DNA of 64,000 nt from Clostridia bacterium (GTDB lineage: Bacteria > Bacillota > Peptococcia > DRI-13 > UBA5745): positions 1 to 64,000 of the forward strand of contig JAHDMJ010000007.1 of the NCBI GenBank assembly GCA_018436095.1, written 5' to 3'. Numbering within the stretch: the first letter of the stretch is position 1; each line of letters opens with the position of its first letter. Of this stretch, positions 1-64,000 are shown piece by piece. The notes beneath the pieces are model-generated. The model saw only the letters and a list, made by a program, of their open reading frames with translations, was not told the DNA's origin and did not search any database. The position numbers and the translations under genes were made by a program.

Positions 1-1218
1 GATCTGTTCCTGAGCAATTTTAAGGAGCTTCGGTTTAATGGCTTGAAGGGCATCCATGCACCTTTGTTTGGAGAAGAAAGCCCGCCGGCTGCTCATGATG
101 TCATGCCGCTCAAGTAATACAGCACCCATTAAGCGAGTCAGAGAATCCACGTTAGGAAAAATCCGGATCACATTGTAGCGTCGGGCCAGTTCTCCGTTTT
201 CACGCTCCAGATGGTTGGAGGTGCGAAGGGGAATGCGCATGCTTTCCGGCAGCACCATCACCGTCATGGCTTCCTCAAAGCCCTCATCCAATATCTCCAT
301 GGCTTTGGGCGCAACCCCTCGGTAGTCGCTGATGATCTCGTCTCTGCGTTGCCGTGCCTTGGGCATTGTCTCCGCGTTGAACATCTCACGCAACTCACTT
401 CGTAATCCGGCTTGCTCCTTTTTGGGTGCCCGCTCGAGAATGTTCTTCTGAAAATGGTACTGGCATCTTTGCCAGGGCGTTTCCGGGTAAACCGCTTTCA
501 TGGCGGCGATTAAGCCGCTGTGGGCATCGGAGGTGATCAGGTTGGCCTCGGTAAGACCCCGCCCTTTCAAGCGGCTAAAGAACTGCTTCCACGTGTCTGC
601 CGATTCTGTTTCATAGGGCTCAAAGCCAAGGATCTCTTTTTGTCCATCTTCCGTAATGCCCATGGCCACCATAAAGGCTTTGGAGACGATCCGGTGATTT
701 TCTCTCACCTTAAAGTACTTCGCATCCACAAGAAGAAAGGGATAGTGGGTCGTCAAGGGTCTGTCCTTAAACTGGCTGATGTTTTCATCCAAACGCTTAC
801 ATAGCTCAGACACTGTGGATTTTGAGAAGCTGGCGCCGCATAAGGTTTCCACTACCTCCGTTACCTTTCTTGTGGAAACGCCTTGAATGACCATTTCCGT
901 CATCGTTGCCAGCAAAGCTGCTTCACTTCTTTGGTAGTTGTCGAAGACCATGGTAACGAAGGGCACATCCCGGTGGCGGGGCACTCTTAGGATCAGTGTT
1001 CCAATCCTGGTGACAAGGGCTCGTTCTCTGGTTCCGTTGCGGTAATCCTTTCGCTCTGCGGCTCGTTCATGCCTGGCTGCACCAATTTGTTCCTCCGATT
1101 CGGCCAGAAGAAAAGCATTCAGGATTTTTTCCATCAAATAGGCAAAGGCTTCATTGCGTTCTTTCAAAAAAAGGGCTACCACTTCTTCGCGATCTAGGGT
1201 AAGATTAACTTGGGGCAT
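1..1218 (-). mobile_element. IS256-family transposase, 3' end cut by window edge
   Basis: An open frame runs from the ATG at 1218 to base 1 (406 codons, no stop), on the minus strand. The translation is typical of IS256/Mutator-type DDE transposases. It contains VDAKYFKV (first Asp), ITSDAHSGL (second Asp), CQYHFQKN (the C/H pair of the family) and NHLERENGELARR (Glu). The family is usually about 390-410 residues, so only a few C-terminal residues should be missing. It cuts and pastes or copies its own element. The frame looks intact, so the element may be active. The start has only a weak ribosome site. Confidence 0.93.
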
Positions 1219-1332
1219 GTCTCTTCATCCTCCGGTTTCTTGTTGGTGTGGTAACTACATGATAACCGAACGGAGAGACATGTTCTCTCTTTTTTTTGTC
1301 TTTTTTAATTTACACCATTATACGGACATAAC
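1219..1332 (-). mobile_element. Left end of the IS256-type element
   Basis: The A/T-rich stretch upstream of the transposase ends in a sequence that on the minus strand reads about GTCCGTATAATGGTGTAAAT near 1308-1327. This resembles terminal inverted repeats of IS256 relatives. The other end lies outside the window, so the exact boundary and any target-site duplication cannot be confirmed. Confidence 0.5.
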
Positions 1333-1354
1333 CAGTTAGCCTATGCGAATGATA

Positions 1355-1416
1355 ACAAACCTGCATTTTTGCTCAGTTAGCCCAAGCGAACGACGACAAA
1401 CCTGCAATTTTGAGCA
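1355..1416 (-). repeat. Dispersed dyad motif, two copies 41 bp apart
   Basis: Two reverse-orientation copies of the dispersed intergenic motif lie at 1355-1375 and 1396-1416. Each reads ACAAACCTGC followed by a T-run and a TGCTCA- or TGAGCA-like end. The array begins within about 30 bp of the end of the IS256-type element. Confidence 0.75.
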
Positions 1417-1486
1417 GCCGCCCCCACCATCCTCCCCAGCCTGCTCTGCCGTACTCCCCTGATTATCGCAATACTTGTTTTTAGCA

Positions 1487-1515
1487 ATAAAAAAACCGGT
1501 CAATTTCTGACCGGC
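1487..1515 (-). terminator. Rho-independent terminator of the YheO-type regulator
   Basis: On the minus strand, CCGGTCA-N5-TGACCGG is followed by a run of seven T. It lies 150 bp past the regulator stop codon. Confidence 0.85.
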
Positions 1516-1537
1516 AGGGAATCCGCCTTAATTAGAT

Positions 1538-1662
1538 CAAGTTCGACTTAATTCGACTCATTTCGCAGCTAATCTCACTTAGCTTGTTTCGCTTGGCCAA
1601 CCTCACTTAGCTAGCCTCACTTAGCTCACCTGGCTTAACTCACCTGGCTTAACTCACCCTTA
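1538..1662. repeat. Degenerate tandem repeats after the regulator gene
   Basis: About nine imperfect units of 12-16 bp (versions of CTCACTTAGCT and CTCACCTGGCTTAA) abut the stop codon of the next gene. Purely noncoding. Confidence 0.6.
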
Positions 1663-1664
1663 AA

Positions 1665-2354
1665 TTAGCTTTGTTCCCGTATTTCGTCCAAATAATTGTA
1701 AATGCTGAATTTCGACACATTGATCCTTTTCGCAATCAGGTTAACTGCCCCCTTGACTAAAAACACGCCCCGGCGGTCCAGCTCCTTAATCAAATCCAGC
1801 TTATCGTTCTTATCCAAAGCCGCAAAGTTGTTGGCTTCCAGATGCTCTTCCAAAAACTCGGAAATAATATTATCTAAAAAGCCCTGAATATTGCTGGCCG
1901 TATATTGCCTGCCTTCTCCGCCGGCGGCGGCGGATTCCTCATCTTCATCCTCTAAATTATTGGGGCGGGTTAATTCATCTAAAAAGCTGGTGATCATCTT
2001 GATATGAACGATATTGTGGTGAATGCATATGCAGCCAAAGACCTCTCCCGCCTCATCGGCAAGAAACTCTAAGGAAGTCCGCAGCACCAGGCTGGGAAAG
2101 GCCTTATTGATAAAGCCATACTGGCTGGTCATGCCTTTTTCTCTAATATGAGTTTCTAAAAACGCCGGCAAAGAATCCCCGATACTGGCATTAGTAGTAG
2201 TGCCGGCCACACTGATCACAGTACCCTCAAACTTATCTCTGTCCCGCTCCAGACTATATAAGATAGATTGGCAGCTATCGCCAAACTGTCCTCCCAGCAT
2301 ACGCAAGATTCCCTTATATGGCTCCAGTTTCAGTGTGTAGCTGTGATCCTTCAT
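1665..2354 (-). CDS. YheO/DauR-type transcriptional regulator (PAS-like + HTH)
   Basis: A 229-residue protein matching the YheO-like family. The N-terminal two thirds (about 10-130) form the PAS-like sensor region (GTTTNASIGDSLP and a conserved FGCICIHHN-type strand). The last about 60 residues form a helix-turn-helix with the family's typical ending (FLVKGAVNLIAKRINVSKFSIYNYLDEIR). Members bind DNA and respond to small molecules; E. coli and Pseudomonas relatives act in amino-acid metabolism. An acidic/Ala linker (EDEDEESAAAGGEG) separates the domains. It lies just downstream of the peptide importer on the same strand, so it may regulate that operon, but this is inferred from position only. 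Confidence 0.88.
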   Translation of the reverse strand: MKDHSYTLKLEPYKGILRMLGGQFGDSCQSILYSLERDRDKFEGTVISVAGTTTNASIGDSLPAFLETHIREKGMTSQYGFINKAFPSLVLRTSLEFLADEAGEVFGCICIHHNIVHIKMITSFLDELTRPNNLEDEDEESAAAGGEGRQYTASNIQGFLDNIISEFLEEHLEANNFAALDKNDKLDLIKELDRRGVFLVKGAVNLIAKRINVSKFSIYNYLDEIREQS

Positions 2355-2445
2355 AGCGTTTCTCCATTACAATTATTTGTTTCAGTTAAAATAAATTGTA
2401 TCTTACGGGCATTTTATCACCGGAGCAGGCCAAAGTCAAATGATT

Positions 2446-2554
2446 AAAAGGCCACATCAGCCACGCTCACTCTTGCCGGCTAAATTTTGAAGGAAGCTAT
2501 TCGAAAGGAGATTTAGCCGGCTGCGAATGTTCGCTGTGGCTGACATGGCCTTTT
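2446..2554. repeat. Long two-part inverted repeat (possible bidirectional terminator)
   Basis: Outer arms AAAAGGCCACATCAGCCAC (from 2446) and GTGGCTGACATGGCCTTTT (to 2554) pair with few mismatches. Inner arms GCCGGCTAAAT (2475-2485) and ATTTAGCCGGC (2511-2521) pair perfectly around a short loop. T-runs flank both sides. It lies between the importer operon and the regulator, so it may end transcription from the importer or act as an attenuator for the regulator. Confidence 0.6.
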
Positions 2555-2610
2555 CTCTTAAACACCCTTTTTACAGGTTGCTTACTCATGCTCTTGTCCC
2601 CCCAAACAGC

Positions 2611-2642
2611 ATCAGGCGGATAACTTGCGTCATCCGCCTGAT
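2611..2642. terminator. Perfect 11-bp hairpin after the substrate-binding protein gene
   Basis: ATCAGGCGGAT and ATCCGCCTGAT form a perfect stem around a 10-base loop, 35 bp past the stop of the binding-protein gene. There is no clear T-run on the minus strand, so it may be an mRNA 3' stabiliser rather than a terminator. Confidence 0.5.
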
Positions 2643-2676
2643 AGACAATTTCAGACCACAATCTGCCCCGGATCTA

Positions 2677-4272
2677 TTAGTTGTGACGAATGTAGTAGAA
2701 TCTGGCCGCCATAAAGTTGTAGGTGGGATCCACGGAGTAGAATAAATCTTTTCTTGCCACATTCAAGATCTCGTCATACTGCATAGGCAGCATGGGCAGT
2801 TCTTCGGCACAAATGTTCTGCAATTCGTTGTAATATTTCGCGCCTTCATGGATGTCGGCAGTTTTTACGGCCAGGTCAAAAAGTTCGTCCACTCTGGCAT
2901 TTCTGTATTGAGAGTAGTTATTGACGCCGTCGGAGTGGAGGAAAGCGCGCCAGGCTTCGCCGTGGAAGCCGCCCTCAGCCATGATGGTCAATTGGTAATC
3001 GCCCTTCATGGTCAGGTCAAGGATAGTGGAAAGCTCCAAAACCTCAATATCTAAGTTTATATTCAGCTCTGCCCAGGCATTCTTCATCATTTCGCAGAGA
3101 GTCTTGCGGGAGGCCCTGTCGGTGATAATAATCTTCAGGTTAAAGCCGTTTTCATAGCCAGCCTCCTTCATCAAGGCTTTGGCTTTTTCAATGTCCTTGG
3201 TGTAGACAATGTCCGGCCTGATTTGCTGGGGAGCCGAAGGACCGAATACGCTGAAAGCCACGGTACCCATATTATTGTAGGCGATAGGAATCATGGTCTC
3301 CAGATCCAAAGCATAGCTGAGGGCCTTTCTGACCCTAAGATCCTTTAAGTACTGATCCTGGGTATTAATGAACAAATAGTTTACTCCCGAGGTTTTTTGA
3401 CGGATTACTTGATAATCTTCTAAGTTGGACAGGGTATTCAAATCGGCGGTAGGACAGGAGTAAGCCACATCAACGTCCCCTGATTCCACGGCGAAGGTTC
3501 TGGCGGTACCTTCAACGATAAAGCGAAGAACCATGGTTTTGTATTGCGGTTTTTCGCCCCAGTAGTCCTCATTTCTGGTAAAGGTCACTCTGTCTCCGGC
3601 TACCCAGTCCGTTAAAATGTACGGGCCGGTACCGCCGTTAGGATTACGTCCGTATTTTTCGCCTTGCTCGGTATAAGCCTTTTCGCTTACGATAGACACC
3701 ATTTCACTTAGAAGCCAGGCAAAAGTAAAGGATGAGGGCTCGTAGGTTTTTAATTCCAGCGTATAATCATCAATAATTTTAGCATTTTCAACGTCCAGAT
3801 TCTGCCAGTTCACCGGACTTACCAGGCCTTTGGTCTTTGACATCTTAATGGAGAAAACTACGTCACTGGCTTTCATTTCTTCGCCGTTTTGAAACTTTAC
3901 ACCTTTTCTTAGGTTAAGACGAATGGTCTGGTTGTCGGGGTATTCCCAGGATTCCGCTAAAACAGGGGTGTTGCCCTCAGGATTTGTGCCGTCCAGGTAG
4001 GCCAAGGGCTCATGGGTTTGCCTTACTAAAAATCCGCTGTCTAAGTCTGCAAAACCAAAGGGATCAAAGGTAACGCCTTCAGCATCCACCGCCACAATTA
4101 AGGTATCGTCTTCCACAGTGACTTTAGCCGGTGCGGCCCCCGAAGGTGCGGTGCCGCCTGCCGGGGTGGTAGCTGCAGAACCGCCGGAGCCGGCAGGCTG
4201 CCCACCACACCCGGCTACGATAAACATGACTACCACTAAAAGGGAAAGGGCCTTAATTACTTGTTTCTTCAC
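2677..4272 (-). CDS. Peptide/nickel-type ABC transporter substrate-binding lipoprotein
   Basis: A 531-residue extracellular solute-binding protein of family 5 (OppA/DppA/NikA type), which captures the substrate and delivers it to the permease. I chose the GTG at 4272: GAGGAGG lies seven bases upstream, and the protein then begins with a standard signal (VKKQVIKALSLLVVVMFIVAGC) whose lipobox Cys anchors it to the membrane. A longer in-frame start at 4359 would put 29 unlikely residues before the signal. A Gly/Ser/Ala/Pro-rich linker follows the Cys. Family hallmarks include the W-x-x-P-D region (ESWEYPDNQTIRLNLRKGVKFQNGE) and GGTGPY. It is the last gene of the five-gene importer operon. Whether the substrate is a peptide or a metal chelate cannot be told from sequence. 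Confidence 0.93.
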   Translation of the reverse strand: MKKQVIKALSLLVVVMFIVAGCGGQPAGSGGSAATTPAGGTAPSGAAPAKVTVEDDTLIVAVDAEGVTFDPFGFADLDSGFLVRQTHEPLAYLDGTNPEGNTPVLAESWEYPDNQTIRLNLRKGVKFQNGEEMKASDVVFSIKMSKTKGLVSPVNWQNLDVENAKIIDDYTLELKTYEPSSFTFAWLLSEMVSIVSEKAYTEQGEKYGRNPNGGTGPYILTDWVAGDRVTFTRNEDYWGEKPQYKTMVLRFIVEGTARTFAVESGDVDVAYSCPTADLNTLSNLEDYQVIRQKTSGVNYLFINTQDQYLKDLRVRKALSYALDLETMIPIAYNNMGTVAFSVFGPSAPQQIRPDIVYTKDIEKAKALMKEAGYENGFNLKIIITDRASRKTLCEMMKNAWAELNINLDIEVLELSTILDLTMKGDYQLTIMAEGGFHGEAWRAFLHSDGVNNYSQYRNARVDELFDLAVKTADIHEGAKYYNELQNICAEELPMLPMQYDEILNVARKDLFYSVDPTYNFMAARFYYIRHN

Positions 4273-4312
4273 TTGACTACCTCCTCGTATAATTGTATTG
4301 GATTTGGGTTTC

Positions 4313-5278
4313 CTAGGGGATAGCATTAATTTCCTTGACGTTGTGGCAGGCGACTTCATGTCCCGGATAAATCTCTTCCATTACCGGATCTTCCGTAAAG
4401 CATTTTTCTGTAGCATAGTTGCAACGTTTGGCAAACCGGCAGCCGGGGGGCGGTTCAATAGGAGAAGATATCTCCCCTCTTAATAAGATGCGTTCCCTGG
4501 GCATATCAATATCGCTGTGGGGTATAGCGCTTAGAAGAGCTTTCGTATAAGGGTGCAAAGGGGCGGCGAACAAGCTTTGAGAAGAAGTATGCTCCACCAC
4601 TACACCAAGATACATTACCATAATGTTGTTGGATATGTGTTTAACAACGGATAAATCATGGGTGATAAAAATATAGGTCAGGTTTAGCTGTTCCTGCAAG
4701 TCCTGCATCAGATTCAGCACCTGGGCCTGGATCGATACATCAAGAGCTGAAACCGGCTCATCGCAAACAATAAAGCTGGGCTCCAGGGCCAGGGCTCTGG
4801 CTATACCAATTCTTTGCCGGCGGCCCCCGTCCAGCTCATGGGGATAGGTATTGACAAAGCGTTTGGCCAGGCCCACCGTTTCCATTAATTTAGCTACCCG
4901 CTCCTCCAATTCGCCTTTGTTTTTCACCGCATTAAAAATCTTTAAAGGTTCGCTGATAATTTGCTTTACCGTCATGCGGGGGTTAAGGGATGAAAAAGGA
5001 TCTTGAAAGATGATCTGCATATGCTGGCATAAATCATGACGTTTTTTCTTGGTGGGATTGGAAATATCCTCGCCATTAAAATATATCTCACCCTCCGTTG
5101 GTTTGCGCAAGTGCAAAACCGTCTGTCCCAAAGTGCTTTTGCCGCAGCCGGATTCACCCACTACGCCCAGGGTTTCCCCTTTTTCCAGGGAAAAGCTTAC
5201 GCCGTCTACGGCGTGGAGCGTACCTCTATTGGTCTCGTAGTATTTTTTTAGATTCTTTACCTCCAGGAACTTACTCAT
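4313..5278 (-). CDS. Oligopeptide/dipeptide ABC transporter ATPase (OppF/DppF type)
   Basis: A 321-residue ATPase with Walker [10 protein letters not shown], the Q-loop in [14 protein letters not shown], Walker B FIVCDEP, and the H-loop in ITHDLSVV. It ends with the oligopeptide-transporter C-terminal region ([14 protein letters not shown], a Cys-rich segment common in the family). The ATG at 5278 has AAAGGAG five bases upstream and overlaps the stop of the partner ATPase by eight bases, which suggests coupled translation. The ABC signature reads LDGGRRQR instead of the usual LSGGQRQR (Ser to Asp, Gln to Arg). I believe some peptide importers of Clostridia carry this variant, but I cannot check how common it is. 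It pairs with the next ATPase, which has a canonical signature. Confidence 0.94.
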
Positions 5279-6266
5279 GGCTACTCCTTTCCGATGCAAA
5301 AAGGAGACATTTTACCAGGTGTCCATCCCCTACATCCAAAACTGCCGGATCGGTTTTCCTGCACTCTTCCATTCTTTTCGTACAACGGTCATAGAAACTG
5401 CAATAATTCGGCAAACTGGAGGGATCCGGCGTTAAGCCTTTGATCGGTATCAACCGCTCCACATTTTTGTTGATGTCCGGCAAGGAATCGAATAATGCCT
5501 GGGTGTAAGGATGCCTGGTATCTTTAAACACCTGGCGCAAGGCGCCATATTCCACGATTTCCCCTGCATACATTACCGCCACATTATCACTGGTTTCCGC
5601 CACTACCCCTAAGTCATGGGTAATCATCAGCATTGAAGTTTTCAGCTCTTGCTTGAGATGGCGCATGGTATCCAAAACCTGGGCCTGGATGGTCACATCC
5701 AAAGCTGAAGTAGGCTCATCAGAGATGAGGAGCTCCGGGTCACAGGCCAAGGCGATGGCAATGACCACCCGCTGCTTCATGCCCCCGGAAAACTGATGGG
5801 GATAGTCGCCATAGCGCTCTGCCGGAATCCCTACCTTCTCCAGCATATCGCAGGCCATTTGAGCCGCTTCGGCCCTGCTGACTTTATTGTGCAGCTTAAT
5901 CACTTCGGAGATTTGGTCCCCCACTGTTTCAATGGGGTTTAAGGAGGTCATGGGATCTTGAAAGATCATGGTAATCTTGCTGCCCCTGATTTTCTGCATT
6001 TGATGAGGGCTCATTTTCAGCAGATTCTCACCGTTTAACAGAATCTCGCCGGCAATAATTCTGCCGGGAGGATTGGGAACTAGGTTAAGCAAGCCCAGGG
6101 CTGTAGTGGTTTTACCGGCGCCGGTTTCGCCCACCAGACTCAAGGTTTCTCCCCGGTTCATTTTAAATGATATATTGTTGACAGCTTCCACCACACCATT
6201 ATCGGTCTCATAATGGATAACCAGGTTTTTTACCTCCAAGAATACAGTCGTGTCCTTTGTTTTCAT
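5271..6266 (-). CDS. Oligopeptide/dipeptide ABC transporter ATPase (OppD/DppD type)
   Basis: A 331-residue ATPase with Walker [11 protein letters not shown]-loop [10 protein letters not shown], a canonical signature FSGGMKQR, Walker [13 protein letters not shown] and H-loop ITHDLGVV. The C-terminal Cys-containing region ([15 protein letters not shown]) is typical of this importer class. It is one of the two nucleotide-binding subunits that power uptake. It lies 13 bp from the permease gene upstream and overlaps the OppF-type ATPase downstream. Confidence 0.94.
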
Positions 6267-6279
6267 GCTTTTTTTACCT

Positions 6280-7221
6280 CTATTGTTTTAATCTGGGATC
6301 CAGAGCATCCCTTAAGCCATCGCCAAACAGATTTACTGAGAAAATGGCCAGCATGATGAACATACCGGGAAAGATAACCAGCCACCAGTATTCACGGATA
6401 TACTCCCGGCCGGTGGAAAGCATGGTGCCCCATTCCGGCAAAGGCGGCTGAATGCCAAGGCCAATAAAGCTTAAGGCGGCACAGGAAAGGATAGCTCCAC
6501 CCAGGCCAACGGTAGCTTGAACAATAATGGGAGCCATGGCGTTGGGCAGCAAGTGGCGGAAAATTATTCTTACATCACTGGCGCCGATAGCCCGGGCCGC
6601 TTCCACAAACTCCTGCTCTTTAATGCCCAAAATGGCTGCCCGCACAATCCGGGCGTAGTGAGGAAAAGAGGAAATGCTTATGGCTATGGTCAGATTGATT
6701 ATGCTGGTGCCTAAAATTGAGGTGATGGCAATAGCCAATAAGATGCTGGGTATGGATAAGACAATATCTAAGAATCTCATAATCAGGCTGTCGGCCCGGC
6801 CCCCATAAAAGGCGGCGATGGAGCCCATGGCACCGCCAATCAGCAGGGCAAAGATTACCGCAAAAAAGCCTACGCCCATGGAATACCTGGCGCCATACAA
6901 AACCCGGCTGAAAACATCCCGGCCCAGATTATCGGTGCCCATGATATTTTGGGCGTTGGGGGGCTGAAAAAGCCTGCCATATTGCTGGTTATCGTAGCCT
7001 TCCGGCGCGATCAATGAGGGAAACAGGGCCATAAAAACCAGCAGGATAAAAATAATCATGCCTAAAGTAGCCGTGGGGCGGCGGATTAACCGGCGCCAGG
7101 ATTCCAGCCAAAGGGGTACGCTGGCAGCTTCCGGGCTCTCATTTTGCTTCTTAAAAATGCGTTTTCTCTTCTCTTGGTTTTTTTGAAAGGCTATCATAGC
7201 CGGTGTATTCATTTTAGCCAT
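6280..7221 (-). CDS. Oligopeptide/dipeptide ABC transporter permease (OppC/DppC type)
   Basis: A 313-residue integral membrane protein. It has the extra N-terminal OppC_N segment (TM at about 55-75), then the binding-protein-dependent permease domain with about five more membrane segments. The EAA loop that contacts the ATPase reads [20 protein letters not shown]. The ATG overlaps the stop of the other permease by one base (TAATG), so translation is probably coupled. The N-terminus is unusually charged ([17 protein letters not shown]). Confidence 0.93.
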
Positions 7222-8210
7222 TACGCAGCCTTCCCTCCCAACGGCAGAGCCGTCTTTTTCTTTTTTGCTTTCCCCATATTGCGGTACTGGGTTCTGATCC
7301 GGGGATCAATAGCGGCATACAGCAAATCCACGCCCAGATTAACAAAGCTGTTGGCTAAAGCCAAAACCAGAACAGAGCCCTGGACAACCGGGTAATCCCG
7401 GTTTCTGATGGCGTCGGTTATGTATTTGCCGATACCGGGGATAACAAAGATGGTTTCGATAATTACGGCCCCGCCCAGCAGTACGCCAAAGTGCATTCCT
7501 ATGTTGGTTACCACGGGAATCAGCGCATTTTTCAGGGCGTGCTTGGAGATAACCACTCTTTCCACCTGGCCTTTGGCCCGGGCTGTCCGGATATAGTCCT
7601 GGCGGATAACCTCCAGCATGCTGGAACGGGTCATCCTGACGATTGAGGCCGCCATGCTGGTGCCGATAACTACGCAAGGCAGTATCCAATGCTTCCACGT
7701 GCTAAAGCCTGAGGAAGGCAGCCATTTCAGATTGATGGAAAAAAACAAGATCAATAGAAGGGAGGACCAAAATACCGGCATGCTGACGCCCAGAAGAGAG
7801 AACATGGCAATGATGTTGTCCAAAAAGGAATATTGTTTAATTGCCGAAATGATCCCTAAAGCAATACCGATTATGGACGCCAGCACGGCGCTGATGGCCG
7901 CCATTTTGAAGGTTTGGGGAAAGCGGTGAGCCACTTCTGCCGCCACCGGCTGTTTCGTTTTATAGGAAATTCCTATATTTCCTTCCGTGACTAGTTTTTT
8001 AACGTAGTCCCCAAACCTAAGAATAAAGGGATCATCCAGCTTTAATTCCGCCCGGATCTGAGCAATTTTCTCCGGTGTGGCGCTTTCGCCGCCGGCTAAT
8101 AATGTGGCAGGATCTCCGGGAGCAATTTCATTAAGTAAAAATGCTAAAAGCATTACGCCAATCAATACGGGGATTAGCTGTAACAGCCTCTTTAATATAT
8201 ATCTTCCCAA
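7221..8210 (-). CDS. Oligopeptide/dipeptide ABC transporter permease (OppB/DppB type)
   Basis: First gene of the importer operon; 329 residues with six membrane segments. Typical OppB features are the opening GRYILKRLLQLIPVLIGV, APGDPA, and the EAA loop TARAKGQVERVVISKHALKNA. I chose TTG at 8210 because GGGAGGT lies seven bases before it. A GTG at 8228 extends the frame six codons but has no ribosome site and would put the GGAGG inside the gene. The C-terminus is Lys-rich. It forms the membrane channel with the next permease. Confidence 0.92.
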   Translation of the reverse strand: MGRYILKRLLQLIPVLIGVMLLAFLLNEIAPGDPATLLAGGESATPEKIAQIRAELKLDDPFILRFGDYVKKLVTEGNIGISYKTKQPVAAEVAHRFPQTFKMAAISAVLASIIGIALGIISAIKQYSFLDNIIAMFSLLGVSMPVFWSSLLLILFFSINLKWLPSSGFSTWKHWILPCVVIGTSMAASIVRMTRSSMLEVIRQDYIRTARAKGQVERVVISKHALKNALIPVVTNIGMHFGVLLGGAVIIETIFVIPGIGKYITDAIRNRDYPVVQGSVLVLALANSFVNLGVDLLYAAIDPRIRTQYRNMGKAKKKKTALPLGGKAA

Positions 8211-8273
8211 AACCTTACCTCCCTTCACAATCTGACTGGTTAAGCTTATAAGCAGGAACCCGGCTTTACCTAA

Positions 8274-8302
8274 ATCTTAATTATTTAGCCCTTGGCTGAC
8301 AA
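8274..8302 (-). promoter_or_regulatory. Candidate sigma-A promoter of the importer operon
   Basis: Minus strand TTGTCA (8297-8302), 17-bp spacer, TAAGAT (8274-8279), about 65 bp upstream of the first permease gene. Confidence 0.45.
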
Positions 8303-8353
8303 CTTAAAATATTATAAATTTTCCCGCAATTTTTTGATTCTTAGCGGAATTTA

Positions 8354-8382
8354 TTGAATGGATTACGGGCCTATGCTATAGT
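8354..8382 (+). promoter_or_regulatory. Candidate sigma-A promoter of the two-component genes
   Basis: TTGAAT (8354-8359), 17-bp spacer, TATAGT (8377-8382), 36 bp before the kinase ATG. It is divergent from the importer promoter, which leaves room for shared regulation. Confidence 0.55.
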
Positions 8383-8418
8383 TCAAATGTACATTATAGT
8401 GAAGGGTATGATATAAAT

Positions 8419-10278
8419 ATGCCCTCTTCACCTTTCGGGATTTACAAGACAAAAATAAATGCCTTACAGCGCTTTTCCAACCTTAGCCTAGCCACAAAAC
8501 TAATGCTGGTCATTTGCTCAGGCATTTTTGCCATCTTTATTTTTCTCTCCGCCCTGATGCTTTTTCTTTCTCAGAAAAACAATATAGCTGACCAAAAAAG
8601 ACAAGGGGAAGAATTTCTGAAGAGCGGCCTCAATATTGTCCGGGAAGAAATGCAATACATCAGCGGCATTGCCGATTATCTGGGTTTAGCCCAGGATATT
8701 CAAACGATGATAACCAACAGCAACTTAGGGAAATCGGCAAGCACAGAGTCAAACACCTTAGCCGCCGTCAGCAGCTTAAAATATGCCGTTAGTATAATTG
8801 TTTATAATAGAAATGGTCAGGTAATCAACTATTCTTCCATAGACGGGTCTTGCGGACCCTTAGATCAGGCCGTAACCGATCCCTTTCATCCCCTAAGCAG
8901 CATCATGTCTGAGGAAAAAGGCTTTGTTTGGCAGTATATCCCGGCCAATGAAGGTTCTTTTATGGAGCGGGACTTTTCTCCCAAGCTCTGCCTGTGGAAA
9001 AGGGTTCAAAACAGTAAAGACAAAAAAACCATTGGGGCTGTCGCCATATCGGTGGACGTCCGCAAGCTGTTGGATATCGGTCCTCATCTGGGACCGGCCT
9101 ACGGCTCAATTATTATTGTTAATGAAAAAAATGAAGAGGTTTTTAATAAAACCAAGATATCCTTGGACAATGACACCATTAGCCGCCTAAACAGCCTGGG
9201 TTCAGCCACCGGTACCCAGGTCACTATAAACAATAACCATTATTGGAGCTTTTCCGCCCGGGTAGCCAATACGGACCTGCGCCTCTTTTATCTGTTGCCC
9301 TTGTGGGAATTCGGCTGGGACATCAGCTCTTTTGCGGTTTATACCATTGTAGCCATGGCTTTGTTTTTATCCCTTTTAATTCCCCTTTTCCTTTTCATTA
9401 CCAAATCTATTGTTAAGCCGCTTAATAAGTTAACGATCTCCATGGAAAACTTTGCCCATGGGGATTTTGCCTCCCGGGTAAATTTCCGCCATCACGATGA
9501 AGTGGGCCGTTTGGGCAATGTCTTCAACTCTATGGTGGAGGAGAATCAAACTCTTATCAACAGTAATTATGTTTTAAAACTAAAAGAAAAAGAGGCCGAG
9601 CTGGCAGCCCTGCAATCCCAGATCAATCCCCATTTTCTATATAATGTGGTTAACTCCCTCCAATGGCTGGCCATGAAAAACCATGACCAGGAAGTGGCTG
9701 ATCTCATCTACTCTTTAGGAAGAATCTTCCGCTTCAGCCTGGGCACCAAGCAAAAAATGTCCACCGTACGCCAGGAAGTGGAGCTCCTCTATAATTACCT
9801 CAAGCTGCAAAAGCAATGCTACGGCAATCACTTCGAATACAAAATCTCCGTAGAAAACGGGGTAGGTGAAATCTACATACCCCGGCTCAGCCTGCAGCCC
9901 CTGGTGGAAAACTCTATCGCCCACGGCGTCCATGGGGCGGAAAGCAGGCAGGAGAAGATTGAAATCCGGGTTAATGTCTATCTTTCTTCCGATGGTGAAA
10001 TGATTAATCTTGAAGTATTTGATAACGGTCCCGGTATTAAGCCCGAGATACTGGTCCTGCTTCCCGACAAACTGCCGCCGCCGGCTGCCGGGGAGAAATC
10101 TCAAGGCAATAGACTAGCCATGAAAAACATCAGCGACCGGCTGAAGCATACCTACAATGGCCAATACTCTTTCACGATTGAAAGTATTCCCTATGAAAAG
10201 ACCCTGATGAAAATTGTTATCCCGGTTATCTATACCGACGAGTCCGCTAATGGAGGGGGGATACCGAAAAATGTATAA
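8419..10278 (+). CDS. Sensor histidine kinase, YesM/LytS-like (HAMP + His_kinase)
   Basis: A 619-residue membrane sensor. A first TM at about 28-50 and a second at about 305-330 enclose an extracytoplasmic sensor of about 250 residues. A HAMP linker follows (KPLNKLTISMENFAHGDFASRV). The phosphorylated His is His405 in INPHFLYN, and the ATP-binding domain has DNGPGIKPE. It phosphorylates the response regulator encoded next, with an 8-bp overlap. YesM/YesN-type systems often sense sugars or peptides and control transporters. It stands divergent to the peptide importer, a plausible target, but this is inference. The ATG has only a weak ribosome site (GAAGGGT). Confidence 0.9.
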   Translation: MPSSPFGIYKTKINALQRFSNLSLATKLMLVICSGIFAIFIFLSALMLFLSQKNNIADQKRQGEEFLKSGLNIVREEMQYISGIADYLGLAQDIQTMITNSNLGKSASTESNTLAAVSSLKYAVSIIVYNRNGQVINYSSIDGSCGPLDQAVTDPFHPLSSIMSEEKGFVWQYIPANEGSFMERDFSPKLCLWKRVQNSKDKKTIGAVAISVDVRKLLDIGPHLGPAYGSIIIVNEKNEEVFNKTKISLDNDTISRLNSLGSATGTQVTINNNHYWSFSARVANTDLRLFYLLPLWEFGWDISSFAVYTIVAMALFLSLLIPLFLFITKSIVKPLNKLTISMENFAHGDFASRVNFRHHDEVGRLGNVFNSMVEENQTLINSNYVLKLKEKEAELAALQSQINPHFLYNVVNSLQWLAMKNHDQEVADLIYSLGRIFRFSLGTKQKMSTVRQEVELLYNYLKLQKQCYGNHFEYKISVENGVGEIYIPRLSLQPLVENSIAHGVHGAESRQEKIEIRVNVYLSSDGEMINLEVFDNGPGIKPEILVLLPDKLPPPAAGEKSQGNRLAMKNISDRLKHTYNGQYSFTIESIPYEKTLMKIVIPVIYTDESANGGGIPKNV

Positions 10279-11347
10279 GATTGTATTAATTGATGACGAT
10301 AGGTCCACCTTAGAAACCATAGGGGCTTTTTTCGATTGGACTCAACTGGGCCTTGATTTAGCTAAAACCGCAGATGACGGGGTTGCCGGATTGGAAGCGA
10401 TTTTAAAAATTAAGCCGGATATTGTCCTGATTGATATTAAGATGCCGGGGATGGATGGGCTGGAAGTAATTGAGGAAACCCGCAAAAAGGGCCTTGATCC
10501 CTATTTCATCGTCATGAGCGGCTATGCGGATTTTAAATATGCCCAAACCGCTTTAAGGCTTTCCGTTAGCGAATATATCCTCAAACCCTATAGCCCGGCG
10601 GATTTGAAGCAAGCCTTTGAAAAGGCTGTGGCAGAATTAGAAAGACGGATTTCCGATCTTATCATGCCTCAATATAAGCTGCCGCGAAAAGGCAGCGATG
10701 TTTTGAGCTATCCTATGGATAAGGAAAAGGCTATGATGAGCATCCTTTTCACCGGCAGGAAAGAAGATCTGGCTTTTGCTCTCGATGACTTTATCAAACA
10801 AATATTTTCCCGCAATGACAATAATGACGCTTTAGCCTGCGTCTCTATGCTATATGGGGCGATTACCAGGCTTCTCATGGAACGCCGCAAGCATCTTTCC
10901 ATAGATCCCATGGAGGGCATTCGCTGGCAGGACAGGGATTTGGCCAAATCCCTGCGCCAATTCCTTTTATCTATTTTGGATGAAACCTATTCCATTATCC
11001 ATGCCGAATCAACCACAAATCCGGCGGTGATTGCTGCGGAAAAATATATCCGCATCCATTATAAAGACAGGCTCACCTTGGATATTGTGGCAGAGGCGGT
11101 ATACATTACTCCAAGTTATCTCAGCGCCTTGTTTTCCAAATCCCTGGGCACATCTTTCGTCTCTTATGTCAACCAAGTCCGGATTGCGCAGGCCCAAGAG
11201 TTGCTGCGCAACCCCAAAATCGACCCCAACACCTTAGCGGAACAAGTTGGCTTCAGCGACACCAAATATTTTTGCCAGGTATTTAAACGCATTACCGGCG
11301 CCACGCCCAATCAGTATCGAAATCAAATATTGGCCCGCGAAAAATAA
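10271..11347 (+). CDS. Response regulator, AraC-type output (YesN-like)
   Basis: A 358-residue protein. The receiver domain (1-120) has acidic pocket DDD at 8-10, the phosphoacceptor Asp55 in LIDIKMPGMDG, and Lys in LKPY. A middle linker of about 130 residues follows, then an AraC-type double helix-turn-helix (about 255-350) with YITPSYLSALFSKSLGTSF and GFSDTKYFCQVFKRITGATPNQYR. I chose ATG 10271, which has GGAGGGGGG ten bases upstream. The frame is open from 10214, but that would add 19 residues before the canonical receiver start. It overlaps the kinase stop. It probably activates nearby transport genes. Confidence 0.92.
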   Translation: MYKIVLIDDDRSTLETIGAFFDWTQLGLDLAKTADDGVAGLEAILKIKPDIVLIDIKMPGMDGLEVIEETRKKGLDPYFIVMSGYADFKYAQTALRLSVSEYILKPYSPADLKQAFEKAVAELERRISDLIMPQYKLPRKGSDVLSYPMDKEKAMMSILFTGRKEDLAFALDDFIKQIFSRNDNNDALACVSMLYGAITRLLMERRKHLSIDPMEGIRWQDRDLAKSLRQFLLSILDETYSIIHAESTTNPAVIAAEKYIRIHYKDRLTLDIVAEAVYITPSYLSALFSKSLGTSFVSYVNQVRIAQAQELLRNPKIDPNTLAEQVGFSDTKYFCQVFKRITGATPNQYRNQILAREK

Positions 11348-11399
11348 TTTACCCTTAGGCAAATCGAGAGTTTATGAATGATTTAACGGAGGTGCAGTC

Positions 11400-12245
11400 A
11401 TGGAAAGAAAAAGGGAAAGAACAATTATCCAAAAAGTGCAAGGCAAAAAAACGACGGACGGCGCCGGCGTCCATTTGACCCGGGTTTTAAGCAAAGATAC
11501 CACACAAGCTTTTGATCCTTTTCTGATGCTGGATTCCTTTGATTCCAGAAATCCCGCCGACTATATTGCCGGTTTTCCCACCCACCCCCACAGGGGCATC
11601 GAGACAATAACCTATCTGATCGAAGGCCGCATCGACCACCAGGACAGCCTGGGCAACGCCGGCGTTATCCTGTCGGGCCAAAGCCAATGGATGACTGCCG
11701 GCAGCGGCATACTGCACCAGGAGATGCCCCAGCCTTCAGAGCGGATGCTGGGCACCCAGCTTTGGCTAAACCTGCCGGCCAAAGACAAGATGACGGCGCC
11801 CCATTATTTTGACATTACCCAGGATATGATCGGCCTGGCGTCGGAGGCAGGAGCAACCATCCGCGTCATTGCCGGCGAATATAAAGGCGTAAAAGGGGTC
11901 ACGCCTCCCTACATCCAGGCTGCTTATTATGACGTGGAACTGGCCGAGGGAGCCTCCATCCGGCTGGACACAAAAAAAGAGGAAACGGTGTTCATCTTCC
12001 TGATCGAAGGAGCGGGATTGATTGGGGAAGAACTGATCCCGGAAAAAACAGCGGTGCTCTTTGGCGAAGGCGACTATTTAAACGTAGCCGCTGCTCAGGA
12101 TCAAAAGCTGAGATTTCTTTTTCATTCCGCTAAGCCCCTGGGCGAAAGCATATCCTGGGGCGGACCCATTGTAATGAATACCCGGGAGGAGCTGCAGCAG
12201 GCTTTTGCAGATCTGGAGGCAGGCACTTTTCTTGCCCGCAAATAG
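11400..12245 (+). CDS. Pirin family protein
   Basis: A 281-residue bicupin. The N-terminal cupin carries the expected metal ligands: His62 and His64 in FPTHPHRG, His106 and Glu108 in ILHQEMP. Pirins bind Fe2+; some have quercetinase activity and others act as regulators or redox sensors, so the role here is unknown. AACGGAGG stands eight bases before the ATG. There is no obvious partner gene; the two-component pair ends 52 bp upstream. Confidence 0.9.
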   Translation: MERKRERTIIQKVQGKKTTDGAGVHLTRVLSKDTTQAFDPFLMLDSFDSRNPADYIAGFPTHPHRGIETITYLIEGRIDHQDSLGNAGVILSGQSQWMTAGSGILHQEMPQPSERMLGTQLWLNLPAKDKMTAPHYFDITQDMIGLASEAGATIRVIAGEYKGVKGVTPPYIQAAYYDVELAEGASIRLDTKKEETVFIFLIEGAGLIGEELIPEKTAVLFGEGDYLNVAAAQDQKLRFLFHSAKPLGESISWGGPIVMNTREELQQAFADLEAGTFLARK

Positions 12246-12340
12246 TACGCCTGCTTTTTGAGGCAATGGGAGATATTACGGCAGCCCTGCACCGCACATT
12301 GGCACAGCTCTGCCACAACAGTAAGCATTCCTTCCACTGT

Positions 12341-12519
12341 CAGATTGCAGATTTGTCGCCGTTTGCTGGAGCTAACTGAGCAAAATTGCAGGTTCGTCGC
12401 CGTTCGCTAGAGCTAACTGAGCAAAATTGCAGGTTCGTCGCCGTTCGCTAGAGCTAACTGAGCAAAATTTCAACTTTGTATCTGCTGTCCCGCTATTTTT
12501 GTGCAAAATTTCAAGTTTA
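12341..12519 (+). repeat. Tandem array of the dispersed motif, 41-bp unit
   Basis: A degenerate unit (12341-12377) is followed by near-identical 41-bp units starting at 12378 and 12419, then diverged motif copies at 12460 and 12501. CAAAA anchors fall at 12381, 12422, 12463 and 12504, exactly 41 bp apart. Each unit holds GCTAACTGAGCAAAATTGCA and CGCCGTTCGCTAGA. Confidence 0.85.
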
Positions 12520-12620
12520 AAGTGCGTTGTCCCATTGCAATAGGGTATATTCGTTTTTCGCGACACTAGATACAGTAAAAAATCGTCTGACCCCAACACA
12601 AAGACGGTGCTTAGACACTT

Positions 12621-12680
12621 TAAACCTGCATTTTTGCTCAGTTAGCTACTGTGAACGCTAACAAACTTGCATTTTTGAAC
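12621..12680 (-). repeat. Two reverse copies of the dispersed motif, facing the 12.4-kb array
   Basis: TAAACCTGCATTTTTGCTCA (12621-12640) and ACAAACTTGCATTTTTGAAC (12661-12680), with a 41-bp period. They point toward the forward array at 12341-12519, giving an inverted pair of clusters about 100 bp apart. Confidence 0.8.
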
Positions 12681-12708
12681 AAAACATTGCAAGCAGCAGG
12701 TACAAACC

Positions 12709-13027
12709 GAGGGCACTGAAAAAGTCGGCGGCAAATCGGGAGAGGTGCACAAAAATCGAAGTTGTGTCGCATCGGAAATCAAATTTAGGCTAAAAGCAGG
12801 AGCTAACTGCACAAAAATCGAAGTTGTGTTGCACTATTTCCTTCAAATTGGTTCAGATTACGAAGAATTGCCCTCTAATCCGTCACACAACTTCGATTTT
12901 TGTGCATCTGGAACCGAAAAACAACCAAATCCTCTGCTTGCCGTCACACAACCTCGATTTTTGTGCAGTTGGCAACAGTGAATCGGATTTTAGCCACTAT
13001 ACGGACTGCGACTTTTTCAGCGGCCTC
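12709..13027. mobile_element. MITE-like element A with internal facing motif copies
   Basis: Ends GAGGGCACTGAAAAAGTCG (12709-12727) and CGACTTTTTCAGCGGCCTC (13009-13027) are inverted repeats matching at 16 of 19 positions. Inside are two forward copies (12746, 12808; TGCACAAAAATCGAAGTTGT) and two reverse copies (12886, 12947), with 62- and 61-bp spacing. No protein is encoded. The ends resemble those of IS-derived miniature elements, but no parent transposase is in the window. Confidence 0.65.
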
Positions 13028-13110
13028 AGCTTAAAGTGGATCATCCCTTTAAATAGTGGACGTTTTGCTTCTGCCCCTAAATACAGTCAAATAGTAGTGC
13101 CGCCGCCTTA

Positions 13111-13172
13111 ACAAACCTGCATTTTTGCTCAGTTAGCTGCCGCAAAGGGCCGCTAAACCTGCAATTTTGAAA
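13111..13172 (-). repeat. Two reverse copies of the dispersed motif
   Basis: Copies at 13111-13131 and 13153-13172 (42-bp period), just downstream of the folC stop on the opposite side of element A. Together with the arrays at 12.3-13.0 kb they fill the whole 1-kb gap between pirin and folC; I see no gene there. Confidence 0.75.
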
Positions 13173-13241
13173 GGCCGGTCAAAATTAGCGGTTGAAATTC
13201 GGAATCCCCCTAGCATCACGAATGGCGCGCCTGTTTCTGAG

Positions 13242-14909
13242 CTAAATTTGCTCAGTCCACTTCTTTCTTAATTCGCCAACCAAATAAAAGGAGCCGGTGC
13301 ATAAAACCAGGTCTTTTTCCGCAGCCATAGCTATGGCTGCTTCCAGAGCCTGACGGCAATCTTCAATATAATCCACCTTGCCGGCGGCTCCGGTAAAGCC
13401 CCGGGCCAGCTCCTGCCAATGGCCGGCTCTGGCGGATAAGGGTTTGGTAATAATGACGCTGCTGACCAACTCATCCAAATAGGAGGCAGCCTTAAGCCTG
13501 TCCTTGTCTTCCACCATACCCATAACCAATATTACTTTTTCGTAATCCCGGCGGTTTTCTTGCAGCCAGGCCGCTAATTGATGCAGGCCGTCGGGATTGT
13601 GGGAGCCGTCCAGCACCACTTGGGGATGCTCCTGAATCAGCTCCAGACGGCAAGGCCAGCTAACCTTTTGCAAACCCCGGCGCAAAGCATCTGCCGTTAG
13701 AATTGTTTTCTGCCAGCTTGGCCCTAGGTCTGCTTTTTCCGGTACTGCCTTTTGCGGTACTGCCTCTTGCAATACTGCCTTTTGCGGCACCGTCATTTGC
13801 GATACTGCCGCCTCTTGCAGCTCCGCCCTTTGCTGAAAAGCGCCGGTTCCGGCCAATATCTCCCAAGCCCGCACCACGCAAGCCAAATTGACGCATTGGT
13901 GCTGGCCGGCCAGAGGCAGATAAAGCTTATCATACGTTGCCACAGGGGTGGTCAAGGTCACCTCTTGGCCTATGAGGCCCAGGCTTTTTGTATGCCAGGT
14001 GCATTCCTGCCAAACCTGAGACAAAGGGGCAGCAAACCAATCTTGTCCTGTCTGGCCGTTGCCCTGGATATTTGCGGCTTCCTGCATGCTTGCAGCTTCC
14101 GGCACGCTTGCGGCTCCCGGCACTTTTGCCCCCTCCTGCTCCTTCTGTGCGGCTTCCTGTACTTTCGCAAATTCCCGGCAAATCACCGCCAAAGCCGCCG
14201 GGTCGTCGCAAGCCGTTACCAGCGGGGCGCCGGCTTTGATGATGCCGGCCTTTTCGCCGGCAATTGCGGCGGTGGTATTGCCCAGAAAGCCTTCATGATC
14301 CAGAGAAATATTGGTGATAACGGTCATGAGGGGCCTGGAAATCACATTGGTGGCATCATAGCGTCCGCCCATACCGGTTTCCAGGATCAGCACATCCACC
14401 TTTTGGCGGCAAAACCAGAGGAAGGCCATGGCCGTCAGTATCTCAAACTGGGTAGCCCGCCGGTCGAGAACTGCCGCCGTTCGTCGGGCCGCCTCCTCCG
14501 TTTCCGCCAGAAGGGCCAAAAGCTCTTGATCGCTGATCATGGCGCCATTGACCCGAAAGCGTTCGTTATAAGAAATCAGATGGGGAGAGGTATAGAGCCC
14601 GGTGCGCAAACCGGCCTCCCGCAGGCAGCTCTCCAGCATGGAGCAAACGGAGCCTTTGCCGTTGGTGCCGGCCACATGAATGACGACCAAACCTGCCTGA
14701 GGATTACCCAATTGCCCGAGGAGCTCCAAAATAACGGTCAGCCCCGGCTCAATACCAAAAGAAGAGACCCGTTCCAGGGCCTCCTCAAAAGTGGGCTGAG
14801 CGACTTTGTCCAGAGCCTTCATCCTATTCGTCTTATCTATTGTACTCATCTTATCCGTCTCATTCATCTTATCCGTCTCATTCATATTGATCATATCTGC
14901 GTTATCCAT
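13242..14909 (-). CDS. folC: Bifunctional folylpolyglutamate/dihydrofolate synthase with low-complexity insertions
   Basis: Adds glutamates to folates (and in many bacteria makes dihydrofolate) in the cytoplasm. Motifs: P-loop VAGTNGKGSV, LYTSPHL, LETGMGGRYDATN, NISLDHEGFLG and VVLDGSHNPDG. About 555 residues against the usual about 430. The excess lies in three places: an N-terminal extension built from an 18-bp repeat encoding MNETDK, an Ala/Gln/Glu-rich insertion just before the linker to the C-terminal domain (AAQKEQEGAKVPGAAS region), and a second one of QKAVLQEAVPQKAVPEKA type. I chose ATG 14909 (AAGGA seven bases before); TTG at 14933 is an alternative. It follows valS by 34 bp. Confidence 0.93.
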   Translation of the reverse strand: MDNADMINMNETDKMNETDKMSTIDKTNRMKALDKVAQPTFEEALERVSSFGIEPGLTVILELLGQLGNPQAGLVVIHVAGTNGKGSVCSMLESCLREAGLRTGLYTSPHLISYNERFRVNGAMISDQELLALLAETEEAARRTAAVLDRRATQFEILTAMAFLWFCRQKVDVLILETGMGGRYDATNVISRPLMTVITNISLDHEGFLGNTTAAIAGEKAGIIKAGAPLVTACDDPAALAVICREFAKVQEAAQKEQEGAKVPGAASVPEAASMQEAANIQGNGQTGQDWFAAPLSQVWQECTWHTKSLGLIGQEVTLTTPVATYDKLYLPLAGQHQCVNLACVVRAWEILAGTGAFQQRAELQEAAVSQMTVPQKAVLQEAVPQKAVPEKADLGPSWQKTILTADALRRGLQKVSWPCRLELIQEHPQVVLDGSHNPDGLHQLAAWLQENRRDYEKVILVMGMVEDKDRLKAASYLDELVSSVIITKPLSARAGHWQELARGFTGAAGKVDYIEDCRQALEAAIAMAAEKDLVLCTGSFYLVGELRKKWTEQI

Positions 14910-14943
14910 AGTTTTTCCTTCATCATCCTTCAATCAGCGCCCT

Positions 14944-17643
14944 TTAATTGCCGAAGATCGCCAGCCGGGCCTCCAAAGCTTGCAAACGGTAGCGGGCGTC
15001 GGCCAGCTTCTCTTCTTCCTTGGCTACCACTTCCGCCGGCGCCTTAGCCCGGAAGCCTGCATTGCCCAGTTTGCCCTCCAAGGCTTTGATTTCGCCTTTG
15101 ACTTTGTCCCCTTCCTTCTGGAGCCGGGCTTTTTCGGCTTGCATATCCACCAGGCCGGCCAAAGGCAAATAGATCTCAATACCCCGCACCAAGGCCGTTA
15201 CCGCCTGGCCGGGCTTCTCATCGCTGAGATCGCCCAGAGTAATATTTTCCGCCGAGGCCAGGTTGGCCAGATAACTGCGGCAGCTTGCCAGCAAGGTCTT
15301 CGTCTCGTCGTCGCCGGCCAGCATGATCAGATCCGCTTTCTTGCCGGGGCCTACGTTGAACTGGCTTCTCAGGTTGCGGACGGCTTTCACCGCTTCCATC
15401 ACCAGGGCCATAGCTTCCTCGGCAGTCTCATCCAACAGAGCCCGGTCCCCAGACGCCCAAGCCGTCAGCATAATCGTTTCCCCTTGATGAGGCAAATGCT
15501 GCCACAGCTCCTCGGTGATAAAGGGCATAAAAGGATGGAGCAGGGATAGGGTACCTCTTAATGTCTCCGCCAAAGTCTTTTGGGCCCGGCGGCGGCTGGC
15601 TGCCGACTCCTTGCCGTAGAGGCGGGGCTTGATCAATTCGATATACCAATCGCAGAACTCATCCCAAAGGAATTCGTAAATGCGTTGGGCCGCCACGCCC
15701 AGGTCATATTCCTCTAAGGCTTGGGTCACTTCAAGAGCCGTGCGGTTGTAGCGGCTGATAATCCAGCGGTCGGCCAGATCCGGCTCCGCCAGCTCCGCCC
15801 CGCCGGCATTTTCATCATAATCCGCCAGATGCATCAGGGCAAAACGGCTGGCATTCCAAATCTTATTGCAGAAATTCTTCGTGCCTTCCAGACGCTCCTT
15901 TTGAAAGCGCAGGTCATTGCCGGGGGTATTGCCGGTAACCAGAGTGAAACGCAAAGTATCTGCACCGTAAGCTTCAATGATCTCAATGGGATCAATGCCG
16001 TTGCCCAGGGATTTGCTCATCTTGCGGCCTTGGGCATCCAAAATCAGACCGTGAATCAGCACATCATGAAAAGGCTGCTTGCCCATAAACTCCAGGCCTA
16101 GAAAAGCCATTCTGGCCACCCAGAAAAAGATGATGTCCCGGCCGGTAACCAGTACGGAGGTGGGGTAATAGTAATTCAAATCGTCGGTGTTTTCAGGCCA
16201 GCCCATGGTGGAAAAAGGCCATAAGCCGGAGCTGAACCAAGTATCCAGCACGTCGGGATCCTGCACCAGTTTTTGGCTGCCGCATTTGGGGCAGGCTGCA
16301 GGAGCTCCCTCTTTGGAGCAGATCACCTCACCGCAATCTTGACAATACCAGACGGGAATCCGATGGCCCCACCAAAGCTGGCGGCTGATGCACCAATCCC
16401 GCACATTTTCCATCCAATTGGTGTAAACCTTGCTGAATCTGGCGGGTACAAAGCGGATGCGGCCATCCTGCACCGCCTGCAAGGCCGGCTCCGCCAGGGG
16501 TTTCATTTTGACAAACCACTGCTTGGAAATCATGGGCTCCACTGTGGTATCGCAGCGGTAGCAATGGCCTACGGCGTGCTGGTGCTCCTGGATTTTTTCC
16601 AAAAGGCCCAGGGCCTCCAGATCGGCCACAATCCGCTTCCTTGCTTCATACCGGTCCAAGCCTTCATACTTGCCGGCCAGGCCGTTCATTTTGGCCTCTT
16701 TGTCCATGACGGCAATCTGCTCTAAATTATGGCGCAGTCCCGTTTCAAAGTCGTTGATATCATGGGCCGGCGTAATCTTCACCGCCCCGGTACCGAATTC
16801 CAAATCCACCATGGTATCGGCAATGATGGGGATTTCCTTGTCCATCAGCGGCAGGATTACGGTTTTGCCCACCAGGCCCGTATAGCGGGGATCTTCGGGA
16901 TGAACGGCCACCGCTGTATCCCCCAGCATGGTTTCCGGCCTGGTGGTGGCCACCACCAGATAACGGCCGGGCTCATCCTTTACAGGGTAACGAATGTGCC
17001 AAAGATGGCCGCCCTCATCCTCATGCTCCACCTCGATGTCGGAAATGGTGGTTTGGCATTTGGGGCACCAGTTGATTAAATAATTGCCTTGATAAATCAG
17101 GCCTTTTTCATACAAAGAGGCAAAAACCTCCTGAACGGCTTTGGAACAGCCTTCATCCAGGGTAAATCTTTCCCTGTCCCAGTCGCAGCTGCAGCCTAAA
17201 GTCCCCAACTGCTTGACAATACGGCTGTGGTATTTATCCTTCCAATCCCAGACCTGCTCCAGAAATTTTTCCCGGCCCAGATCGTATTTGCTTACCCCTT
17301 CCTGAGCCAGTGCTTCTTCCACCTTAGCCTGAGTGGCTATACCGGCATGATCGGTACCCGGCAGCCACAAGGCATCATAGCCTTGCATCCGGCGAAAACG
17401 GGTTAAAATATCCTGCATAGTATTGTCGATAGCATGACCCAAATGCAAAGAACCGGTAACATTGGGGGGCGGCATCACAATAGAAAAGGGACCTTTAGGA
17501 CTTTTATCAGGAAAGGCGCCGTCGGCGGCTTTTCTTGCCTTCGGCCCCTTAAAATAGCCTTTTTCCCGCCAGCTTTGGTACCAACGGTCCTCCACTTGCT
17601 TGGGATCATAAACGGTAGACAGGTTTTTGTTTTCATCTTCCAC
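14944..17643 (-). CDS. valS: Valine--tRNA ligase
   Basis: Class I aminoacyl-tRNA synthetase charging tRNA-Val. The GTG at 17643 follows AGGGGG by nine bases and gives a normal start (VEDENKNLSTVYDPKQVEDRWY). An ATG at 17709 would add 22 residues without a ribosome site. HIGH-like motif PPNVTGSLHLGHA and KMSKS motif GRKMSKSLGNG are intact. The CP1 editing domain is present, there are two CxxC zinc knuckles (WCPKCQ; CQDCGEVIC/CPKCGS), and the C-terminal coiled-coil arm typical of ValRS ends the protein. The 130-bp gap to engB holds no T-box, so control is probably operonic with lonB-lon-engB. Confidence 0.97.
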   Translation of the reverse strand: MEDENKNLSTVYDPKQVEDRWYQSWREKGYFKGPKARKAADGAFPDKSPKGPFSIVMPPPNVTGSLHLGHAIDNTMQDILTRFRRMQGYDALWLPGTDHAGIATQAKVEEALAQEGVSKYDLGREKFLEQVWDWKDKYHSRIVKQLGTLGCSCDWDRERFTLDEGCSKAVQEVFASLYEKGLIYQGNYLINWCPKCQTTISDIEVEHEDEGGHLWHIRYPVKDEPGRYLVVATTRPETMLGDTAVAVHPEDPRYTGLVGKTVILPLMDKEIPIIADTMVDLEFGTGAVKITPAHDINDFETGLRHNLEQIAVMDKEAKMNGLAGKYEGLDRYEARKRIVADLEALGLLEKIQEHQHAVGHCYRCDTTVEPMISKQWFVKMKPLAEPALQAVQDGRIRFVPARFSKVYTNWMENVRDWCISRQLWWGHRIPVWYCQDCGEVICSKEGAPAACPKCGSQKLVQDPDVLDTWFSSGLWPFSTMGWPENTDDLNYYYPTSVLVTGRDIIFFWVARMAFLGLEFMGKQPFHDVLIHGLILDAQGRKMSKSLGNGIDPIEIIEAYGADTLRFTLVTGNTPGNDLRFQKERLEGTKNFCNKIWNASRFALMHLADYDENAGGAELAEPDLADRWIISRYNRTALEVTQALEEYDLGVAAQRIYEFLWDEFCDWYIELIKPRLYGKESAASRRRAQKTLAETLRGTLSLLHPFMPFITEELWQHLPHQGETIMLTAWASGDRALLDETAEEAMALVMEAVKAVRNLRSQFNVGPGKKADLIMLAGDDETKTLLASCRSYLANLASAENITLGDLSDEKPGQAVTALVRGIEIYLPLAGLVDMQAEKARLQKEGDKVKGEIKALEGKLGNAGFRAKAPAEVVAKEEEKLADARYRLQALEARLAIFGN

Positions 17644-17775
17644 GCTGGAATTCCCCCTATTCTGCTTTTGATCTATCGCCGGTTTCAGCCGGATTGCCGT
17701 TATGCTCATCTGCTACGCTGCCTGCACCTTTGACACAGTGGCAATTCTTAATTGCCAGATTAAAATATGTATATT

Positions 17776-18402
17776 TTAATCACAGGATTGCATAGGTTCT
17801 GTCTTTGCTGCCGAAGCCGCCCCAAGCCTCTCTTCAAGCCAGGCCGTCAACTCCTCTTTGCCTTGTCCGTTAATTGAAGAAAAGGCAATAACCGGCACTC
17901 CCGCCGGCAAGGACAAACCCTGACGAATCTGTTTGATCTGCTTGGGCCATTGGCCCCGGGACAGCTTGTCCGCCTTGTTTCCCACCACCAAAAGAGGGAA
18001 ATTATAATGAAGCAGCCATTCCATCATGGTCTGGTCGGAGCTCATGGGCGGGTGGCGCAAGTCCACCAATTGAATAATTCCCGCTATCTCTTTGCGGTCC
18101 GTCAAATACCGCTCAATAAAACGGCCCCAGCGGGCCCTGTCTTCCTTTGAAGTCTTGGCGTAGCCGTACCCCGGCAAATCCACAAAAAACCATTCCTGAT
18201 TGATTTCATAAAAATTCAGGGTTTGGGTTTTGCCCGGCGTACTGCTGGTGCGGGCCAGGTTTTTTCTGTTGAGAAACGCATTGATCAGCGATGACTTGCC
18301 TACATTGGATCTGCCGGCCAAAGCAATTTCCGGCTTGCCGGCGGCGGGGTACTGGTCCGGCCCCACCGCCGTGGCAAATATATCCGCTTGCCGTATAATC
18401 AT
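17776..18402 (-). CDS. engB: Ribosome biogenesis GTPase (YsxC/EngB)
   Basis: A 208-residue TRAFAC GTPase needed for 50S subunit assembly. G1 [10 protein letters not shown]2 Thr in [10 protein letters not shown]3 [10 protein letters not shown]4 VGNKADKL and G5 FSSINGQG are all present. Its ATG overlaps the lon stop by four bases (ATGA), so it is translated with lon. The adjacent lon-engB order is common in Firmicutes. Confidence 0.97.
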
Positions 18403-20726
18403 GATTTCACCAGCGCTTTCTCCAAAACCTCATCCATGGTTTCCACCAGGTGAAATTTCAGGGATTCGCGGACATTTTCCGGAATATCTTCAAGATCTTT
18501 CTCATTTTCTTTCGGTAAAATAATGATTTTGCAGCCTGCCCGGTGAGCTGCCAGGATTTTTTCCTTGATGCCGCCTACGGGCAGCACCCGGCCCCGCAGG
18601 GTAATCTCACCGGTCATGGCGATATCGGCGTCCACCATCTGCTCGGCGAGGGCCGAAGCCATAGCTGTGGCCATAGTAATGCCGGCGGAGGGACCGTCTT
18701 TGGGGATGGCTCCCTCCGGTATATGAATATGGACGTCCATATCCTTATAGAAATTTTCGTCGATGCCCAGTCTGGCCGCCCGGGAACGGATAAAGCTATA
18801 GCCGGCCTGAGCCGATTCCTTCATCACGTCTCCCAGCTTGCCCGTAAGGATCAGCTTGCCGGTGCCTTTCATCAGGCTGACCTCGATATGGAGAACCTCG
18901 CCTCCTACAGCCGTCCAGGCCAGGCCGTTGGCGGCACCCAGCAGGTTGCCTTCCTGGGAATCCCGGTGGCGGTAGCGGGGTATGCCTAAATACTGCCGCA
19001 ATACTTTAGCGTTTACCGTAACGGAGCGTTTCGTACCGTCGGCCACCTGCCGGGCGGATTTCCGGCAAATGCGGGCTATCTCCCGCTCCAGGCTGCGGAT
19101 ACCGGCTTCCCGGGTATAGTTGGAGATGACGGTTTTCAACTCCTCATCACCGATTTTCATCTGGTTTTTTTTCAGGCCGTTTTCTCTCATCTGCTTGGGC
19201 ACCAGATAGCGCCTGGCGATTTCCAGCTTCTCCTCCTCCGTATAGCCAGCCAGAGTGATCAGTTCCATCCGGTCCAGCAGAGGGGCGGGGATATTGTAAG
19301 CCACATTGGCCGTAACAATAAACAGTACCTTGGACAGATCAACGGGTATTTCAATGAAATGATCGCTGAAGGTGGAGTTTTGTTCCGGGTCCAGGACTTC
19401 CAGCAGAGCCGAAGAAGGATCGCCCCGGAAATCCATGCTCATTTTATCTACTTCGTCCAGCAAAAAAACGGGGTTTTTCGTGCCGGCAGTACGCAGGCCC
19501 TGAATTACCCGGCCCGGTAAAGCCCCTACATAAGTCCGGCGGTGGCCCCGAATCTCCGCTTCATCACGGACGCCGCCCAAGGACATGCGGACAAATTTCC
19601 GGCCTAAAGCCCGGGCTACGGATTTGGCCAGGGAGGTTTTGCCTACCCCCGGCGGCCCCACCAGGCAAAGGATAGGCCCTTTGATGGTATTGGTCAGCTT
19701 GCGGACGGCCAGATATTCCAATATCCGCTCCTTGGGTTTTTCCAGACCGTAATGATCTTCGGCCAAAATCTTTTCGGCCAGCAGAATATCCAGATTATCC
19801 TCGGTTTCCTGCTGCCAGGGAATCATCAGCAGCCAATCCAGATAATTGCGCACAACTGTGGCCTCCGCCACCATGGGGGGCATCTTTTCCAAACGTTCTA
19901 CTTCTTTGAGGGCTTTCTCCAGCCCCTCTTCGGGCATACCGGCTTCCTTCAGCTTCTTACGGTATTCCTCGGCCTCCGCTAACCGGTCTTCCTTCTCGCC
20001 CAACTCCTTTTGAATGGCTTTGACCTGTTCCCGCAAATAATATTCTTTTTGGTTTTTATCCAGTTGTTGCTTAACCTGAGCGCTGATCTTCCGCTCGATA
20101 TCCAATATCTCTAATTCCCGGCCCAGAATACCGGTGAGCAAATGCACCCGGTGGGCTACCGATAAAGTCTCTAATATTTTTTGGCGCTCCGGCAGTTTTA
20201 AATTGACATGGGAGGCCACAAAATCGCAAAGCCGGCCGGGATCTTCAATGGAGGTGATTGCCGCCACCGATTCCGGCGTCACTTTTTTGCTGAGGCGGAC
20301 GTATTTCTCAAACTGCTCCGTCAAAGTCCGGGCAGCGGCCTCCATAATCAAGCTGCTTTCATCCTGATCCTCCACAAAAGTAAAAACGGCTTCCATGAAG
20401 CTGGTTTGGGCCGTCAATTCCTTTAGAGCCGCTCTGGCCGCGCCTTCCACCAGCACCCTTACCGTACCGCCGGGCAGCTTCAGCATCTGCTTGATATCCG
20501 CTACGGTACCTATCCGGTACAAATCATCGATGCCGGGATCGTCCTGGTCGCTGTCCTTCTGGGCCAAAAGCAAAATCTGATTGCGGCTCATCATCGCCGC
20601 TTCCAAAGCCTTAATGGATTTTTCCCTGCCTACGTCCAAATGCATCATCATGCCGGGATAAACAATGATTCCCCGTAAAGGCAGCAAAGGCAGCTCATAT
20701 ATCTTTTCGTCAGCGTAAGCTTCCAT
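18399..20726 (-). CDS. lon: ATP-dependent endopeptidase Lon (LonA)
   Basis: A 775-residue cytosolic AAA+ protease that degrades misfolded and regulatory proteins. It has the N-terminal substrate domain ([15 protein letters not shown]), a coiled-coil middle, Walker [10 protein letters not shown], Walker [11 protein letters not shown], and the C-terminal protease domain with the Ser-Lys dyad (Ser in [12 protein letters not shown], Lys in [14 protein letters not shown]). ATG 20726 was chosen because GAAGGTG precedes it; a start at 20747 would add seven residues. It lies 72 bp downstream of lonB. Confidence 0.97.
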
Positions 20727-20798
20727 AATTTTATCACCTTCATTCAAATTAACATTGTAAATATATCATAGACGGCGTTTGCTGGCAATGATTTGCAT

Positions 20799-22574
20799 CT
20801 ATATAGTGGCCTCCTGTTTGCAGGGCTGTTTCATTACCGCCTGTTCCGGCTGTTCTCCCTCCCTTTGCTTGGCAATCAGCTCTGAGCGCAGCTTTGCCGC
20901 CTCCTCCAGCCCCCGCACCAGACCGTCCTCTTCCTCCTCTTTAACCGGCAGCATAGCTATCTGTTGGCTGAGAAGCGCCAATTTCAAAACTTGTTTGATA
21001 TTATCCACGGCAATAACCTGGATATCTTTTCTGCTTTCGTATTCCTTCTGCCAATTATCTTTAGGGATCAGCACCCTGGTGGCTCCGGCCTGAGCGGCGG
21101 CATCGATTTTAGCCCGGACCCCGCCTACGGGCTTTACCTCGCCCCAGAGAGAAATCTCTCCCGTCATGGCTAACCGGTTGTCCAGCATGGTTTTGGTGGC
21201 AGCGGAATAAACAGCCGCCGCCATGGCTATGCCTGCCGAGGGCCCGTCTACAGGGAAGCCGCCGGGGAAGTTAATATAGACATCCCACTGGCTGAAATCC
21301 TGTTCCAAAAGACGGCGCAATACGGCCAGCACCGTATTGACGGAGCAAAGAGCCATGCTTTTGCGGCGCATGGTATGGCCGCTGCCCTGACCCATCTCTT
21401 CTTCTTCCACAATACCGGTAACCTCTATCCTGCCTTTGCCGCCGGCGGCAGGCAGGAGGTCGGCTTCGATTTCCAGCAGCATACCCAAATTAGCCCCATA
21501 AACAGCCAGACCGTTGCTTCTGCCTAAACGGGGCAGGGACGGCACCTGGTTTTCCGGCCGGGGTTCGTAATGACCGGAGCGTAACACCCATTCCAGATCC
21601 TGGCGCCGCAAAATCCGCTCCTGGCCGGTCTCCAGAAGACCTGCCGCCATCTGAATCATATTCACCGATTCCCGTCCGTTGTTGGCATAGCGGCCCACCA
21701 CCATCAAGGCTTCCGGTTCCAAAGCCAGTTCCAGTTTGCCGGCGGCCTCCAAGGCAATGCGGCGGATCTGCACCGGTGATAAGCCTTTAAAGTAGATTTC
21801 GATACAACGGGAGCGCAAGGCTGCCGGCAATTGCTCCGGCCGCCGGGTGGTGGCGCCGATCAGGCGGAAGTCGGCGGGCAGGCCGTTTTGAAAGATATCA
21901 TGGATGTGCATGGGTATATTGGTATCGTCAGCGGAATAATAAGCACTTTCCAGTATTACCTTACGGTCTTCCATGATCTTCAGCAGCTTATTTAATTGAA
22001 TAGGATGGAGTTCGCCTATTTCGTCGATAAACAGCACGCCGCCATGGGCTTTCGTCACCGCCCCCGGCTTCGGCTGAGGTATGCCGGCAGCCCCCATAGA
22101 ACCGGCGCCCTGATAAATGGGATCATGAACGGAGCCAATCAACGGATCAGCGATACCCCGCTCATCAAAACGGCAGGTTGAACCATCCACCTCAATAAAG
22201 CAGGCATCTTTTCGAAAGGGAGACAAAGGATTTTTCTTAGCCTCAGCCAGCACCAGCCGGGCCGCCGTGGTCTTGCCGATGCCCGGAGGCCCGTAAAGAA
22301 TTACATGCTGAGGATTGGGGCCGCACAAGGCTGCCCGCAAAGCTTTTATTCCATCCTCCTGACCCACTACTTCCGTAAAATGACCGGGTCTGGTTTTTTC
22401 CGCCAAAGGAATGCTGAGGGCAATATTTCTCAGCTTTGTCATTTTTTCAGTTTCTTTCTTATATGTTTTCGGTACCGCCGACGCTGTTCTGGCGCCAGAC
22501 GGCTGCCGGGTAATGGCGTAAAAAAGCACCATAAAAAGCATCACCAGCAAGATGGCTTGAACCGCAACTGCCAT
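20799..22574 (-). CDS. lonB: ATP-dependent protease LonB (membrane-anchored)
   Basis: A 591-residue LonB of the Firmicutes type; B. subtilis LonB acts in the forespore. An N-terminal membrane segment (AILLVMLFMVLFYAI) is followed by AAA+ Walker A GPPGIGKTT, Walker B VLFIDEIGEL and the protease dyad (Ser in DGPSAGIAMAAA, Lys in GGVRAKIDAAAQAG). It lacks the large N-terminal substrate domain of LonA. GGAGGG lies seven bases before the ATG. First gene of the lonB-lon-engB-valS-folC run. Its presence hints at a spore former but does not prove it. Confidence 0.93.
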   Translation of the reverse strand: MAVAVQAILLVMLFMVLFYAITRQPSGARTASAVPKTYKKETEKMTKLRNIALSIPLAEKTRPGHFTEVVGQEDGIKALRAALCGPNPQHVILYGPPGIGKTTAARLVLAEAKKNPLSPFRKDACFIEVDGSTCRFDERGIADPLIGSVHDPIYQGAGSMGAAGIPQPKPGAVTKAHGGVLFIDEIGELHPIQLNKLLKIMEDRKVILESAYYSADDTNIPMHIHDIFQNGLPADFRLIGATTRRPEQLPAALRSRCIEIYFKGLSPVQIRRIALEAAGKLELALEPEALMVVGRYANNGRESVNMIQMAAGLLETGQERILRRQDLEWVLRSGHYEPRPENQVPSLPRLGRSNGLAVYGANLGMLLEIEADLLPAAGGKGRIEVTGIVEEEEMGQGSGHTMRRKSMALCSVNTVLAVLRRLLEQDFSQWDVYINFPGGFPVDGPSAGIAMAAAVYSAATKTMLDNRLAMTGEISLWGEVKPVGGVRAKIDAAAQAGATRVLIPKDNWQKEYESRKDIQVIAVDNIKQVLKLALLSQQIAMLPVKEEEEDGLVRGLEEAAKLRSELIAKQREGEQPEQAVMKQPCKQEATI

Positions 22575-22799
22575 AATTTATCCCTCCATTTTTATTTTAT
22601 TTGATCCTGATGTCACAATTGGTATTGTATCCAGATGCGGCAATCTTATGGGATAAAATTAAGGCAGATTCAGGTAATTTTTTATGATAAAAAGGAGCTG
22701 TTGCATTAACTGCAACGGAAAAAAGAACAAAAACGGCGATACCCATCTATTAGAATTAACGTTTTGCGTCACACTTTTTTCAATTCATTTTGAACATGA
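22575..22799. other. Intergenic stretch upstream of lonB
   Basis: No gene. It holds an ATTAACGTTTTGCGTCACAC copy at 22755-22774 that recurs (two changes) at 22830-22849 inside the next terminator, and a small GTTGCA/TGCAAC hairpin near 22700. I did not find a convincing lonB promoter. Confidence 0.5.
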
Positions 22800-22852
22800 T
22801 AAAAAAGGGAGCATCGCTTAACGTTTACCATTAACGTTTTGCGACACGCCCC
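22800..22852 (-). terminator. Terminator of the RNA methyltransferase gene
   Basis: Minus strand GGGGCGTGTCGC pairs with GCGATGCTCCC, followed by a T-run. A related hairpin with the same GCGACACGCCC arm ends the gene at 50551. Confidence 0.75.
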
Positions 22853-22893
22853 GGGCCTTTATTGCAAAAAATCCGCTTATAGTTAAGTTTTTC

Positions 22894-24117
22894 TTAGCTA
22901 TCCCCGCCGGCCTGCTTTTCCTCTGCCTGGCCCTCTTCCTCTGCGGCTCTATCCCGCCGGGGCGGCCTAGGCCCGTGATATTGATAAAGGCGGCATTCCA
23001 GCCGGCCATTGTACAGCTTCGTGTTTTTCGTAGCCTTGCGGCCAAAAGCCTCTTCAAAACCCGGATGAGAGGTCAGCACATAAAAAGACCAGGTATCCAA
23101 AGGCGCCAATACCTGCCCCATAGTCCGGTACAGGGCTGCCGCTTCCTGGTCATCCCCCATCCGCTGGCCATAAACGGGATTGGTAATAACAGCCCCGTAT
23201 TTCTTGGAGGAGCGGAAATCCTTGATATCCCGCTGCTGAAAATGAATATACTTGTCCACTCCCGCCAGCTTGGCATGGTAACGGGCCATGGATATGGCAT
23301 TGGCGTCAATATCATAGCCTTCCAGCCGCATTTCCGCCAGCTCGGCGCTTTTTTCCTGCTGCCACAAGGCTGCATTTTCCCGGGCTTCCTCCCGCACCTG
23401 CCGCCATAAAGCCGCCGGTACCTGGGGCCATTTTTCGCAGGCAAAGCTGCGGTTGAGACCCGGCGCTGCGCCCAAAGCCTTCAACGCCCCTTCGATCAAA
23501 ATGGTGCCGGAACCGCAAAAGGGATCGATCAATAATTGGTGGGGCCGCCAATTGCTGAGGGTCAACATTACTGCAGCAGTGGTTTCCTTCAAAGGCGCCT
23601 GAGCCGACAGCTTGCGCCAGCCTCTTTTATGCAGGCCATCGCCGGAGGTATCCAGCATGATCGTCACCTGATCCTGGGTAATCCGGAACTCCACCTGGTA
23701 GACAGGGCCGGTTTCCGCAAACCAGGTCACTTTTTTGTACTTCTCTTGCAACCGCTGCACAATAGCCTTTTTAATGATAGCCTGGCAATCGGACACGCTA
23801 AAGAGTTGGGATTTCAGGGACTTGCCGGCTACGGGAAAAGCTGCCTCCGCATCCAGCCACTCTTCCCAAGGCAGGGCTTTGGTGCCTTGAAACAGCTCCT
23901 CAAAGGTCACCGCCGGAAAACTTCCCACTTCCACCAGCACCCGCTCGCCCTGGCGGATCAAGGTATTGCAGCGGACTAAATCCACAGGGCCGCCGCTAAA
24001 GGTGACGCCGCCTTTGCCCACCGTCAGCCCCTCGGTATAGCCCAGCCGGTTCATTTCTTTGCGCAGCAAGCCTTCCACGCCGCTGGGAGCAGTCACAATG
24101 ATTTTATAAGAATTCAC
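22894..24117 (-). CDS. THUMP-domain class I SAM-dependent rRNA methyltransferase (RlmL/YpsC family)
   Basis: A 407-residue RNA methyltransferase, probably modifying N2 of a guanine in 23S rRNA as RlmL-N relatives do. The THUMP RNA-binding domain spans about 45-160. The Rossmann methyltransferase domain has LIDPFCGSGTILIEGA (SAM binding) and YDIDANAISMARYHA. The catalytic motif, normally NPPYG, reads NPVYG here (Pro to Val). The C-terminal 25 residues are a Glu/Arg/Pro-rich tail. The start is GTG with AAGGTG just upstream. It appears monocistronic. Confidence 0.9.
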   Translation of the reverse strand: MNSYKIIVTAPSGVEGLLRKEMNRLGYTEGLTVGKGGVTFSGGPVDLVRCNTLIRQGERVLVEVGSFPAVTFEELFQGTKALPWEEWLDAEAAFPVAGKSLKSQLFSVSDCQAIIKKAIVQRLQEKYKKVTWFAETGPVYQVEFRITQDQVTIMLDTSGDGLHKRGWRKLSAQAPLKETTAAVMLTLSNWRPHQLLIDPFCGSGTILIEGALKALGAAPGLNRSFACEKWPQVPAALWRQVREEARENAALWQQEKSAELAEMRLEGYDIDANAISMARYHAKLAGVDKYIHFQQRDIKDFRSSKKYGAVITNPVYGQRMGDDQEAAALYRTMGQVLAPLDTWSFYVLTSHPGFEEAFGRKATKNTKLYNGRLECRLYQYHGPRPPRRDRAAEEEGQAEEKQAGGDS

Positions 24118-24131
24118 ATTTCACCTTCCGT

Positions 24132-24158
24132 ATTCAGATATTCAGATATTCAGATATT
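24132..24158. repeat. Short tandem repeat, ATTCAGAT x3
   Basis: Three perfect 8-bp units plus a partial one, directly upstream of the methyltransferase ribosome site. Confidence 0.8.
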
Positions 24159-24173
24159 TGGAGGAGGACAGAT

Positions 24174-24302
24174 TGTACAAAAATTGAATTATTGTGGAGA
24201 TTTATTGCGCACAACTGCAATTTTTGAGCAGATTTGCCTCTACTTTGCCTTTTCGGGCAGGAGTAATTCCTATTAAGTGCACAAAACCTCCATTTTTGTA
24301 CA
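24174..24302. repeat. Dispersed motif, one forward and two reverse copies
   Basis: Forward copy 24174-24195 faces reverse copies 24209-24230 and 24280-24302 (ACAAAACCTCCATTTTTGTA). The outer pair can form a stem of about 20 bp with mismatches. Confidence 0.75.
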
Positions 24303-24404
24303 ATTGACCTGGGCTCCAGCCAGCATCTTGATGCCAGCTGGGGCCTATCGCTCTTGTCGCTCAGCCAATTCCTGCAGCAATCTTTATCTTCGGAACCCCA
24401 ACTA

Positions 24405-24714
24405 TTCAAAATTTCAAGTTTGTAGCCGCCGTCCAGGCATTTTGTGCAAAATTGCAAGTTTGTTAGCATTTGCAGAAGCTAACTGTGCAAAATTGCAAGT
24501 TTAGCGGTGTCTTAACCTCACTTTTTTACTGTATTTATCCATATTTAGTGTATCGCTCAGGAGTTTCCCACTATTTTGGAGAAACAACACACTACAAACT
24601 TGAAATTTTGCTCATTTGACCAGCCAGTGATCGACAAAGCTGCATTTTTGTGCAGTTAGCCCGATTTGCCGCCGACTTTTTCAGTTGCCTCCGACAAACC
24701 TGCATTTTTGAGCA
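24405..24714. repeat. Facing clusters of the dispersed motif, three forward and three reverse
   Basis: Forward copies have CAAAA anchors at 24407, 24447 and 24488 (40, 41 bp). Reverse copies have TTTTG anchors at 24610, 24650 and 24710 (40, 60 bp). Between the last two reverse copies lies CGACTTTTTCAGTTGCCTC (24673-24691), a lone end of the MITE-like element. Its flank at 24660-24684 is the exact reverse complement of 12715-12739 at the left end of element A. Confidence 0.8.
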
Positions 24715-24923
24715 ACCGCCACGGGCCACTGCTCCGGTTTGGAACAACCACTGCAGCACTACGGCTCAGCCAACCCCTGCCCTTTAGCCAGGCCCCTACA
24801 AGCCCTTGCAGCCCGGCCAATCCCTGGGCGTTACCGCCTGACACCCGCTCAAGCCCTCCAAGCCCTTGCAGCCCTTTGGCCCAGCGGCCGTCGAGCTGCC
24901 GCCGCCAAGGTACTATAGCCTCG

Positions 24924-26276
24924 TCATACCCCCAGTATTTTGAGGGAAATCGAAAAATAGACAATCAAGGACACTGCATCAACGATAGTGGTAATTAACG
25001 GTGAAGCCATAATCGCCGGATCCGCCTTGCACAGCTTGGCCACAATAGGCAGCACGCCGCCGATGGTCTTGGCCAAAGCTACCGTCAATACAAGGCTGAC
25101 GGAGACAATAATGTAAACCATGGGTTCACCGGGATAAGTGATCATCAGCCGGATGCAATTAACTAAGGCTAAAGCTGTACCTACCAACAAGCTGACCCGC
25201 AGCTCTTTCCAAAACACCCGGCCCATATCCTTGCCTTCAATCTCATCCAAGGCCATGCCGCGGATGACCATGGTGGCGCTCTGGGAGCCGGCATTACCGC
25301 CGGTACCCGTCAGCATGGGGATAAAGGTGACCAAAATAGGCATAAACTGGATGAGATTCTGATAGTGGCCCAATACGCTGCCTGTGATCATGGCGGAAAT
25401 CATCAGTACCAGAAGCCAAAGAATACGGTTTTTCGCCAACTCCCAGACGCCGGTTTTCAGATAAGGCCGCTGGGAAGGCAGCATAGCCGCCATTCTTTCG
25501 AAGTCCTCGGTGTTTTCTTCCTGGATAACGTCCATAACGTCGTCAATGGTGATAATGCCCACCAGGCGGTTTTCCTGGTCTACCACCGGCAGAGAGAGGA
25601 AATCGTATCTGCCGATAATTCTGGCCGCTTCTTCCCGGTCGTCGTAGGTATGGACAAAAATCACGTCGTCGTCCATAATATCCCCGATTAGCGTGTCCAA
25701 ATCCGCCAAAAATAGACGGCGTACGGTAATTACTCCTTCCAGACGCCGATTGGCGTCAGTGACATAACAGGTATAAACCGTTTCGCTATCCAGGCCCACT
25801 TGGCGAATGCGCTCAAAGGCCTGATTTACCGTCATTTCCTTTTTAAGGTGAACGAACTCCGCCGTCATAATGCTGCCGGCTGAAGACTCGGGATAATTTA
25901 AAAACTGATTGATCAAGCGCCTGGTCTCCGGTGAAGTATGCTGAAGCAGTTTTTTCACCACATTGGCCGGCAGCTCTTCCAGCACGTCTACGGCGTCGTC
26001 CACATAAAGCTCGTCGATGATGGCCGAGGCTTCTTTGTCCGTAATGGCCGTAATCAACTGTTCCTGGGTTTCCTGAGCTAAATAGGAAAATAGCTCCGCC
26101 GCAAATTCTTTATGCAATGTCCGAAAAACCACCGGCAACTGCTTGGGCGGCAGGCTTTCCAAGAACTCGGCGGCATCGGCCTTGTTCAGCTCGGACAGCT
26201 TCTCCTTGAGGGCGCGGTATTCCTTATTTGCCGCCAGTGCCGTCAATTCCTCAAACAACTCTTTTTCCATTTCCAT
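24924..26276 (-). CDS. mgtE: Magnesium transporter MgtE
   Basis: A 450-residue Mg2+ channel-type transporter. The N-terminal superhelical domain (about 1-130, EFLESLPPKQLPVVF) and a pair of CBS domains (about 135-260, IMTAEFVHLKKEMTVNQAF) form the cytosolic Mg2+ sensor. A plug helix and five membrane segments follow, with the pore signature GTGGNAGSQSAT. GGGGGG lies seven bases before the ATG. A short reading frame from 26322 overlaps this start in another frame. Confidence 0.97.
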   Translation of the reverse strand: MEMEKELFEELTALAANKEYRALKEKLSELNKADAAEFLESLPPKQLPVVFRTLHKEFAAELFSYLAQETQEQLITAITDKEASAIIDELYVDDAVDVLEELPANVVKKLLQHTSPETRRLINQFLNYPESSAGSIMTAEFVHLKKEMTVNQAFERIRQVGLDSETVYTCYVTDANRRLEGVITVRRLFLADLDTLIGDIMDDDVIFVHTYDDREEAARIIGRYDFLSLPVVDQENRLVGIITIDDVMDVIQEENTEDFERMAAMLPSQRPYLKTGVWELAKNRILWLLVLMISAMITGSVLGHYQNLIQFMPILVTFIPMLTGTGGNAGSQSATMVIRGMALDEIEGKDMGRVFWKELRVSLLVGTALALVNCIRLMITYPGEPMVYIIVSVSLVLTVALAKTIGGVLPIVAKLCKADPAIMASPLITTIVDAVSLIVYFSISLKILGV

Positions 26277-26322
26277 AACGGCACCCCCCTATAATCTCGG
26301 TCCTATTTTTCTTTTTTGCCAT
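26251..26322 (-). CDS. Possible short upstream ORF overlapping mgtE start
   Basis: A 23-codon frame beginning MAKKKNRTEIIGG, with GGGAGG eight bases before its ATG. It overlaps the first 26 bases of mgtE out of frame. It could couple or reduce mgtE translation. The peptide is basic and resembles nothing I know. Low confidence that it is a real gene. Confidence 0.3.
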   Translation of the reverse strand: MAKKKNRTEIIGGCRYGNGKRVV

Positions 26323-26417
26323 TTTTATGGCCTCCCTATTCAAAATCAGGAGCATAAAAACAGACATAACCGCAAAAAGCAGATGGCAAACGACTTTGGT
26401 ACCAAAGCAAATCCGGT

Positions 26418-26449
26418 GCAGAACAAATCTGCCGCAGAACGAATCTGCC
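26418..26449. repeat. Tandem 16-bp palindromic repeat in the mgtE leader
   Basis: GCAGAACAAATCTGCC and GCAGAACGAATCTGCC stand head to tail. Each is a GCAGA/TCTGC dyad, so together they can form two small or one larger hairpin in the leader RNA. Confidence 0.6.
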
Positions 26450-26552
26450 GGAACCAAAGCATCAGCAAACATCTGCATTGCGGTCCGAATCATACGAATC
26501 AGTCAAGCAAAATTAAGCTTTGCTTATCTGAGCCGGGTGCTGGTTAAATCAG

Positions 26553-26657
26553 CTATGCCGTTATCTTTTGGGAAGAAAAAACAACGGCCATAGCAAACAT
26601 TTGCCTGCACGGGTGATCATCGGCGTCCGCTTTTATACATCTGTCGCTTGGGTCCAC
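26553..26657 (-). CDS. Small ORF in the mgtE leader (34 aa)
   Basis: A GTG start lies seven bases after AAAGGAGGG, one of the strongest ribosome sites in the window, about 60 bp past a good promoter. The 34-residue product (VDPSDRCIKADADDHPCRQM...) has two Cys and no membrane segment. It might be a leader peptide or a small protein; function unknown. The promoter and ribosome site are seen; expression is inferred. Confidence 0.4.
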   Translation of the reverse strand: MDPSDRCIKADADDHPCRQMFAMAVVFSSQKITA

Positions 26658-26721
26658 TGTTTTTCCCTCCTTTGTGTATTTTATGGAAAAATCTCGCCGG
26701 GAGTACGTCGTCCCATCTAGA

Positions 26722-26750
26722 ATTATAGCGAAAAAATACCCTGGTGACAA
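26722..26750 (-). promoter_or_regulatory. Sigma-A promoter for the mgtE transcript
   Basis: Minus strand TTGTCA (26745-26750), 17-bp spacer, TATAAT (26722-26727). Transcription would begin near 26715, giving a leader of about 440 bases before mgtE. I see no M-box in that leader. Confidence 0.7.
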
Positions 26751-26814
26751 GACAAGGCTGAGGTGAGGGGCAAGAAAAGTTTTGCATTAAAGTTTTGTAT
26801 CCACAAAAAACGTA

Positions 26815-26844
26815 TTGACAAATAGGGTTTTCCCGGTGTAAAAT
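26815..26844 (+). promoter_or_regulatory. Sigma-A promoter of the T-box/aminotransferase transcript
   Basis: TTGACA (26815-26820), 18-bp spacer, TAAAAT (26839-26844). Confidence 0.8.
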
Positions 26845-26854
26845 TTCAAACATA

Positions 26855-27119
26855 ATAAATACGGCTATGAGGAAAACGAGTACTTATTTCGGAAAGCACA
26901 GAGAGAAGATGGTTGGTGCGAATCTTCGAGTAAGAAATAAGGAAGCCATTTCTGAGCCATGGACCCAAAGGCATTTTTGCCCAGTAGGCTTCATCGTGAC
27001 CGCACGTTACAGCGGTAAGGCATGTTTGTGCCGGATGAGTGCGGAAAGCCTGGCTTTCCGAAATTAGGTGGTACCGCGGAGATTTTCGCCCTAAGTCAAA
27101 AGACTTAGGGCGTTTTTTA
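26855..27119 (+). promoter_or_regulatory. T-box leader, alanine-specific (specifier GCC)
   Basis: Stem I base GGCT (26863) pairs with AGCC (about 26957). An AGTA S-turn strand (26878-26881) faces GAAGCCA, in which GCC (26945-26947) stands at the specifier position, an Ala codon. The stem above is CTTATTTC/GAAATAAG, and the apical part holds GGTTGGTGCGAATC. The conserved T-box TGGTACCGCG is at 27069-27078; its TGGT would pair with ACCA, as expected for a tRNA with discriminator A such as tRNA-Ala. A terminator follows (CGCCCTAAGTC-AAAA-GACTTAGGGCG then six T, 27087-27118). Uncharged tRNA-Ala should favour the antiterminator and turn on the aminotransferase. Confidence 0.92.
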
Positions 27120-27139
27120 TTTGAAAGGAGTCAATCAAT

Positions 27140-28351
27140 ATGCTAATCGAAAAAGCAAAAAAAATGGAGCGAGTCCATTACGATATCCGGGGACCCATCT
27201 CTGAAGAAGCAGAGCGCATGGAAGAGCAAGGCATAGAGATTGTTAAGCTCCATACCGGCAATCCCGGTTTATTCGGCTTTGAACCGCCGAAATATGTGGT
27301 AGAGGATTTAATGAACAACCTGCAGCTTTCTTATGCTTACTCCACTTCCAAGGGCCTGCGGGAAGCCCGGGAGGCCATCGTCAGCTATTCTGCCAAAAAG
27401 GGTATTACAGGCATTGAACCGGAAGACGTGTACACCGGCAACGGCGTCAGCGAATTAATCATGATGTCAATGCAGGCTTTGCTCAATCCGGGAGACGAGG
27501 TTTTGATTCCTACGCCGGATTATCCCCTTTGGTCGGCGGCTGTTACTCTGACCGGCGGCAAGGTGGTCCATTACCTCTGCGATGAAAAAGCGGATTGGAT
27601 GCCGGACATGCAAGATATGCGGAAAAAAATCACCAGCCGTACCAAAGCCTTGGTTATTATCAACCCCAACAACCCCACCGGCGCTCTTTATTCCAACGAC
27701 TTGTTGAAAGAGATGCTGGAACTGGCCAGACAGCATAACCTGCTGGTGCTTTCCGACGAAATTTACGACCGACTGGTGATGGACGGCTTGGAGCATACCT
27801 CCACCGCCTCCCTGGCCCCGGATCTGCCGATGATTACTTACAACGGCCTGTCCAAATCCCATCAGATCTGCGGCTTCCGCTGCGGCTGGATGGTGGTAAG
27901 CGGCGACAGGACTCAGACTGCCGGCTACCGGGAGGGCCTGACGGTGATGGCCTCCCTCCGCCTTTGTTCCAACGTGTTATCTCAAGCTGTAATCAAATCT
28001 GCTCTTGAGGATCCGGCTTGCTCAGACCATCTGCTTTTACCCGGCGGCCGCCTTTACGAACAGCGGGAATGCGCTTACCGGATGCTCAACGCCATCCCCG
28101 GCGTCAGCGCCGTCAAGCCCAAAGCTGCCTTATATATTTTCCCCAAACTGGACCGGCAAAAGTTCAACCTTAAAGACGATAAGAAATTGGTTTTGGATTT
28201 TCTCAAGGCCAAGCATGTGTTGATTACTGAAGGAGCGGCCTATAACTGGACTGAACCCGATCATTTCAGGCTGACTTACCTGCCCAAAGTGGAGGAATTA
28301 GCCGACGTCATCAACCGCTTGGAAGATTTCCTTAGGGATTACAGACAATGA
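27140..28351 (+). CDS. Alanine-type aminotransferase (AlaA/AlaT-like, PLP-dependent)
   Basis: A 403-residue class I aminotransferase. The PLP lysine is in NGLSKSHQICGFRCGW, closely matching the NGLSK..GFR.GW pattern of AlaA-type alanine transaminases. Also present are INPNNPTGALY, LSDEIYDRLV and the final substrate-binding Arg in HFRLTYLP. It probably makes alanine from pyruvate with glutamate as donor. The Ala-specific T-box upstream supports this: the gene is turned on when tRNA-Ala is uncharged. GAAAGGAG lies ten bases before the ATG. Confidence 0.9.
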   Translation: MLIEKAKKMERVHYDIRGPISEEAERMEEQGIEIVKLHTGNPGLFGFEPPKYVVEDLMNNLQLSYAYSTSKGLREAREAIVSYSAKKGITGIEPEDVYTGNGVSELIMMSMQALLNPGDEVLIPTPDYPLWSAAVTLTGGKVVHYLCDEKADWMPDMQDMRKKITSRTKALVIINPNNPTGALYSNDLLKEMLELARQHNLLVLSDEIYDRLVMDGLEHTSTASLAPDLPMITYNGLSKSHQICGFRCGWMVVSGDRTQTAGYREGLTVMASLRLCSNVLSQAVIKSALEDPACSDHLLLPGGRLYEQRECAYRMLNAIPGVSAVKPKAALYIFPKLDRQKFNLKDDKKLVLDFLKAKHVLITEGAAYNWTEPDHFRLTYLPKVEELADVINRLEDFLRDYRQ

Positions 28352-28452
28352 GCCGGCGGCGGTGATTACAAACAGTAGAATGATAAACAGCTTCTTGGGA
28401 AATGATTAGCAGCACATACGTTTTCCCATACTGCCGGTCTGAAAGCGCTTAC

Positions 28453-28503
28453 AAAAAGGAGCTCAGAATGAACCTGAGAAGGTCCGGGAAGAGCTCCTTT
28501 TCA
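28453..28503 (+). terminator. Terminator of the aminotransferase gene
   Basis: AAAAGGAGCTC pairs with GAGCTCCTTTT around a 26-base loop holding a nested CTCAG/CTGAG hairpin, then CATT. It lies 100 bp after the stop. Confidence 0.6.
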
Positions 28504-28661
28504 TTCCAAAACTTTCGTTATAGGAAAAATAGATAGTGGATTATTGTGGATTTGCATTTCCATTTGTCAGATAATTGTGGTAAAATTTATTCAGAATTGT
28601 CAATACAAAAGAAGGGAGTTGATATAATTTATTGTCTGTTATAATAATATTTTGCATAAAT

Positions 28662-28727
28662 CGGTGAGACTCTGAAGTAACTCATCGCTTGGCGCCGCAA
28701 TTTTTCAGAATCATCCATTATTGCGGC
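28662..28727 (+). promoter_or_regulatory. Structured leader before the antiporter gene
   Basis: CGGTGAG pairs with CTCATCG (28662-28687 region), and GCCGCAAT (28694-28701) pairs with ATTGCGGC (28719-28726). TCTGAA near 28671 could instead pair with TTCAGA near 28705, giving two exclusive folds just before the ribosome site. It fits no riboswitch class I know. The rest of the 28.35-28.75 kb gap is A/T-rich and without a gene. Confidence 0.35.
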
Positions 28728-28755
28728 ACAGGTGATCAAAAAAGGAGGATGATCC

Positions 28756-30171
28756 ATGTTAAGCAAAAAGGAATCCAACCAAAAGGTCAACGGTCTGGCA
28801 CTTATTCCATTTTTAGTTTTTATCATTATTTATATGGGCGCAGGGCTTTTCATGCAAGCCAAGGGCGTCGAAATGGCCTTTTATCAATTCCCTTCTGTAG
28901 TAGCAATCTTTATCGCCGTAATCCTCGCCTTTATCATGCATAAAGGTACAATCGACGAAAAATTCGCTGTCTTCGCCAAAGGCGCCGGCGAAGAAAACAT
29001 TTTGATCATGCTGATGATCTACATTCTGGCCGGGGCCTTTTCTACGGTAGCCGGAGCTATGGGCGGCGTGGACGCCACCGTAAATTTAGGCCTTTACCTG
29101 ATCCCCACCCAGTTCATCACCGCCGGTATTTTCATTATCGCCTCTTTCCTGGGTGTAGCCACCGGTACGTCCATGGGTACCATCAGCGCTTTAATCCCCA
29201 TCGCTTTGGGTGTATCAACCAAGGCCGGCCTCAGCCTGCCCTTAGTGGCTGCCGCAGTTGTAGGCGGAGCTATGTTTGGCGACAACCTGTCCATGATTTC
29301 CGATACCACCATTGCCGCTACCCGTACCCAGGGCTGTGAGCTTCGTGACAAATTCAAGGTCAATTTCATGATCGCTCTGCCGGCGGCTTTATTAACCGTC
29401 GTATTGCTGCTGATCTTCGGCGCTCCCGAAGTAGCGGTACCCCTTGAAGATTTGCACTTCGATCTCATCAAGGTGCTCCCTTATATCCTGGTTTTAGGTC
29501 TGGCTTTGGCAGGAATGAATGTTTTCCTGGTTTTGACCATCGGTATTTTCTCCGCCGGCATTATCGGCATGATCGGCGGCGAGCTGACCCTGATGACTTT
29601 TGCCCAGTCCACCTGGAATGGTTTCACCAGCATGAATGAAGTATTTTTCCTTTCCCTCTTCTGCGGCGGTTTGGCTGCTTTAACCACCCATTACGGCGGC
29701 ATTAACTGGCTCATTGAGAAAGTGCAGAAGCTGATGCGGGGTCAGAAATCCGCCCAGGTAGGCATTTCCGCTTTGGTTTCCCTGGCCGACGTGGCCGTAG
29801 CCAACAACACGGTGGCCATCATCATCAGCGGCTCTATCGCCAAGGATATTTCCCGGGAGTATAAAATCGATCCCCGGCAAAGCGCTTCGTTGCTGGACAT
29901 CTTCTCCTGCATCTGGCAGGGTATTATTCCTTACGGCGCCCAGCTTCTTGTGGTAGGCAGCCTCACCGGCGGCGCCGCCAGCCCTATGCAGGTCATTCCC
30001 TTCCTTTGGTATCAGCAGCTTTTGGCCGTCATGGCTATCCTCTCTATCTTCTTCCCCTTTGCTCATCGTATCATCAAAAAAGACCCCTGGAACTGGGAAT
30101 ATGATGTGGCTGAGTCCGGCGTAGCCGCTAAAAAAGCAGCGGCAGCGGCCGCCGCTTCATTAGAAAGCTAA
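28756..30171 (+). CDS. NhaC-family Na+/H+ antiporter-type transporter
   Basis: A 471-residue polytopic membrane protein with about 11-12 hydrophobic segments and the NhaC-family features GTSMGTISALIPIALG and GGAMFGDNLSMISDTTIAATRTQG. Proven family members exchange Na+ for H+, malate/lactate or amino acids, and some are thought to move methionine. The neighbours (alanine aminotransferase, racemase-like protein, methionine gamma-lyase) make an amino-acid or organic-acid substrate plausible here, but that is inference. AAAGGAGGATGATCC precedes the ATG. The C-terminus is an Ala-rich tail (AAKKAAAAAAAS). Confidence 0.9.
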   Translation: MLSKKESNQKVNGLALIPFLVFIIIYMGAGLFMQAKGVEMAFYQFPSVVAIFIAVILAFIMHKGTIDEKFAVFAKGAGEENILIMLMIYILAGAFSTVAGAMGGVDATVNLGLYLIPTQFITAGIFIIASFLGVATGTSMGTISALIPIALGVSTKAGLSLPLVAAAVVGGAMFGDNLSMISDTTIAATRTQGCELRDKFKVNFMIALPAALLTVVLLLIFGAPEVAVPLEDLHFDLIKVLPYILVLGLALAGMNVFLVLTIGIFSAGIIGMIGGELTLMTFAQSTWNGFTSMNEVFFLSLFCGGLAALTTHYGGINWLIEKVQKLMRGQKSAQVGISALVSLADVAVANNTVAIIISGSIAKDISREYKIDPRQSASLLDIFSCIWQGIIPYGAQLLVVGSLTGGAASPMQVIPFLWYQQLLAVMAILSIFFPFAHRIIKKDPWNWEYDVAESGVAAKKAAAAAAASLES

Positions 30172-30200
30172 AGGCAAAATCAAGGGATATAAATGCAAAA

Positions 30201-30251
30201 AGCCGGGCAGAACCGGACGAAGGTTCTGCCCGGCTCCTTCCGAAGGAGCCG
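30201..30251 (+). promoter_or_regulatory. Overlapping hairpins, the second hiding the racemase ribosome site
   Basis: AGCCGGGCAGAACC (30201-30214) pairs perfectly with GGTTCTGCCCGGCT (30222-30235). Starting inside its last bases, GGCTCCTTC/CGAAGGAGCC (30232-30251) forms a second near-perfect palindrome containing the AAGGAG ribosome site of the next gene. The two folds share GGCT, so only one can be complete at a time. No T-run follows the first stem. Confidence 0.7.
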
Positions 30252-30254
30252 ATA

Positions 30255-30917
30255 ATGAATAATCTAGTAGTCGGGGTAATGGCCGGCACCCCCGTAGATA
30301 CGCAAATGGGCGTGGATTATCTGGTCCGGCAAGGACTGCAAGTAAAAGCTTATCCCGTTTCTTGCTCCTCCCGGGAGCAGGCCAAGTTTCAGTTGGGCCC
30401 CAGCGAAGAAAAAGAAAGAGTAATCAGCAAAATACTGCGGGAGATAAAAAAGGAAGGCATAAGCGCCTTGGTAGTCTATTGCAATTCTTTGAGCGGGGCA
30501 GTGGATATGCCTTCCCTGAGCCGGCAGGAAGATATTAAAATTTTGACCCCTCTGGATGTTTATCGGATTTTGGGGACAGAATACAAGAGGCTGGGCGTAA
30601 TAGCTGCCAATAGCCAGGGCCTGGCCGGCATTGAGAAAACCTGCTCCGCAGTCAATCCCGATTTGGATATATTGGGAGCCGCCCTGCTGCCTTTGGTAAA
30701 TGGCATAGAAAGCAGGAAGCAACCCTCAGCTTTAATGGCGGAATTCGCCCTGGCCAGCCTTTGCCGGTTTTTTGAACTCAATAATGTGGAGGCCATTCTC
30801 TTAGGCTGTACCCATTTCCCCTATCTTAAAGAAGAATTGGAGAAAGTAACCCAAATACCGGTTTTAGATCCGGCCGACAGGATGCTTCAGCTTCTTTTAG
30901 CGGACCTGCTGCCATAA
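30255..30917 (+). CDS. Aspartate/glutamate racemase-family protein
   Basis: A 220-residue protein of the Asp/Glu racemase superfamily, with the two catalytic cysteines in the expected contexts: Cys76 in VVYCNSLSG and Cys185 in LLGCTHFPY. Such enzymes swap the chirality of Asp, Glu or related acids without cofactor. It is shorter than MurI (about 265) and starts with VVGVMAGTPVDTQMG rather than the MurI FDSG, so it is probably not the cell-wall glutamate racemase. Same strand as the antiporter, 83 bp after it. It converges on the LysR gene with one base between stops. Confidence 0.85.
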   Translation: MNNLVVGVMAGTPVDTQMGVDYLVRQGLQVKAYPVSCSSREQAKFQLGPSEEKERVISKILREIKKEGISALVVYCNSLSGAVDMPSLSRQEDIKILTPLDVYRILGTEYKRLGVIAANSQGLAGIEKTCSAVNPDLDILGAALLPLVNGIESRKQPSALMAEFALASLCRFFELNNVEAILLGCTHFPYLKEELEKVTQIPVLDPADRMLQLLLADLLP

Positions 30918-30918
30918 A

Positions 30919-31881
30919 TCAAGTCTCTTCTTTAATGAACTGGTTTCGTACCCTTTCCGTATAAATTATGGATTCACTGATGCACTGTTTCAGCAGCTCT
31001 ACAAATTCCAAGGCTTCCGGCGACAGTTTGGCGTTCTTGAGATGAATCCAGCCCAACCGCATACAATCGTTGCCCTCCAGAGGAATGGAAATCATACGGG
31101 TGTCCATCAGGCCGCTGACCAAAAGACCGCTGCCGGTAGTGATGGCATCGGTGCTGGCAATGATATTTACCGCAGCTGCTCTGCTATTAACCCTGATGGT
31201 ACGGCTGGATCTTTTGAAGGTGAGAAGCTGTACCTCCTCGGAAAAATCAAGAGCAGCACTTTGACCATGCTCAAAACTCAGGTAAGGATAGTCGCCCAGG
31301 TCTTCGGCGGAGACGCTGGCCAGACAGGCCAAAGGGTGGTCCCGCCGTACAAAAACACAAGGCGTAACACAGTGAAGCTCCTGAAATAGAATGCCCTTAG
31401 TTTCTAAAATCCGCTCCAGCATTTTTTCGGTCAAATTGGATAAAAAGATGACGCCGATATCAGCCCGGTGCTCGTATACGTCGTTGATAACTGTATCCAT
31501 AGAGGATTCTTGTAAGCTAAAAGAAAAATTCGGCTTATCAATACGCTGCAGCAGACGGATAAAAGCATCTTCCGTAAAAGGGTAGCGTTGGGTGGAGACG
31601 CTAAGGTAAGAAGGCGGAGCTACATTTTTCTTCTTATACATGCTTTCCACATGCTGCTTCTGCTCCAGCAGCAGTTGAGCATAATTCAAAAACTCCTTGC
31701 CTTCCTCAGTAAACGCCACACCCCGGTTATGGCGTTCAAAAAAGCAAACGCCCAGCTCATCCTCCAAATCTTTGATGGAGCTTGAGATGCTGGACTGGGA
31801 AATAAAGAGGTTTTGGGCGGCTTTATTTATGGAACCGCATCTAAAGATTTCCACCAAATAAAGCAATTGTTGAAAGGTCAT
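30919..31881 (-). CDS. LysR-family transcriptional regulator
   Basis: A 320-residue protein with an N-terminal winged HTH (residues 1-60: GSINKAAQNLFISQSSISSSIKDLEDELG) and a LysR substrate-binding domain. I chose ATG 31881 with GGAAGG six bases before; a start at 31908 would add nine residues. It is divergent from the methionine gamma-lyase gene, the usual arrangement for a LysR target, and convergent with the racemase gene. The effector is unknown; a sulfur compound or methionine would fit the neighbour. Confidence 0.93.
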   Translation of the reverse strand: MTFQQLLYLVEIFRCGSINKAAQNLFISQSSISSSIKDLEDELGVCFFERHNRGVAFTEEGKEFLNYAQLLLEQKQHVESMYKKKNVAPPSYLSVSTQRYPFTEDAFIRLLQRIDKPNFSFSLQESSMDTVINDVYEHRADIGVIFLSNLTEKMLERILETKGILFQELHCVTPCVFVRRDHPLACLASVSAEDLGDYPYLSFEHGQSAALDFSEEVQLLTFKRSSRTIRVNSRAAAVNIIASTDAITTGSGLLVSGLMDTRMISIPLEGNDCMRLGWIHLKNAKLSPEALEFVELLKQCISESIIYTERVRNQFIKEET

Positions 31882-32023
31882 GGTTTTCCTTCCTTTCTCT
31901 AAGGACATTCCGGTTTTCAGTTATCGGAAAAACTGCTAACCAGCAGTCAAAAACCTGTCGTAACACTTTGCGGCAGGAAGTGATAAGCTTGAAGTAAGGA
32001 AAGGTTAGGCATAACTTGATTCT

Positions 32024-32052
32024 ATTATAAATTGAATTCTCACTTTTTTCAA
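32024..32052 (-). promoter_or_regulatory. Sigma-A promoter of the LysR gene
   Basis: Minus strand TTGAAA (32047-32052), 17-bp spacer, TATAAT (32024-32029). It leaves a 140-bp leader before the LysR start and lies inside the divergent region shared with the lyase gene, where LysR operators are expected. Confidence 0.65.
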
Positions 32053-32108
32053 TCATTCTCCTGACAGGCTTTTGCACCCGAAGGAGACAAGTAGAAAGGA
32101 TGATAGGA

Positions 32109-33305
32109 ATGAATCATTTAAACAACAGCGGCTTTGCAACAAAACAAATCCATGCCGGAGCAAAACGTGATGAAAACGGCGCTTTGTGCATGCCTATTTA
32201 TCAGACCGCTACCTTTAGCTTTGACAGCGTGGAGCAAGGCGGCGCCCGCTTTGCCGGTCAAGAAAACGGGTACATTTATTCCCGGCTCTCCAATCCCTCC
32301 CTGATCATGCTGGAGGAAAAAATGGCGGCTCTGGAAGAAGGCGAAGCTGCCCTGGCTACCGCTTCCGGCATGGGCGCCATCGCTACCGCCCTGTGGACGG
32401 CGGTACGGACCGGCGATCATATTCTGGCTGACGAAACATTGTACGGCTGCACCTATGCCTTGTTGAACCACGGCATGGAGCGTTATGGCGTAGAGGTAAC
32501 ACTGACGGATCTCACGGACGCGGAGAATCTGAAAAAACACCTGAAGCCTAATACAAAAGTGGTTTATTTTGAGACTCCCTGCAATCCCACCCTGAAAATC
32601 CTGGACATTGCCAAAGTAGCCCAGGTTGCCCACGAATACAATCCGGCAATCCGGGTAATCGTAGACAACACCTTCGCCACCCCCTATCTGACCCGGCCCT
32701 TGACCTTAGGGGCCGATGTGGTTGTCCATAGCGCTACCAAGTATCTCAACGGTCACGGCGACGTTATTGCCGGCGTAATTATAGGCAAGGCCGATTACCT
32801 GCTGGAGTGCCGGATGTTTGGCTTAAAGGATGTTACCGGCGCAGTCATGGCTCCTTTCAATGCCTTCTTGATGGCCCGCGGCTTAAAAACCCTGGATATT
32901 CGTATGGAGCGCCATTGCAGCAACGCCATGAAGCTGGCCCGGTTCTTTGAAAGCCATCCGGCGGTGGCCAAGGTTTATTATCCCGGCCTGGAAAGCTTCA
33001 ACGGCCATGAAACAGCGAAAAAGCAGATGCGGCTTTTTGGCGGCATGGTGGCCATCGAGCTGAAAGCCGACAAGGAAACCACTGCCAAATGCCTGAACCG
33101 TCTAAGTCTGGCTACCATCGCCGTCAGCCTGGGCGATGCGGAGACTTTAGTGGAGCATCCCGCCACCATGACCCATTCCACCTATACTGCCGATGAACTG
33201 GCAGAGGCCGGCATTTCCGAAGGCCTGGTGCGAATCTCCGTAGGCTTGGAGGATCCGGAAGATATCATTGCCGACTTCCGGGAAATCCTCAAAGACCTCA
33301 AATAG
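32109..33305 (+). CDS. megL: Methionine gamma-lyase (Cys/Met metabolism PLP enzyme)
   Basis: A 398-residue enzyme of the gamma family, the usual length for methionine gamma-lyase, which splits methionine to methanethiol, 2-oxobutyrate and ammonia. The PLP lysine is Lys211 in HSATKYLNGHGD. Tyr57 and Arg59 (YIYSR) contact the cofactor of the adjacent subunit. Cys114 in LYGCTYALLNHG is the cysteine that marks methionine gamma-lyases within the family. I chose ATG 32109 (AAAGG nine bases before) over 32100, which touches the ribosome site. Probably controlled by the divergent LysR protein. A broader cystathionine/homocysteine lyase activity is possible. Confidence 0.9.
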   Translation: MNHLNNSGFATKQIHAGAKRDENGALCMPIYQTATFSFDSVEQGGARFAGQENGYIYSRLSNPSLIMLEEKMAALEEGEAALATASGMGAIATALWTAVRTGDHILADETLYGCTYALLNHGMERYGVEVTLTDLTDAENLKKHLKPNTKVVYFETPCNPTLKILDIAKVAQVAHEYNPAIRVIVDNTFATPYLTRPLTLGADVVVHSATKYLNGHGDVIAGVIIGKADYLLECRMFGLKDVTGAVMAPFNAFLMARGLKTLDIRMERHCSNAMKLARFFESHPAVAKVYYPGLESFNGHETAKKQMRLFGGMVAIELKADKETTAKCLNRLSLATIAVSLGDAETLVEHPATMTHSTYTADELAEAGISEGLVRISVGLEDPEDIIADFREILKDLK

Positions 33306-33331
33306 GAAATTTGCCGTTTCCCTTTAAGGGG

Positions 33332-33380
33332 GGCCGTCCCGCAATGGATCTGCAAGGATTCAGGAGGGACGGCCTTCTTT
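33332..33380 (+). terminator. Terminator of the methionine gamma-lyase gene
   Basis: GGCCGTCCC (33332-33340) pairs with GGGACGGCC (33366-33374), then TTCTTTT. It may also serve the convergent gene ending at 33393. Confidence 0.8.
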
Positions 33381-33392
33381 TGCTATGCCATA

Positions 33393-34790
33393 TTAGCTTT
33401 CGTTCTCCGGCATTATTTCTGCAATTCTTGGCGAAATATGGGCGGTTTGCTCCGCCGGGTCCCAAGTCACAGCAAAATGCAAAGCTTCGCTGACCAGGCG
33501 CAAAGGCACCATCACCCGCCCATCTTTGATTTCCGGCGCTACCGCTGAAGTAAAGGCCGCATCATTAACCCATGCCGTTTCACTGCCGATTTCTAAAGTC
33601 ATCCTTTTACCCTGCTGCAAAAAAGATATTTTTTTATCATTTTCCCAATGCAGCTCAGCATTCAACAGGGCTGCAATGCCGCGAACAGGCGCCAGTACAT
33701 ATCCCGCTCTGATGTACGGTTCCGCCTCGGAAGCGACTTGCAGGCCGTTAAAGCATAGTTTTATGCCGGGGCAAAGTAAAGGCTCCTTAGAGAGGTCATA
33801 ATAAATGCTTATACCTGTAGCCAGTACTTCAACGGCTCCGTCGCTGATATTCATATTTGAAAATTGGCCATTTCCTAAATTGAAGTACCAGTTATTGTTG
33901 GCGCTATCCAGAAATCTCCGGGGCCCTTGCCCGCCGGGACAGGCCAGGCTCCCATCAAAGGATAAAGTATTGTCCTTTTGGCCCATAACAATTTCCGCAT
34001 AGCTGTGATCCACCGGGTCCACCCTGTCTTGCCCTGTTAGGGTATCCCTGCCGTTAAACATGAAAACCTGGCCTTTTTTATCGGTGATATAAAGAGAATT
34101 CTGATTCTCCGCAAAGCTCTCTATCTGGAAATCGGCCCTATAGGCAGCCTCTGCCTGTCCATCCCAAGCATATAACGTATTATCCTCAATGGCTTTAATA
34201 TAGAGCAGATGATTTTCGCCCCAGACACAGGCGGTATTCGGCGCCAATTGCAGGCTTGACCCAGCCGTAATATCGCCGCTTATTCTATGGCCGTCGTTTA
34301 CATAAACTATTATAGTTTCGCCGTTTTTTATCATTGTCCATAGCTGGTTGTGGACTATACGAAAATCGAGAATCTCTCCCTCGGCAATCAGGCGAAAAGC
34401 GGTAATATCCTTTTTGTCCCGCTGCAGTATAGCCTGAAATCCCTTGTCTCCCTTACTGCTTAGACCCAGATAATAATGATTCTTATCCTCCGCTATTTTA
34501 GAAATCGTACTATTGGAAAAGGAAAAGCCTTGACCGGCTTGCTGCAGGACAACCGATAAATAAACCGTCACATCGGGCCGGAAATCCCTGTCCAGCTCAT
34601 GGCTGTACTTTATAGTATCGTCAAGAAAAAAAGCAGGATCATCTTTGAAGGCATAAGAAGGCAGCGGCTCTGCAGGGCTGCCCCAGGCATCATGTTCAAG
34701 CTGAGGATGACCGGCGGCGGCATATACAGGAAAGCCGGATAAAAGCAGCAAGCTTAGGAGAAAAAAACTTATACACCTTTTTATCTTCAT
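33393..34790 (-). CDS. Secreted protein with C-terminal copper-amine-oxidase-like (stalk) domain
   Basis: 465 residues. A signal peptide (KIKRCISFFLLSLLLLSGFPVYA) is followed by about 300 residues of repeated short beta strands (LYIKAIEDNTLYAWDG, LYITDKKGQVFMFNG), suggesting a beta-propeller-like region. The last about 100 residues match the copper amine oxidase N-terminal-like domain (GYVLAPVRGIAALLNAELHW and GRVMVPLRLVSEALHFAVTWD). That domain is common in exported proteins of Clostridia and usually lacks enzyme activity. Binding partner and role are unknown. Confidence 0.8.
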   Translation of the reverse strand: MKIKRCISFFLLSLLLLSGFPVYAAAGHPQLEHDAWGSPAEPLPSYAFKDDPAFFLDDTIKYSHELDRDFRPDVTVYLSVVLQQAGQGFSFSNSTISKIAEDKNHYYLGLSSKGDKGFQAILQRDKKDITAFRLIAEGEILDFRIVHNQLWTMIKNGETIIVYVNDGHRISGDITAGSSLQLAPNTACVWGENHLLYIKAIEDNTLYAWDGQAEAAYRADFQIESFAENQNSLYITDKKGQVFMFNGRDTLTGQDRVDPVDHSYAEIVMGQKDNTLSFDGSLACPGGQGPRRFLDSANNNWYFNLGNGQFSNMNISDGAVEVLATGISIYYDLSKEPLLCPGIKLCFNGLQVASEAEPYIRAGYVLAPVRGIAALLNAELHWENDKKISFLQQGKRMTLEIGSETAWVNDAAFTSAVAPEIKDGRVMVPLRLVSEALHFAVTWDPAEQTAHISPRIAEIMPENES

Positions 34791-34850
34791 TCTAGCAACC
34801 TCCTTATTAGCCTAACTTCCCCCGATTTTCACAATACACGGCGATGAACC

Positions 34851-35094
34851 GAGGGCACTGAAAAAGTCGTACAAAGCTGACCGTCGTAAAGCTGAAATGT
34901 ACAAAATTTGAGGTTTTGTGGCTATTGTTCCTTTGGAATAGTAGATTCAAACTATGCCTAACACTAAATATAGGGAGAAATCAGTGTTCAGTGGCGTAAA
35001 ACTTGAAATTTTGAGCAGTTAGCTAAGCCAAATACACATAAAACCTCATTTTTTGTACACAGGGCTGGATGGGAGCGACTTTTTCAGTATCCTC
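34851..35094. mobile_element. MITE-like element B with internal motif copies
   Basis: Ends GAGGGCACTGAAAAAGTCG (34851-34869) and CGACTTTTTCAGTATCCTC (35076-35094) are inverted repeats matching at 17 of 19 positions. Inside, one forward copy (34898-34920, ACAAAATTTGAGGTTTTGTG) faces reverse copies at 34994-35017 and 35035-35059. The reverse copy at 35035 carries ATAAAACCTCATTTTTTGTA and can pair with the forward one. No coding. Confidence 0.7.
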
Positions 35095-35095
35095 C

Positions 35096-35116
35096 GATGA
35101 ACCTGCTATTTTGAAC
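35096..35116 (-). repeat. Single motif copy outside element B
   Basis: GATGAACCTGCTATTTTGAAC abuts the right end of element B, about 58 bp from the previous reverse copy. Confidence 0.6.
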
Positions 35117-35194
35117 AACCAGACCCCATGGGCAGGATAGTTCGGAACAGTCCGGAATAGCCCAAGATACAGATTCTAATGGATATAGGCCGAA

Positions 35195-35944
35195 TCAATA
35201 TAACGAAGCCATGGCTAATGCAAAACGGATGATTTTTGGCCTGGGTTTTGAAAGATTTCGAAAACAGGATAAATCCGCATAAGTGGTTGTGCTTAACCAT
35301 TCTTCCAGCTGAATTAGCAATGCCGGCCCGCCGTCTGCCACCGTGATCTCCCCGTTTTCTATTTTGACCAGGCTGGGAATAGTGCTAACTCCCACTTTAT
35401 CCAAGAGTTCATTTGTTTTAGCGGGGCGGCTTTGACGGTCAACGGTCAGATCATAAGAATAGATAATCCGCTGATAAAGGCGGGACAGATTGGCCAACTG
35501 CGGATAAACCTCTGCACATTCCCGGCAGTCCTCACTGCCGATATAGATATATTGGGCTATTTGTATCCGCTCAGTCTTATCCAAAACTTCTTCTAAAGTA
35601 ATAGACGAGATTCGAGGCTGAAATGATTCATGATTTAAATAAAAATTTTCATGAATTTTTGCAGCCTTTGCCGTAAAAAGACTGAGAGCGATAATCAGGG
35701 GCAGCGTCAACATAATCACTAGTTTTTTCTTATTGGCAAGAAGGCCGAAAGCTAAAACCGGCGGACAAGCAATGGATAGAAAAAAACCAATCCATAAGCC
35801 ATCTGACGGCCATCCCTCCAAAACCAAGCCCGCATCCCGGCAATGGCCATCTAGTCCTAAATAAAAAGATGATATATACAGAGTAAAGGCTGCAGCAGTC
35901 AGGCTAAAGCAATAGGGTAATAACCAGGCCATTCTTTTTAACAT
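35195..35944 (-). CDS. Membrane-anchored thioredoxin-like protein (CxxC)
   Basis: 249 residues. Three hydrophobic segments in the first 95 residues are followed by a thioredoxin-like domain with the redox pair in IGSEDCRECAEVYPQL and a cis-proline-type strand VSTIPSLV. It resembles the protein at 54999-55727 in size, layout, active site and C-terminal PRP segment, so the two are paralogs. Possible roles are disulfide handling for exported proteins, like bacteriocin accessory thioredoxins. GAGGAGAG precedes the ATG. It stands alone, outside the main accessory block. Confidence 0.75.
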   Translation of the reverse strand: MLKRMAWLLPYCFSLTAAAFTLYISSFYLGLDGHCRDAGLVLEGWPSDGLWIGFFLSIACPPVLAFGLLANKKKLVIMLTLPLIIALSLFTAKAAKIHENFYLNHESFQPRISSITLEEVLDKTERIQIAQYIYIGSEDCRECAEVYPQLANLSRLYQRIIYSYDLTVDRQSRPAKTNELLDKVGVSTIPSLVKIENGEITVADGGPALLIQLEEWLSTTTYADLSCFRNLSKPRPKIIRFALAMASLY

Positions 35945-36024
35945 AGAACTCTCCTCTGACGATATTATTTAGTTTAGAAGTCAAACGGAGAAGATCAGGT
36001 TAATTTCCGTTCCCAAAGGCTAAC

Positions 36025-36106
36025 TGTTCAAAATTCGAAGTTGTGATCCGCCGTCAGCGGATTTGACTTGAAATCAGGGGTGGAGTGCTCAAAAATCGAA
36101 GTTGTG
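36025..36106 (+). repeat. Two forward copies of the dispersed motif, 61 bp apart
   Basis: TGTTCAAAATTCGAAGTTGT (from 36025) and TGCTCAAAAATCGAAGTTGT (from 36086), the first preceded by GCTAAC. No facing reverse cluster is present here. Confidence 0.75.
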
Positions 36107-36147
36107 TGGTGGAATATAAGGCAATTTACGGCCATCAATTCCTCTTT

Positions 36148-36414
36148 CTATACGCTGCGGATTACATACGCTGCCTCATCGAAATCTTTTTTATGAACAT
36201 ATAGATGGTACTCGTAAGTATAGTTTAGCTTTTGTCCAATAGTGCCCAGGGAGGCCCGCCGGGAAGCGCCAAAAGGTCCCCAAGTGCCGCTATTGGTGTT
36301 TACTACTTTAACGTAATATTCAATATCATTTTGTTTTAATTTGCTTCTGGCCTTTGACAGGTGATCGAGATCAAATGTTAAAAGCACTTCTTTGCGATTG
36401 AAGAAAGTTAACAT
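36148..36414 (-). CDS. Small conserved-looking hypothetical protein
   Basis: An 88-residue soluble protein with GGAGGGG eight bases before its ATG. The composition and predicted beta-alpha-beta pattern (EVLLTFDLDHLSKARSKLKQNDIEYYVKVVN and a final DEAAYVIRSV) resemble small ferredoxin-like or DUF2007-like folds, but I cannot assign a family. No clear operon partner. Confidence 0.6.
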   Translation of the reverse strand: MLTFFNRKEVLLTFDLDHLSKARSKLKQNDIEYYVKVVNTNSGTWGPFGASRRASLGTIGQKLNYTYEYHLYVHKKDFDEAAYVIRSV

Positions 36415-36550
36415 TCGCCGGCCCCTCCTTCCTGCTTATCTTCCCATATCTCCATTCTATTCCTGTTCAAGAAAATTTCAAGGGTAATTTTGTTAATAAT
36501 AACCAAATAAATCTGCTTATCAGCCTAATTTCCTCTCGGACCGCAAAAAG

Positions 36551-36595
36551 CCACCTTTATTTTGTCATCTATAATAGATAACGAAATAAAGGTGG
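36551..36595 (-). terminator. Terminator of the phosphodiester glycosidase gene
   Basis: Minus strand CCACCTTTATTTCGTTATCT pairs with its complement, ending GGTGGCTTTTT. The stem core is shared with terminators at 53596 and 56892. Confidence 0.8.
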
Positions 36596-36650
36596 ATTTA
36601 ATTACCGAAAAAACTACTTTTTAAAAAATTTATTTTGGGTTGTCTATCTG

Positions 36651-38150
36651 CTAGCGCCGATAAGACTTAGCCGTATCAATCCGAATGGCTCCGGCAGCGG
36701 CATCCCAGGCCAGCTCAAAATCAAACAATTCGGCAATATCCCGCAGCTTGAAGAAATTATTGCCGTTTATATTGTAGGCGTCAAAGGCAATCGCTTTATC
36801 CGCCGCCAGTATTTTTGAGCTTGTCTTCTTGGCCGGCACAGCCCCTTGACTGGATTGGCCGGGCTGAGCAGGGCTTTCCCCGTCCATTGTATTATAAGCC
36901 TGATTGCTATAGAGAATTATGGAGTTGGACGCCTGGTCCCAGCCCACATCAAACTGCTTGCCGCTGCCCTTCAGGGCCCAGGCCAAATCCCGCAGCTTAA
37001 AATAATTATTGCCGTTGATATTATAAGCGGTGAAATCCACACTGCTGCCATTCACATATACCTTAGAGGCAGAAGGCTTTGCGTAAAGCTGATTTGCCAC
37101 ATTTGCCTGGAGAAAGGCCAAGCCGTTATTCACATTGCGCCCGGCATAAGATACCTTATTGGCCGGATAATAAAGAGCGGTAGAACCGCCGCCATCCAGG
37201 CACATGGCGTTTACCAGGCCTAAGCTTTGGCAAACCTCGGCGGCTTTGCTTATGGTGGCGGAAGCCATATTGCCGATGATGATTTTGCCCTCTGCCGTTG
37301 CGCCGATAAAGGACCTGGCTGTGCTTAAGCTATTGATTTTATCTTCGACAAAGCCTTCCTTTTGGCCCTCGGCGGTGATTACCCCATTGATAATCAGGCT
37401 GGGCCCCGCCCCCAAGGCAACGGTTACATCCTGCCAGTCTTTGGCGCTGGTAAAAGTGGTGTTAATCGTTACATCATAAGTAACATGATCCCCTACTTTG
37501 TACCGCTCCCCCACCAGATAAGCCACGGCCGGATTGTAGGCAATGGCAAAGCCGCCGCCGGGCACATCAAAATCCGCTGTGGCAATCTGGGTAACCAGGC
37601 CATTTTTGCCGATTATTGCGGCCTTAGCTCCGGGAGCCAGGGTTACAGTGGCGCCGTATTCCGGCGTAAATATGGTAATGGCATCGTCCTCCGCACTGGG
37701 GTGATTAATCCGCCAGGGAATGGCCCGGTATTGGCCATTAATATAACCGGCAAAATCAAAGGTCAGCCGGTCCACCAGCAATTTTCCGGCTGCCGTAATG
37801 CCGACTACCGCGCCGCTTTGGCTGATGTGAATAACCTTGCCCTCCTTGATGATCGTCCCCCAAGGAATAGGCACACCTTCATAGGCTTCAAAATACGTTC
37901 CATTAATAGCGGCCGCGGCTTCCACCTTCTGGGCCATGGCGGCCAAAGGCTCCGTCTCCGTAATTTTATTCTGGGCATTCAAAATCACCGGGCGAATGCC
38001 GTCATTACTCATATCCACCGTTACGTATCTGAGATTGACGCCATTTACCGCTTCGTTTTTGTAAGCCGTGGCGGCTCCGTAGGAAACACCGGGATTGACC
38101 AATAAGGAAATCAGTACAACAGCAATGAAAGTTATTTTGGTGAATCGCAT
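36651..38150 (-). CDS. Secreted phosphodiester glycosidase-family protein with two stalk repeats
   Basis: 499 residues. A signal peptide (RFTKITFIAVVLISLLVNPGVSYG) is followed by a NAGPA-type phosphodiester glycosidase domain (about 30-345) with INGTYFEAYEGVP, RSFIGATAEGKIII and the family hallmark CLDGGGSTALYY. Two C-terminal repeats of about 60 residues (VDFTAYNINGNNYFKLRDLA and IAFDAYNINGNNFFKLRDIA) resemble stalk or copper-amine-oxidase-like domains and are joined by a Pro/Gln/Ser linker. Family members remove GlcNAc-type caps from phosphodiesters in cell-wall polymers or glycans; the substrate here is unknown. ATG 38150 was chosen with GGGAG six bases before. Confidence 0.88.
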   Translation of the reverse strand: MRFTKITFIAVVLISLLVNPGVSYGAATAYKNEAVNGVNLRYVTVDMSNDGIRPVILNAQNKITETEPLAAMAQKVEAAAAINGTYFEAYEGVPIPWGTIIKEGKVIHISQSGAVVGITAAGKLLVDRLTFDFAGYINGQYRAIPWRINHPSAEDDAITIFTPEYGATVTLAPGAKAAIIGKNGLVTQIATADFDVPGGGFAIAYNPAVAYLVGERYKVGDHVTYDVTINTTFTSAKDWQDVTVALGAGPSLIINGVITAEGQKEGFVEDKINSLSTARSFIGATAEGKIIIGNMASATISKAAEVCQSLGLVNAMCLDGGGSTALYYPANKVSYAGRNVNNGLAFLQANVANQLYAKPSASKVYVNGSSVDFTAYNINGNNYFKLRDLAWALKGSGKQFDVGWDQASNSIILYSNQAYNTMDGESPAQPGQSSQGAVPAKKTSSKILAADKAIAFDAYNINGNNFFKLRDIAELFDFELAWDAAAGAIRIDTAKSYRR

Positions 38151-38324
38151 TCTTTTCTCCCGCATTCCATTATAATAAGCTTATTCTGAATTACTATTTT
38201 AGAGTGAAACATGGAATCCGTCAAGTATAAAGGTACATCATCCAGAGCGTATAACCCGGAGCATGTTCATGAAAAGCCGGCGGACAGCGAGTTTTTGCCG
38301 GGATCAGGCGTTAGATGGGCTAAC

Positions 38325-38514
38325 TGCACAAATTTGCAGGTTTATCGCTGTTTGAGGAGGCTAACTGTTCAAAAAACGAGGTTGTGCGGTCTTAATAGTA
38401 GTTATTATGACTCCAAAGGCCGATTTTTGATTAATTATGTGCATAATTTGACGCATTCTGCATATATGCACTCGTTTTTGCATGGGACTGTCGCACAACC
38501 TCGTTTTTTGTGCA
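38325..38514. repeat. Inverted-repeat element related to the one at 56.6 kb
   Basis: Forward copies at 38325 and 38366 (41 bp apart) face a reverse copy at 38492-38514. The arms GCACAACCTCGTTTTTTGTG and its forward mate pair almost perfectly. The about 100-bp interior contains TTGATTAATTATGTGCATAA and TGCATATATGCACT, which recur in the element at 56559-56707. Confidence 0.8.
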
Positions 38515-38736
38515 ACTGGCTAGTTGAAAAAGTAAATGCACGTTTGCTCTGGATTGAAGACGTAAATGCACCTTAGCTCCCTCTTGCAATTGCTATTGCA
38601 GCTTCATGGTTTTTTCCTTTGCAATTCTAAATACAGCCTTGCCTTGTGCATTTAACTTTTCAATTGGTCTTTTGAGCAACTGGCCTTTTGGGTAACTGGG
38701 GCAGCTGGCCTTTTGTGCACCATAATTAAATTAATA
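38515..38736. other. Intergenic stretch upstream of the aminopeptidase
   Basis: No gene seen. It has partial degenerate repeats (AAATGCAC, GCAACTGGC, GCAGCTGGC). Confidence 0.4.
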
Positions 38737-38781
38737 CAAGAAATAATTATTCTTGATAGTAAAGGGAATACTTAGTAAACT
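38737..38781 (+). promoter_or_regulatory. Aminopeptidase promoter with overlapping palindrome
   Basis: TTGATA (38753-38758), 17-bp spacer, TAAACT (38776-38781). A 19-base near-perfect palindrome CAAGAAATAATTATTCTTG (38737-38755) overlaps the -35 box and looks like an operator; the binding protein is unknown. Confidence 0.6.
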
Positions 38782-38809
38782 GTAACTAAATGAAATGGAG
38801 GTTATAACA

Positions 38810-40240
38810 ATGGAATTTAAAATTGCTGCCGGCGGAGAAGTAAAAGTTATACTTATATATAAAGATGAGGAATTGACAAATGAGGCTTATTTGTATGCCA
38901 AAGAAAAAGGCCTGATCCAGGGAAAGGCTGGTGAGGTTTATTCTTCTATTTGTAAAGATGAACAGGTGATTATCTTAGGTATGGGGGACAAACGCAAGGT
39001 TTCCCTGGAAACTCTGCGCAAGTCTTTCCATGCCCTTGGCAAAGAGGCAATGAAATATAAAGTAAAAAGTATCGCTGTGGAAATCCCCGAATTTGAGGGC
39101 TTGTGTTATAAAATGACTGTGGTATCGGCAGTTGAAGGCTTGCTGCAGTCGGAGTACAGCTATGAAAAATTCCTGACGGAAAAGAAAGTAAAGCCTTGCC
39201 TGGAAGAGGTTTTCTTAAGTGTTGCCAAAGGCAAAGAAGACACGGCAGCAGAAGCCATAGCGGAAGCCCAAAACATTGCGGAAGGCATATTTACGGCCAG
39301 AGATTTGGTAAACGAGCCGGCAATCAACATGTATCCGGAGATATTGGCCAACAGCGCCAAAAAAGAATTGACGGCTTTAGGCGTTAAGGTTGAGGTTTTT
39401 GAAAAGGCAAAAATAGAAGAATTGGGCATGGAGGCTTTTCTGGCCGTAGGCAGAGGGTCGGCCAAGGAATCAAGATTTATCGTCATGTCCTATGCAGGCA
39501 ATCCCGATTCTAAAGAAAAAATAGCCTTAGTGGGCAAAGGCATTACTTACGATTCCGGCGGCTATTGTCTGAAACCCGCCAACAGCATGAAGACCATGCA
39601 TACGGATATGGCAGGCTCTGCCTCGGTAATCGGTGTATTGAAAGCTATTGCCAAATCAAAGCTCAAGAAAAACGTAGTAGGAATCGTAGCCGCCTGCGAA
39701 AACATGATTTCCGGCGACGCCTACAAGACAGGAGATATTATTGGTTCCATGTCCGGCAAAACCATTGAAGTAGGCAATACCGACGCCGAAGGCAGATTGA
39801 CTTTAGCCGACGCCTTATGGTACGCCACAACCGTCGAAAAGGCCGATAAAGTTGTGGATATCGCCACTTTAACAGGGGCCTGCATAGTTGCCCTTGGCAA
39901 TATCACCACAGGAGCCGTGACCAATGATGAAGCCTTCATGCGTGACTTAAGGGAAGCCTCTTCTATGGCCGGGGAAAAGGTCTGGGAGCTGCCCAATTTT
40001 GAAGAATATAAAGAGCTTTATAAGGGCACTTTTGCCGATTTGAGCAACGTGGGCAAAGACGGGGCCGGGGCCGGCGCCATCATCGCCGGGCTTTTCTTAG
40101 CGGAATTTGTCAACGGCACTCCTTGGGTACATTTGGATATAGCGGGCACCAGCTACACCTCCTCGGAATACGGCTATATGCCAAAAGGGGCCACCGGCGT
40201 GCCGGTGAAGACGCTGTACTATTTGGTGAAGGAGTTTTAG
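38810..40240 (+). CDS. pepA: Leucyl aminopeptidase (M17 family)
   Basis: A 476-residue cytosolic metallopeptidase removing N-terminal residues from peptides. The M17 signature NTDAEGRLTLADALWY and the metal/catalytic segment VGKGITYDSGGYCLKP are intact, so two-metal catalysis is expected. The N-terminal macro-like domain is divergent. ATG 38810 has GGAGG eight bases before; an ATG at 38795 overlaps that site. Intracellular peptide breakdown would complement the peptide importer at 2.7-8.2 kb. Confidence 0.93.
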   Translation: MEFKIAAGGEVKVILIYKDEELTNEAYLYAKEKGLIQGKAGEVYSSICKDEQVIILGMGDKRKVSLETLRKSFHALGKEAMKYKVKSIAVEIPEFEGLCYKMTVVSAVEGLLQSEYSYEKFLTEKKVKPCLEEVFLSVAKGKEDTAAEAIAEAQNIAEGIFTARDLVNEPAINMYPEILANSAKKELTALGVKVEVFEKAKIEELGMEAFLAVGRGSAKESRFIVMSYAGNPDSKEKIALVGKGITYDSGGYCLKPANSMKTMHTDMAGSASVIGVLKAIAKSKLKKNVVGIVAACENMISGDAYKTGDIIGSMSGKTIEVGNTDAEGRLTLADALWYATTVEKADKVVDIATLTGACIVALGNITTGAVTNDEAFMRDLREASSMAGEKVWELPNFEEYKELYKGTFADLSNVGKDGAGAGAIIAGLFLAEFVNGTPWVHLDIAGTSYTSSEYGYMPKGATGVPVKTLYYLVKEF

Positions 40241-40311
40241 GAGCAGTTTAATCACGGCAAGGAGTCCGAGCTTAATCCTATCCTCTATAGAATTTAGCTT
40301 AGCCATGATTT

Positions 40312-40352
40312 GCCCTCGTTCTTGTTGCCTCATCCGCAACAGGAGCGAGGGC
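40312..40352 (+). terminator. Terminator of the aminopeptidase gene
   Basis: GCCCTCGTTCTTGTTGC pairs with GCAACAGGAGCGAGGGC, then TTTAGT. Confidence 0.75.
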
Positions 40353-40462
40353 TTTAGTCGCTGCTGCTTTTATGCCGGTATATAGCATTATCATTAATAA
40401 AAATGTAATATATACTTATCATTTTTTATATCTCGGACAAGCTACAATTTATAGCGGGAGCA

Positions 40463-40966
40463 ATGGATAGTATCGGCATATTCCATTCTACTTCGAAGAA
40501 ACCTGAAAAGGTAATTGCAGAAGTCCTCTCACATTTGAAGTCGGGTAAAACGGATAACATCCCCGCCGTAGTAGAAAAATACGGTGTTTTGCAAATCATT
40601 GATCCCCTTCTCACTGCCATACGCCAAAATGCTGCCAAGTATAATGCATCCAAAGTCATAGAGTATGCGAAATCTCCTGCTTTTGGCAGTAATAACGTGG
40701 AAATGGTAAAGTTCGGTATCGCCTTACTTGGATTATTTGATTGGGGCGATACACCGGAAATGCAGGAAAAGCTTCTAACTCTCGGTATGTACGAAGAACT
40801 GACGCTCTATGTTCTGGCTGCCGCAAGAGGCTGGCATAATGGAAACGATATGATTTTCAAAATCGCCCAAAGGATCGATGGCTGGGGTAAAATCCATGCT
40901 GCAGAACGGCTTGAGCCCGAAACCGATGAAATCCGAGAATGGATTTTGTTGAAACAAGGCGGATGA
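40463..40966 (+). CDS. Hypothetical protein, alpha-helical
   Basis: 167 residues, predicted mostly helical and HEAT-repeat-like in texture (VIEYAKSPAFGSNNVEMVKFGIALLGLF, LTLYVLAAARGWHNGNDMIFKIAQRIDGWGKIHAAERLEP). The ATG follows GCGGGAG by only two bases, a poor fit, so the gene may be a 5'-truncated remnant of a longer helical-repeat protein. No family recognised. It faces the accessory block convergently. Confidence 0.6.
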   Translation: MDSIGIFHSTSKKPEKVIAEVLSHLKSGKTDNIPAVVEKYGVLQIIDPLLTAIRQNAAKYNASKVIEYAKSPAFGSNNVEMVKFGIALLGLFDWGDTPEMQEKLLTLGMYEELTLYVLAAARGWHNGNDMIFKIAQRIDGWGKIHAAERLEPETDEIREWILLKQGG

Positions 40967-41004
40967 AATATAAAGGCGCGCCATAAGATCATATTTACGA
41001 TAGC

Positions 41005-41565
41005 TCAATCCTGCAAATCCGGATAACGCAAATCATCGATTGCTATCCAATTGGCCCAGCCGCCGGCGCCGGTCAGATAAACCTGATCTTCTTTTCTTTC
41101 CTCAATAAGCAATGGCCCGCTATGGGGATCGGGGTATTCGGCTTCCTCCTTAAGATATAGGGGAAATACCAAAAGGGGGCGCATTTCTTCAGTATAAGGA
41201 ATACCCTGGGATTCCTTAACCCATCCCTTGGCATTGGGCGCCGGAATATCGAAAACGGGAGTGTCCACATAAAGCCAAACCTCTCCTTGGCACAAAACCC
41301 GGTCATAACAGTTGACCATGGTATAGGCCGGCAGCTTTGTGGATTCCGGAAAATCTTCTGAGGGCAGCATATAAAGGGTCTGCTCTTGATCACTTAAAAA
41401 ATATCCGGGCAACTCTCCTGTATAGAATTGAATCTCGAGGGAGGCTTCAGCGAGGGAAGAGCTCCCTGTCCGCCCCAGGAAGAAACCCAAAGCCAGAAAG
41501 AAAAGACTCAATATAATTAATCTTGCCGGTTTTTTAAGGTAATAACGGGATTTCCTTCTATTCAT
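41005..41565 (-). CDS. Membrane-anchored hypothetical protein, paralog of 50551-51126
   Basis: 186 residues. One N-terminal membrane segment (LIILSLFFLALGFFLG) is followed by an extracellular domain. It shares long stretches with the protein at 50551-51126 (VDTPVFDIPAPNAKGWVKES; LLIEERKE; GWANWIAI.DLRYPD), and both stand last in their gene strings. AGGAGG four bases before ATG 41565 decides the start. VNCYDR and LYVDTPVFD might form an SH3-like fold, but this is a guess. Function unknown. Confidence 0.75.
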   Translation of the reverse strand: MNRRKSRYYLKKPARLIILSLFFLALGFFLGRTGSSSLAEASLEIQFYTGELPGYFLSDQEQTLYMLPSEDFPESTKLPAYTMVNCYDRVLCQGEVWLYVDTPVFDIPAPNAKGWVKESQGIPYTEEMRPLLVFPLYLKEEAEYPDPHSGPLLIEERKEDQVYLTGAGGWANWIAIDDLRYPDLQD

Positions 41566-41642
41566 ATAACCTCCTGCATGCATAGATCATCGGGTGTTCC
41601 GGCCATTTCATGATAAATCCGATCATAACGGCACCCCCAATA

Positions 41643-42506
41643 TTATTGGAAGAATTGCCATAGCGTCTGCTGCCACTGCTCTTCAAGTTTGAAGTTTTGG
41701 CCGTTTACAATATAAGCTCCCGTTTCGATATCATATAAATAAATGGTATCGCCGATAACGATTTTCAAGTCGCAATCCTCCTTGTTAATTGAATCTATTG
41801 GAATGGGATCGGACTGGGCAAAACCATCGAATATAGCCTTGAGCATAACGGAATTTCCTTTCATTGCCCATAGCGAGGCGCCCTTCGGTTTTAAAACATT
41901 AAAATGCTCATGATCAATTTCAGTAAGGGCTGTAATTTCAGCACAGTTTTCCGGGTCAGATCGGTCCAGGCGAACGGAAGCAAAAATATCACTAAGTCTT
42001 TTAGTATCGCCGATATGGGTCTGTAATCCCCGCAACAAGATTTCTTTATCCTCCCCCTCCATCCTCCGTTCTGCTTCCGCCAAAGCCTCAGCTCTGCTTC
42101 TTATGGGTTTATAGTTGTTGAAAGTTAAAAAAACAGCGTCCGGGTCATTCTCCTCATAAACTTTAATTTCATAGCTTTTCCCGTTCTTCTCAATCAGAAA
42201 TTCACAAGTGCCAAAAGAGCCCTCCAAATCCTCCCGCTTAGCTTCCTCAAATCCTCCAAGATCTATCTCTGATAACCAGGCGGCAAGTTCATGAAATTGC
42301 TCTTCATCCACCGGCGCAAAAACGTAATATCTGCCAAGCTTAAGTTGAATATCTTCCGGCTGCCCCAAAAGCTCACTTACCGTTTTCAATGCAATCTCCA
42401 ATGAATCGGCATTATTTATTTGATCAGAGCCATCTGTATTGGAACAACCTGCGGCAAGCACTAAAACACTAATTAAAATTAGCATAAAAAAGCATCTTAG
42501 CTGCAT
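41643..42506 (-). CDS. Lipoprotein of unknown function
   Basis: 287 residues with a lipoprotein signal (LRCFFMLILISVLVLAAGC). The mature part is acidic, with no family I recognise. Near the C-terminus is KIVIGDTIYLYDIETGAYIV, a short beta-hairpin. AAGGAG lies nine bases before ATG 42506; an ATG three codons earlier touches the ribosome site. It sits 21 bp after the previous gene in a five-gene string (43732 to 41005). Confidence 0.7.
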   Translation of the reverse strand: MQLRCFFMLILISVLVLAAGCSNTDGSDQINNADSLEIALKTVSELLGQPEDIQLKLGRYYVFAPVDEEQFHELAAWLSEIDLGGFEEAKREDLEGSFGTCEFLIEKNGKSYEIKVYEENDPDAVFLTFNNYKPIRSRAEALAEAERRMEGEDKEILLRGLQTHIGDTKRLSDIFASVRLDRSDPENCAEITALTEIDHEHFNVLKPKGASLWAMKGNSVMLKAIFDGFAQSDPIPIDSINKEDCDLKIVIGDTIYLYDIETGAYIVNGQNFKLEEQWQQTLWQFFQ

Positions 42507-42527
42507 CGAAATCATCTCCTTTACAGT

Positions 42528-42821
42528 TTAATTCCTGCACTTACAGTTATCTGATTGAAAAGATAATTTTGTAAGTATAGCCGCGGGTTCCATTTCCAGA
42601 ATTGCCTTTAAGAATATTTTTGGAGAATTCATAAATGCCATTTCAAAAAAATGAGTGATTCCTTCTGCCTTATAACCGTCACTTTTCTCATAATCCAGCA
42701 TTTGTCGCTTAATTTCAGTATAGCTATACACATCAGGTTCTGCTATTGCTGCAGCCTTTGGTACTGCCTGGAAAATGATGCATAGAAGAGCTATGATAGT
42801 GATTGATATTTTAATCTTCAT
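42528..42821 (-). CDS. Small secreted protein
   Basis: 97 residues. Signal peptide KIKISITIIALLCIIFQAVPKAAA, then a short mature part of about 70 residues ending in KLSFQSDNCKCRN with two Cys near the C-terminus. It could be a small exported peptide or a truncated protein. GGGGGATT precedes the ATG. Middle gene of the 43.7-41.0 kb string. Confidence 0.65.
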   Translation of the reverse strand: MKIKISITIIALLCIIFQAVPKAAAIAEPDVYSYTEIKRQMLDYEKSDGYKAEGITHFFEMAFMNSPKIFLKAILEMEPAAILTKLSFQSDNCKCRN

Positions 42822-42843
42822 TACTTAATCCCCCAATCTCTTA

Positions 42844-43152
42844 CTACCAATAGAACCCCGCCAGAGCTGCAAAAATGAATACGCCAATGTATGTCATAAA
42901 TCCTAGCGGTAAAACAATCGCTATAATTGCTAGAATAATTCCGAATATGCCAATCTTATCTTTACCTTCGCCAAGAGAAATAAAACCCATTAGTATTCCG
43001 CCAATCGATAGCATGAGTGTAAAAAGAATCGTCGGCGCCGACACTAGTTTTCGTCCAAAAAGATAGAACATTAGGGCTGGTAACAGGTGAAGGCTTATAG
43101 CAATCAAGGGATAGGCAATACTCTGATACTTGGGAATAGAAGGCTTTTTCAT
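42844..43152 (-). CDS. Small multispanning membrane protein
   Basis: 102 residues with about four hydrophobic segments (SIAYPLIAISLHLLPALMFYLF; SAPTILFTLMLSIGGILMGF; IGIFGIILAIIAIVLPLGFM; TYIGVFIFAALAGFYW). The layout recalls small DUF4190-like membrane proteins, or an immunity-type protein in an exporter neighbourhood. Function unknown. Confidence 0.65.
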   Translation of the reverse strand: MKKPSIPKYQSIAYPLIAISLHLLPALMFYLFGRKLVSAPTILFTLMLSIGGILMGFISLGEGKDKIGIFGIILAIIAIVLPLGFMTYIGVFIFAALAGFYW

Positions 43153-43210
43153 AGAAAACTCCTCATTCAGTCGATCTTACTAGGCATAAAATATTTTTAT
43201 ATTAAGGAGT

Positions 43211-43732
43211 TTATTGATCATAAAAATTATTGATTGCGATTGCTTCGTCAACTGAGGCCGCTGGCCCAATGATTCTATAGCCGTTATTTCTCTTATAATA
43301 CTGATCTATTATTTCATTATATGGAACAATAACGAAATGACTTAAGTCTCTGGCAAGCCACACAGGGCCAACCACGACTGTTCGCAGGGAAATATCCTCC
43401 ACATCAGCGGTATACTCCAAAAAGCCATAATAATAATGATCGTTTTTCATCAAAAAAACGATGTCGTCATATTTATATGGAGGCATAGAATCAACGCCTG
43501 TTACAATAATCTCACCGGAAAACCGGGGTTTTGACCAAACCGGCTTATAAAAATATCCGGTAATAGAAATCGGAATTTTGCCTAGACTTTGCTGCCGGTC
43601 AATATTCCTATATTCCTCAAATTCATATCCCAAGAAATCTATGTCGATTTTTCTAGGCACAACCGATAACAGACATAGCAGAATGGGAATGCATAAAATG
43701 ATATTACGAATAACACACTCTTTCCTATTCAT
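43211..43732 (-). CDS. Hypothetical protein with one N-terminal membrane segment
   Basis: 173 residues. A hydrophobic segment (IILCIPILLCLLSVV) precedes a probably extracellular beta-rich domain (IPISITGYFYKPVWSKPRFSGEIIVTG...YYYGFLEYTADVED). No family recognised. First gene of the string ending at 41005. CTGGAGG lies seven bases before the ATG, and one of the five shared TGTAACAAA-type promoters stands 60 bp upstream. Confidence 0.65.
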   Translation of the reverse strand: MNRKECVIRNIILCIPILLCLLSVVPRKIDIDFLGYEFEEYRNIDRQQSLGKIPISITGYFYKPVWSKPRFSGEIIVTGVDSMPPYKYDDIVFLMKNDHYYYGFLEYTADVEDISLRTVVVGPVWLARDLSHFVIVPYNEIIDQYYKRNNGYRIIGPAASVDEAIAINNFYDQ

Positions 43733-43793
43733 GAATAGGCCTCCAGAGAAATCAGTAATCCAGACAACAGTTGTAATTCCCTTACCCCTACTC

Positions 43794-43825
43794 TATATAT
43801 CTCCCCAGCATGCGGTTTTGTTACA
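43794..43825 (-). promoter_or_regulatory. Putative ECF-type promoter 1
   Basis: Minus strand TGTAACAAA (43817-43825), 15-bp spacer, GATATATA (43794-43801). It precedes the 43732-41005 gene string. Confidence 0.6.
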
Positions 43826-43892
43826 AGAAAAACAAAAAAAATATTAGGGCAGTGGCCGTCTGTGGCTGGGGGCAGTAACCCTTGGGCGATTC

Positions 43893-44136
43893 TGTACAAA
43901 AATTGCGTTTGTATGTGTTTTCCAGGTTCGGCCTGTACAAAAATTGCGTTTGTGGGCGAATTGCATCCGCTGCTGGGACCATTTTAGGTTAAATCGAGGC
44001 CAATTTTAGCCAAACCCAAGCCAATTTTATGCAATTTCTTCGGTTATGAGAGAATACTTCCCCGGCATTTCGCATACAACCGCAATTTTTGTACACCCAA
44101 CCCCGGTCAATTGACTACAAACGTAATTTTTGTACA
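43893..44136. repeat. Facing clusters of the dispersed motif, two forward and two reverse
   Basis: Forward copies at 43893 and 43934 (both TGTACAAAAATTGCGTTTGT, 41 bp apart) face reverse copies at 44073-44095 and 44115-44136 (41 bp). The locus uses its own core, TTGCG/TGCGG, in both arms. The interior has repeated CCAATTTTA. No gene in the 43.73-44.26 kb gap. Confidence 0.8.
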
Positions 44137-44209
44137 AACTATCCCCGCCAAGGGTCCGCTAACGGCAGCGCCGGTCAATTCTCCATAAATTCGCCAACCT
44201 TTTTTAACT

Positions 44210-44237
44210 AAAAGACACCGTTGATCGGGTGTCTTTT
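44210..44237 (-). terminator. Terminator of the gene at 44259
   Basis: AAAAGACACC-N8-GGTGTCTTTT just past the stop codon, perfectly paired. Confidence 0.8.
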
Positions 44238-44258
44238 GTCTTTCCCTTTCAAGCCGCC

Positions 44259-44858
44259 TTAATCCATTTTTTTCTTCCATTTTTCAAGGGCTCCTTCAAC
44301 ATTTAAGGAAGTAATATTATGTTCAACAACGTAATTTTGAATTGCTTGGAAATTACCTTCATCAAAGTTCTTTTGATTATCTTTAATAAACTGCTCTGTA
44401 ATATCTTCGCTGCCTCTTTCCGCCTCTTTTAATACCTCCGGTTTTGCATCTGTACTTGTATAGATTTGGGTAACCATAAAAATGAAGAATTCATTAGGCG
44501 GAGCTTGTAAAGAGTTAGGCGGGGGAGGGAAAATATCCGTTATTTCTTTTGGCATCTTAGTAAAAGCTGCCCTTTCACCTTGCTCCGTAAAATATTGGAC
44601 AATGGCGGCATAATCTCCCTTGTTAAAACTTTCTAAGTTTTCCTCATATACCAGGCCCGTTACCTCTTCATTCGTCTCCAGATTCATAATCTGATACTCC
44701 TCGGGGTTCTCATAAAAGTCTTCAATTAAGCTCACGTAGTGATCACTGACAGAAGGAAGGGCCTGCTGTGAAGAAGGATCGTCTTTATTTAGCAGAAAGA
44801 AACCACATATAAGCCCCAGGATTATCAAAAGGCAGATTATTATTTTCTTAGTCATCAT
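44259..44858 (-). CDS. Hypothetical single-span protein
   Basis: 199 residues. An N-terminal membrane segment (IIICLLIILGLICGFFLL) is followed by an acidic, probably extracellular domain. Two internal halves look alike (FNKGDYAAIVQYFTEQG and FDEGNFQAIQNYVVEHN, about 90 residues apart), suggesting an internal duplication. A Pro run (FPPPPNSLQAPP) sits between. GGAGGGTGA leads into ATGATG, so the start may be one codon later. No family recognised. Confidence 0.65.
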   Translation of the reverse strand: MMTKKIIICLLIILGLICGFFLLNKDDPSSQQALPSVSDHYVSLIEDFYENPEEYQIMNLETNEEVTGLVYEENLESFNKGDYAAIVQYFTEQGERAAFTKMPKEITDIFPPPPNSLQAPPNEFFIFMVTQIYTSTDAKPEVLKEAERGSEDITEQFIKDNQKNFDEGNFQAIQNYVVEHNITSLNVEGALEKWKKKMD

Positions 44859-44915
44859 TCACCCTCCTAATCAGTTTCTAGCTAAAATGAATACGTGTAA
44901 AGAGCTTCATGGGCA

Positions 44916-45842
44916 TTAACCGGCGGTGCTTAGCCGGGAGGCAGTTTGCGGAATATCCAATATACCGTACTTACCGTATATTTCAACAAAGGCCCTGGCA
45001 TCATCAATAACGACAGCATTATTAAAAGCAAAAGGGATCACTTCTTTGCCGAAGGGATCAACAAATCCCCATAAGCCCTCACTCTTAACAGCAATATATC
45101 TCGTCGCAATAGGAGAAACCTCGTCAAACACGAAATCTGTTCGCAGCTTGCCGTCACTGCCGGCAAGTGCGTATTTCTGGTTACGTTTCACTATAGCTAT
45201 CTGGTTGCCGCCAATGACTTCATCAAACACAAAATCCGTCATGAATTGCCCATTAAAATAAACCGCGAACCCTGAATCATTCTTACTCCAGAAATCCTCC
45301 GGTTCTCTATATAAATAATCCTCAACACTTTCATTAGCGGATAAGAATACAGATATAACTCTATCTTTTGATAATTTGTCTACCGTCTCCGTAGGCTCCC
45401 AATGAAAAGCATAATTTTCATTATAATAGAACGTCTTTGATTTCTCAGAATAGAGGTAAAGATATGGCATACGAAAGCCACCTTCCGGCTCTATACTACT
45501 AATCGCCTTTCCTGTTTGCCCATCCAGCAGAACCATGTCCATGCCTGAATCACTGTATCCGATAAAGCCGAATTCATGAAAGAATCTAATTTCTTCGTAG
45601 TCCAATGCAGGCTCAACCTGCCACAGCAAGTTCTCTTCAATGCTCTTCAGGGCTTCATTGGGCCGACTTCTACCTTCTTCTTCCAACTCTCGCAGGCTGT
45701 TTTCCTCTAATTCAAAACCCTTTTGCTCTCCAGCATTATGGGCAGAATAATCAATATAGAATGAAAACATGATAAGTAACAGGAGGAAAAATACTAGGCT
45801 CCCTGCTAGCTTCCGCACATCAGCTTTCTTGAACATATTCAT
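44916..45842 (-). CDS. Membrane-anchored WG-repeat protein
   Basis: 308 residues with one N-terminal membrane segment (SLVFFLLLLIMFSFYIDY). The C-terminal third carries WG (KWG)-type repeats, clearest in GLWGFVDPFGKEVIPFAFNN, with degenerate ones before it (NQKYALAGSDGKLRTDFVFDEVSP). Such repeats fold into beta structures of unknown ligand. A possible sigma-A-like -10 (TATAAAT) lies about 50 bp upstream. No known role. Confidence 0.7.
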   Translation of the reverse strand: MNMFKKADVRKLAGSLVFFLLLLIMFSFYIDYSAHNAGEQKGFELEENSLRELEEEGRSRPNEALKSIEENLLWQVEPALDYEEIRFFHEFGFIGYSDSGMDMVLLDGQTGKAISSIEPEGGFRMPYLYLYSEKSKTFYYNENYAFHWEPTETVDKLSKDRVISVFLSANESVEDYLYREPEDFWSKNDSGFAVYFNGQFMTDFVFDEVIGGNQIAIVKRNQKYALAGSDGKLRTDFVFDEVSPIATRYIAVKSEGLWGFVDPFGKEVIPFAFNNAVVIDDARAFVEIYGKYGILDIPQTASRLSTAG

Positions 45843-45941
45843 CCCCCCTATTACAGTCAGTTTTGCCTATTGCCCACTCATTTATATAACAGATTAGGGT
45901 AAGGCAGAAGCAGTAAGCGTGCTAAAATACTAACATTTAGC

Positions 45942-46550
45942 CTAGAGTTCAGTAACCACTTTAGCCCTATCTTTGATTTTTTGATCATGGGTCACGATAA
46001 TAATGGTTTTGCCCTCTAAATTCATCGCATGCAAAATATCCATGATGATTTGTGCGTTTTTGGCATCGAGGGATCCCGTCGGTTCATCCGCCAGAATAAT
46101 ATCGCATTTCTTTAAAAATAAGCGGGCCAAGGCGATACGCTGCTGCTCACCGCCGGATAGCGTATATACCTTGCTATTCAGCTTACTGGTCAAGCCTACT
46201 CTTTCCAGCACTTCTTCAATCGAATAATCCGTGCGGCTATCCTCTCTGATCAACTCAAGGTTTTGTTCAACGGTTTTATTTTCGATCAAGGCAAAATTTT
46301 GAAACAGAAAACCGACAACAGTACGAAAATACTCCATCTTTTGCTTGTTTGTCTTATACTCAATTCCGTTTATTTTTAAGGTGCCCGAGTCAATGGGCTC
46401 GATTAAGCCGATCATATTTAATAATGTGGTCTTTCCCGTCCCGCTGGCTCCGGAAAAACAGACGAAGCCCTGATCCTCGATACTAAAATTGTAGTTTTGA
46501 AACAAAACAAGATCATCAAACTTTTTGGTGATATTTATTCCTTCTATCAT
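45942..46550 (-). CDS. ABC exporter ATPase, lactococcin-972/MacB type
   Basis: 202 residues, a compact ATPase: Walker A GASGTGKTT, signature LSGGEQQR, Walker B IILADEPTGSLD, H-loop VTHD. The size and GSLDAKN after Walker B fit the LolD/MacB-like group, whose members include the lactococcin 972 exporter ATPases. Its ATG lies seven bases after the stop of the big permease gene and lacks a clear ribosome site, so translation is probably coupled. It likely powers export of a peptide, or works in self-protection, with the 658-residue partner. Confidence 0.85.
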   Translation of the reverse strand: MIEGINITKKFDDLVLFQNYNFSIEDQGFVCFSGASGTGKTTLLNMIGLIEPIDSGTLKINGIEYKTNKQKMEYFRTVVGFLFQNFALIENKTVEQNLELIREDSRTDYSIEEVLERVGLTSKLNSKVYTLSGGEQQRIALARLFLKKCDIILADEPTGSLDAKNAQIIMDILHAMNLEGKTIIIVTHDQKIKDRAKVVTEL

Positions 46551-46557
46551 AATTCAC

Positions 46558-48534
46558 TTATAAAACCTTTCCTTTTAGAATTGCCGGTACGTTGGCTTTT
46601 TCCAGGGTTAACGCTTTTTTTAAGATGCAGACGAACTCAAAGGCCAGCAATATCAGTCCGCCCCAAAGGAGATTTTCACCAAATTTAATACCCAAAAGCC
46701 ATCCCAAGAGGAAGGCCAGAATTGCGCTCAGCAGAAAAACAGTCAACGTGATGATCATTAACCGGCTGTTTCTGGAAAATAATGAATAGCCCAGTACTTT
46801 TTTTAGTGCCAGCTCCATGGCGTTAAACTGATATTCCAATTTAATAATAAAACTAATCAGCGACAGCTCCAGCAATAGCAAAAAGATGGTCAGGATGACC
46901 GTAAGCTTCATGTTTCGCGAAACGATCGTCCAATTCCGTACATAGACATCGAAAACATTGGAGACTGCCACTATTTGATCGGTTAACTGGTATTCCGCCA
47001 CGAAATCATCGAAGCCCTTCTGGGGGATATTGTACATCGTACTATAGGCATAGTACAAAGAGTCATTTTCCCGGAACCCATCAGCTTGTTGCAGGGTATT
47101 ATTAAACAGAATGATCGGCTTCCGCATAATCCGGCTGACACAATTCCAAGGCAGATTGTGAATACCCACTAAATCCAAGTCGCCGGTATAGGTAACGGTT
47201 TTAATTGCGGAATCACGGGTTCTCACAAAAAAAGCATTGAATATTTCTTCCGCAATAGAATGTTCCGAAGAGTTTTCCGCTATGCCTGCCGGCAGCAGAA
47301 TAAAGTAATCGCCCTCCAGGCTTTTGGCTGTTTCGGCCAGGGAAGCATTTAGTGGTGCTATTTCTTCAAAAGTATTGCTATTGATTAAGAGCACCGGATA
47401 AGGACTGTTAAAATTGGCTGTCATTTCATTATACTGTAAAGAAACGTTTTGAAACCGTCTGTAAAATTCCTGATTCATCAGGGTAGTATCTTCCATCGTT
47501 TTACCCAAATGATTAACCACTTTGTAATTCAATTGGTAATAGCTATATTCCTTATGATCGGTGAAAAAATCGCGTTGTTCGTACATCAGGTAGCCTTGAG
47601 CTATTATGGTAAAATTATAAGCCAGGACGATTAAGGTGAGCAAGGCTGTCACTGTTTTTAAGGTGTAGTTGGCAACCAGTAAGCCGCCGCCGTTACTTCT
47701 GGCCGCAAGGCCTTTTTTGAAATCCACTCGTAAAATAGCTGCGTTAATCAATGTATTGATCAGCAGCAGCACTAGGGTAGCCGCCATGAAGGCCTGAAAC
47801 TTAAAAAGCACGTGGGAATACCGGCTTAAAATCACCGGCAGGCTGATAAAGGCCCCTGCCACGATAGCGGCGTCTTGCACAGCGCTTTTAAGAAAAATGA
47901 TCCGCACATCTTCCCCAAGGGTTATCCGAACGGTAATTTCTTTTTTTAGGCTGATGATTTCATAAATCGACAAAAGCGAAACCCCGCCGAAGATGATCGA
48001 CCAAACCGCAAAGAGATTCAGCCAAGTCTCCCTATCGGAGCCAAACTGTTTGGGAAGTCCGCCTCCGTATTTGCCGATCAACTCCGCCTTAAATAAACGC
48101 ATAGCTTCTGCCTGTGAAGAATCGCCTATGTAATAACAGTTTGTAAACTTTTCGATTGTCGTTATCTCACTGAAGTCCTTGTAGACAATCCCTGTTTCTC
48201 CCATAAACAAACTATTATAGTGCCCTTCAGCAATACCGTTAGCCTGCAATGCTTCTAACGCATTGGGAGTGCCAAAAACAGTTATGTCTTTACTATATGC
48301 CGAAATAATCGTGCTGTCCAAGAAAAAGAAATCGACTTCGTGTACCTTGGCAGCATTGAGAAAATCTTCGATTATTTCTCTTTCTTCTATACCCTTTTCC
48401 CGGCTGACAAAGTAAAAGTCTGACTGGTAATATGACCCTTGGAAACCATCCAGGTAAAGAATGAATAATTCCCCGTTAAAGATATAGCCTATAGCAAATA
48501 ATAAAAAGGTGACAATAAGCTTAATTTTTTTCAT
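46558..48534 (-). CDS. Bacteriocin-associated integral membrane protein (lactococcin-972-type permease)
   Basis: 658 residues with MacB/FtsX-like topology. There is an N-terminal membrane segment, a large external part, membrane segments at about 175-195, 220-240, 250-270 and 300-320, a second external domain, and three more segments at the C-terminus (LTVILTIFLLLLELSLISFI; LMIITLTVFLLSAILAFLLG; LLWGGLILLAFEFVCIL). Size, layout and pairing with a 202-residue ATPase match the large membrane component of lactococcin 972 loci (DUF1430 type). No lactococcin 972-like precursor is recognisable nearby, so the cargo is unknown; secreted proteins encoded at 48795 and 55812 are candidates. Confidence 0.75.
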   Translation of the reverse strand: MKKIKLIVTFLLFAIGYIFNGELFILYLDGFQGSYYQSDFYFVSREKGIEEREIIEDFLNAAKVHEVDFFFLDSTIISAYSKDITVFGTPNALEALQANGIAEGHYNSLFMGETGIVYKDFSEITTIEKFTNCYYIGDSSQAEAMRLFKAELIGKYGGGLPKQFGSDRETWLNLFAVWSIIFGGVSLLSIYEIISLKKEITVRITLGEDVRIIFLKSAVQDAAIVAGAFISLPVILSRYSHVLFKFQAFMAATLVLLLINTLINAAILRVDFKKGLAARSNGGGLLVANYTLKTVTALLTLIVLAYNFTIIAQGYLMYEQRDFFTDHKEYSYYQLNYKVVNHLGKTMEDTTLMNQEFYRRFQNVSLQYNEMTANFNSPYPVLLINSNTFEEIAPLNASLAETAKSLEGDYFILLPAGIAENSSEHSIAEEIFNAFFVRTRDSAIKTVTYTGDLDLVGIHNLPWNCVSRIMRKPIILFNNTLQQADGFRENDSLYYAYSTMYNIPQKGFDDFVAEYQLTDQIVAVSNVFDVYVRNWTIVSRNMKLTVILTIFLLLLELSLISFIIKLEYQFNAMELALKKVLGYSLFSRNSRLMIITLTVFLLSAILAFLLGWLLGIKFGENLLWGGLILLAFEFVCILKKALTLEKANVPAILKGKVL

Positions 48535-48794
48535 GGGTGAAATAACCTTTCAAATAATTAATGAGTTATATGGTCTAATCCACCAATGACATAAAGTAGC
48601 GGTAGCAGAATAAAATCCATGACTTTGCTAATGCAACTCCATGAATTTTATTCGCATAATGCGACAAGCCTTCTGCTTTATGTGTACTTATATTTTCTAA
48701 CTACGGCACGTAAAAGTTCTTCAAATTGCTTTGGATCGTCAATACCTAATTGGTTTTGTTTTCCTGATGCAATGTCTCTTTTTTTCAATTTATT

Positions 48795-49550
48795 TTACGG
48801 CTGCGCTGCATAAAACACACTATTAGTGTATACATTGGTTGCAAGAGTTTGACCGCTATGCAAATTCTTTATAAACCCAATGTATCTTACTTCTATAGAT
48901 CTTTTAAAATCCACTGGTGACCAAGTATAATCCTCAGCATGATATCCCGCTGTTGCATATTCATAAATAGCGTTCATACCATCAGCCCACCCCGAGGTAA
49001 CCGAATTCCAAATATAACCTTGCTGATCCAACAATTCAATATTACCTGAGATAGAACAATCGACTGATTCTATCCCATGTGGGGCATTTGGAATAGTGGC
49101 AGTGCTGTCTTTTGTCACGGGAAAAGTCGCAGCAGCCAAAGATGGAAGGTCTTTGTCTTCAGAAGAGTAAAGTAAGTTTTGATTTCCTAATGCTTTCATT
49201 TTCGACTTATAGGCAACCATTTCTATAGCTTGCTCCCTATTGATTCTTTCAAACTCCTCTGGGGAAGTATACGTATACCATTTAATCTGATCTTCCATTG
49301 TAGGCTCGGGTAATCCTTCCTTTCTTGCATATTTTTGCCTTAGCTCTAAGACTTTATCAAAGTCAAAATAAAACTCTGTTCCATACTCCGCATTGATACG
49401 ATCTTGGATTTCAACATAAACTTCAAAGTCGATGTCAAATTGATCAAATAGCTCTTGGTATTTTGCTAATTCAGGAGGCAACGCAGTAGCAGAAAGCGGC
49501 AAAATGCTACAAAAAGCCAAAGTAAGCATCAGCATTAGTATTTTTTTCAT
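48795..49550 (-). CDS. Secreted protein, paralog of 55812-56186
   Basis: 251 residues. Signal peptide (KKILMLMLTLAFCSILPLSATA) with AGGAGG before the ATG. Residues about 28-105 match the protein at 55812-56186 (LFDQFDIDFEVYVEIQDRINAEYGTEF against LFDKFNIDIAAYVEIDNRLNEKYGTEF; both have EGLPEPTMED). The C-terminal half (SVDCSISGNIELLDQQGYIWNSVTSGW onward) is beta-rich and is missing in the shorter paralog. It lies upstream of the exporter genes in the same direction and behind a shared-type promoter (49700-49731), so it could be an exported effector. No known domain. Confidence 0.7.
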   Translation of the reverse strand: MKKILMLMLTLAFCSILPLSATALPPELAKYQELFDQFDIDFEVYVEIQDRINAEYGTEFYFDFDKVLELRQKYARKEGLPEPTMEDQIKWYTYTSPEEFERINREQAIEMVAYKSKMKALGNQNLLYSSEDKDLPSLAAATFPVTKDSTATIPNAPHGIESVDCSISGNIELLDQQGYIWNSVTSGWADGMNAIYEYATAGYHAEDYTWSPVDFKRSIEVRYIGFIKNLHSGQTLATNVYTNSVFYAAQP

Positions 49551-49699
49551 TTAAATTCCTCCTCACATTGATATGTCCTATTTTAAGATGTTTACTGGCC
49601 AGTATCATCATTTCAATAGAATTTAAAAATCGGCACTTCTTCTTAAATAGCAGCAAGATTTATCGCATTTATTTTTTATCTGTATTTCCCTCCTTCACT

Positions 49700-49731
49700 T
49701 ATATATCATCAAAATCAATCCTTTTGTGACA
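49700..49731 (-). promoter_or_regulatory. Putative ECF-type promoter 2
   Basis: Minus strand TGTCACAAA (49723-49731), 15-bp spacer, GATATATA (49700-49707). 150 bp before the secreted protein gene. A strong GAAGGAGGG just downstream is followed by ATA where a start codon would be expected, suggesting a lost small gene. Confidence 0.6.
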
Positions 49732-49766
49732 GAGATTTTAAAAATATTTCTCATAAAGACACCCCT

Positions 49767-50027
49767 CTAACAAGCTAACAAGCCGGCTCTGACTAGATTG
49801 CTTCGAAAATCTGCAGAAGCCTTCTCCATATCAACATATACAGATTCTCGCACCTGCATTTCATCAATATACATTTTGACTAGCTCATAGTCAAAATTAA
49901 ACTCATTCATCTCCGCAATCTTTTCGTCTAGTTCTTGAACAAGCTCAAAAATATCTTTATTTTGCAGTTCCTCTTTTTTTACCCGAATTTTGGATTGTTT
50001 ATCTCCAATATCAGTCTGTTCGGACAT
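49767..50027 (-). pseudogene. Truncated copy of the anti-sigma factor N-terminus
   Basis: 86 codons from ATG 50027 (GGAGGGGG seven bases before). It matches the first about 80 residues of the anti-sigma protein at 52099-52959: KEELQNKDIFELVQELDEKIAEM against KEAELQNKDILELIRELDEKMEN. Similarity ends after SADFR, and a stop follows; the membrane segment and sensor domain are missing. It could still bind the sigma factor as a small soluble protein, but truncation is more likely. Confidence 0.6.
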
Positions 50028-50098
50028 CTTCAATCCCCCTCCAGAACACTTTGACAAGGGATGGCTGATTCATTGCCGTTTATTTAAACCCTTTATTA

Positions 50099-50130
50099 TA
50101 TACATGTCTTCAGTAAGCTGTTTTGTTACA
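50099..50130 (-). promoter_or_regulatory. Putative ECF-type promoter 3 (weaker -10)
   Basis: Minus strand TGTAACAAA (50122-50130), 15-bp spacer, CATGTATA (50099-50106). 72 bp before the truncated anti-sigma copy. Confidence 0.5.
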
Positions 50131-50154
50131 AGAAAATCAAAAAAAATTCGCATA

Positions 50155-50215
50155 TTTTCACCTTATTAAAGTCAAAATAAATTCTGTCCCATACTCCGTC
50201 AGTACATCAAAACAA
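50155..50215 (-). pseudogene. Remnant of a third secreted-protein paralog
   Basis: Minus strand sequence encodes EYGTEF and, after a one-base deletion, FDFNK, matching EYGTEFYFDFDK of the protein at 48795-49550. Only about 50 bp are recognisable. The rest of the 50.03-50.55 kb gap holds no gene I can support. Confidence 0.5.
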
Positions 50216-50487
50216 TGCAGAAAGGCATAACGGAATAAAAACTATGTATAGTTAGTCGTGACTCTCAAGTTTTCTTGCAGCAGTCTTGCTTTATAGGTAA
50301 AACCTTTTACGTTCACGCTAATATCGCTAAATGGTAAAATAGCTGACGGCACACGCAACATTCAACTATATATTCCCTTGCCCGGGGTGAAGGCTCTTAC
50401 CGTGAACACGATGAAAGGCTGGACAAGGTAAAGCTGCTTGCTATGTGGCGCCCGATTTTATGCTTACCAACCTAGTCATCGTAAAAA

Positions 50488-50523
50488 GGGCGCGTCGCCT
50501 TAGTTAACGTTTGCGACACGCCC
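50488..50523 (-). terminator. Terminator of the gene at 50551
   Basis: Minus strand GGGCGTGTCGC pairs with GCGACGCGCCC, then TTTTT. It shares an arm with the terminator at 22800. Confidence 0.75.
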
Positions 50524-50550
50524 CTGAGAAAAACTAAGACTGTTTCCCAT

Positions 50551-51126
50551 TTAATAGTTGTTCAACTCTTCAACATCCGGGTAGCGCAAATCCTCGATTG
50601 CTATCCAGTTCGCCCAACCGGCGGCACCGGCCAGGTATACTTGACCTTCCTTTCTTTCCTCAATAAGCAAAGGACCGACATATTGATCGGAATATTCGGT
50701 TTCCTCCCTAAGATATAGCGGAAATACCAAAAGCGGCTGCACCTCATCAGTATATTGGATCCCTCGGGATTCTTTAACCCAACCCTTGGCATTGGGGGCC
50801 GGAATATCGAAAACCGGAGTGTCAACATAAAGCCACGCCTCTCCTTCATATACAGCCCGGTCATAGCAGTTAACCAAAGTGTAGGGAGATAGTTTTTTAG
50901 CCTCTGGCGCTTCTTCTGTCGGCAATAAATAGAGTATTTGTTCTTGATCACTCAAAAAATATTTGGGCAAAATTCCCGAATAAAATTGAATTTGAAAATC
51001 GCTATCACCAAAAGAGCTGATCTTTGCTTGCCCCAAGAGGAAACCTAAAGCAAAAAAGAAAAGGCTCAGCGAAATAATTCCTAATAATTTTTTGAGGGTG
51101 CAACGAGGATTTGTTTTATTCACCAT
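50551..51126 (-). CDS. Membrane-anchored hypothetical protein, paralog of 41005-41565
   Basis: 191 residues: an N-terminal membrane segment (LLGIISLSLFFFALGFLLGQ), then a domain sharing most of its length with the 41005-41565 product (IQFYSG.LP.YFLSDQEQ, VDTPVFDIPAPNAKGWVKES, LLIEERKEGQVYL). The start ATG 51126 has GGAG three bases before; GTG at 51123 is an alternative. It is the last gene of the anti-sigma operon, as its paralog is last in the other string, so an ancestral operon end may have been duplicated. Function unknown. Confidence 0.75.
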   Translation of the reverse strand: MVNKTNPRCTLKKLLGIISLSLFFFALGFLLGQAKISSFGDSDFQIQFYSGILPKYFLSDQEQILYLLPTEEAPEAKKLSPYTLVNCYDRAVYEGEAWLYVDTPVFDIPAPNAKGWVKESRGIQYTDEVQPLLVFPLYLREETEYSDQYVGPLLIEERKEGQVYLAGAAGWANWIAIEDLRYPDVEELNNY

Positions 51127-51649
51127 AAGCTCCTACACTTATATCCGCTTAAAGCGCTCCAAGTCCAAGAATATACTTTACATTTAGCAACACCAGTAGT
51201 CGTAGATTCTAAGCTACTAATTCCACTTATATCAGATAGATGATTATTGAAAAATAATACACGGCTATTATAAGATTTTTTAGATATATCTAATTCTAAT
51301 ATTTTAGAATTCGTAGATTTAACATCTAAATATAATATTGTACCATTATCTAGAATTTGGACCGGCCTATAGGCAGAAAACTCTTCAACATCTGGCAATA
51401 ATGCAATACCTAGGAGCTGACCTTGGGGCAATATTTTTGAATAGTTCTTTCGATAATCACTTTTGCCGTGTCTGACCGTTCTGATACCATTAAATAAATA
51501 TTACCTTCTTTATCATACCCCACAGGTTCAATTACTGCAGGTAAACATTTGAAAAGAATATCCTGTTTTTTAATTTGCTGATCCTGACTTTTCGTTTCTA
51601 GGGTTGCACTTTTAGCAGAAAATTGAACATTTATTGGTTGTTTTTGCAT
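51120..51649 (-). pseudogene. Frameshifted gene between the DUF6147-like and paralog genes
   Basis: Two overlapping frames form one broken gene. The first (51649-51410) begins MQKQPINVQFSAKS and runs through GYDKEGNIYLMVSERSDTAKVIIERTIQKY before a stop. The second (from about 51431) continues LPQGQLLGIALLPDVEEFSAYRPVQILDNGTILYLDVKS to a stop at 51120. One base change near 51425-51440 would join them into about 170 residues of beta-propeller-like repeats. Sequencing error is an alternative. No signal peptide is seen, so the 5' part may also be missing. Confidence 0.65.
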
Positions 51650-51665
51650 ATGCTATTTTCCTGCC

Positions 51666-52088
51666 TTATCTACATACAACTTCGGTAGACACTACCGTGC
51701 CCGTATCTGAACCGTTATCATTGGCAGCATATGCAGTAAGGGGCACTCTGTAGATTGTTCCACCTACGCCTGTAAAAGTAACGGCGTGTGCATAAGTATA
51801 GCGATTATTTCCATAGAAATCAGGATTTGTAGCGCTATAAAGAGTCTCGTGCGTTGTCCAAGCCGAACCTGTCTTTTTTTCTATTAGAATTTTTTGGGCG
51901 CCGATCTCTGTCATTATGCCGGTGCCTTCAACACTATAACTTATTTCCATACTATTGCTCCCCTTTGCTGCCAAATCTACTCTATAATATTTTAGATAGT
52001 GGCTGGCTCTTGCAAAAGCGGCTCCACCAAGGGAAGTCAATAGCAGCGTTAATATTAATAAAAATACAACTGTCTTTCTCGTGAACAA
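51666..52088 (-). CDS. Secreted DUF6147-like protein
   Basis: About 140 residues from TTG 52088 (GAGGGAG upstream); TTG at 52112, overlapping the anti-sigma stop, is an alternative. Signal peptide (TVVFLLILTLLLTSLGGAAFA) and a small beta domain (LAAKGSNSMEISYSVEGTGIMTEIGAQKILIEKK...WTTHETLYSATNPDFYGNNRYTYAHAVTF), which I match from memory to the DUF6147 family of small exported Firmicutes proteins. Probably cotranscribed with the anti-sigma gene. Role unknown. Confidence 0.7.
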   Translation of the reverse strand: MFTRKTVVFLLILTLLLTSLGGAAFARASHYLKYYRVDLAAKGSNSMEISYSVEGTGIMTEIGAQKILIEKKTGSAWTTHETLYSATNPDFYGNNRYTYAHAVTFTGVGGTIYRVPLTAYAANDNGSDTGTVVSTEVVCR

Positions 52089-52098
52089 AATCTCCCTC

Positions 52099-52959
52099 TC
52101 ATATAGAATCAATAATTTGCTTTAACTCTTTTTCAGTGATCCCACCAAATATATTAAAAACATGATAATCGGCAACCCAGACAGCAGTCGGAATCCCTTC
52201 GTTTGTTAATAAGAAATATTCAACTCCGTTTTTCTTGTAGATTTGGCCGCCCTCATCTTTCTCAACGACGCTGGCAAGATTAGCCGGATCATCGCTTTTA
52301 TTGACAGTAATTATAATTGTTTTGTCAGCACTCTCATATACAGCGGTGATTACGGTCAATGACCCGGCCTTTTGGACTTCTGCAAAAGAAATGGAGAAGT
52401 CCTCCGGGATCCACTTAGGACAAAAATCACCAGAAATTCCTTCGCTTTCCATGGCTTCAGCTAATGAGTCGAACTGATCATTGCTATTAGATAAAACCAT
52501 GTTTCCGGAAGGCTCTTGGTTTCTAATGTGCAGCACCCCTTCTCCCCATATATAGAAGGTTTGAAATAGATTTACTCCCATAGCGGAACCAACCATAGCC
52601 GTAGCCCCTAAGAAAATAACCAGACAGGCGGCGATAGCCCCAAGCCACCTTTTTTTATTTTCCGTCTTCTTTTTTCTGACCATGACCGGCTTTGTGTCTG
52701 ATTCCGAGAATAATAGAGCATGCTTCTCTCGGAAATCAGCCAGAGACTGTTCAGCATTCCCGTGGGTCATCACGGGAACCTGCACCTGCATTTGATCAAG
52801 ATATTCTTCAACTAAATCAGCATCAAAACTAAACTCATCTATGTTTTCCATCTTTTCGTCCAGTTCCCTGATAAGCTCAAGAATATCTTTATTTTGCAGC
52901 TCTGCTTCTTTTATTCGGGTGTTGGATTGTTTATTTCCAGCACAGGTCTGTTTAGACAT
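52099..52959 (-). CDS. Membrane anti-sigma factor with C-terminal DUF4367-like sensor
   Basis: 286 residues. An N-terminal cytosolic helical part (LQNKDILELIRELDEKMENIDEF) should hold the sigma factor. One membrane segment is at about 120-140 (WLGAIAACLVIFLGATAMVG), and the external domain ends like DUF4367 proteins (NGVEYFLLTNEGIPTAVWVADYHVFNIFGGITEKELKQIIDSI). GGAGG eight bases before ATG 52959 decides the start. It follows the ECF sigma gene, but a separate shared-type promoter stands right before it (52980-53011), so the sigma factor may induce its own inhibitor. The signal sensed is unknown. Confidence 0.85.
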   Translation of the reverse strand: MSKQTCAGNKQSNTRIKEAELQNKDILELIRELDEKMENIDEFSFDADLVEEYLDQMQVQVPVMTHGNAEQSLADFREKHALLFSESDTKPVMVRKKKTENKKRWLGAIAACLVIFLGATAMVGSAMGVNLFQTFYIWGEGVLHIRNQEPSGNMVLSNSNDQFDSLAEAMESEGISGDFCPKWIPEDFSISFAEVQKAGSLTVITAVYESADKTIIITVNKSDDPANLASVVEKDEGGQIYKKNGVEYFLLTNEGIPTAVWVADYHVFNIFGGITEKELKQIIDSI

Positions 52960-52979
52960 TCTCAATTCCTCCCTCAGCC

Positions 52980-53011
52980 TATATATCATTAAACAATCGG
53001 GATTTGTGACA
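52980..53011 (-). promoter_or_regulatory. Putative ECF-type promoter 4, driving the anti-sigma gene
   Basis: Minus strand TGTCACAAA (53003-53011), 15-bp spacer, GATATATA (52980-52987). Only about 20 bases separate the -10 box from the anti-sigma start codon, and the ribosome site fits in between. Confidence 0.65.
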
Positions 53012-53023
53012 GAGATTTAAAAA

Positions 53024-53494
53024 TTATTTTAATAACTCCCTGCATTCCGCTAAGGCCCGGCTGACCCGTTGCCGGCAAGCAGCATAAGATATACCTAGCC
53101 GGCGGCAAATTTCATCATAGGGTAGATTCTCGCGAAAATAGAGAATCAATATTTCCCGATTTTCTTCTGATAACAGGTAAGGTAAAAGCTCATTTACTTT
53201 ATCCGTATCCAATTCAACTGAACATGAAAATTCTTCTGAAAACTCAACCTTAAGATGATCGTTTTTAGAATAATATCGTTTAATGCATATTTTTGTTGCA
53301 TTGTATAGCCAGCCTTTGGGATTAGGGTGAGCATGCAGTTCCGCTTTTTTATATAATGCTATTAAAAAAACCTCTTGCACAATATCTTCGGCAACTTTTG
53401 CGTCTCCGGTATAGCGATAGGCATATTGCATTAAACGATTATAATTATTAATGTACAATTCGTTGAAAAAGGCATCGAGGTTTGTCGCTTTCAT
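53024..53494 (-). CDS. ECF-type RNA polymerase sigma factor
   Basis: 156 residues with the two ECF domains. Region 2 is YINNYNRLMQYAYRYTGDAKVAEDIVQEVFLIALYKK (DIVQEVF is the core-binding helix). Region 4 is LPYDEICRRLGISYAACRQRVSRALAECREL (HTH reading the -35 box). The linker between them is short. ATG 53494 has AAGGATGG nine bases before; a start at 53524 adds ten residues. A sigma-A promoter lies 50 bp upstream, so basal expression is housekeeping-driven. It is paired with the anti-sigma gene after it. Confidence 0.92.
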   Translation of the reverse strand: MKATNLDAFFNELYINNYNRLMQYAYRYTGDAKVAEDIVQEVFLIALYKKAELHAHPNPKGWLYNATKICIKRYYSKNDHLKVEFSEEFSCSVELDTDKVNELLPYLLSEENREILILYFRENLPYDEICRRLGISYAACRQRVSRALAECRELLK

Positions 53495-53541
53495 TTCGAT
53501 TGTCCATCCTTCAAATATGATCAAAACACCACGCTTTCTCC

Positions 53542-53570
53542 ATTATATGCTAATTATGGTATATTTTCAA
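53542..53570 (-). promoter_or_regulatory. Sigma-A promoter of the ECF sigma gene
   Basis: Minus strand TTGAAA (53565-53570), 17-bp spacer, TATAAT (53542-53547). Confidence 0.75.
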
Positions 53571-53595
53571 TAAAATATACAGTTTTCATAATAAT

Positions 53596-53642
53596 AAAGC
53601 CTTCTTTATTCGCTATTTTTAGTCGAAATAAAGAAGGCTTTT
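53596..53642 (-). terminator. Terminator of the gene at 53698
   Basis: AAAGCCTTCTTTATTCG pairs with CGAAATAAAGAAGGCTTT around a short loop, followed on the minus strand by TATTATTAT. Related to terminators at 36551 and 56892. Confidence 0.75.
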
Positions 53643-53697
53643 GAATATCATAGTTTTCAGCAAGTCTACCTTCGTTCAGAGTATCTGTTGAAAATTC

Positions 53698-54231
53698 TTA
53701 ATGTTCAAAAAGAGGGATAAGTTGAATTGCATCTTTAAGATCCGGATAAAAACCGCATACCAGCGGTTCGGGTTCCAGTGTAGTAATTTGTATTTTACCG
53801 GTTAACAATTGCGTTATTGTACTGCCGTTTTCGAAGTTGGCTGTAACCTCTGCTTCATAATTGTATTGTTGCCGATTATCGCTGCTAACCATTTGGGGAA
53901 AAGATATTTTTCCAACCGAGAAAGTGCAGCCCAGTTCTCCTGCCGCTAATCCCGCAGCACCGTAAATCAATTTTCTGCGAGTTATTTCCTCGTGGAGATC
54001 TTCAATGCAATATGGTGCTAATACCGGTAGAATCTTTGTTGAAAGCCTGTTGAGGCTATTTAGCAATTCTGGAGAAGAAGAAGGAGGCAGCGGCTCTATT
54101 GGCTCCATACGGTAATAAGCATTGAGAAAAGCCACAGCCATAGCCGGCGGTTTCTCCTTGCCAACCAGGAATCCAATTAGCGCCATCACCATGATTACTG
54201 CCAATAATGATGCTAAGACTTTCGTTTTCAT
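53698..54231 (-). CDS. Hypothetical exported protein
   Basis: 177 residues. N-terminal signal or anchor (KVLASLLAVIMVMALIGFLVG), a Pro-rich stretch (EPIEPLPPSSSPE), then a mixed domain with LIYGAAGLAAGELGCTFSVGKISFP and a beta-rich end (YEAEVTANFENGSTITQLLTGKIQITTL), somewhat like NTF2-type secreted domains. AAGGAGG lies eight bases before the ATG. No family confidently recognised. It is separated from the sigma gene by a terminator, so it is its own unit. Confidence 0.7.
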   Translation of the reverse strand: MKTKVLASLLAVIMVMALIGFLVGKEKPPAMAVAFLNAYYRMEPIEPLPPSSSPELLNSLNRLSTKILPVLAPYCIEDLHEEITRRKLIYGAAGLAAGELGCTFSVGKISFPQMVSSDNRQQYNYEAEVTANFENGSTITQLLTGKIQITTLEPEPLVCGFYPDLKDAIQLIPLFEH

Positions 54232-54261
54232 CCTTAGTACCTCCTTCTAGACGATGATATG

Positions 54262-54507
54262 TCAACAGAAAGTGTATCCTTCTAATGTATTGGAACTTGT
54301 ACGGTGAATTTGTCCATAGTTAACCCAGAGGAAATTAATACTGCCAATAGGATCATAAGGTGAAAGAGTTACATACCGTCCAATAGGAACGCCCATATAC
54401 ATGTGGTAACCTTCAGTTACTATTTTACTATAACACCTACTACATTCCCATATGCATCCTGTAAATTGGTAATTACTATAATTCCTATAACTACCAAATC
54501 TGAACAC
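54262..54507 (-). pseudogene. Possible gene fragment
   Basis: An 81-codon frame (GTG start, no ribosome site, inside a hairpin) rich in Tyr, Ser, Asn and Cys (FTGCIWECSRCYSKIVTEGYHMYMGVPIGRYVTLS). It lacks a signal peptide and looks like the tail of a small secreted protein. Low confidence. Confidence 0.3.
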
Positions 54508-54533
54508 TTTTCCGGTTAGGAAAAGCGTTCAGA
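54500..54533 (+). terminator. Strong hairpin with T-rich 3' flank
   Basis: CTGAACACTTTTCC pairs with GGAAAAGCGTTCAG (one G-T), then ATTTTATTT on the plus strand. It overlaps the start of the putative fragment at 54262-54507, which argues against that start. Confidence 0.55.
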
Positions 54534-54601
54534 TTTTATTTGTTCAAAGAGTATAGCAATTTACTTTATTACTAAGTTCTAACCGATCACTCTAATGTTT
54601 A

Positions 54602-54805
54602 TTACTGGCCATCATACCTAAAAGTTGCAAAACGTTCAGCTTGTTCGATAATGTGGTGGCTGGTTGTTACCAGAAAACCGAAGTAATCAATTATCCAAAT
54701 TTGCGCATTGTCGCTAAGGATATAATCATATCCTTCGGCCACAAACCAAGGACCACTTACTCCCCTTGTCTCCGACCAACATGTAGGTTTCCCGGCATCG
54801 GTCAA
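54602..54805 (-). pseudogene. Possible gene fragment
   Basis: A 67-codon frame without a ribosome site (TTG start), containing GVSGPWFVAEGYDYILSDNAQIWIIDYFGFLV. A frameshift just upstream would connect it to MVKSCLLNWQGS, so it is probably the remnant of a small secreted protein. Nothing recognised. Confidence 0.3.
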
Positions 54806-54901
54806 GAGCCTTGCCAGTTAAGCAAACAACTCTTCACCATACCGGTCAGGCGTTGACTGCAAAAGCGGACGATTGTTGATTTCACAACTATATTTTACAA
54901 T

Positions 54902-54940
54902 AAAAAAACGGCTTCTGGCTTACGCTAGTTGCCGTTTTTT
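54902..54940 (-). terminator. Terminator of the thioredoxin-like gene
   Basis: AAAAAACGGC and GCCGTTTTTT pair around an 18-base loop, flanked by T-runs on the minus strand. Confidence 0.75.
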
Positions 54941-54998
54941 GTTCTTTTTTCAGGCGCTGTTACTATGGCAGCCCTTATATAAAGCAAAGTCAGATAAT

Positions 54999-55727
54999 CT
55001 ATATTAATATTAGACTTACGATGAAAGGCCGTGGAGCAAGCAAAAGCTCAAAAAATTGATTATCTGGTCTAATCGACCTGGCACTAATTATTGATTCTGC
55101 AATTTTTTCAATATCATCACCCTCGCCTAATTCAGTGACAATCCCATTTTTTATACCTAATATAGCTGGTACAGACTTGACATTAAGTTTATCTAATATT
55201 GGAGTCATTATTTGTGGCCGTGTTTCTCGATCAATAATTGTATTATAGTATAAGATTTCCACTTGATATTGGCGGCTTAATTTTTCTAATTTTGGATAAA
55301 ACAATACACATTCGGGACAATTATCTTCTCCAATATAAACTACTTTTGGTTCTTTTTCGCCGCTAATAAGCAGCTCTAATTTTTCCAATTCAACAGCAGT
55401 TATGATAGGTTGAAATCTCTCAATTAAAAAGTAAAAATGCTCCAGATTATTTGCAATTACAATGGTCGAAATGCATATAACTACTGTGCAAAACGCAAGT
55501 GCAAAATAGTATCTTTTGTTTAACAATACTGTTATCAAGACCATTATAAAAAAAATTATGCAGCAAATATAAAGAAACTTTAAACTCATGTCCATAAATT
55601 TAGGAATTTTTATGTTTTCATCACTACCATATGCACTAATGCCAAAATAAAATGTAATAATTTTTATACACAATGCTGTTAGGGATAGATAAATTAAATA
55701 TGGTAAATATGAAAGCGCTTTTTTCAT
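54999..55727 (-). CDS. Membrane-anchored thioredoxin-like protein (CPEC)
   Basis: 242 residues. Three hydrophobic segments (first 100 residues) are followed by a thioredoxin-like domain with the active pair in YIGEDNCPECVLFYPKL and a cis-proline strand VKSVPAILGI. It is a paralog of the protein at 35195-35944 in topology, spacing and C-terminal PRP tail. The redox pair should face outside and could make, break or shuffle disulfides in exported proteins. ATG 55727 was chosen (AGAGG upstream). It lies 84 bp after the small secreted protein gene and is probably cotranscribed with it from promoter 5. Confidence 0.8.
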   Translation of the reverse strand: MKKALSYLPYLIYLSLTALCIKIITFYFGISAYGSDENIKIPKFMDMSLKFLYICCIIFFIMVLITVLLNKRYYFALAFCTVVICISTIVIANNLEHFYFLIERFQPIITAVELEKLELLISGEKEPKVVYIGEDNCPECVLFYPKLEKLSRQYQVEILYYNTIIDRETRPQIMTPILDKLNVKSVPAILGIKNGIVTELGEGDDIEKIAESIISARSIRPDNQFFELLLAPRPFIVSLILI

Positions 55728-55811
55728 AGAATTACCTCTCCTCAAAATCTAACATGCGTACTTAATCTGTAGGGCTTGAGCAGAACTCCAGATTAGGTGC
55801 TTCATTTTATT

Positions 55812-56186
55812 TTACTTTGCAGCCGGTCGGTTTGAAGATATTCTAACTGCATGTTCGAATCCGTTTTTTTCATATTCCTCTGGAGAAGGCAGGTCTCTTA
55901 ATAAGTCTTCCATTGTAGGCTCCGGTAATCCTTCTCTTTTTGCCAATGTCTGCTTAAATCTCAATGTCTCATCCAACCCAAGCCTAAACTCAGTTCCATA
56001 CTTTTCATTTAAGCGATTATCGATTTCAACATAAGCTGCAATATCAATATTAAACTTATCAAATAATTGTTGATGCTTTGTCAGTTCAATTGGCAATTCA
56101 GTTGGCAATTCAGTTGGTGATGCAACCGGAAGCAAACTGAGGACACATAAAATCATTGTAATCACTATCGTCAATATTTTTTTCAC
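55812..56186 (-). CDS. Small secreted protein, short paralog of 48795-49550
   Basis: 124 residues from GTG 56186 (GGAGGG seven bases before). The signal peptide is KKILTIVITMILCVLSLLPVAS. A PTELPTELPIEL stretch comes from a short repeat. Then follows the shared domain (LFDKFNIDIAAYVEIDNRLNEKYGTEF...EGLPEPTMEDLL). It ends soon after PSPEEYEKNGFEHAVRISSNR, where the longer paralog continues with a beta domain, so it may be truncated, or the shared part may be the conserved leader of a variable exported family. Upstream of the thioredoxin-like gene. Confidence 0.7.
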   Translation of the reverse strand: MKKILTIVITMILCVLSLLPVASPTELPTELPIELTKHQQLFDKFNIDIAAYVEIDNRLNEKYGTEFRLGLDETLRFKQTLAKREGLPEPTMEDLLRDLPSPEEYEKNGFEHAVRISSNRPAAK

Positions 56187-56312
56187 GAATAAACCCTCCG
56201 TTCTTATTTAGATAATCATCTGTGCTTCACAGAAACAAATTATTCAATTACTTACATTCTATAAAACATTGGAATCTCTTCCTTGCATTGATATTTAGTT
56301 CCTTTAATTACC

Positions 56313-56344
56313 TATATATCATCAAATTTAGCAGCTTTGTGACA
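56313..56344 (-). promoter_or_regulatory. Putative ECF-type promoter 5
   Basis: Minus strand TGTCACAAA (56336-56344), 15-bp spacer, GATATATA (56313-56320). 127 bp before the small secreted protein gene, a leader length similar to that of promoter 2. Confidence 0.6.
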
Positions 56345-56558
56345 GCCGTTCAAGACTTTTTTATAAATGGCTAGAAATCCTAAATAGGCTTGCTGAGATT
56401 GGCCTGACTGCAGAGAGTAGTACAGGCTTGCCGAAGAAAAGGTGAATGAGAAGAGCTGGTACATCCCGGCATGGCTGGTCTAGCCCGAGCAATCGGGCAG
56501 TTCCTCCCCCCAAATGTGCAAAGCCGAATGTTGGTTAGAGTGAATGTACAAGGTCAGA

Positions 56559-56707
56559 TGTGCAAAAATTGAGGTATTGTGTGGTAATTAGGAATCATTA
56601 TGACTCTTCGCGCCACTATTTGATTAATTATGTGCATAATTTAGTGCATGTTGCATATATGCACTTGTATTTGCATGTTACTAGTGCACTACCTCGATTT
56701 TTGTGCA
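56559..56707. repeat. Inverted-repeat element related to the one at 38.4 kb
   Basis: A forward copy (56559-56581) faces a reverse copy (56684-56707, CACTACCTCGATTTTTGTGC). The interior shares ATTATGACTC, TTGATTAATTATGTGCATAA and TTGCATATATGCACT with 38388-38491, in the same order and spacing. Confidence 0.8.
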
Positions 56708-56821
56708 CCCGGCCTGCTCAACTGGTCCCCGGCCTTTTGTACACCTGTGCAACTGTGCACTTGGCTTTTGTGCCAGCCTTTTCTGCGACTTTGCAACAGG
56801 CCTTTTGCATAGCCGCCATCC

Positions 56822-56876
56822 CCTCTCTTCTTGTCCTCTCTTCTTGTCCTCTCTTCTTGTCCTCTCTTCCTGTCCT
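56822..56876. repeat. Tandem repeat CTCTTCTTGTCCT x4
   Basis: Four head-to-tail 13-bp units, the last with one change (CTCTTCCTGTCCT), between the inverted-repeat element and the arg terminator. The rest of the 56.19-57.03 kb gap shows no gene. Confidence 0.85.
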
Positions 56877-56891
56877 CCAACACAAAAACTA

Positions 56892-56940
56892 AGCCCCCTT
56901 CATTTGCTATCTAAAAATAGATAGCGAAATAAAGGGGGCT
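56892..56940 (-). terminator. Terminator of the arg gene run
   Basis: Minus strand AGCCCCCTTTATTTCGCTAT pairs with its complement, then TAGTTTTTG. It shares its stem core with terminators at 36551 and 53596. Confidence 0.85.
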
Positions 56941-57030
56941 ATAATCACCTAAAGGCTAAAACAGCTATTTCTTTTATGACCGCAAACTGGCGTCCAAAGA
57001 AGCTTCGAAATCCTGCACCTGCCTGACTGC

Positions 57031-58569
57031 CTACACCCGCTCCGCCAGCCAGGCCCTGGCCCGGCCGATGGCCGCCAACACCTGCTCCGGCGCCGTGCCG
57101 CCGTAAGAACGGCGGGCGTTGACCACATTTTCCAGCTTCAGGGCTTCATAGACCCCTTCGCCGATGAAAGCTTCCCCGGCGGCTGTAGTCTTGTCTGCTC
57201 CAACTGCCGCTGTGGCCGCGGCTGTGCCAACTCCCTCAACCCCGTCAGCCCTGGCCTCACCGGGCCCGCCAGCACCCGCCACACCGGCCTCCTGCGCCAC
57301 TGCCGCCGCCGGCAAAGCCGCCGCCATTTCCGCCAGGCTCAGATCCTCCAGATTGCGGCCCTCAGCCATGCACCGGCCCACTAAGGCGCCTACCACATGG
57401 TGGGCGTCCCGGAAGGCCAGGCCCCGGCCCACCAGATAATCCGCCAGGTCCGTGGCGTTGGAAAAGCCTTGGGCCGCCGCCTGCCGCATCCGCTGCCGGC
57501 AAAACCGGCAGGTAGCTAGCTGGGGAGCCGCCAGCAGCAGGGATTTCTCCACAGTCTCAATAGTGTCAAAGAAGGCTTCCTTATCTTCCTGCATGTCCTT
57601 ATTGTAGGCCAAAGGCAGGCCCTTCAGCATAGTCAGGGTTCCCATAAGGTGGCCGAACACCCGGCCGCTTTTGCCCCGCATCAGCTCCGCTGCGTCGGGG
57701 TTTTTCTTTTGGGGCATGATGGAGGACCCGGTACTGTAAGCATCGTCCAGCTCCACAAAGCCAAACTGCTGGCTGGCCCATAAAATCAACTCCTCGCAGA
57801 AGCGGGACAGATGGACCATGATCAGGGCGCAGGCCGCCTCCAGCTCCACCATATAATCCCGGTCTGCCACATTATCCAGGCTATTTTCGCCTACGGCGGC
57901 AAAGTCCAGCTCCGCCGCCACCTGATGGCGGTCAATGGGATAGGTGGTGCCGGCCAAAGCCCCGGCTCCCAATGGCATCACATCCAGCCGCTTCAAAGCG
58001 TCGGCCAGCCGGTCATAATCCCGCTGAAACATGGCGGTGTAAGCCATCAGATGATGGCCCAAAGTAATGGGCTGGGCCGTCTGCAGATGGGTAAAGCCGG
58101 GCATGATCCAATCGTAATGCTTCTCCGCCTGCTCCACCAGAGTGGTGATCCACTCCAAGAGAAGCCGCTGAAGCCGGGCCACTTTTTCCTTGGCATAAAG
58201 CCGGGCGTCCAGAGCCACTTGGTCGTTGCGGCTTCTGGCCGTATGCAGCTTCTTGCCTGCATCGCCGATTTTGGCAATCAAAAGAGTCTCCACATTCATG
58301 TGGATATCTTCCGCGTCCACGCTGAACTCCGCCCGGCCTGCCTCAATATCCTCCTTCACCGCCGCCAGTCCATCAATGATAGCCTGAGCCTCAGCTTGGC
58401 TGATGATTCCCTGATTGCCCAACATTCTGGCATGGGCCTGGCTGCCCCGGATATCCATTTCGTAAAGCTTTTGGTCAAAGCTGATGGAGGAGTGAAAGTC
58501 AAGGACCAGGCGGTCCGTTTCTTTGGCAAAACGGCCGCCCCAGAGATGCCGGTTTTCCTGTTTCGTCAT
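57031..58569 (-). CDS. argH: Argininosuccinate lyase with Ala/Gly-rich insertion
   Basis: Splits argininosuccinate to arginine and fumarate, the last step of arginine synthesis. The signature TGSSIMPQKKNPD and the early LWGGRF are intact. 512 residues against the usual about 460. The excess is an insertion of about 50 residues of Ala, Gly, Val and Glu (AVAQEAGVAGAGGPGEARAD region through VGADKTTAAG) just before the conserved FIGEGVYEALKLENVVNARRSYGGTA. ATG 58569 has AAGGA eight bases before. The insert is far from the signature loop, so activity is probably kept. Confidence 0.95.
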   Translation of the reverse strand: MTKQENRHLWGGRFAKETDRLVLDFHSSISFDQKLYEMDIRGSQAHARMLGNQGIISQAEAQAIIDGLAAVKEDIEAGRAEFSVDAEDIHMNVETLLIAKIGDAGKKLHTARSRNDQVALDARLYAKEKVARLQRLLLEWITTLVEQAEKHYDWIMPGFTHLQTAQPITLGHHLMAYTAMFQRDYDRLADALKRLDVMPLGAGALAGTTYPIDRHQVAAELDFAAVGENSLDNVADRDYMVELEAACALIMVHLSRFCEELILWASQQFGFVELDDAYSTGSSIMPQKKNPDAAELMRGKSGRVFGHLMGTLTMLKGLPLAYNKDMQEDKEAFFDTIETVEKSLLLAAPQLATCRFCRQRMRQAAAQGFSNATDLADYLVGRGLAFRDAHHVVGALVGRCMAEGRNLEDLSLAEMAAALPAAAVAQEAGVAGAGGPGEARADGVEGVGTAAATAAVGADKTTAAGEAFIGEGVYEALKLENVVNARRSYGGTAPEQVLAAIGRARAWLAERV

Positions 58570-58654
58570 TTTCTTATTCCTTTTATTTTCCAACTTTTAT
58601 TTTATAGCAGACTTTTTTTGATAGAGCTGCTTTCAGAGCTGTTTTCAGCCCCGA

Positions 58655-58815
58655 TCCCAGGCGATTCTTAGTGCCTAAGCCGTTCTTATTTCCTAAGCCG
58701 CTTATCTCCCTGGTCGTTCTTGCCTCCCAAGCCATGCTTAGCGCCTAAACCGTTCTCATCTCCTTGGCCGCGCCTATCTCCTTGCCGCTTCTATCCCCTC
58801 GGCCTTCTCTGCCGT
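58655..58815. repeat. Degenerate tandem repeats, about 18-bp period, between argG and argH
   Basis: About nine imperfect units of 16-19 bp (consensus near TTCTTATCTCCTAAGCCG) begin at the argG stop codon and fill most of the 247-bp gap. Nothing is coded. The period matches the 18-bp repeat at the folC 5' end. Confidence 0.75.
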
Positions 58816-58816
58816 C

Positions 58817-60031
58817 TTATTTAAGCAGGCCGTTTTTCTGCAGCATCAAAGCCCGTACTTTCGTGGAAAGGCCAAAGAGATTGATGAAACCTTCGGCGTC
58901 GGCCTGATTGTAAACGTCGTCCTCCCCAAAAGTGGAAAAGGCCGCATTGTAAAGAGAGTAAGGAGACCAGGCGCCGGCGGAGCAGATGTTGCCTTTAAAC
59001 AGTTTTAGCCGCACCTTGCCGGTGACCACCTCCTGGGTCTTATCCACAAAAGCGTCCAGGGATTCCCGCAGGGGGTGGAACCAAACGCCGTCATAAACCA
59101 GCTCCGCATATTTCTCGGCCATCAGATGCTTATAATGCATGGTGGTCCTATCTAAGGTCAGGTACTCCAGCTCCTGATGGGCGTAGTACATGATGGCGCC
59201 GCCGGGATTTTCGTAAATACCCCGGGATTTCATGCCGATAAGCCGGTTTTCCAAAATATCGGTGACGCCTACGCCATGCTCGGCGCCGATTTCATTGAGC
59301 TTCGTCAAAAGCGCCAAAGGAGAGAGCTTCTCGCCGTTAAGCTTCACGGGAATGCCTTGTTCAAACTCCAGCTCCAGGTAAGCCGGCGTATTCGGCGTAT
59401 CCTCCAACTGGCGGCAGATCATCAGCACATCTTTTTTTGGCTCGTTGCCGGGATCCTCCAGGTCGGCGCCTTCATGGCTCAGATGCCAGATATTGCGGTC
59501 CATGCTGTAGGGCCGTTCCTTGGTCACCGGCACACTAATACCCCGGGCTGTGGCATAATCCACCGCTTCCTCCCGGGACCTGATATTCCAGAGCCGCCAG
59601 GGAGCCACCACTTTCAGATCGGGAGCCAGGGCCTTGACTGTCATCTCAAAGCGCACCTGGTCGTTGCCTTTGCCGGTGGCGCCGTGGGCGATAGCCTGAG
59701 CCCCTTCCTTCCGGGCAATTTCCACCAGCCTTTTGGCGATGATGGGCCGGGCCATGGAAGTACCCAGCAGGTATTTTCTTTCATAAATAGCGCCGGCTTT
59801 CAAGGTGGGATAGACGTAATCGGTGATGAATTCTTCCCGCAGGTCCTCGATATAGAGCTTGCTTGCTCCCGTCTTTTTGGCCTTTTCATGGAGAGGCTCC
59901 AGCTCTTCTCCCTGGCCCACATCGGCGGCCATGGCAATAACTTCATCGTACTCCGTGTTTTCCTTCAGCCAGGGAATAATAATAGAAGTATCCAAACCGC
60001 CGGAATAAGCTAAAACTATTTTTTTGCTCAC
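58817..60031 (-). CDS. argG: Argininosuccinate synthase
   Basis: 404 residues. ATP-dependent joining of citrulline and aspartate. The N-type ATP pyrophosphatase loop AYSGGLDTS opens the protein; [13 protein letters not shown] and the Asp-binding region are intact. The start is GTG 60031 with GGGAG eight bases before. 61 bp after argF, so probably the same transcript. Confidence 0.97.
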
Positions 60032-60092
60032 GTTGATTTCTCCCTTTCATTTTTTATATTGCGTGCGATAATCGGTATAAGTATCATTATTG

Positions 60093-61022
60093 TTAGAGCA
60101 ATGCTGCCAGAATCGCCTTATGGGCATGCATCCTGTTTTCTGCCTCTTGGAAGATCCGGGATTGAGCACATTCGATCATCTCATCGGTAATTTCTTCTTC
60201 CCGGTGAGCCGGCAGACAATGGAGGACAATGGCCTCAGGTTTGGCCAGCTTCAGCAAATCACCGTTAACCTGGTATTCTTTCAAAGCCTGAATCCTGATC
60301 TGGGCCTCTTTTTCCTGGCCCATACTGGTCCAGACGTCGGTGTACAATACGTCGGCGCCGCTGGCGGCGGCTTTGGGATCATCTACCACGGCAAGACTGG
60401 CGCCGGGCTGCTTCATTTTTTCAAAATCGGCCAAAGCGGCAGCCGGCGGCTGGTAGCCGGAAGGGCAGGCCAGCACGATTTCCATCCCCGTCAAAGCGCA
60501 GGCGTGGATCAGGCTTACCGCCACGTTGTTGCCATCGCCGAAATAGGCCAGCTTTTTGCCTTTCAAGGTGCCGTATTCCTCGTAAATCGTCAGCATATCG
60601 GCCAGGGCTTGGGTGGGGTGCTCATCATCGGTGAGCCCGTTAATCACCGGCACCTTAGAATATTTAGCCAGCTCCAATACCTCCTGGTGACTGAAGGTCC
60701 GGATCAATATGCCTTCCGAATAGGAGGCTAAAACCCTGGCTGTATCTTGAATGGGCTCGCCCCGGCCTATTTGCAGGTCGTTGGCCGACAAAAACATGCC
60801 TAAGCCGCCCAGATGGTACATAGCCACTTCAAAAGAAACCCTGGTTCTGGTGGAAGCCTTTTGGAAAATCATGGCCAGGGTCTTGCCCTGCAGCAAGGTA
60901 TGGGGAATCCCTTTTTTCTGCTTGTCCTTTAGCTCTACCGCCATATCCAATAAAAACTTGAATTCGGCGGCATCGTAGTCCGTCAGCGATACGTAATCTT
61001 TGCCATAAAGGGGTGTTTTCAT
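60093..61022 (-). CDS. argF: Ornithine carbamoyltransferase
   Basis: 309 residues. It makes citrulline from ornithine and carbamoyl phosphate. Carbamoyl-phosphate site FQKASTRTRVSFEVAM (STRTR), HPTQALADMLT, and the ornithine site HCLPAHREEEITDE are intact. ATG 61022 has GGAGG seven bases before and overlaps the argD stop by four bases. The open frame extends to 61154, but that part lies inside argD. Confidence 0.97.
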   Translation of the reverse strand: MKTPLYGKDYVSLTDYDAAEFKFLLDMAVELKDKQKKGIPHTLLQGKTLAMIFQKASTRTRVSFEVAMYHLGGLGMFLSANDLQIGRGEPIQDTARVLASYSEGILIRTFSHQEVLELAKYSKVPVINGLTDDEHPTQALADMLTIYEEYGTLKGKKLAYFGDGNNVAVSLIHACALTGMEIVLACPSGYQPPAAALADFEKMKQPGASLAVVDDPKAAASGADVLYTDVWTSMGQEKEAQIRIQALKEYQVNGDLLKLAKPEAIVLHCLPAHREEEITDEMIECAQSRIFQEAENRMHAHKAILAALL

Positions 61023-62218
61023 AAGCTTGCCTCCATTACTTCCTGTAAAATCTTTAACCCTTGATCGATTTCTTCTTTTGTAATCACCAAAGGCGGCACC
61101 AGCCGCAAAACCTGACCGTGAATGCAGTTGATCAGCAAGCCCTTTTGCCGGCAAGCTTCTACGATGGAGCCGCCCAGGCCCTGGGGAATCAGCTCAATAC
61201 CCACCATCAGGCCCTGGCCTCTTACCTCCTTGATCACACCGGCAAACTGCTGCCAGCCCCGAACTTTTTCCATCAGGTATTGGCCTTTTTCCTCAGCAGC
61301 TTCCGCCAGCTTCTCGTCAAGAATGACGGATAAAGAAGCCAAAGCCGCCGCAGTAATCAAAGGGCCGCCGCCGAAAGTGGAAGCATGCTCCCCCGGCTGC
61401 AAGACCTCCGCCGCCTTGCCTCTGGCGCATAAGGCTCCTATAGGCAAGCCGCCGCCCAGGGCCTTAGCTAAAGTAAAGACGTCAGGTTCCAGACCAAAAT
61501 GCTGGTGGCCAAAGAGTTTGCCCGTACGGCCCATGCCCGTCTGGACTTCGTCAATCATCAGCAGAAAGTCATATTTTTCCTTCAGCTTCATCAGGCCGGC
61601 CAGATAATTCGGATCCATAGGCAGCACGCCGCCTTCTCCTTGAACGGTTTCCAGCAGCACGGCACAGGTTTTTTCGCTGACACAAGCCTCCAAAGCTTCT
61701 AAATCATTGTAGGGCACATGAGCCAGCTCCGGCAGCAAGGGTCCGAAGCCTGACTGGTATACAGTCTGGCCTGTAGCGGACAAAGCTCCTAAGGTCCGGC
61801 CATGAAAAGAGTTGAGGGCGGTGATAACCTGCACTTTTTCCGGTTTGCCCTGGCGGCTGGCCCAGCGCCGGGCCAGCTTCAAAGCCCCTTCATTAGCTTC
61901 GGCGCCGCTGTTGCCAAAAAAGACTTTTTCGGCACAACTGTTTTCCACGATCAATTTGGCCAGCTTCACCTGATTCTCATTCCAATATAAATTGGAGCAA
62001 TGAATCAAGGTCTCAGCCTGATCCTTGATGGCCTTCACCACTGCCGGATGGCAATGGCCCACGTTATTGACGGCAATACCTGCCACCAAATCAAGATAGA
62101 CATTGCCGTCGCCATCCCAGACTTTGGCTCCCCGGCCCCGCAGAATACCCATGGGATACCTGTTATAGGTATTCATCACATATTCCTGACCCATTTTGGT
62201 CATTAGCTGATTATCCAT
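61019..62218 (-). CDS. argD: Acetylornithine aminotransferase
   Basis: 400-residue class III PLP aminotransferase converting N-acetylglutamate semialdehyde to N-acetylornithine. The PLP site is LLMIDEVQTGMGRTG...FTLAKALGGGLPIGAL (Lys in LAKALGG). The phosphate-binding GNSGAEANEGALKLAR is present. ATG 62218 follows GAGGAAG; the frame extends to 62296 without a better start. 74 bp after argB. Confidence 0.95.
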   Translation of the reverse strand: MDNQLMTKMGQEYVMNTYNRYPMGILRGRGAKVWDGDGNVYLDLVAGIAVNNVGHCHPAVVKAIKDQAETLIHCSNLYWNENQVKLAKLIVENSCAEKVFFGNSGAEANEGALKLARRWASRQGKPEKVQVITALNSFHGRTLGALSATGQTVYQSGFGPLLPELAHVPYNDLEALEACVSEKTCAVLLETVQGEGGVLPMDPNYLAGLMKLKEKYDFLLMIDEVQTGMGRTGKLFGHQHFGLEPDVFTLAKALGGGLPIGALCARGKAAEVLQPGEHASTFGGGPLITAAALASLSVILDEKLAEAAEEKGQYLMEKVRGWQQFAGVIKEVRGQGLMVGIELIPQGLGGSIVEACRQKGLLINCIHGQVLRLVPPLVITKEEIDQGLKILQEVMEASL

Positions 62219-62292
62219 ACTTTCACTTCCTCGCCTAATTCTATCTTTCTTTAATTCCGCTTTTTCCCTGTATCCCTTGGCCCCCTGGCCGG

Positions 62293-63147
62293 TCACTTCA
62301 CCCAGGTGCCGATACCTTCGTTGGTAAACACCTCCAGCAGCAGAGCATGAGGCTTGCGGCCATCGATGATATGAACGTTTTCCACGCCTTTTTCCACAGC
62401 TTCCAAACAGCCTTGAGCTTTGGGAATCATGCCGCCGGTAAGGACTCCTTTTTCAATCAGACCGGGAATTTCCTTGGCTGCAAGCTGGGAAGCCAGCTTG
62501 CGCTCCTGGCCTTCGCCCAGGAAAATCCCCTCCACATCGGTAAGCAGCACCAGCTTATGGGCCTTCAGGGCGCCGCCCAAAGCGGAGGCTACCGTATCCG
62601 CATTAATATTCAGGCTTTCCCCTTTCTCCCCCATGCCCACCGAGGATACTACCGGGATAAAGTCCTGATCAATAAGGGTCAGAATCAAGGAGGGATCGAT
62701 GACGGTGATTTCCCCTACCAGGCCCAGATCCTGGGGCTGAGTAATCCGCCGGCCTTTGATCATGCCGCCGTCCTTGCCGCAAAGTCCCACGGCCTTGCCG
62801 CCCAGGTTTTGCATGCGGCTGACGATACCTTTGTTGACCTTGCCGGCCAGTACCATTTCTACCACTTCCATGGCTTCCGGGCCGGTAACCCGCAATCCGT
62901 TGACAAAGTCGGCTTTTATATCCAGCCGGCCCAGCCAGCTATCGATCATGGGGCCGCCTCCATGAACCAGCACCAGCTTCATGCCGATAAGCTTCATCAG
63001 GATCACGTCCTTGAGCACCGACTCCTCCAGCTCCGGATCGATCATGGCATTGCCGCCATATTTCACTACAACGATTTTACCATAAAAAGACTGTATATAG
63101 GGCAGAGCTTCTGTTAATATTCCGGCTTTTTCTAACGGGCTTAGCAT
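62293..63147 (-). CDS. argB: Acetylglutamate kinase
   Basis: 284-residue amino-acid kinase family member phosphorylating N-acetylglutamate. VVKYGGNAM, LVHGGGPMID and the ATP region VLLTDVEGIF are intact. AAAGGA ten bases before the ATG. Firmicute enzymes of this length without an N-terminal extension may or may not be inhibited by arginine; the sequence does not settle it. 29 bp after argJ. Confidence 0.96.
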   Translation of the reverse strand: MLSPLEKAGILTEALPYIQSFYGKIVVVKYGGNAMIDPELEESVLKDVILMKLIGMKLVLVHGGGPMIDSWLGRLDIKADFVNGLRVTGPEAMEVVEMVLAGKVNKGIVSRMQNLGGKAVGLCGKDGGMIKGRRITQPQDLGLVGEITVIDPSLILTLIDQDFIPVVSSVGMGEKGESLNINADTVASALGGALKAHKLVLLTDVEGIFLGEGQERKLASQLAAKEIPGLIEKGVLTGGMIPKAQGCLEAVEKGVENVHIIDGRKPHALLLEVFTNEGIGTWVK

Positions 63148-63176
63148 AGGGCCTCTATCCTTTCCTCTGGAATCTA

Positions 63177-64000
63177 CTAACTGCGGTAATCGGCATTAAT
63201 GGATACATAATCATGGGTCAGATCACAGCCCCAAGCCGCCGCCTTTTCTTCTCCCTGGTGCAGTTCCACCAAAGCCACTATCTCGTCGCCTTCCAGATAA
63301 GCCCTGGCCTTTTCTTCATCAAAGATCAGCGCTTTGCCTTTATCCATCATCTGAATATCTCCCAGGTACATATCTACAATATCCGGGTCAAAGTCGGCGC
63401 CGGAGTAACCCAAGGCGCAAAGTATGCGGCCCCAATTGGCATCCTTGCCGTAAACCGCCGCCTTAACCAGGGAAGAGCCGGCAATGCTTTTGGCCGCCAG
63501 CCGGGCATCCCTTCTCGTCTTGGCCCCTTCCACTTTCACCTCAATAAACTTCGTGGCTCCCTCGCCATCCTTGGCAATCATTTGAGCCAAATGGCGGCAG
63601 ACATAAATCAGCCCCTCTAAAAATTCGCCATAGCCCAAATCTGTATTTTTTTGCAAAGCTGCATTGCCGGCCTGGCCGTTGGCTAAAGCAATAAGACAGT
63701 CGTTGGTGCTGGTATCGCCGTCAACGGTAACCATATTAAAAGTGGCGTCGCAGGCTTCCTTCAGGGCCTCCTGCAGCAAAACCGGATCAATGGCGCAATC
63801 CGTAGTCACCAGGGCCAGCATCGTAGCCATATTGGGATGGATCATGCCGGAGCCCTTAGCCATGGCGCCTAAAGTCACCGGCTTGCCGGCCACCTCTACT
63901 GTTACGGCGATTTCTTTGGGGCAGGTATCCGTCGTCATAATAGCCTGAGCCGCCAGGCTGCCGCCGGCTGCATCCATAGCCGCCACCCCGTCGGCAATGC
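63177..64000 (-). CDS. argJ: Bifunctional ornithine acetyltransferase/N-acetylglutamate synthase, 5' end outside window
   Basis: The frame is open to the window edge (IADGVAAMDAAGGSLAAQAIMTTDT at its start), so about 130 N-terminal residues are missing. ArgJ recycles the acetyl group from N-acetylornithine to glutamate. The self-cleavage site is KGSGMIHPNMATML, whose Thr becomes the catalytic N-terminus of the beta chain. The C-terminus ends as usual with YVSINADYRS. argC is expected just outside the window. Confidence 0.95.
   Translation of the reverse strand, partial: IADGVAAMDAAGGSLAAQAIMTTDTCPKEIAVTVEVAGKPVTLGAMAKGSGMIHPNMATMLALVTTDCAIDPVLLQEALKEACDATFNMVTVDGDTSTNDCLIALANGQAGNAALQKNTDLGYGEFLEGLIYVCRHLAQMIAKDGEGATKFIEVKVEGAKTRRDARLAAKSIAGSSLVKAAVYGKDANWGRILCALGYSGADFDPDIVDMYLGDIQMMDKGKALIFDEEKARAYLEGDEIVALVELHQGEEKAAAWGCDLTHDYVSINADYRS

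Follow-up and report, generated by a model that had tools for sequence, protein, structure and literature searches.

A putative ribosome-dependent attenuator of mgtE in a Clostridia bacterium and an apparently undescribed family of leader peptides upstream of Mg2+ transporter genes

Ribosome-based sensing of Mg2+ through leader peptides has been described for enterobacteria, as far as the available portions of two reports extend (PMC8092293, PMC11282234). In the mgtC-mgtB region of Salmonella the leader mgtQ comprises 8 codons, lies inside the operon before mgtB and is described as involving ribosome destabilisation and a ribosome positioned on region 1 (PMC8092293). MgtL precedes the E. coli Mg2+ importer gene mgtA, has an acidic second residue and an EPDP stretch, and is linked to Rho-dependent termination and early drop-off of the ribosome (PMC11282234). 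The M-box (ykoK, RF00380) controls the same kinds of gene. A further riboswitch candidate, the mgtE motif (SRC-65-1), is a structured mgtE leader containing the ribosome site; the part of the report available places it only in Thioalkalivibrio and names no leader ORF (PMC11109978). Lastly, a mycobacterial M-box is associated with the uORF rv1805A, a conserved small ORF in a Mg2+-linked leader with anti-SD/anti-anti-SD pairing, the uORF being, in the available portion of that study, itself the regulated gene and specific to mycobacteria (PMC12810186).

The window analysed here, a 64,000-nucleotide stretch of contig JAHDMJ010000007.1 from a Clostridia bacterium, carries an mgtE gene behind a long leader. 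By analogy with mgtQ and MgtL, this leader is best read as attenuating a Mg2+ transporter gene at the level of translation, with a new Clostridia peptide family set apart by its features. Shared with mgtQ are a short ORF behind an AGGAGG-type site, an acidic residue at position 2, a Mg2+ transporter gene downstream and, as a prediction here, translational control by competing stem-loops in which the ribosome site of the transporter gene is either sequestered or free. The Clostridia leaders differ from mgtQ in being approximately 20–40 codons long, in preceding mgtE or mgtA and in mostly containing an Arg-Ser (CGA-AGT) motif, and from both mgtQ and MgtL in that opening is predicted for a ribosome located in the second half of the leader rather than for an early or absent one. 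Compared by features with MgtL, occlusion of the ribosome site or intrinsic termination would here take the place of Rho-dependent termination and early drop-off, and the mgtA leader of the window genome has a stretch (EPTP) resembling EPDP. The family mostly occurs without an M-box, and its members are unlike rv1805A in not being the regulated gene. Codons 2–17 encode a mixture of Gly, Ser, Asp and Arg with no run of a single amino acid of the kind expected in a trp-type attenuator.

The features of the locus are collected in Table 1. The initial annotation had described a good promoter about 440 bp upstream of mgtE, a strong ribosome site with a 34-codon ORF, tandem GCAGA/TCTGC palindromes and a second short ORF overlapping the mgtE start, and each of these was recovered, the predicted transcription start lying approximately 440 nt before the ATG at 26276. 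The whole mgtE leader has a predicted fold of -161.9 kcal/mol (z -6.3 against shuffles), and the end of ORF1 (ATAACGGCA, 26564-26556) is complementary to the mgtE start (TGCCGTTAT, 26283-26275). The annotation had also seen no M-box, in agreement with an Rfam search of the leader in which RF00380 gave no match at gathering or permissive thresholds and no other credible Rfam element was found; a terminator scan of the leader detected no intrinsic terminator. An M-box or other Rfam element was consequently dropped as a candidate, the sole strong match nearby being a T-box leader (RF00230, 126 bits) at 26858-27096 on the forward strand. This T-box is divergent from the mgtE promoter and precedes an ORF at 27140-28351, presumably encoding an aminotransferase-like protein.

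Table 1. Features of the mgtE locus and its leader in the window
Feature	Position	Strand	Remarks
mgtE, Mg2+ channel/transporter, 450 aa	24924..26276	-	MgtE_N, CBS and MgtE domains
ORF2, MAKKKNRTEIIGGCRYGNGKRVV	26251..26322	-	ATG start, 23 codons, frame different from mgtE; otherwise present in G004 alone
Possible hairpin TTTTTATGCTCC...GGGAGGCCATAAAAATGG over ORF2 ribosome site	26319..26360	-	Sequence comparison
Tandem 15-nt GCAGA..TCTGC palindromes, 16-bp period, in structured stretch between ORF1 and mgtE	26418..26448	-	Direct repeat; present in G004
ORF1 leader peptide, MDPSDRCIKADADDHPCRQMFAMAVVFSSQKITA	26553..26657	-	GTG start, 34 codons and TAG; member of M-[DE]...R-[SC] family
Potential hairpin in 3' part of ORF1, GCTATGGCCGTTG / AACGGCATAGC	26556..26594	-	Predicted fold and inverted repeat; kept in G004
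ORF1 Shine-Dalgarno, AAAGGAGGG, directly 5' of GTG	26665..26673	-	Retained in G004; G001 and G002 have a similar site
Promoter-like TTGTCA-17-TATAAT for mgtE transcript	26722..26750	-	11/12 matches; G004 is identical over TATAAT and its flanks

Comparison with close relatives separated the two short ORFs. Within the genus, one genome (G004) has the complete leader, at 83% identity, with ORF2 as well as both palindrome copies (26418-26432 and 26434-26448 in the window) with one loop change. The mgtE leaders of G001 and G002 gave no full-length alignment to the window leader, and the palindromes were not seen in them by eye. Both contain an ORF behind TAAGGAGG whose peptides, MDPGDIPLKADMDDDLCVRM... 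and MDPGSSDLCIKTDADDDPCIR..., are clearly like the MDPSDRCIKADADDHPCR of the window, though the R-S pair is absent. In G005, a member of the family, mgtE follows closely behind a TATAAT and no leader ORF of the ORF1 kind was detected. The equivalent of the ORF2 ribosome site belongs to mgtE itself in G001, G002 and G005, and the counterpart of the possible hairpin at 26319..26360 covers the mgtE ribosome site itself in G001 and G002. Since G004 is the one relative that retains the palindromes and ORF2, these do not make up the conserved core; together with the start of the sister mgtE genes at the ORF2 ribosome site, this led to their rejection as the core element. They look lineage-specific, with nothing in the comparison to support a special role. 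In the window, where ORF2 occupies that ribosome site, the mgtE start lies 46 nt downstream, in another frame and behind a GGGGGG run, an arrangement suggesting either that the two ORFs are translationally coupled or that the mgtE start has shifted recently.

The window MgtE is approximately 50-63% identical to MgtE proteins of the order of Flavonifractor An100 (G060), which we take to be Oscillospirales, compared with approximately 35% for most of its own order (44% for one genus), a distribution that suggests horizontal transfer. Such an MgtE is present in 206 of 394 genomes sampled from the former order. Upstream regions from part of these loci (80 stretches), together with further loci, gave a collection of 155, of which 148 were used after removal of six as distant or duplicate and one for its short upstream. 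An SD-led short ORF beginning M-D or M-E was present in 72 of the 148, and 59 of these 72 have CGA within codons 2-17. The same scan gave 4 such ORFs, all 4 with CGA, on the reverse strand, 5 and 3 respectively in 144 far-upstream regions, and means of 6.9 and 1.5 in Markov sequences, so that the ORF1 class occurs far above chance. No M-[DE] leader was detected in the other 76 upstream regions, and some leaders lacking this start (MNVPRSND, MRITLVLEDPIPPRSS, MRTKNFDDPLPSRSRS) were left out of the counts.

The consensus of these leaders is MDAGSS..PRS with the rare codons CGA-AGT in frame, or more generally M-[D/E], a Gly/Ser/Asp-rich part and then usually Pro/Gly-Arg-Ser encoded with CGA-AGT. 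Representative sequences include MDAGSSSGANPKGRSR, MDAGSSTTGTVPRSRQ, MDLCGRSTQLDSDIHLW and MDIYDRSAQNDDDVPLW, of which MDLCGRSTQLDSDIHLW and MDIYDRSAQNDDDVPLW come closest to the window peptide, which reads M-D-P-S-D-R-C followed by an Asp-rich stretch and lacks CGA-AGT. All three mgtE genes of Flavonifractor An100 (L009, L095, L099) have an M-D leader ORF; the Flavonifractor-type leaders L009, L102-L104 and L095 share MDLCGRST, and a GCTTCCTCGCTGTA-like stretch lies downstream of the leader and before the mgtE site in L009 and L102-L104. Pfam and NCBIfam contained no family for four leader peptides of the ORF1 type, and a literature search by title and abstract, whose coverage excluded most subscription papers and bioRxiv, found no published leader peptide of mgtE in Clostridia. 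ORF1 is thus a member of a large and apparently undescribed leader-peptide family in Clostridia.

Several sequence patterns point to a translated leader ORF. Strong-SD short ORFs number 76 and come from 70 of the 148 regions; 57 of them have Asp and two have Glu as the second residue, compared with Asp in 3 of 17 control strong-SD ORFs. Within the first 17 codons AGT occurs 104, 3 and 4 times in the three frames, the in-frame count given first, and CGAAGY 46, 2 and 0 times; the distance between start codon and CGAAGT differs among leaders, but the frame is kept. Of 62 CGAAGT sites, 38 share the frame of the closest SD-led start, 17 have no assigned start and seven lie in another frame; for five of these seven (L102, L095, L009, L120, L160) the script had chosen a start nearer than the M-D start of the ORF, an explanation that does not apply to the remaining two (L190, L198). 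Arg-Ser is encoded by CGA-AGT in 43 of 55 cases, although both codons are rare in 31 mgtE genes, where CGA accounts for 3.7% of Arg and AGT for 9.6% of Ser. Third positions carry most of the variation in codons 2-4 of 38 MDAG/MDSG leaders. Judged by these sequence patterns, the leader ORF is conserved as a coding sequence, and as a strong-SD short coding ORF upstream of a Mg2+ transporter gene with an acidic N-terminus (MDPSD..KADADDHP in the window) it resembles MgtL and mgtQ.

The commonest leader start, expressed as SD plus ATG-GAY-GCN-GGN-ARY, was searched for in all 394 whole genomes and gave 25 matches, with none for the reversed pattern. By local tblastn, 24 of the 25 have mgtE downstream. 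At the remaining match (L223 of G211) an M-box precedes the leader, and a second leader containing CGA AGT, MESGSKRSPEPDGRHRS, follows it, and then a P-type ATPase gene; the best named match of this ATPase is the Mg2+-translocating family, the fragment scoring below the full-length cut-off of the model. The order in G211 (L223 / L236) is an M-box, two successive leader ORFs (MDAGSRRKYSLNDG..., MESGSKRSPEPDGRHRS...) and the gene for the P-type Mg2+ ATPase. An M-[DE] leader ORF was also present upstream of 16 of 30 mgtA-type ATPase genes (for example METGGKCSPNSDGRHRS, MDGKPRSRTDK and MEGKPRSPLGS), though a few of these ORFs, L248 and L256 among them, look unlike the family. Within the order of the window organism, mgtA was found in 2 of 25 genomes, once in the window genome and once in G004. 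The former gene (L267, contig C12) has the leader MDGNPRSLFYEPTPQS, which begins MDGNPRSLFYEPTPQSKTGNQ... (MDGNPRS, with CGA AGT), the latter (L266) has MDGNPQCIFYDPKPQSETSN... (MDGNPQC...), and in both an intrinsic terminator, GCCGTCTGTTGGGACGGCATTTTTTT, lies 23 nt after the leader stop. Of 13 fetched mgtE loci with an M-box, six (L114, L117, L118, L123, L125, L129) have it in tandem with a leader ORF, whereas no leader ORF was detected at the other 7; the tandem also occurs at 3 of 16 scanned ATPase loci. Judged from the genes downstream, the leader family is dedicated to Mg2+ transport, preceding transporter genes of two unrelated types, mgtE and mgtA.

Leader structures were modelled thermodynamically, without kinetics and by rule, including the choice of the mgtE start. 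For the window the start so chosen was the ATG at 26270, six bases inside the gene; with 26276 the ribosome-free cost of opening the mgtE site is 9.1 kcal/mol. On average over 68 leaders, related members of which are not independent, the two halves of the ORF are predicted to pair with each other, as are the pre-mgtE stretch and the ribosome site of mgtE, and when a ribosome masks the second half the first half pairs instead with the pre-mgtE stretch. Modelled ribosomes change the predicted cost of opening the site by about +2 kcal/mol at codons 4-15 and about -1.5 kcal/mol at codons 21-29. Natural leaders differed weakly from dinucleotide-shuffled ones (8.98 versus 9.84, p 0.035) and strongly from synonymous recodings not matched for composition (p 1.2e-8). 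With composition-matched recoding the ribosome-free costs were 8.84 (natural) and 10.50 (recoded; 48/68, p 2.9e-6), and with a late ribosome they were 7.34 and 9.66 kcal/mol (57/67 loci, p 1.4e-10), while an early ribosome at codons 5-10 produced no difference (11.16 and 11.17). When averaged in 26 blastn single-linkage clusters the late effect remained (8.07 versus 9.57, 20/26, p 2.2e-4), as did the early-late swing (p 0.0067). The four leaders of the window genus form one cluster, and in all of them opening is easier when the ribosome is late than when it is early, the cost falling from 11.2 to 7.4 in the window, 14.7 to 4.9 in G001, 11.6 to 7.0 in G002 and 11.3 to 9.2 in G004; the recoded window leader costs 9.3 early and 9.2 late. 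Recodings that opened the site more than the natural sequence numbered 2 of 19 for the window, 4 of 19 for G004, one for G001 and none for G002. These models indicate leader codons tuned so that a late ribosome would open the mgtE ribosome site, and the predicted alternative structures depend on ribosome position in a manner that distinguishes natural from recoded leaders.

The mgtA leaders were modelled in the same way. In the window genome the leader start, CCAATGGACGGCAA, reads as complementary to the first arm of the terminator, and a ribosome at codons 26-36 is predicted to abolish the terminator, while an absent or early ribosome leaves it in place. The ribosome-free leader is predicted to form the terminator at 0.99 in the window genome and at 0.74 in G004, where its formation is reduced by a ribosome around codons 7-11 as well.

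We therefore regard the window leader as probably a translational attenuator of the Mg2+ importer gene mgtE that responds to ribosome position. A ribosome would start at the strong ORF1 site and make a short peptide of the conserved family. Four segments would form mutually exclusive pairings, namely the ORF1 site with the first half of ORF1 (segment 1), the second half of ORF1 (segment 2), the pre-mgtE cover (segment 3) and the mgtE ribosome site (segment 4). With no ribosome, segment 1 would pair with 2 and segment 3 with 4, keeping mgtE mostly closed; an early ribosome in ORF1 would mask segment 1 and leave segment 4 closed; and a ribosome dwelling in the second half would mask segment 2, allowing segment 1 to pair with 3 and mgtE to open. 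The mgtA gene of the same genome, behind a leader of the same type (MDGNPRS...), would have its intrinsic terminator controlled by the same logic. We infer Mg2+ as the signal, as well as the late pause, the fold in vivo and the effect on expression, such that low Mg2+ would cause a late pause in the leader and turn the importers on. The suggestion in the initial annotation that Mg2+-linked control operates through translation of the leader is in this form upheld for ORF1, on account of its coding conservation, its association with two transporter families, the tandems with M-boxes and the tuned codons, and finds nothing in its favour in the palindromes and ORF2.

The most serious alternative, initially favoured and demoted by the ribosome-position profiles, is early abortion as in the available accounts of MgtL and mgtQ, whereby an acidic position 2 and an Asp/Pro-rich N-terminus would destabilise the ribosome in low Mg2+ and the ribosome-free RNA would express mgtE. 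The high frequency of Asp or Glu at residue 2 (59/76), the D/P-rich stretches KADADDHP in the window and EPTP in the mgtA leader, and the more open state of ribosome-free RNA than of RNA with a ribosome at codons 5-10 (8.86 versus 11.16) all fit such a mechanism. We nevertheless consider it rather unlikely, as the ribosome-free mgtA leaders still form the predicted terminator, which is lost once a ribosome sits in the last third (and in G004 is also weakened from some middle positions), the late state shows the strongest codon tuning, and acidic residues beyond position 2 are few in most Oscillospirales leaders.

A conserved small ORF beside a transporter gene could also encode a small protein of the MgtR/MgtU kind that acts in trans on the transporter and not on translation. 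Conservation of the leader peptides is confined to the first half with differing C-termini, the same N-terminal motif stands before two unrelated transporters, and codons are tuned for pairing with a downstream ribosome site, all of which make this improbable. Least probable of all is an undescribed Mg2+ or ligand riboswitch with an incidental ORF, since, despite the very stable leader fold and strong nucleotide conservation such as that of CGAAGT, CGAAGY and AGT hold the start-codon frame at varying spacing, third codon positions are the most variable and Rfam gave no match in the window leader.

Returning to the reading preferred here, in which a late ribosome opens mgtE, a more general and distinctly tentative proposal is that a single dedicated leader-peptide code (M-[D/E]...Arg-Ser written as CGA-AGU) constitutes a ribosome-based Mg2+ sensor of Clostridia for the two unrelated importers MgtE and MgtA, sometimes placed behind an M-box, in which a late pause would open the importer gene. 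A large Clostridia family associated with two transporter families and with M-boxes would suggest that Mg2+ sensing by the ribosome is general or has arisen more than once, and the conserved peptide with its codon pair would offer a direct handle on how Mg2+ changes elongation.
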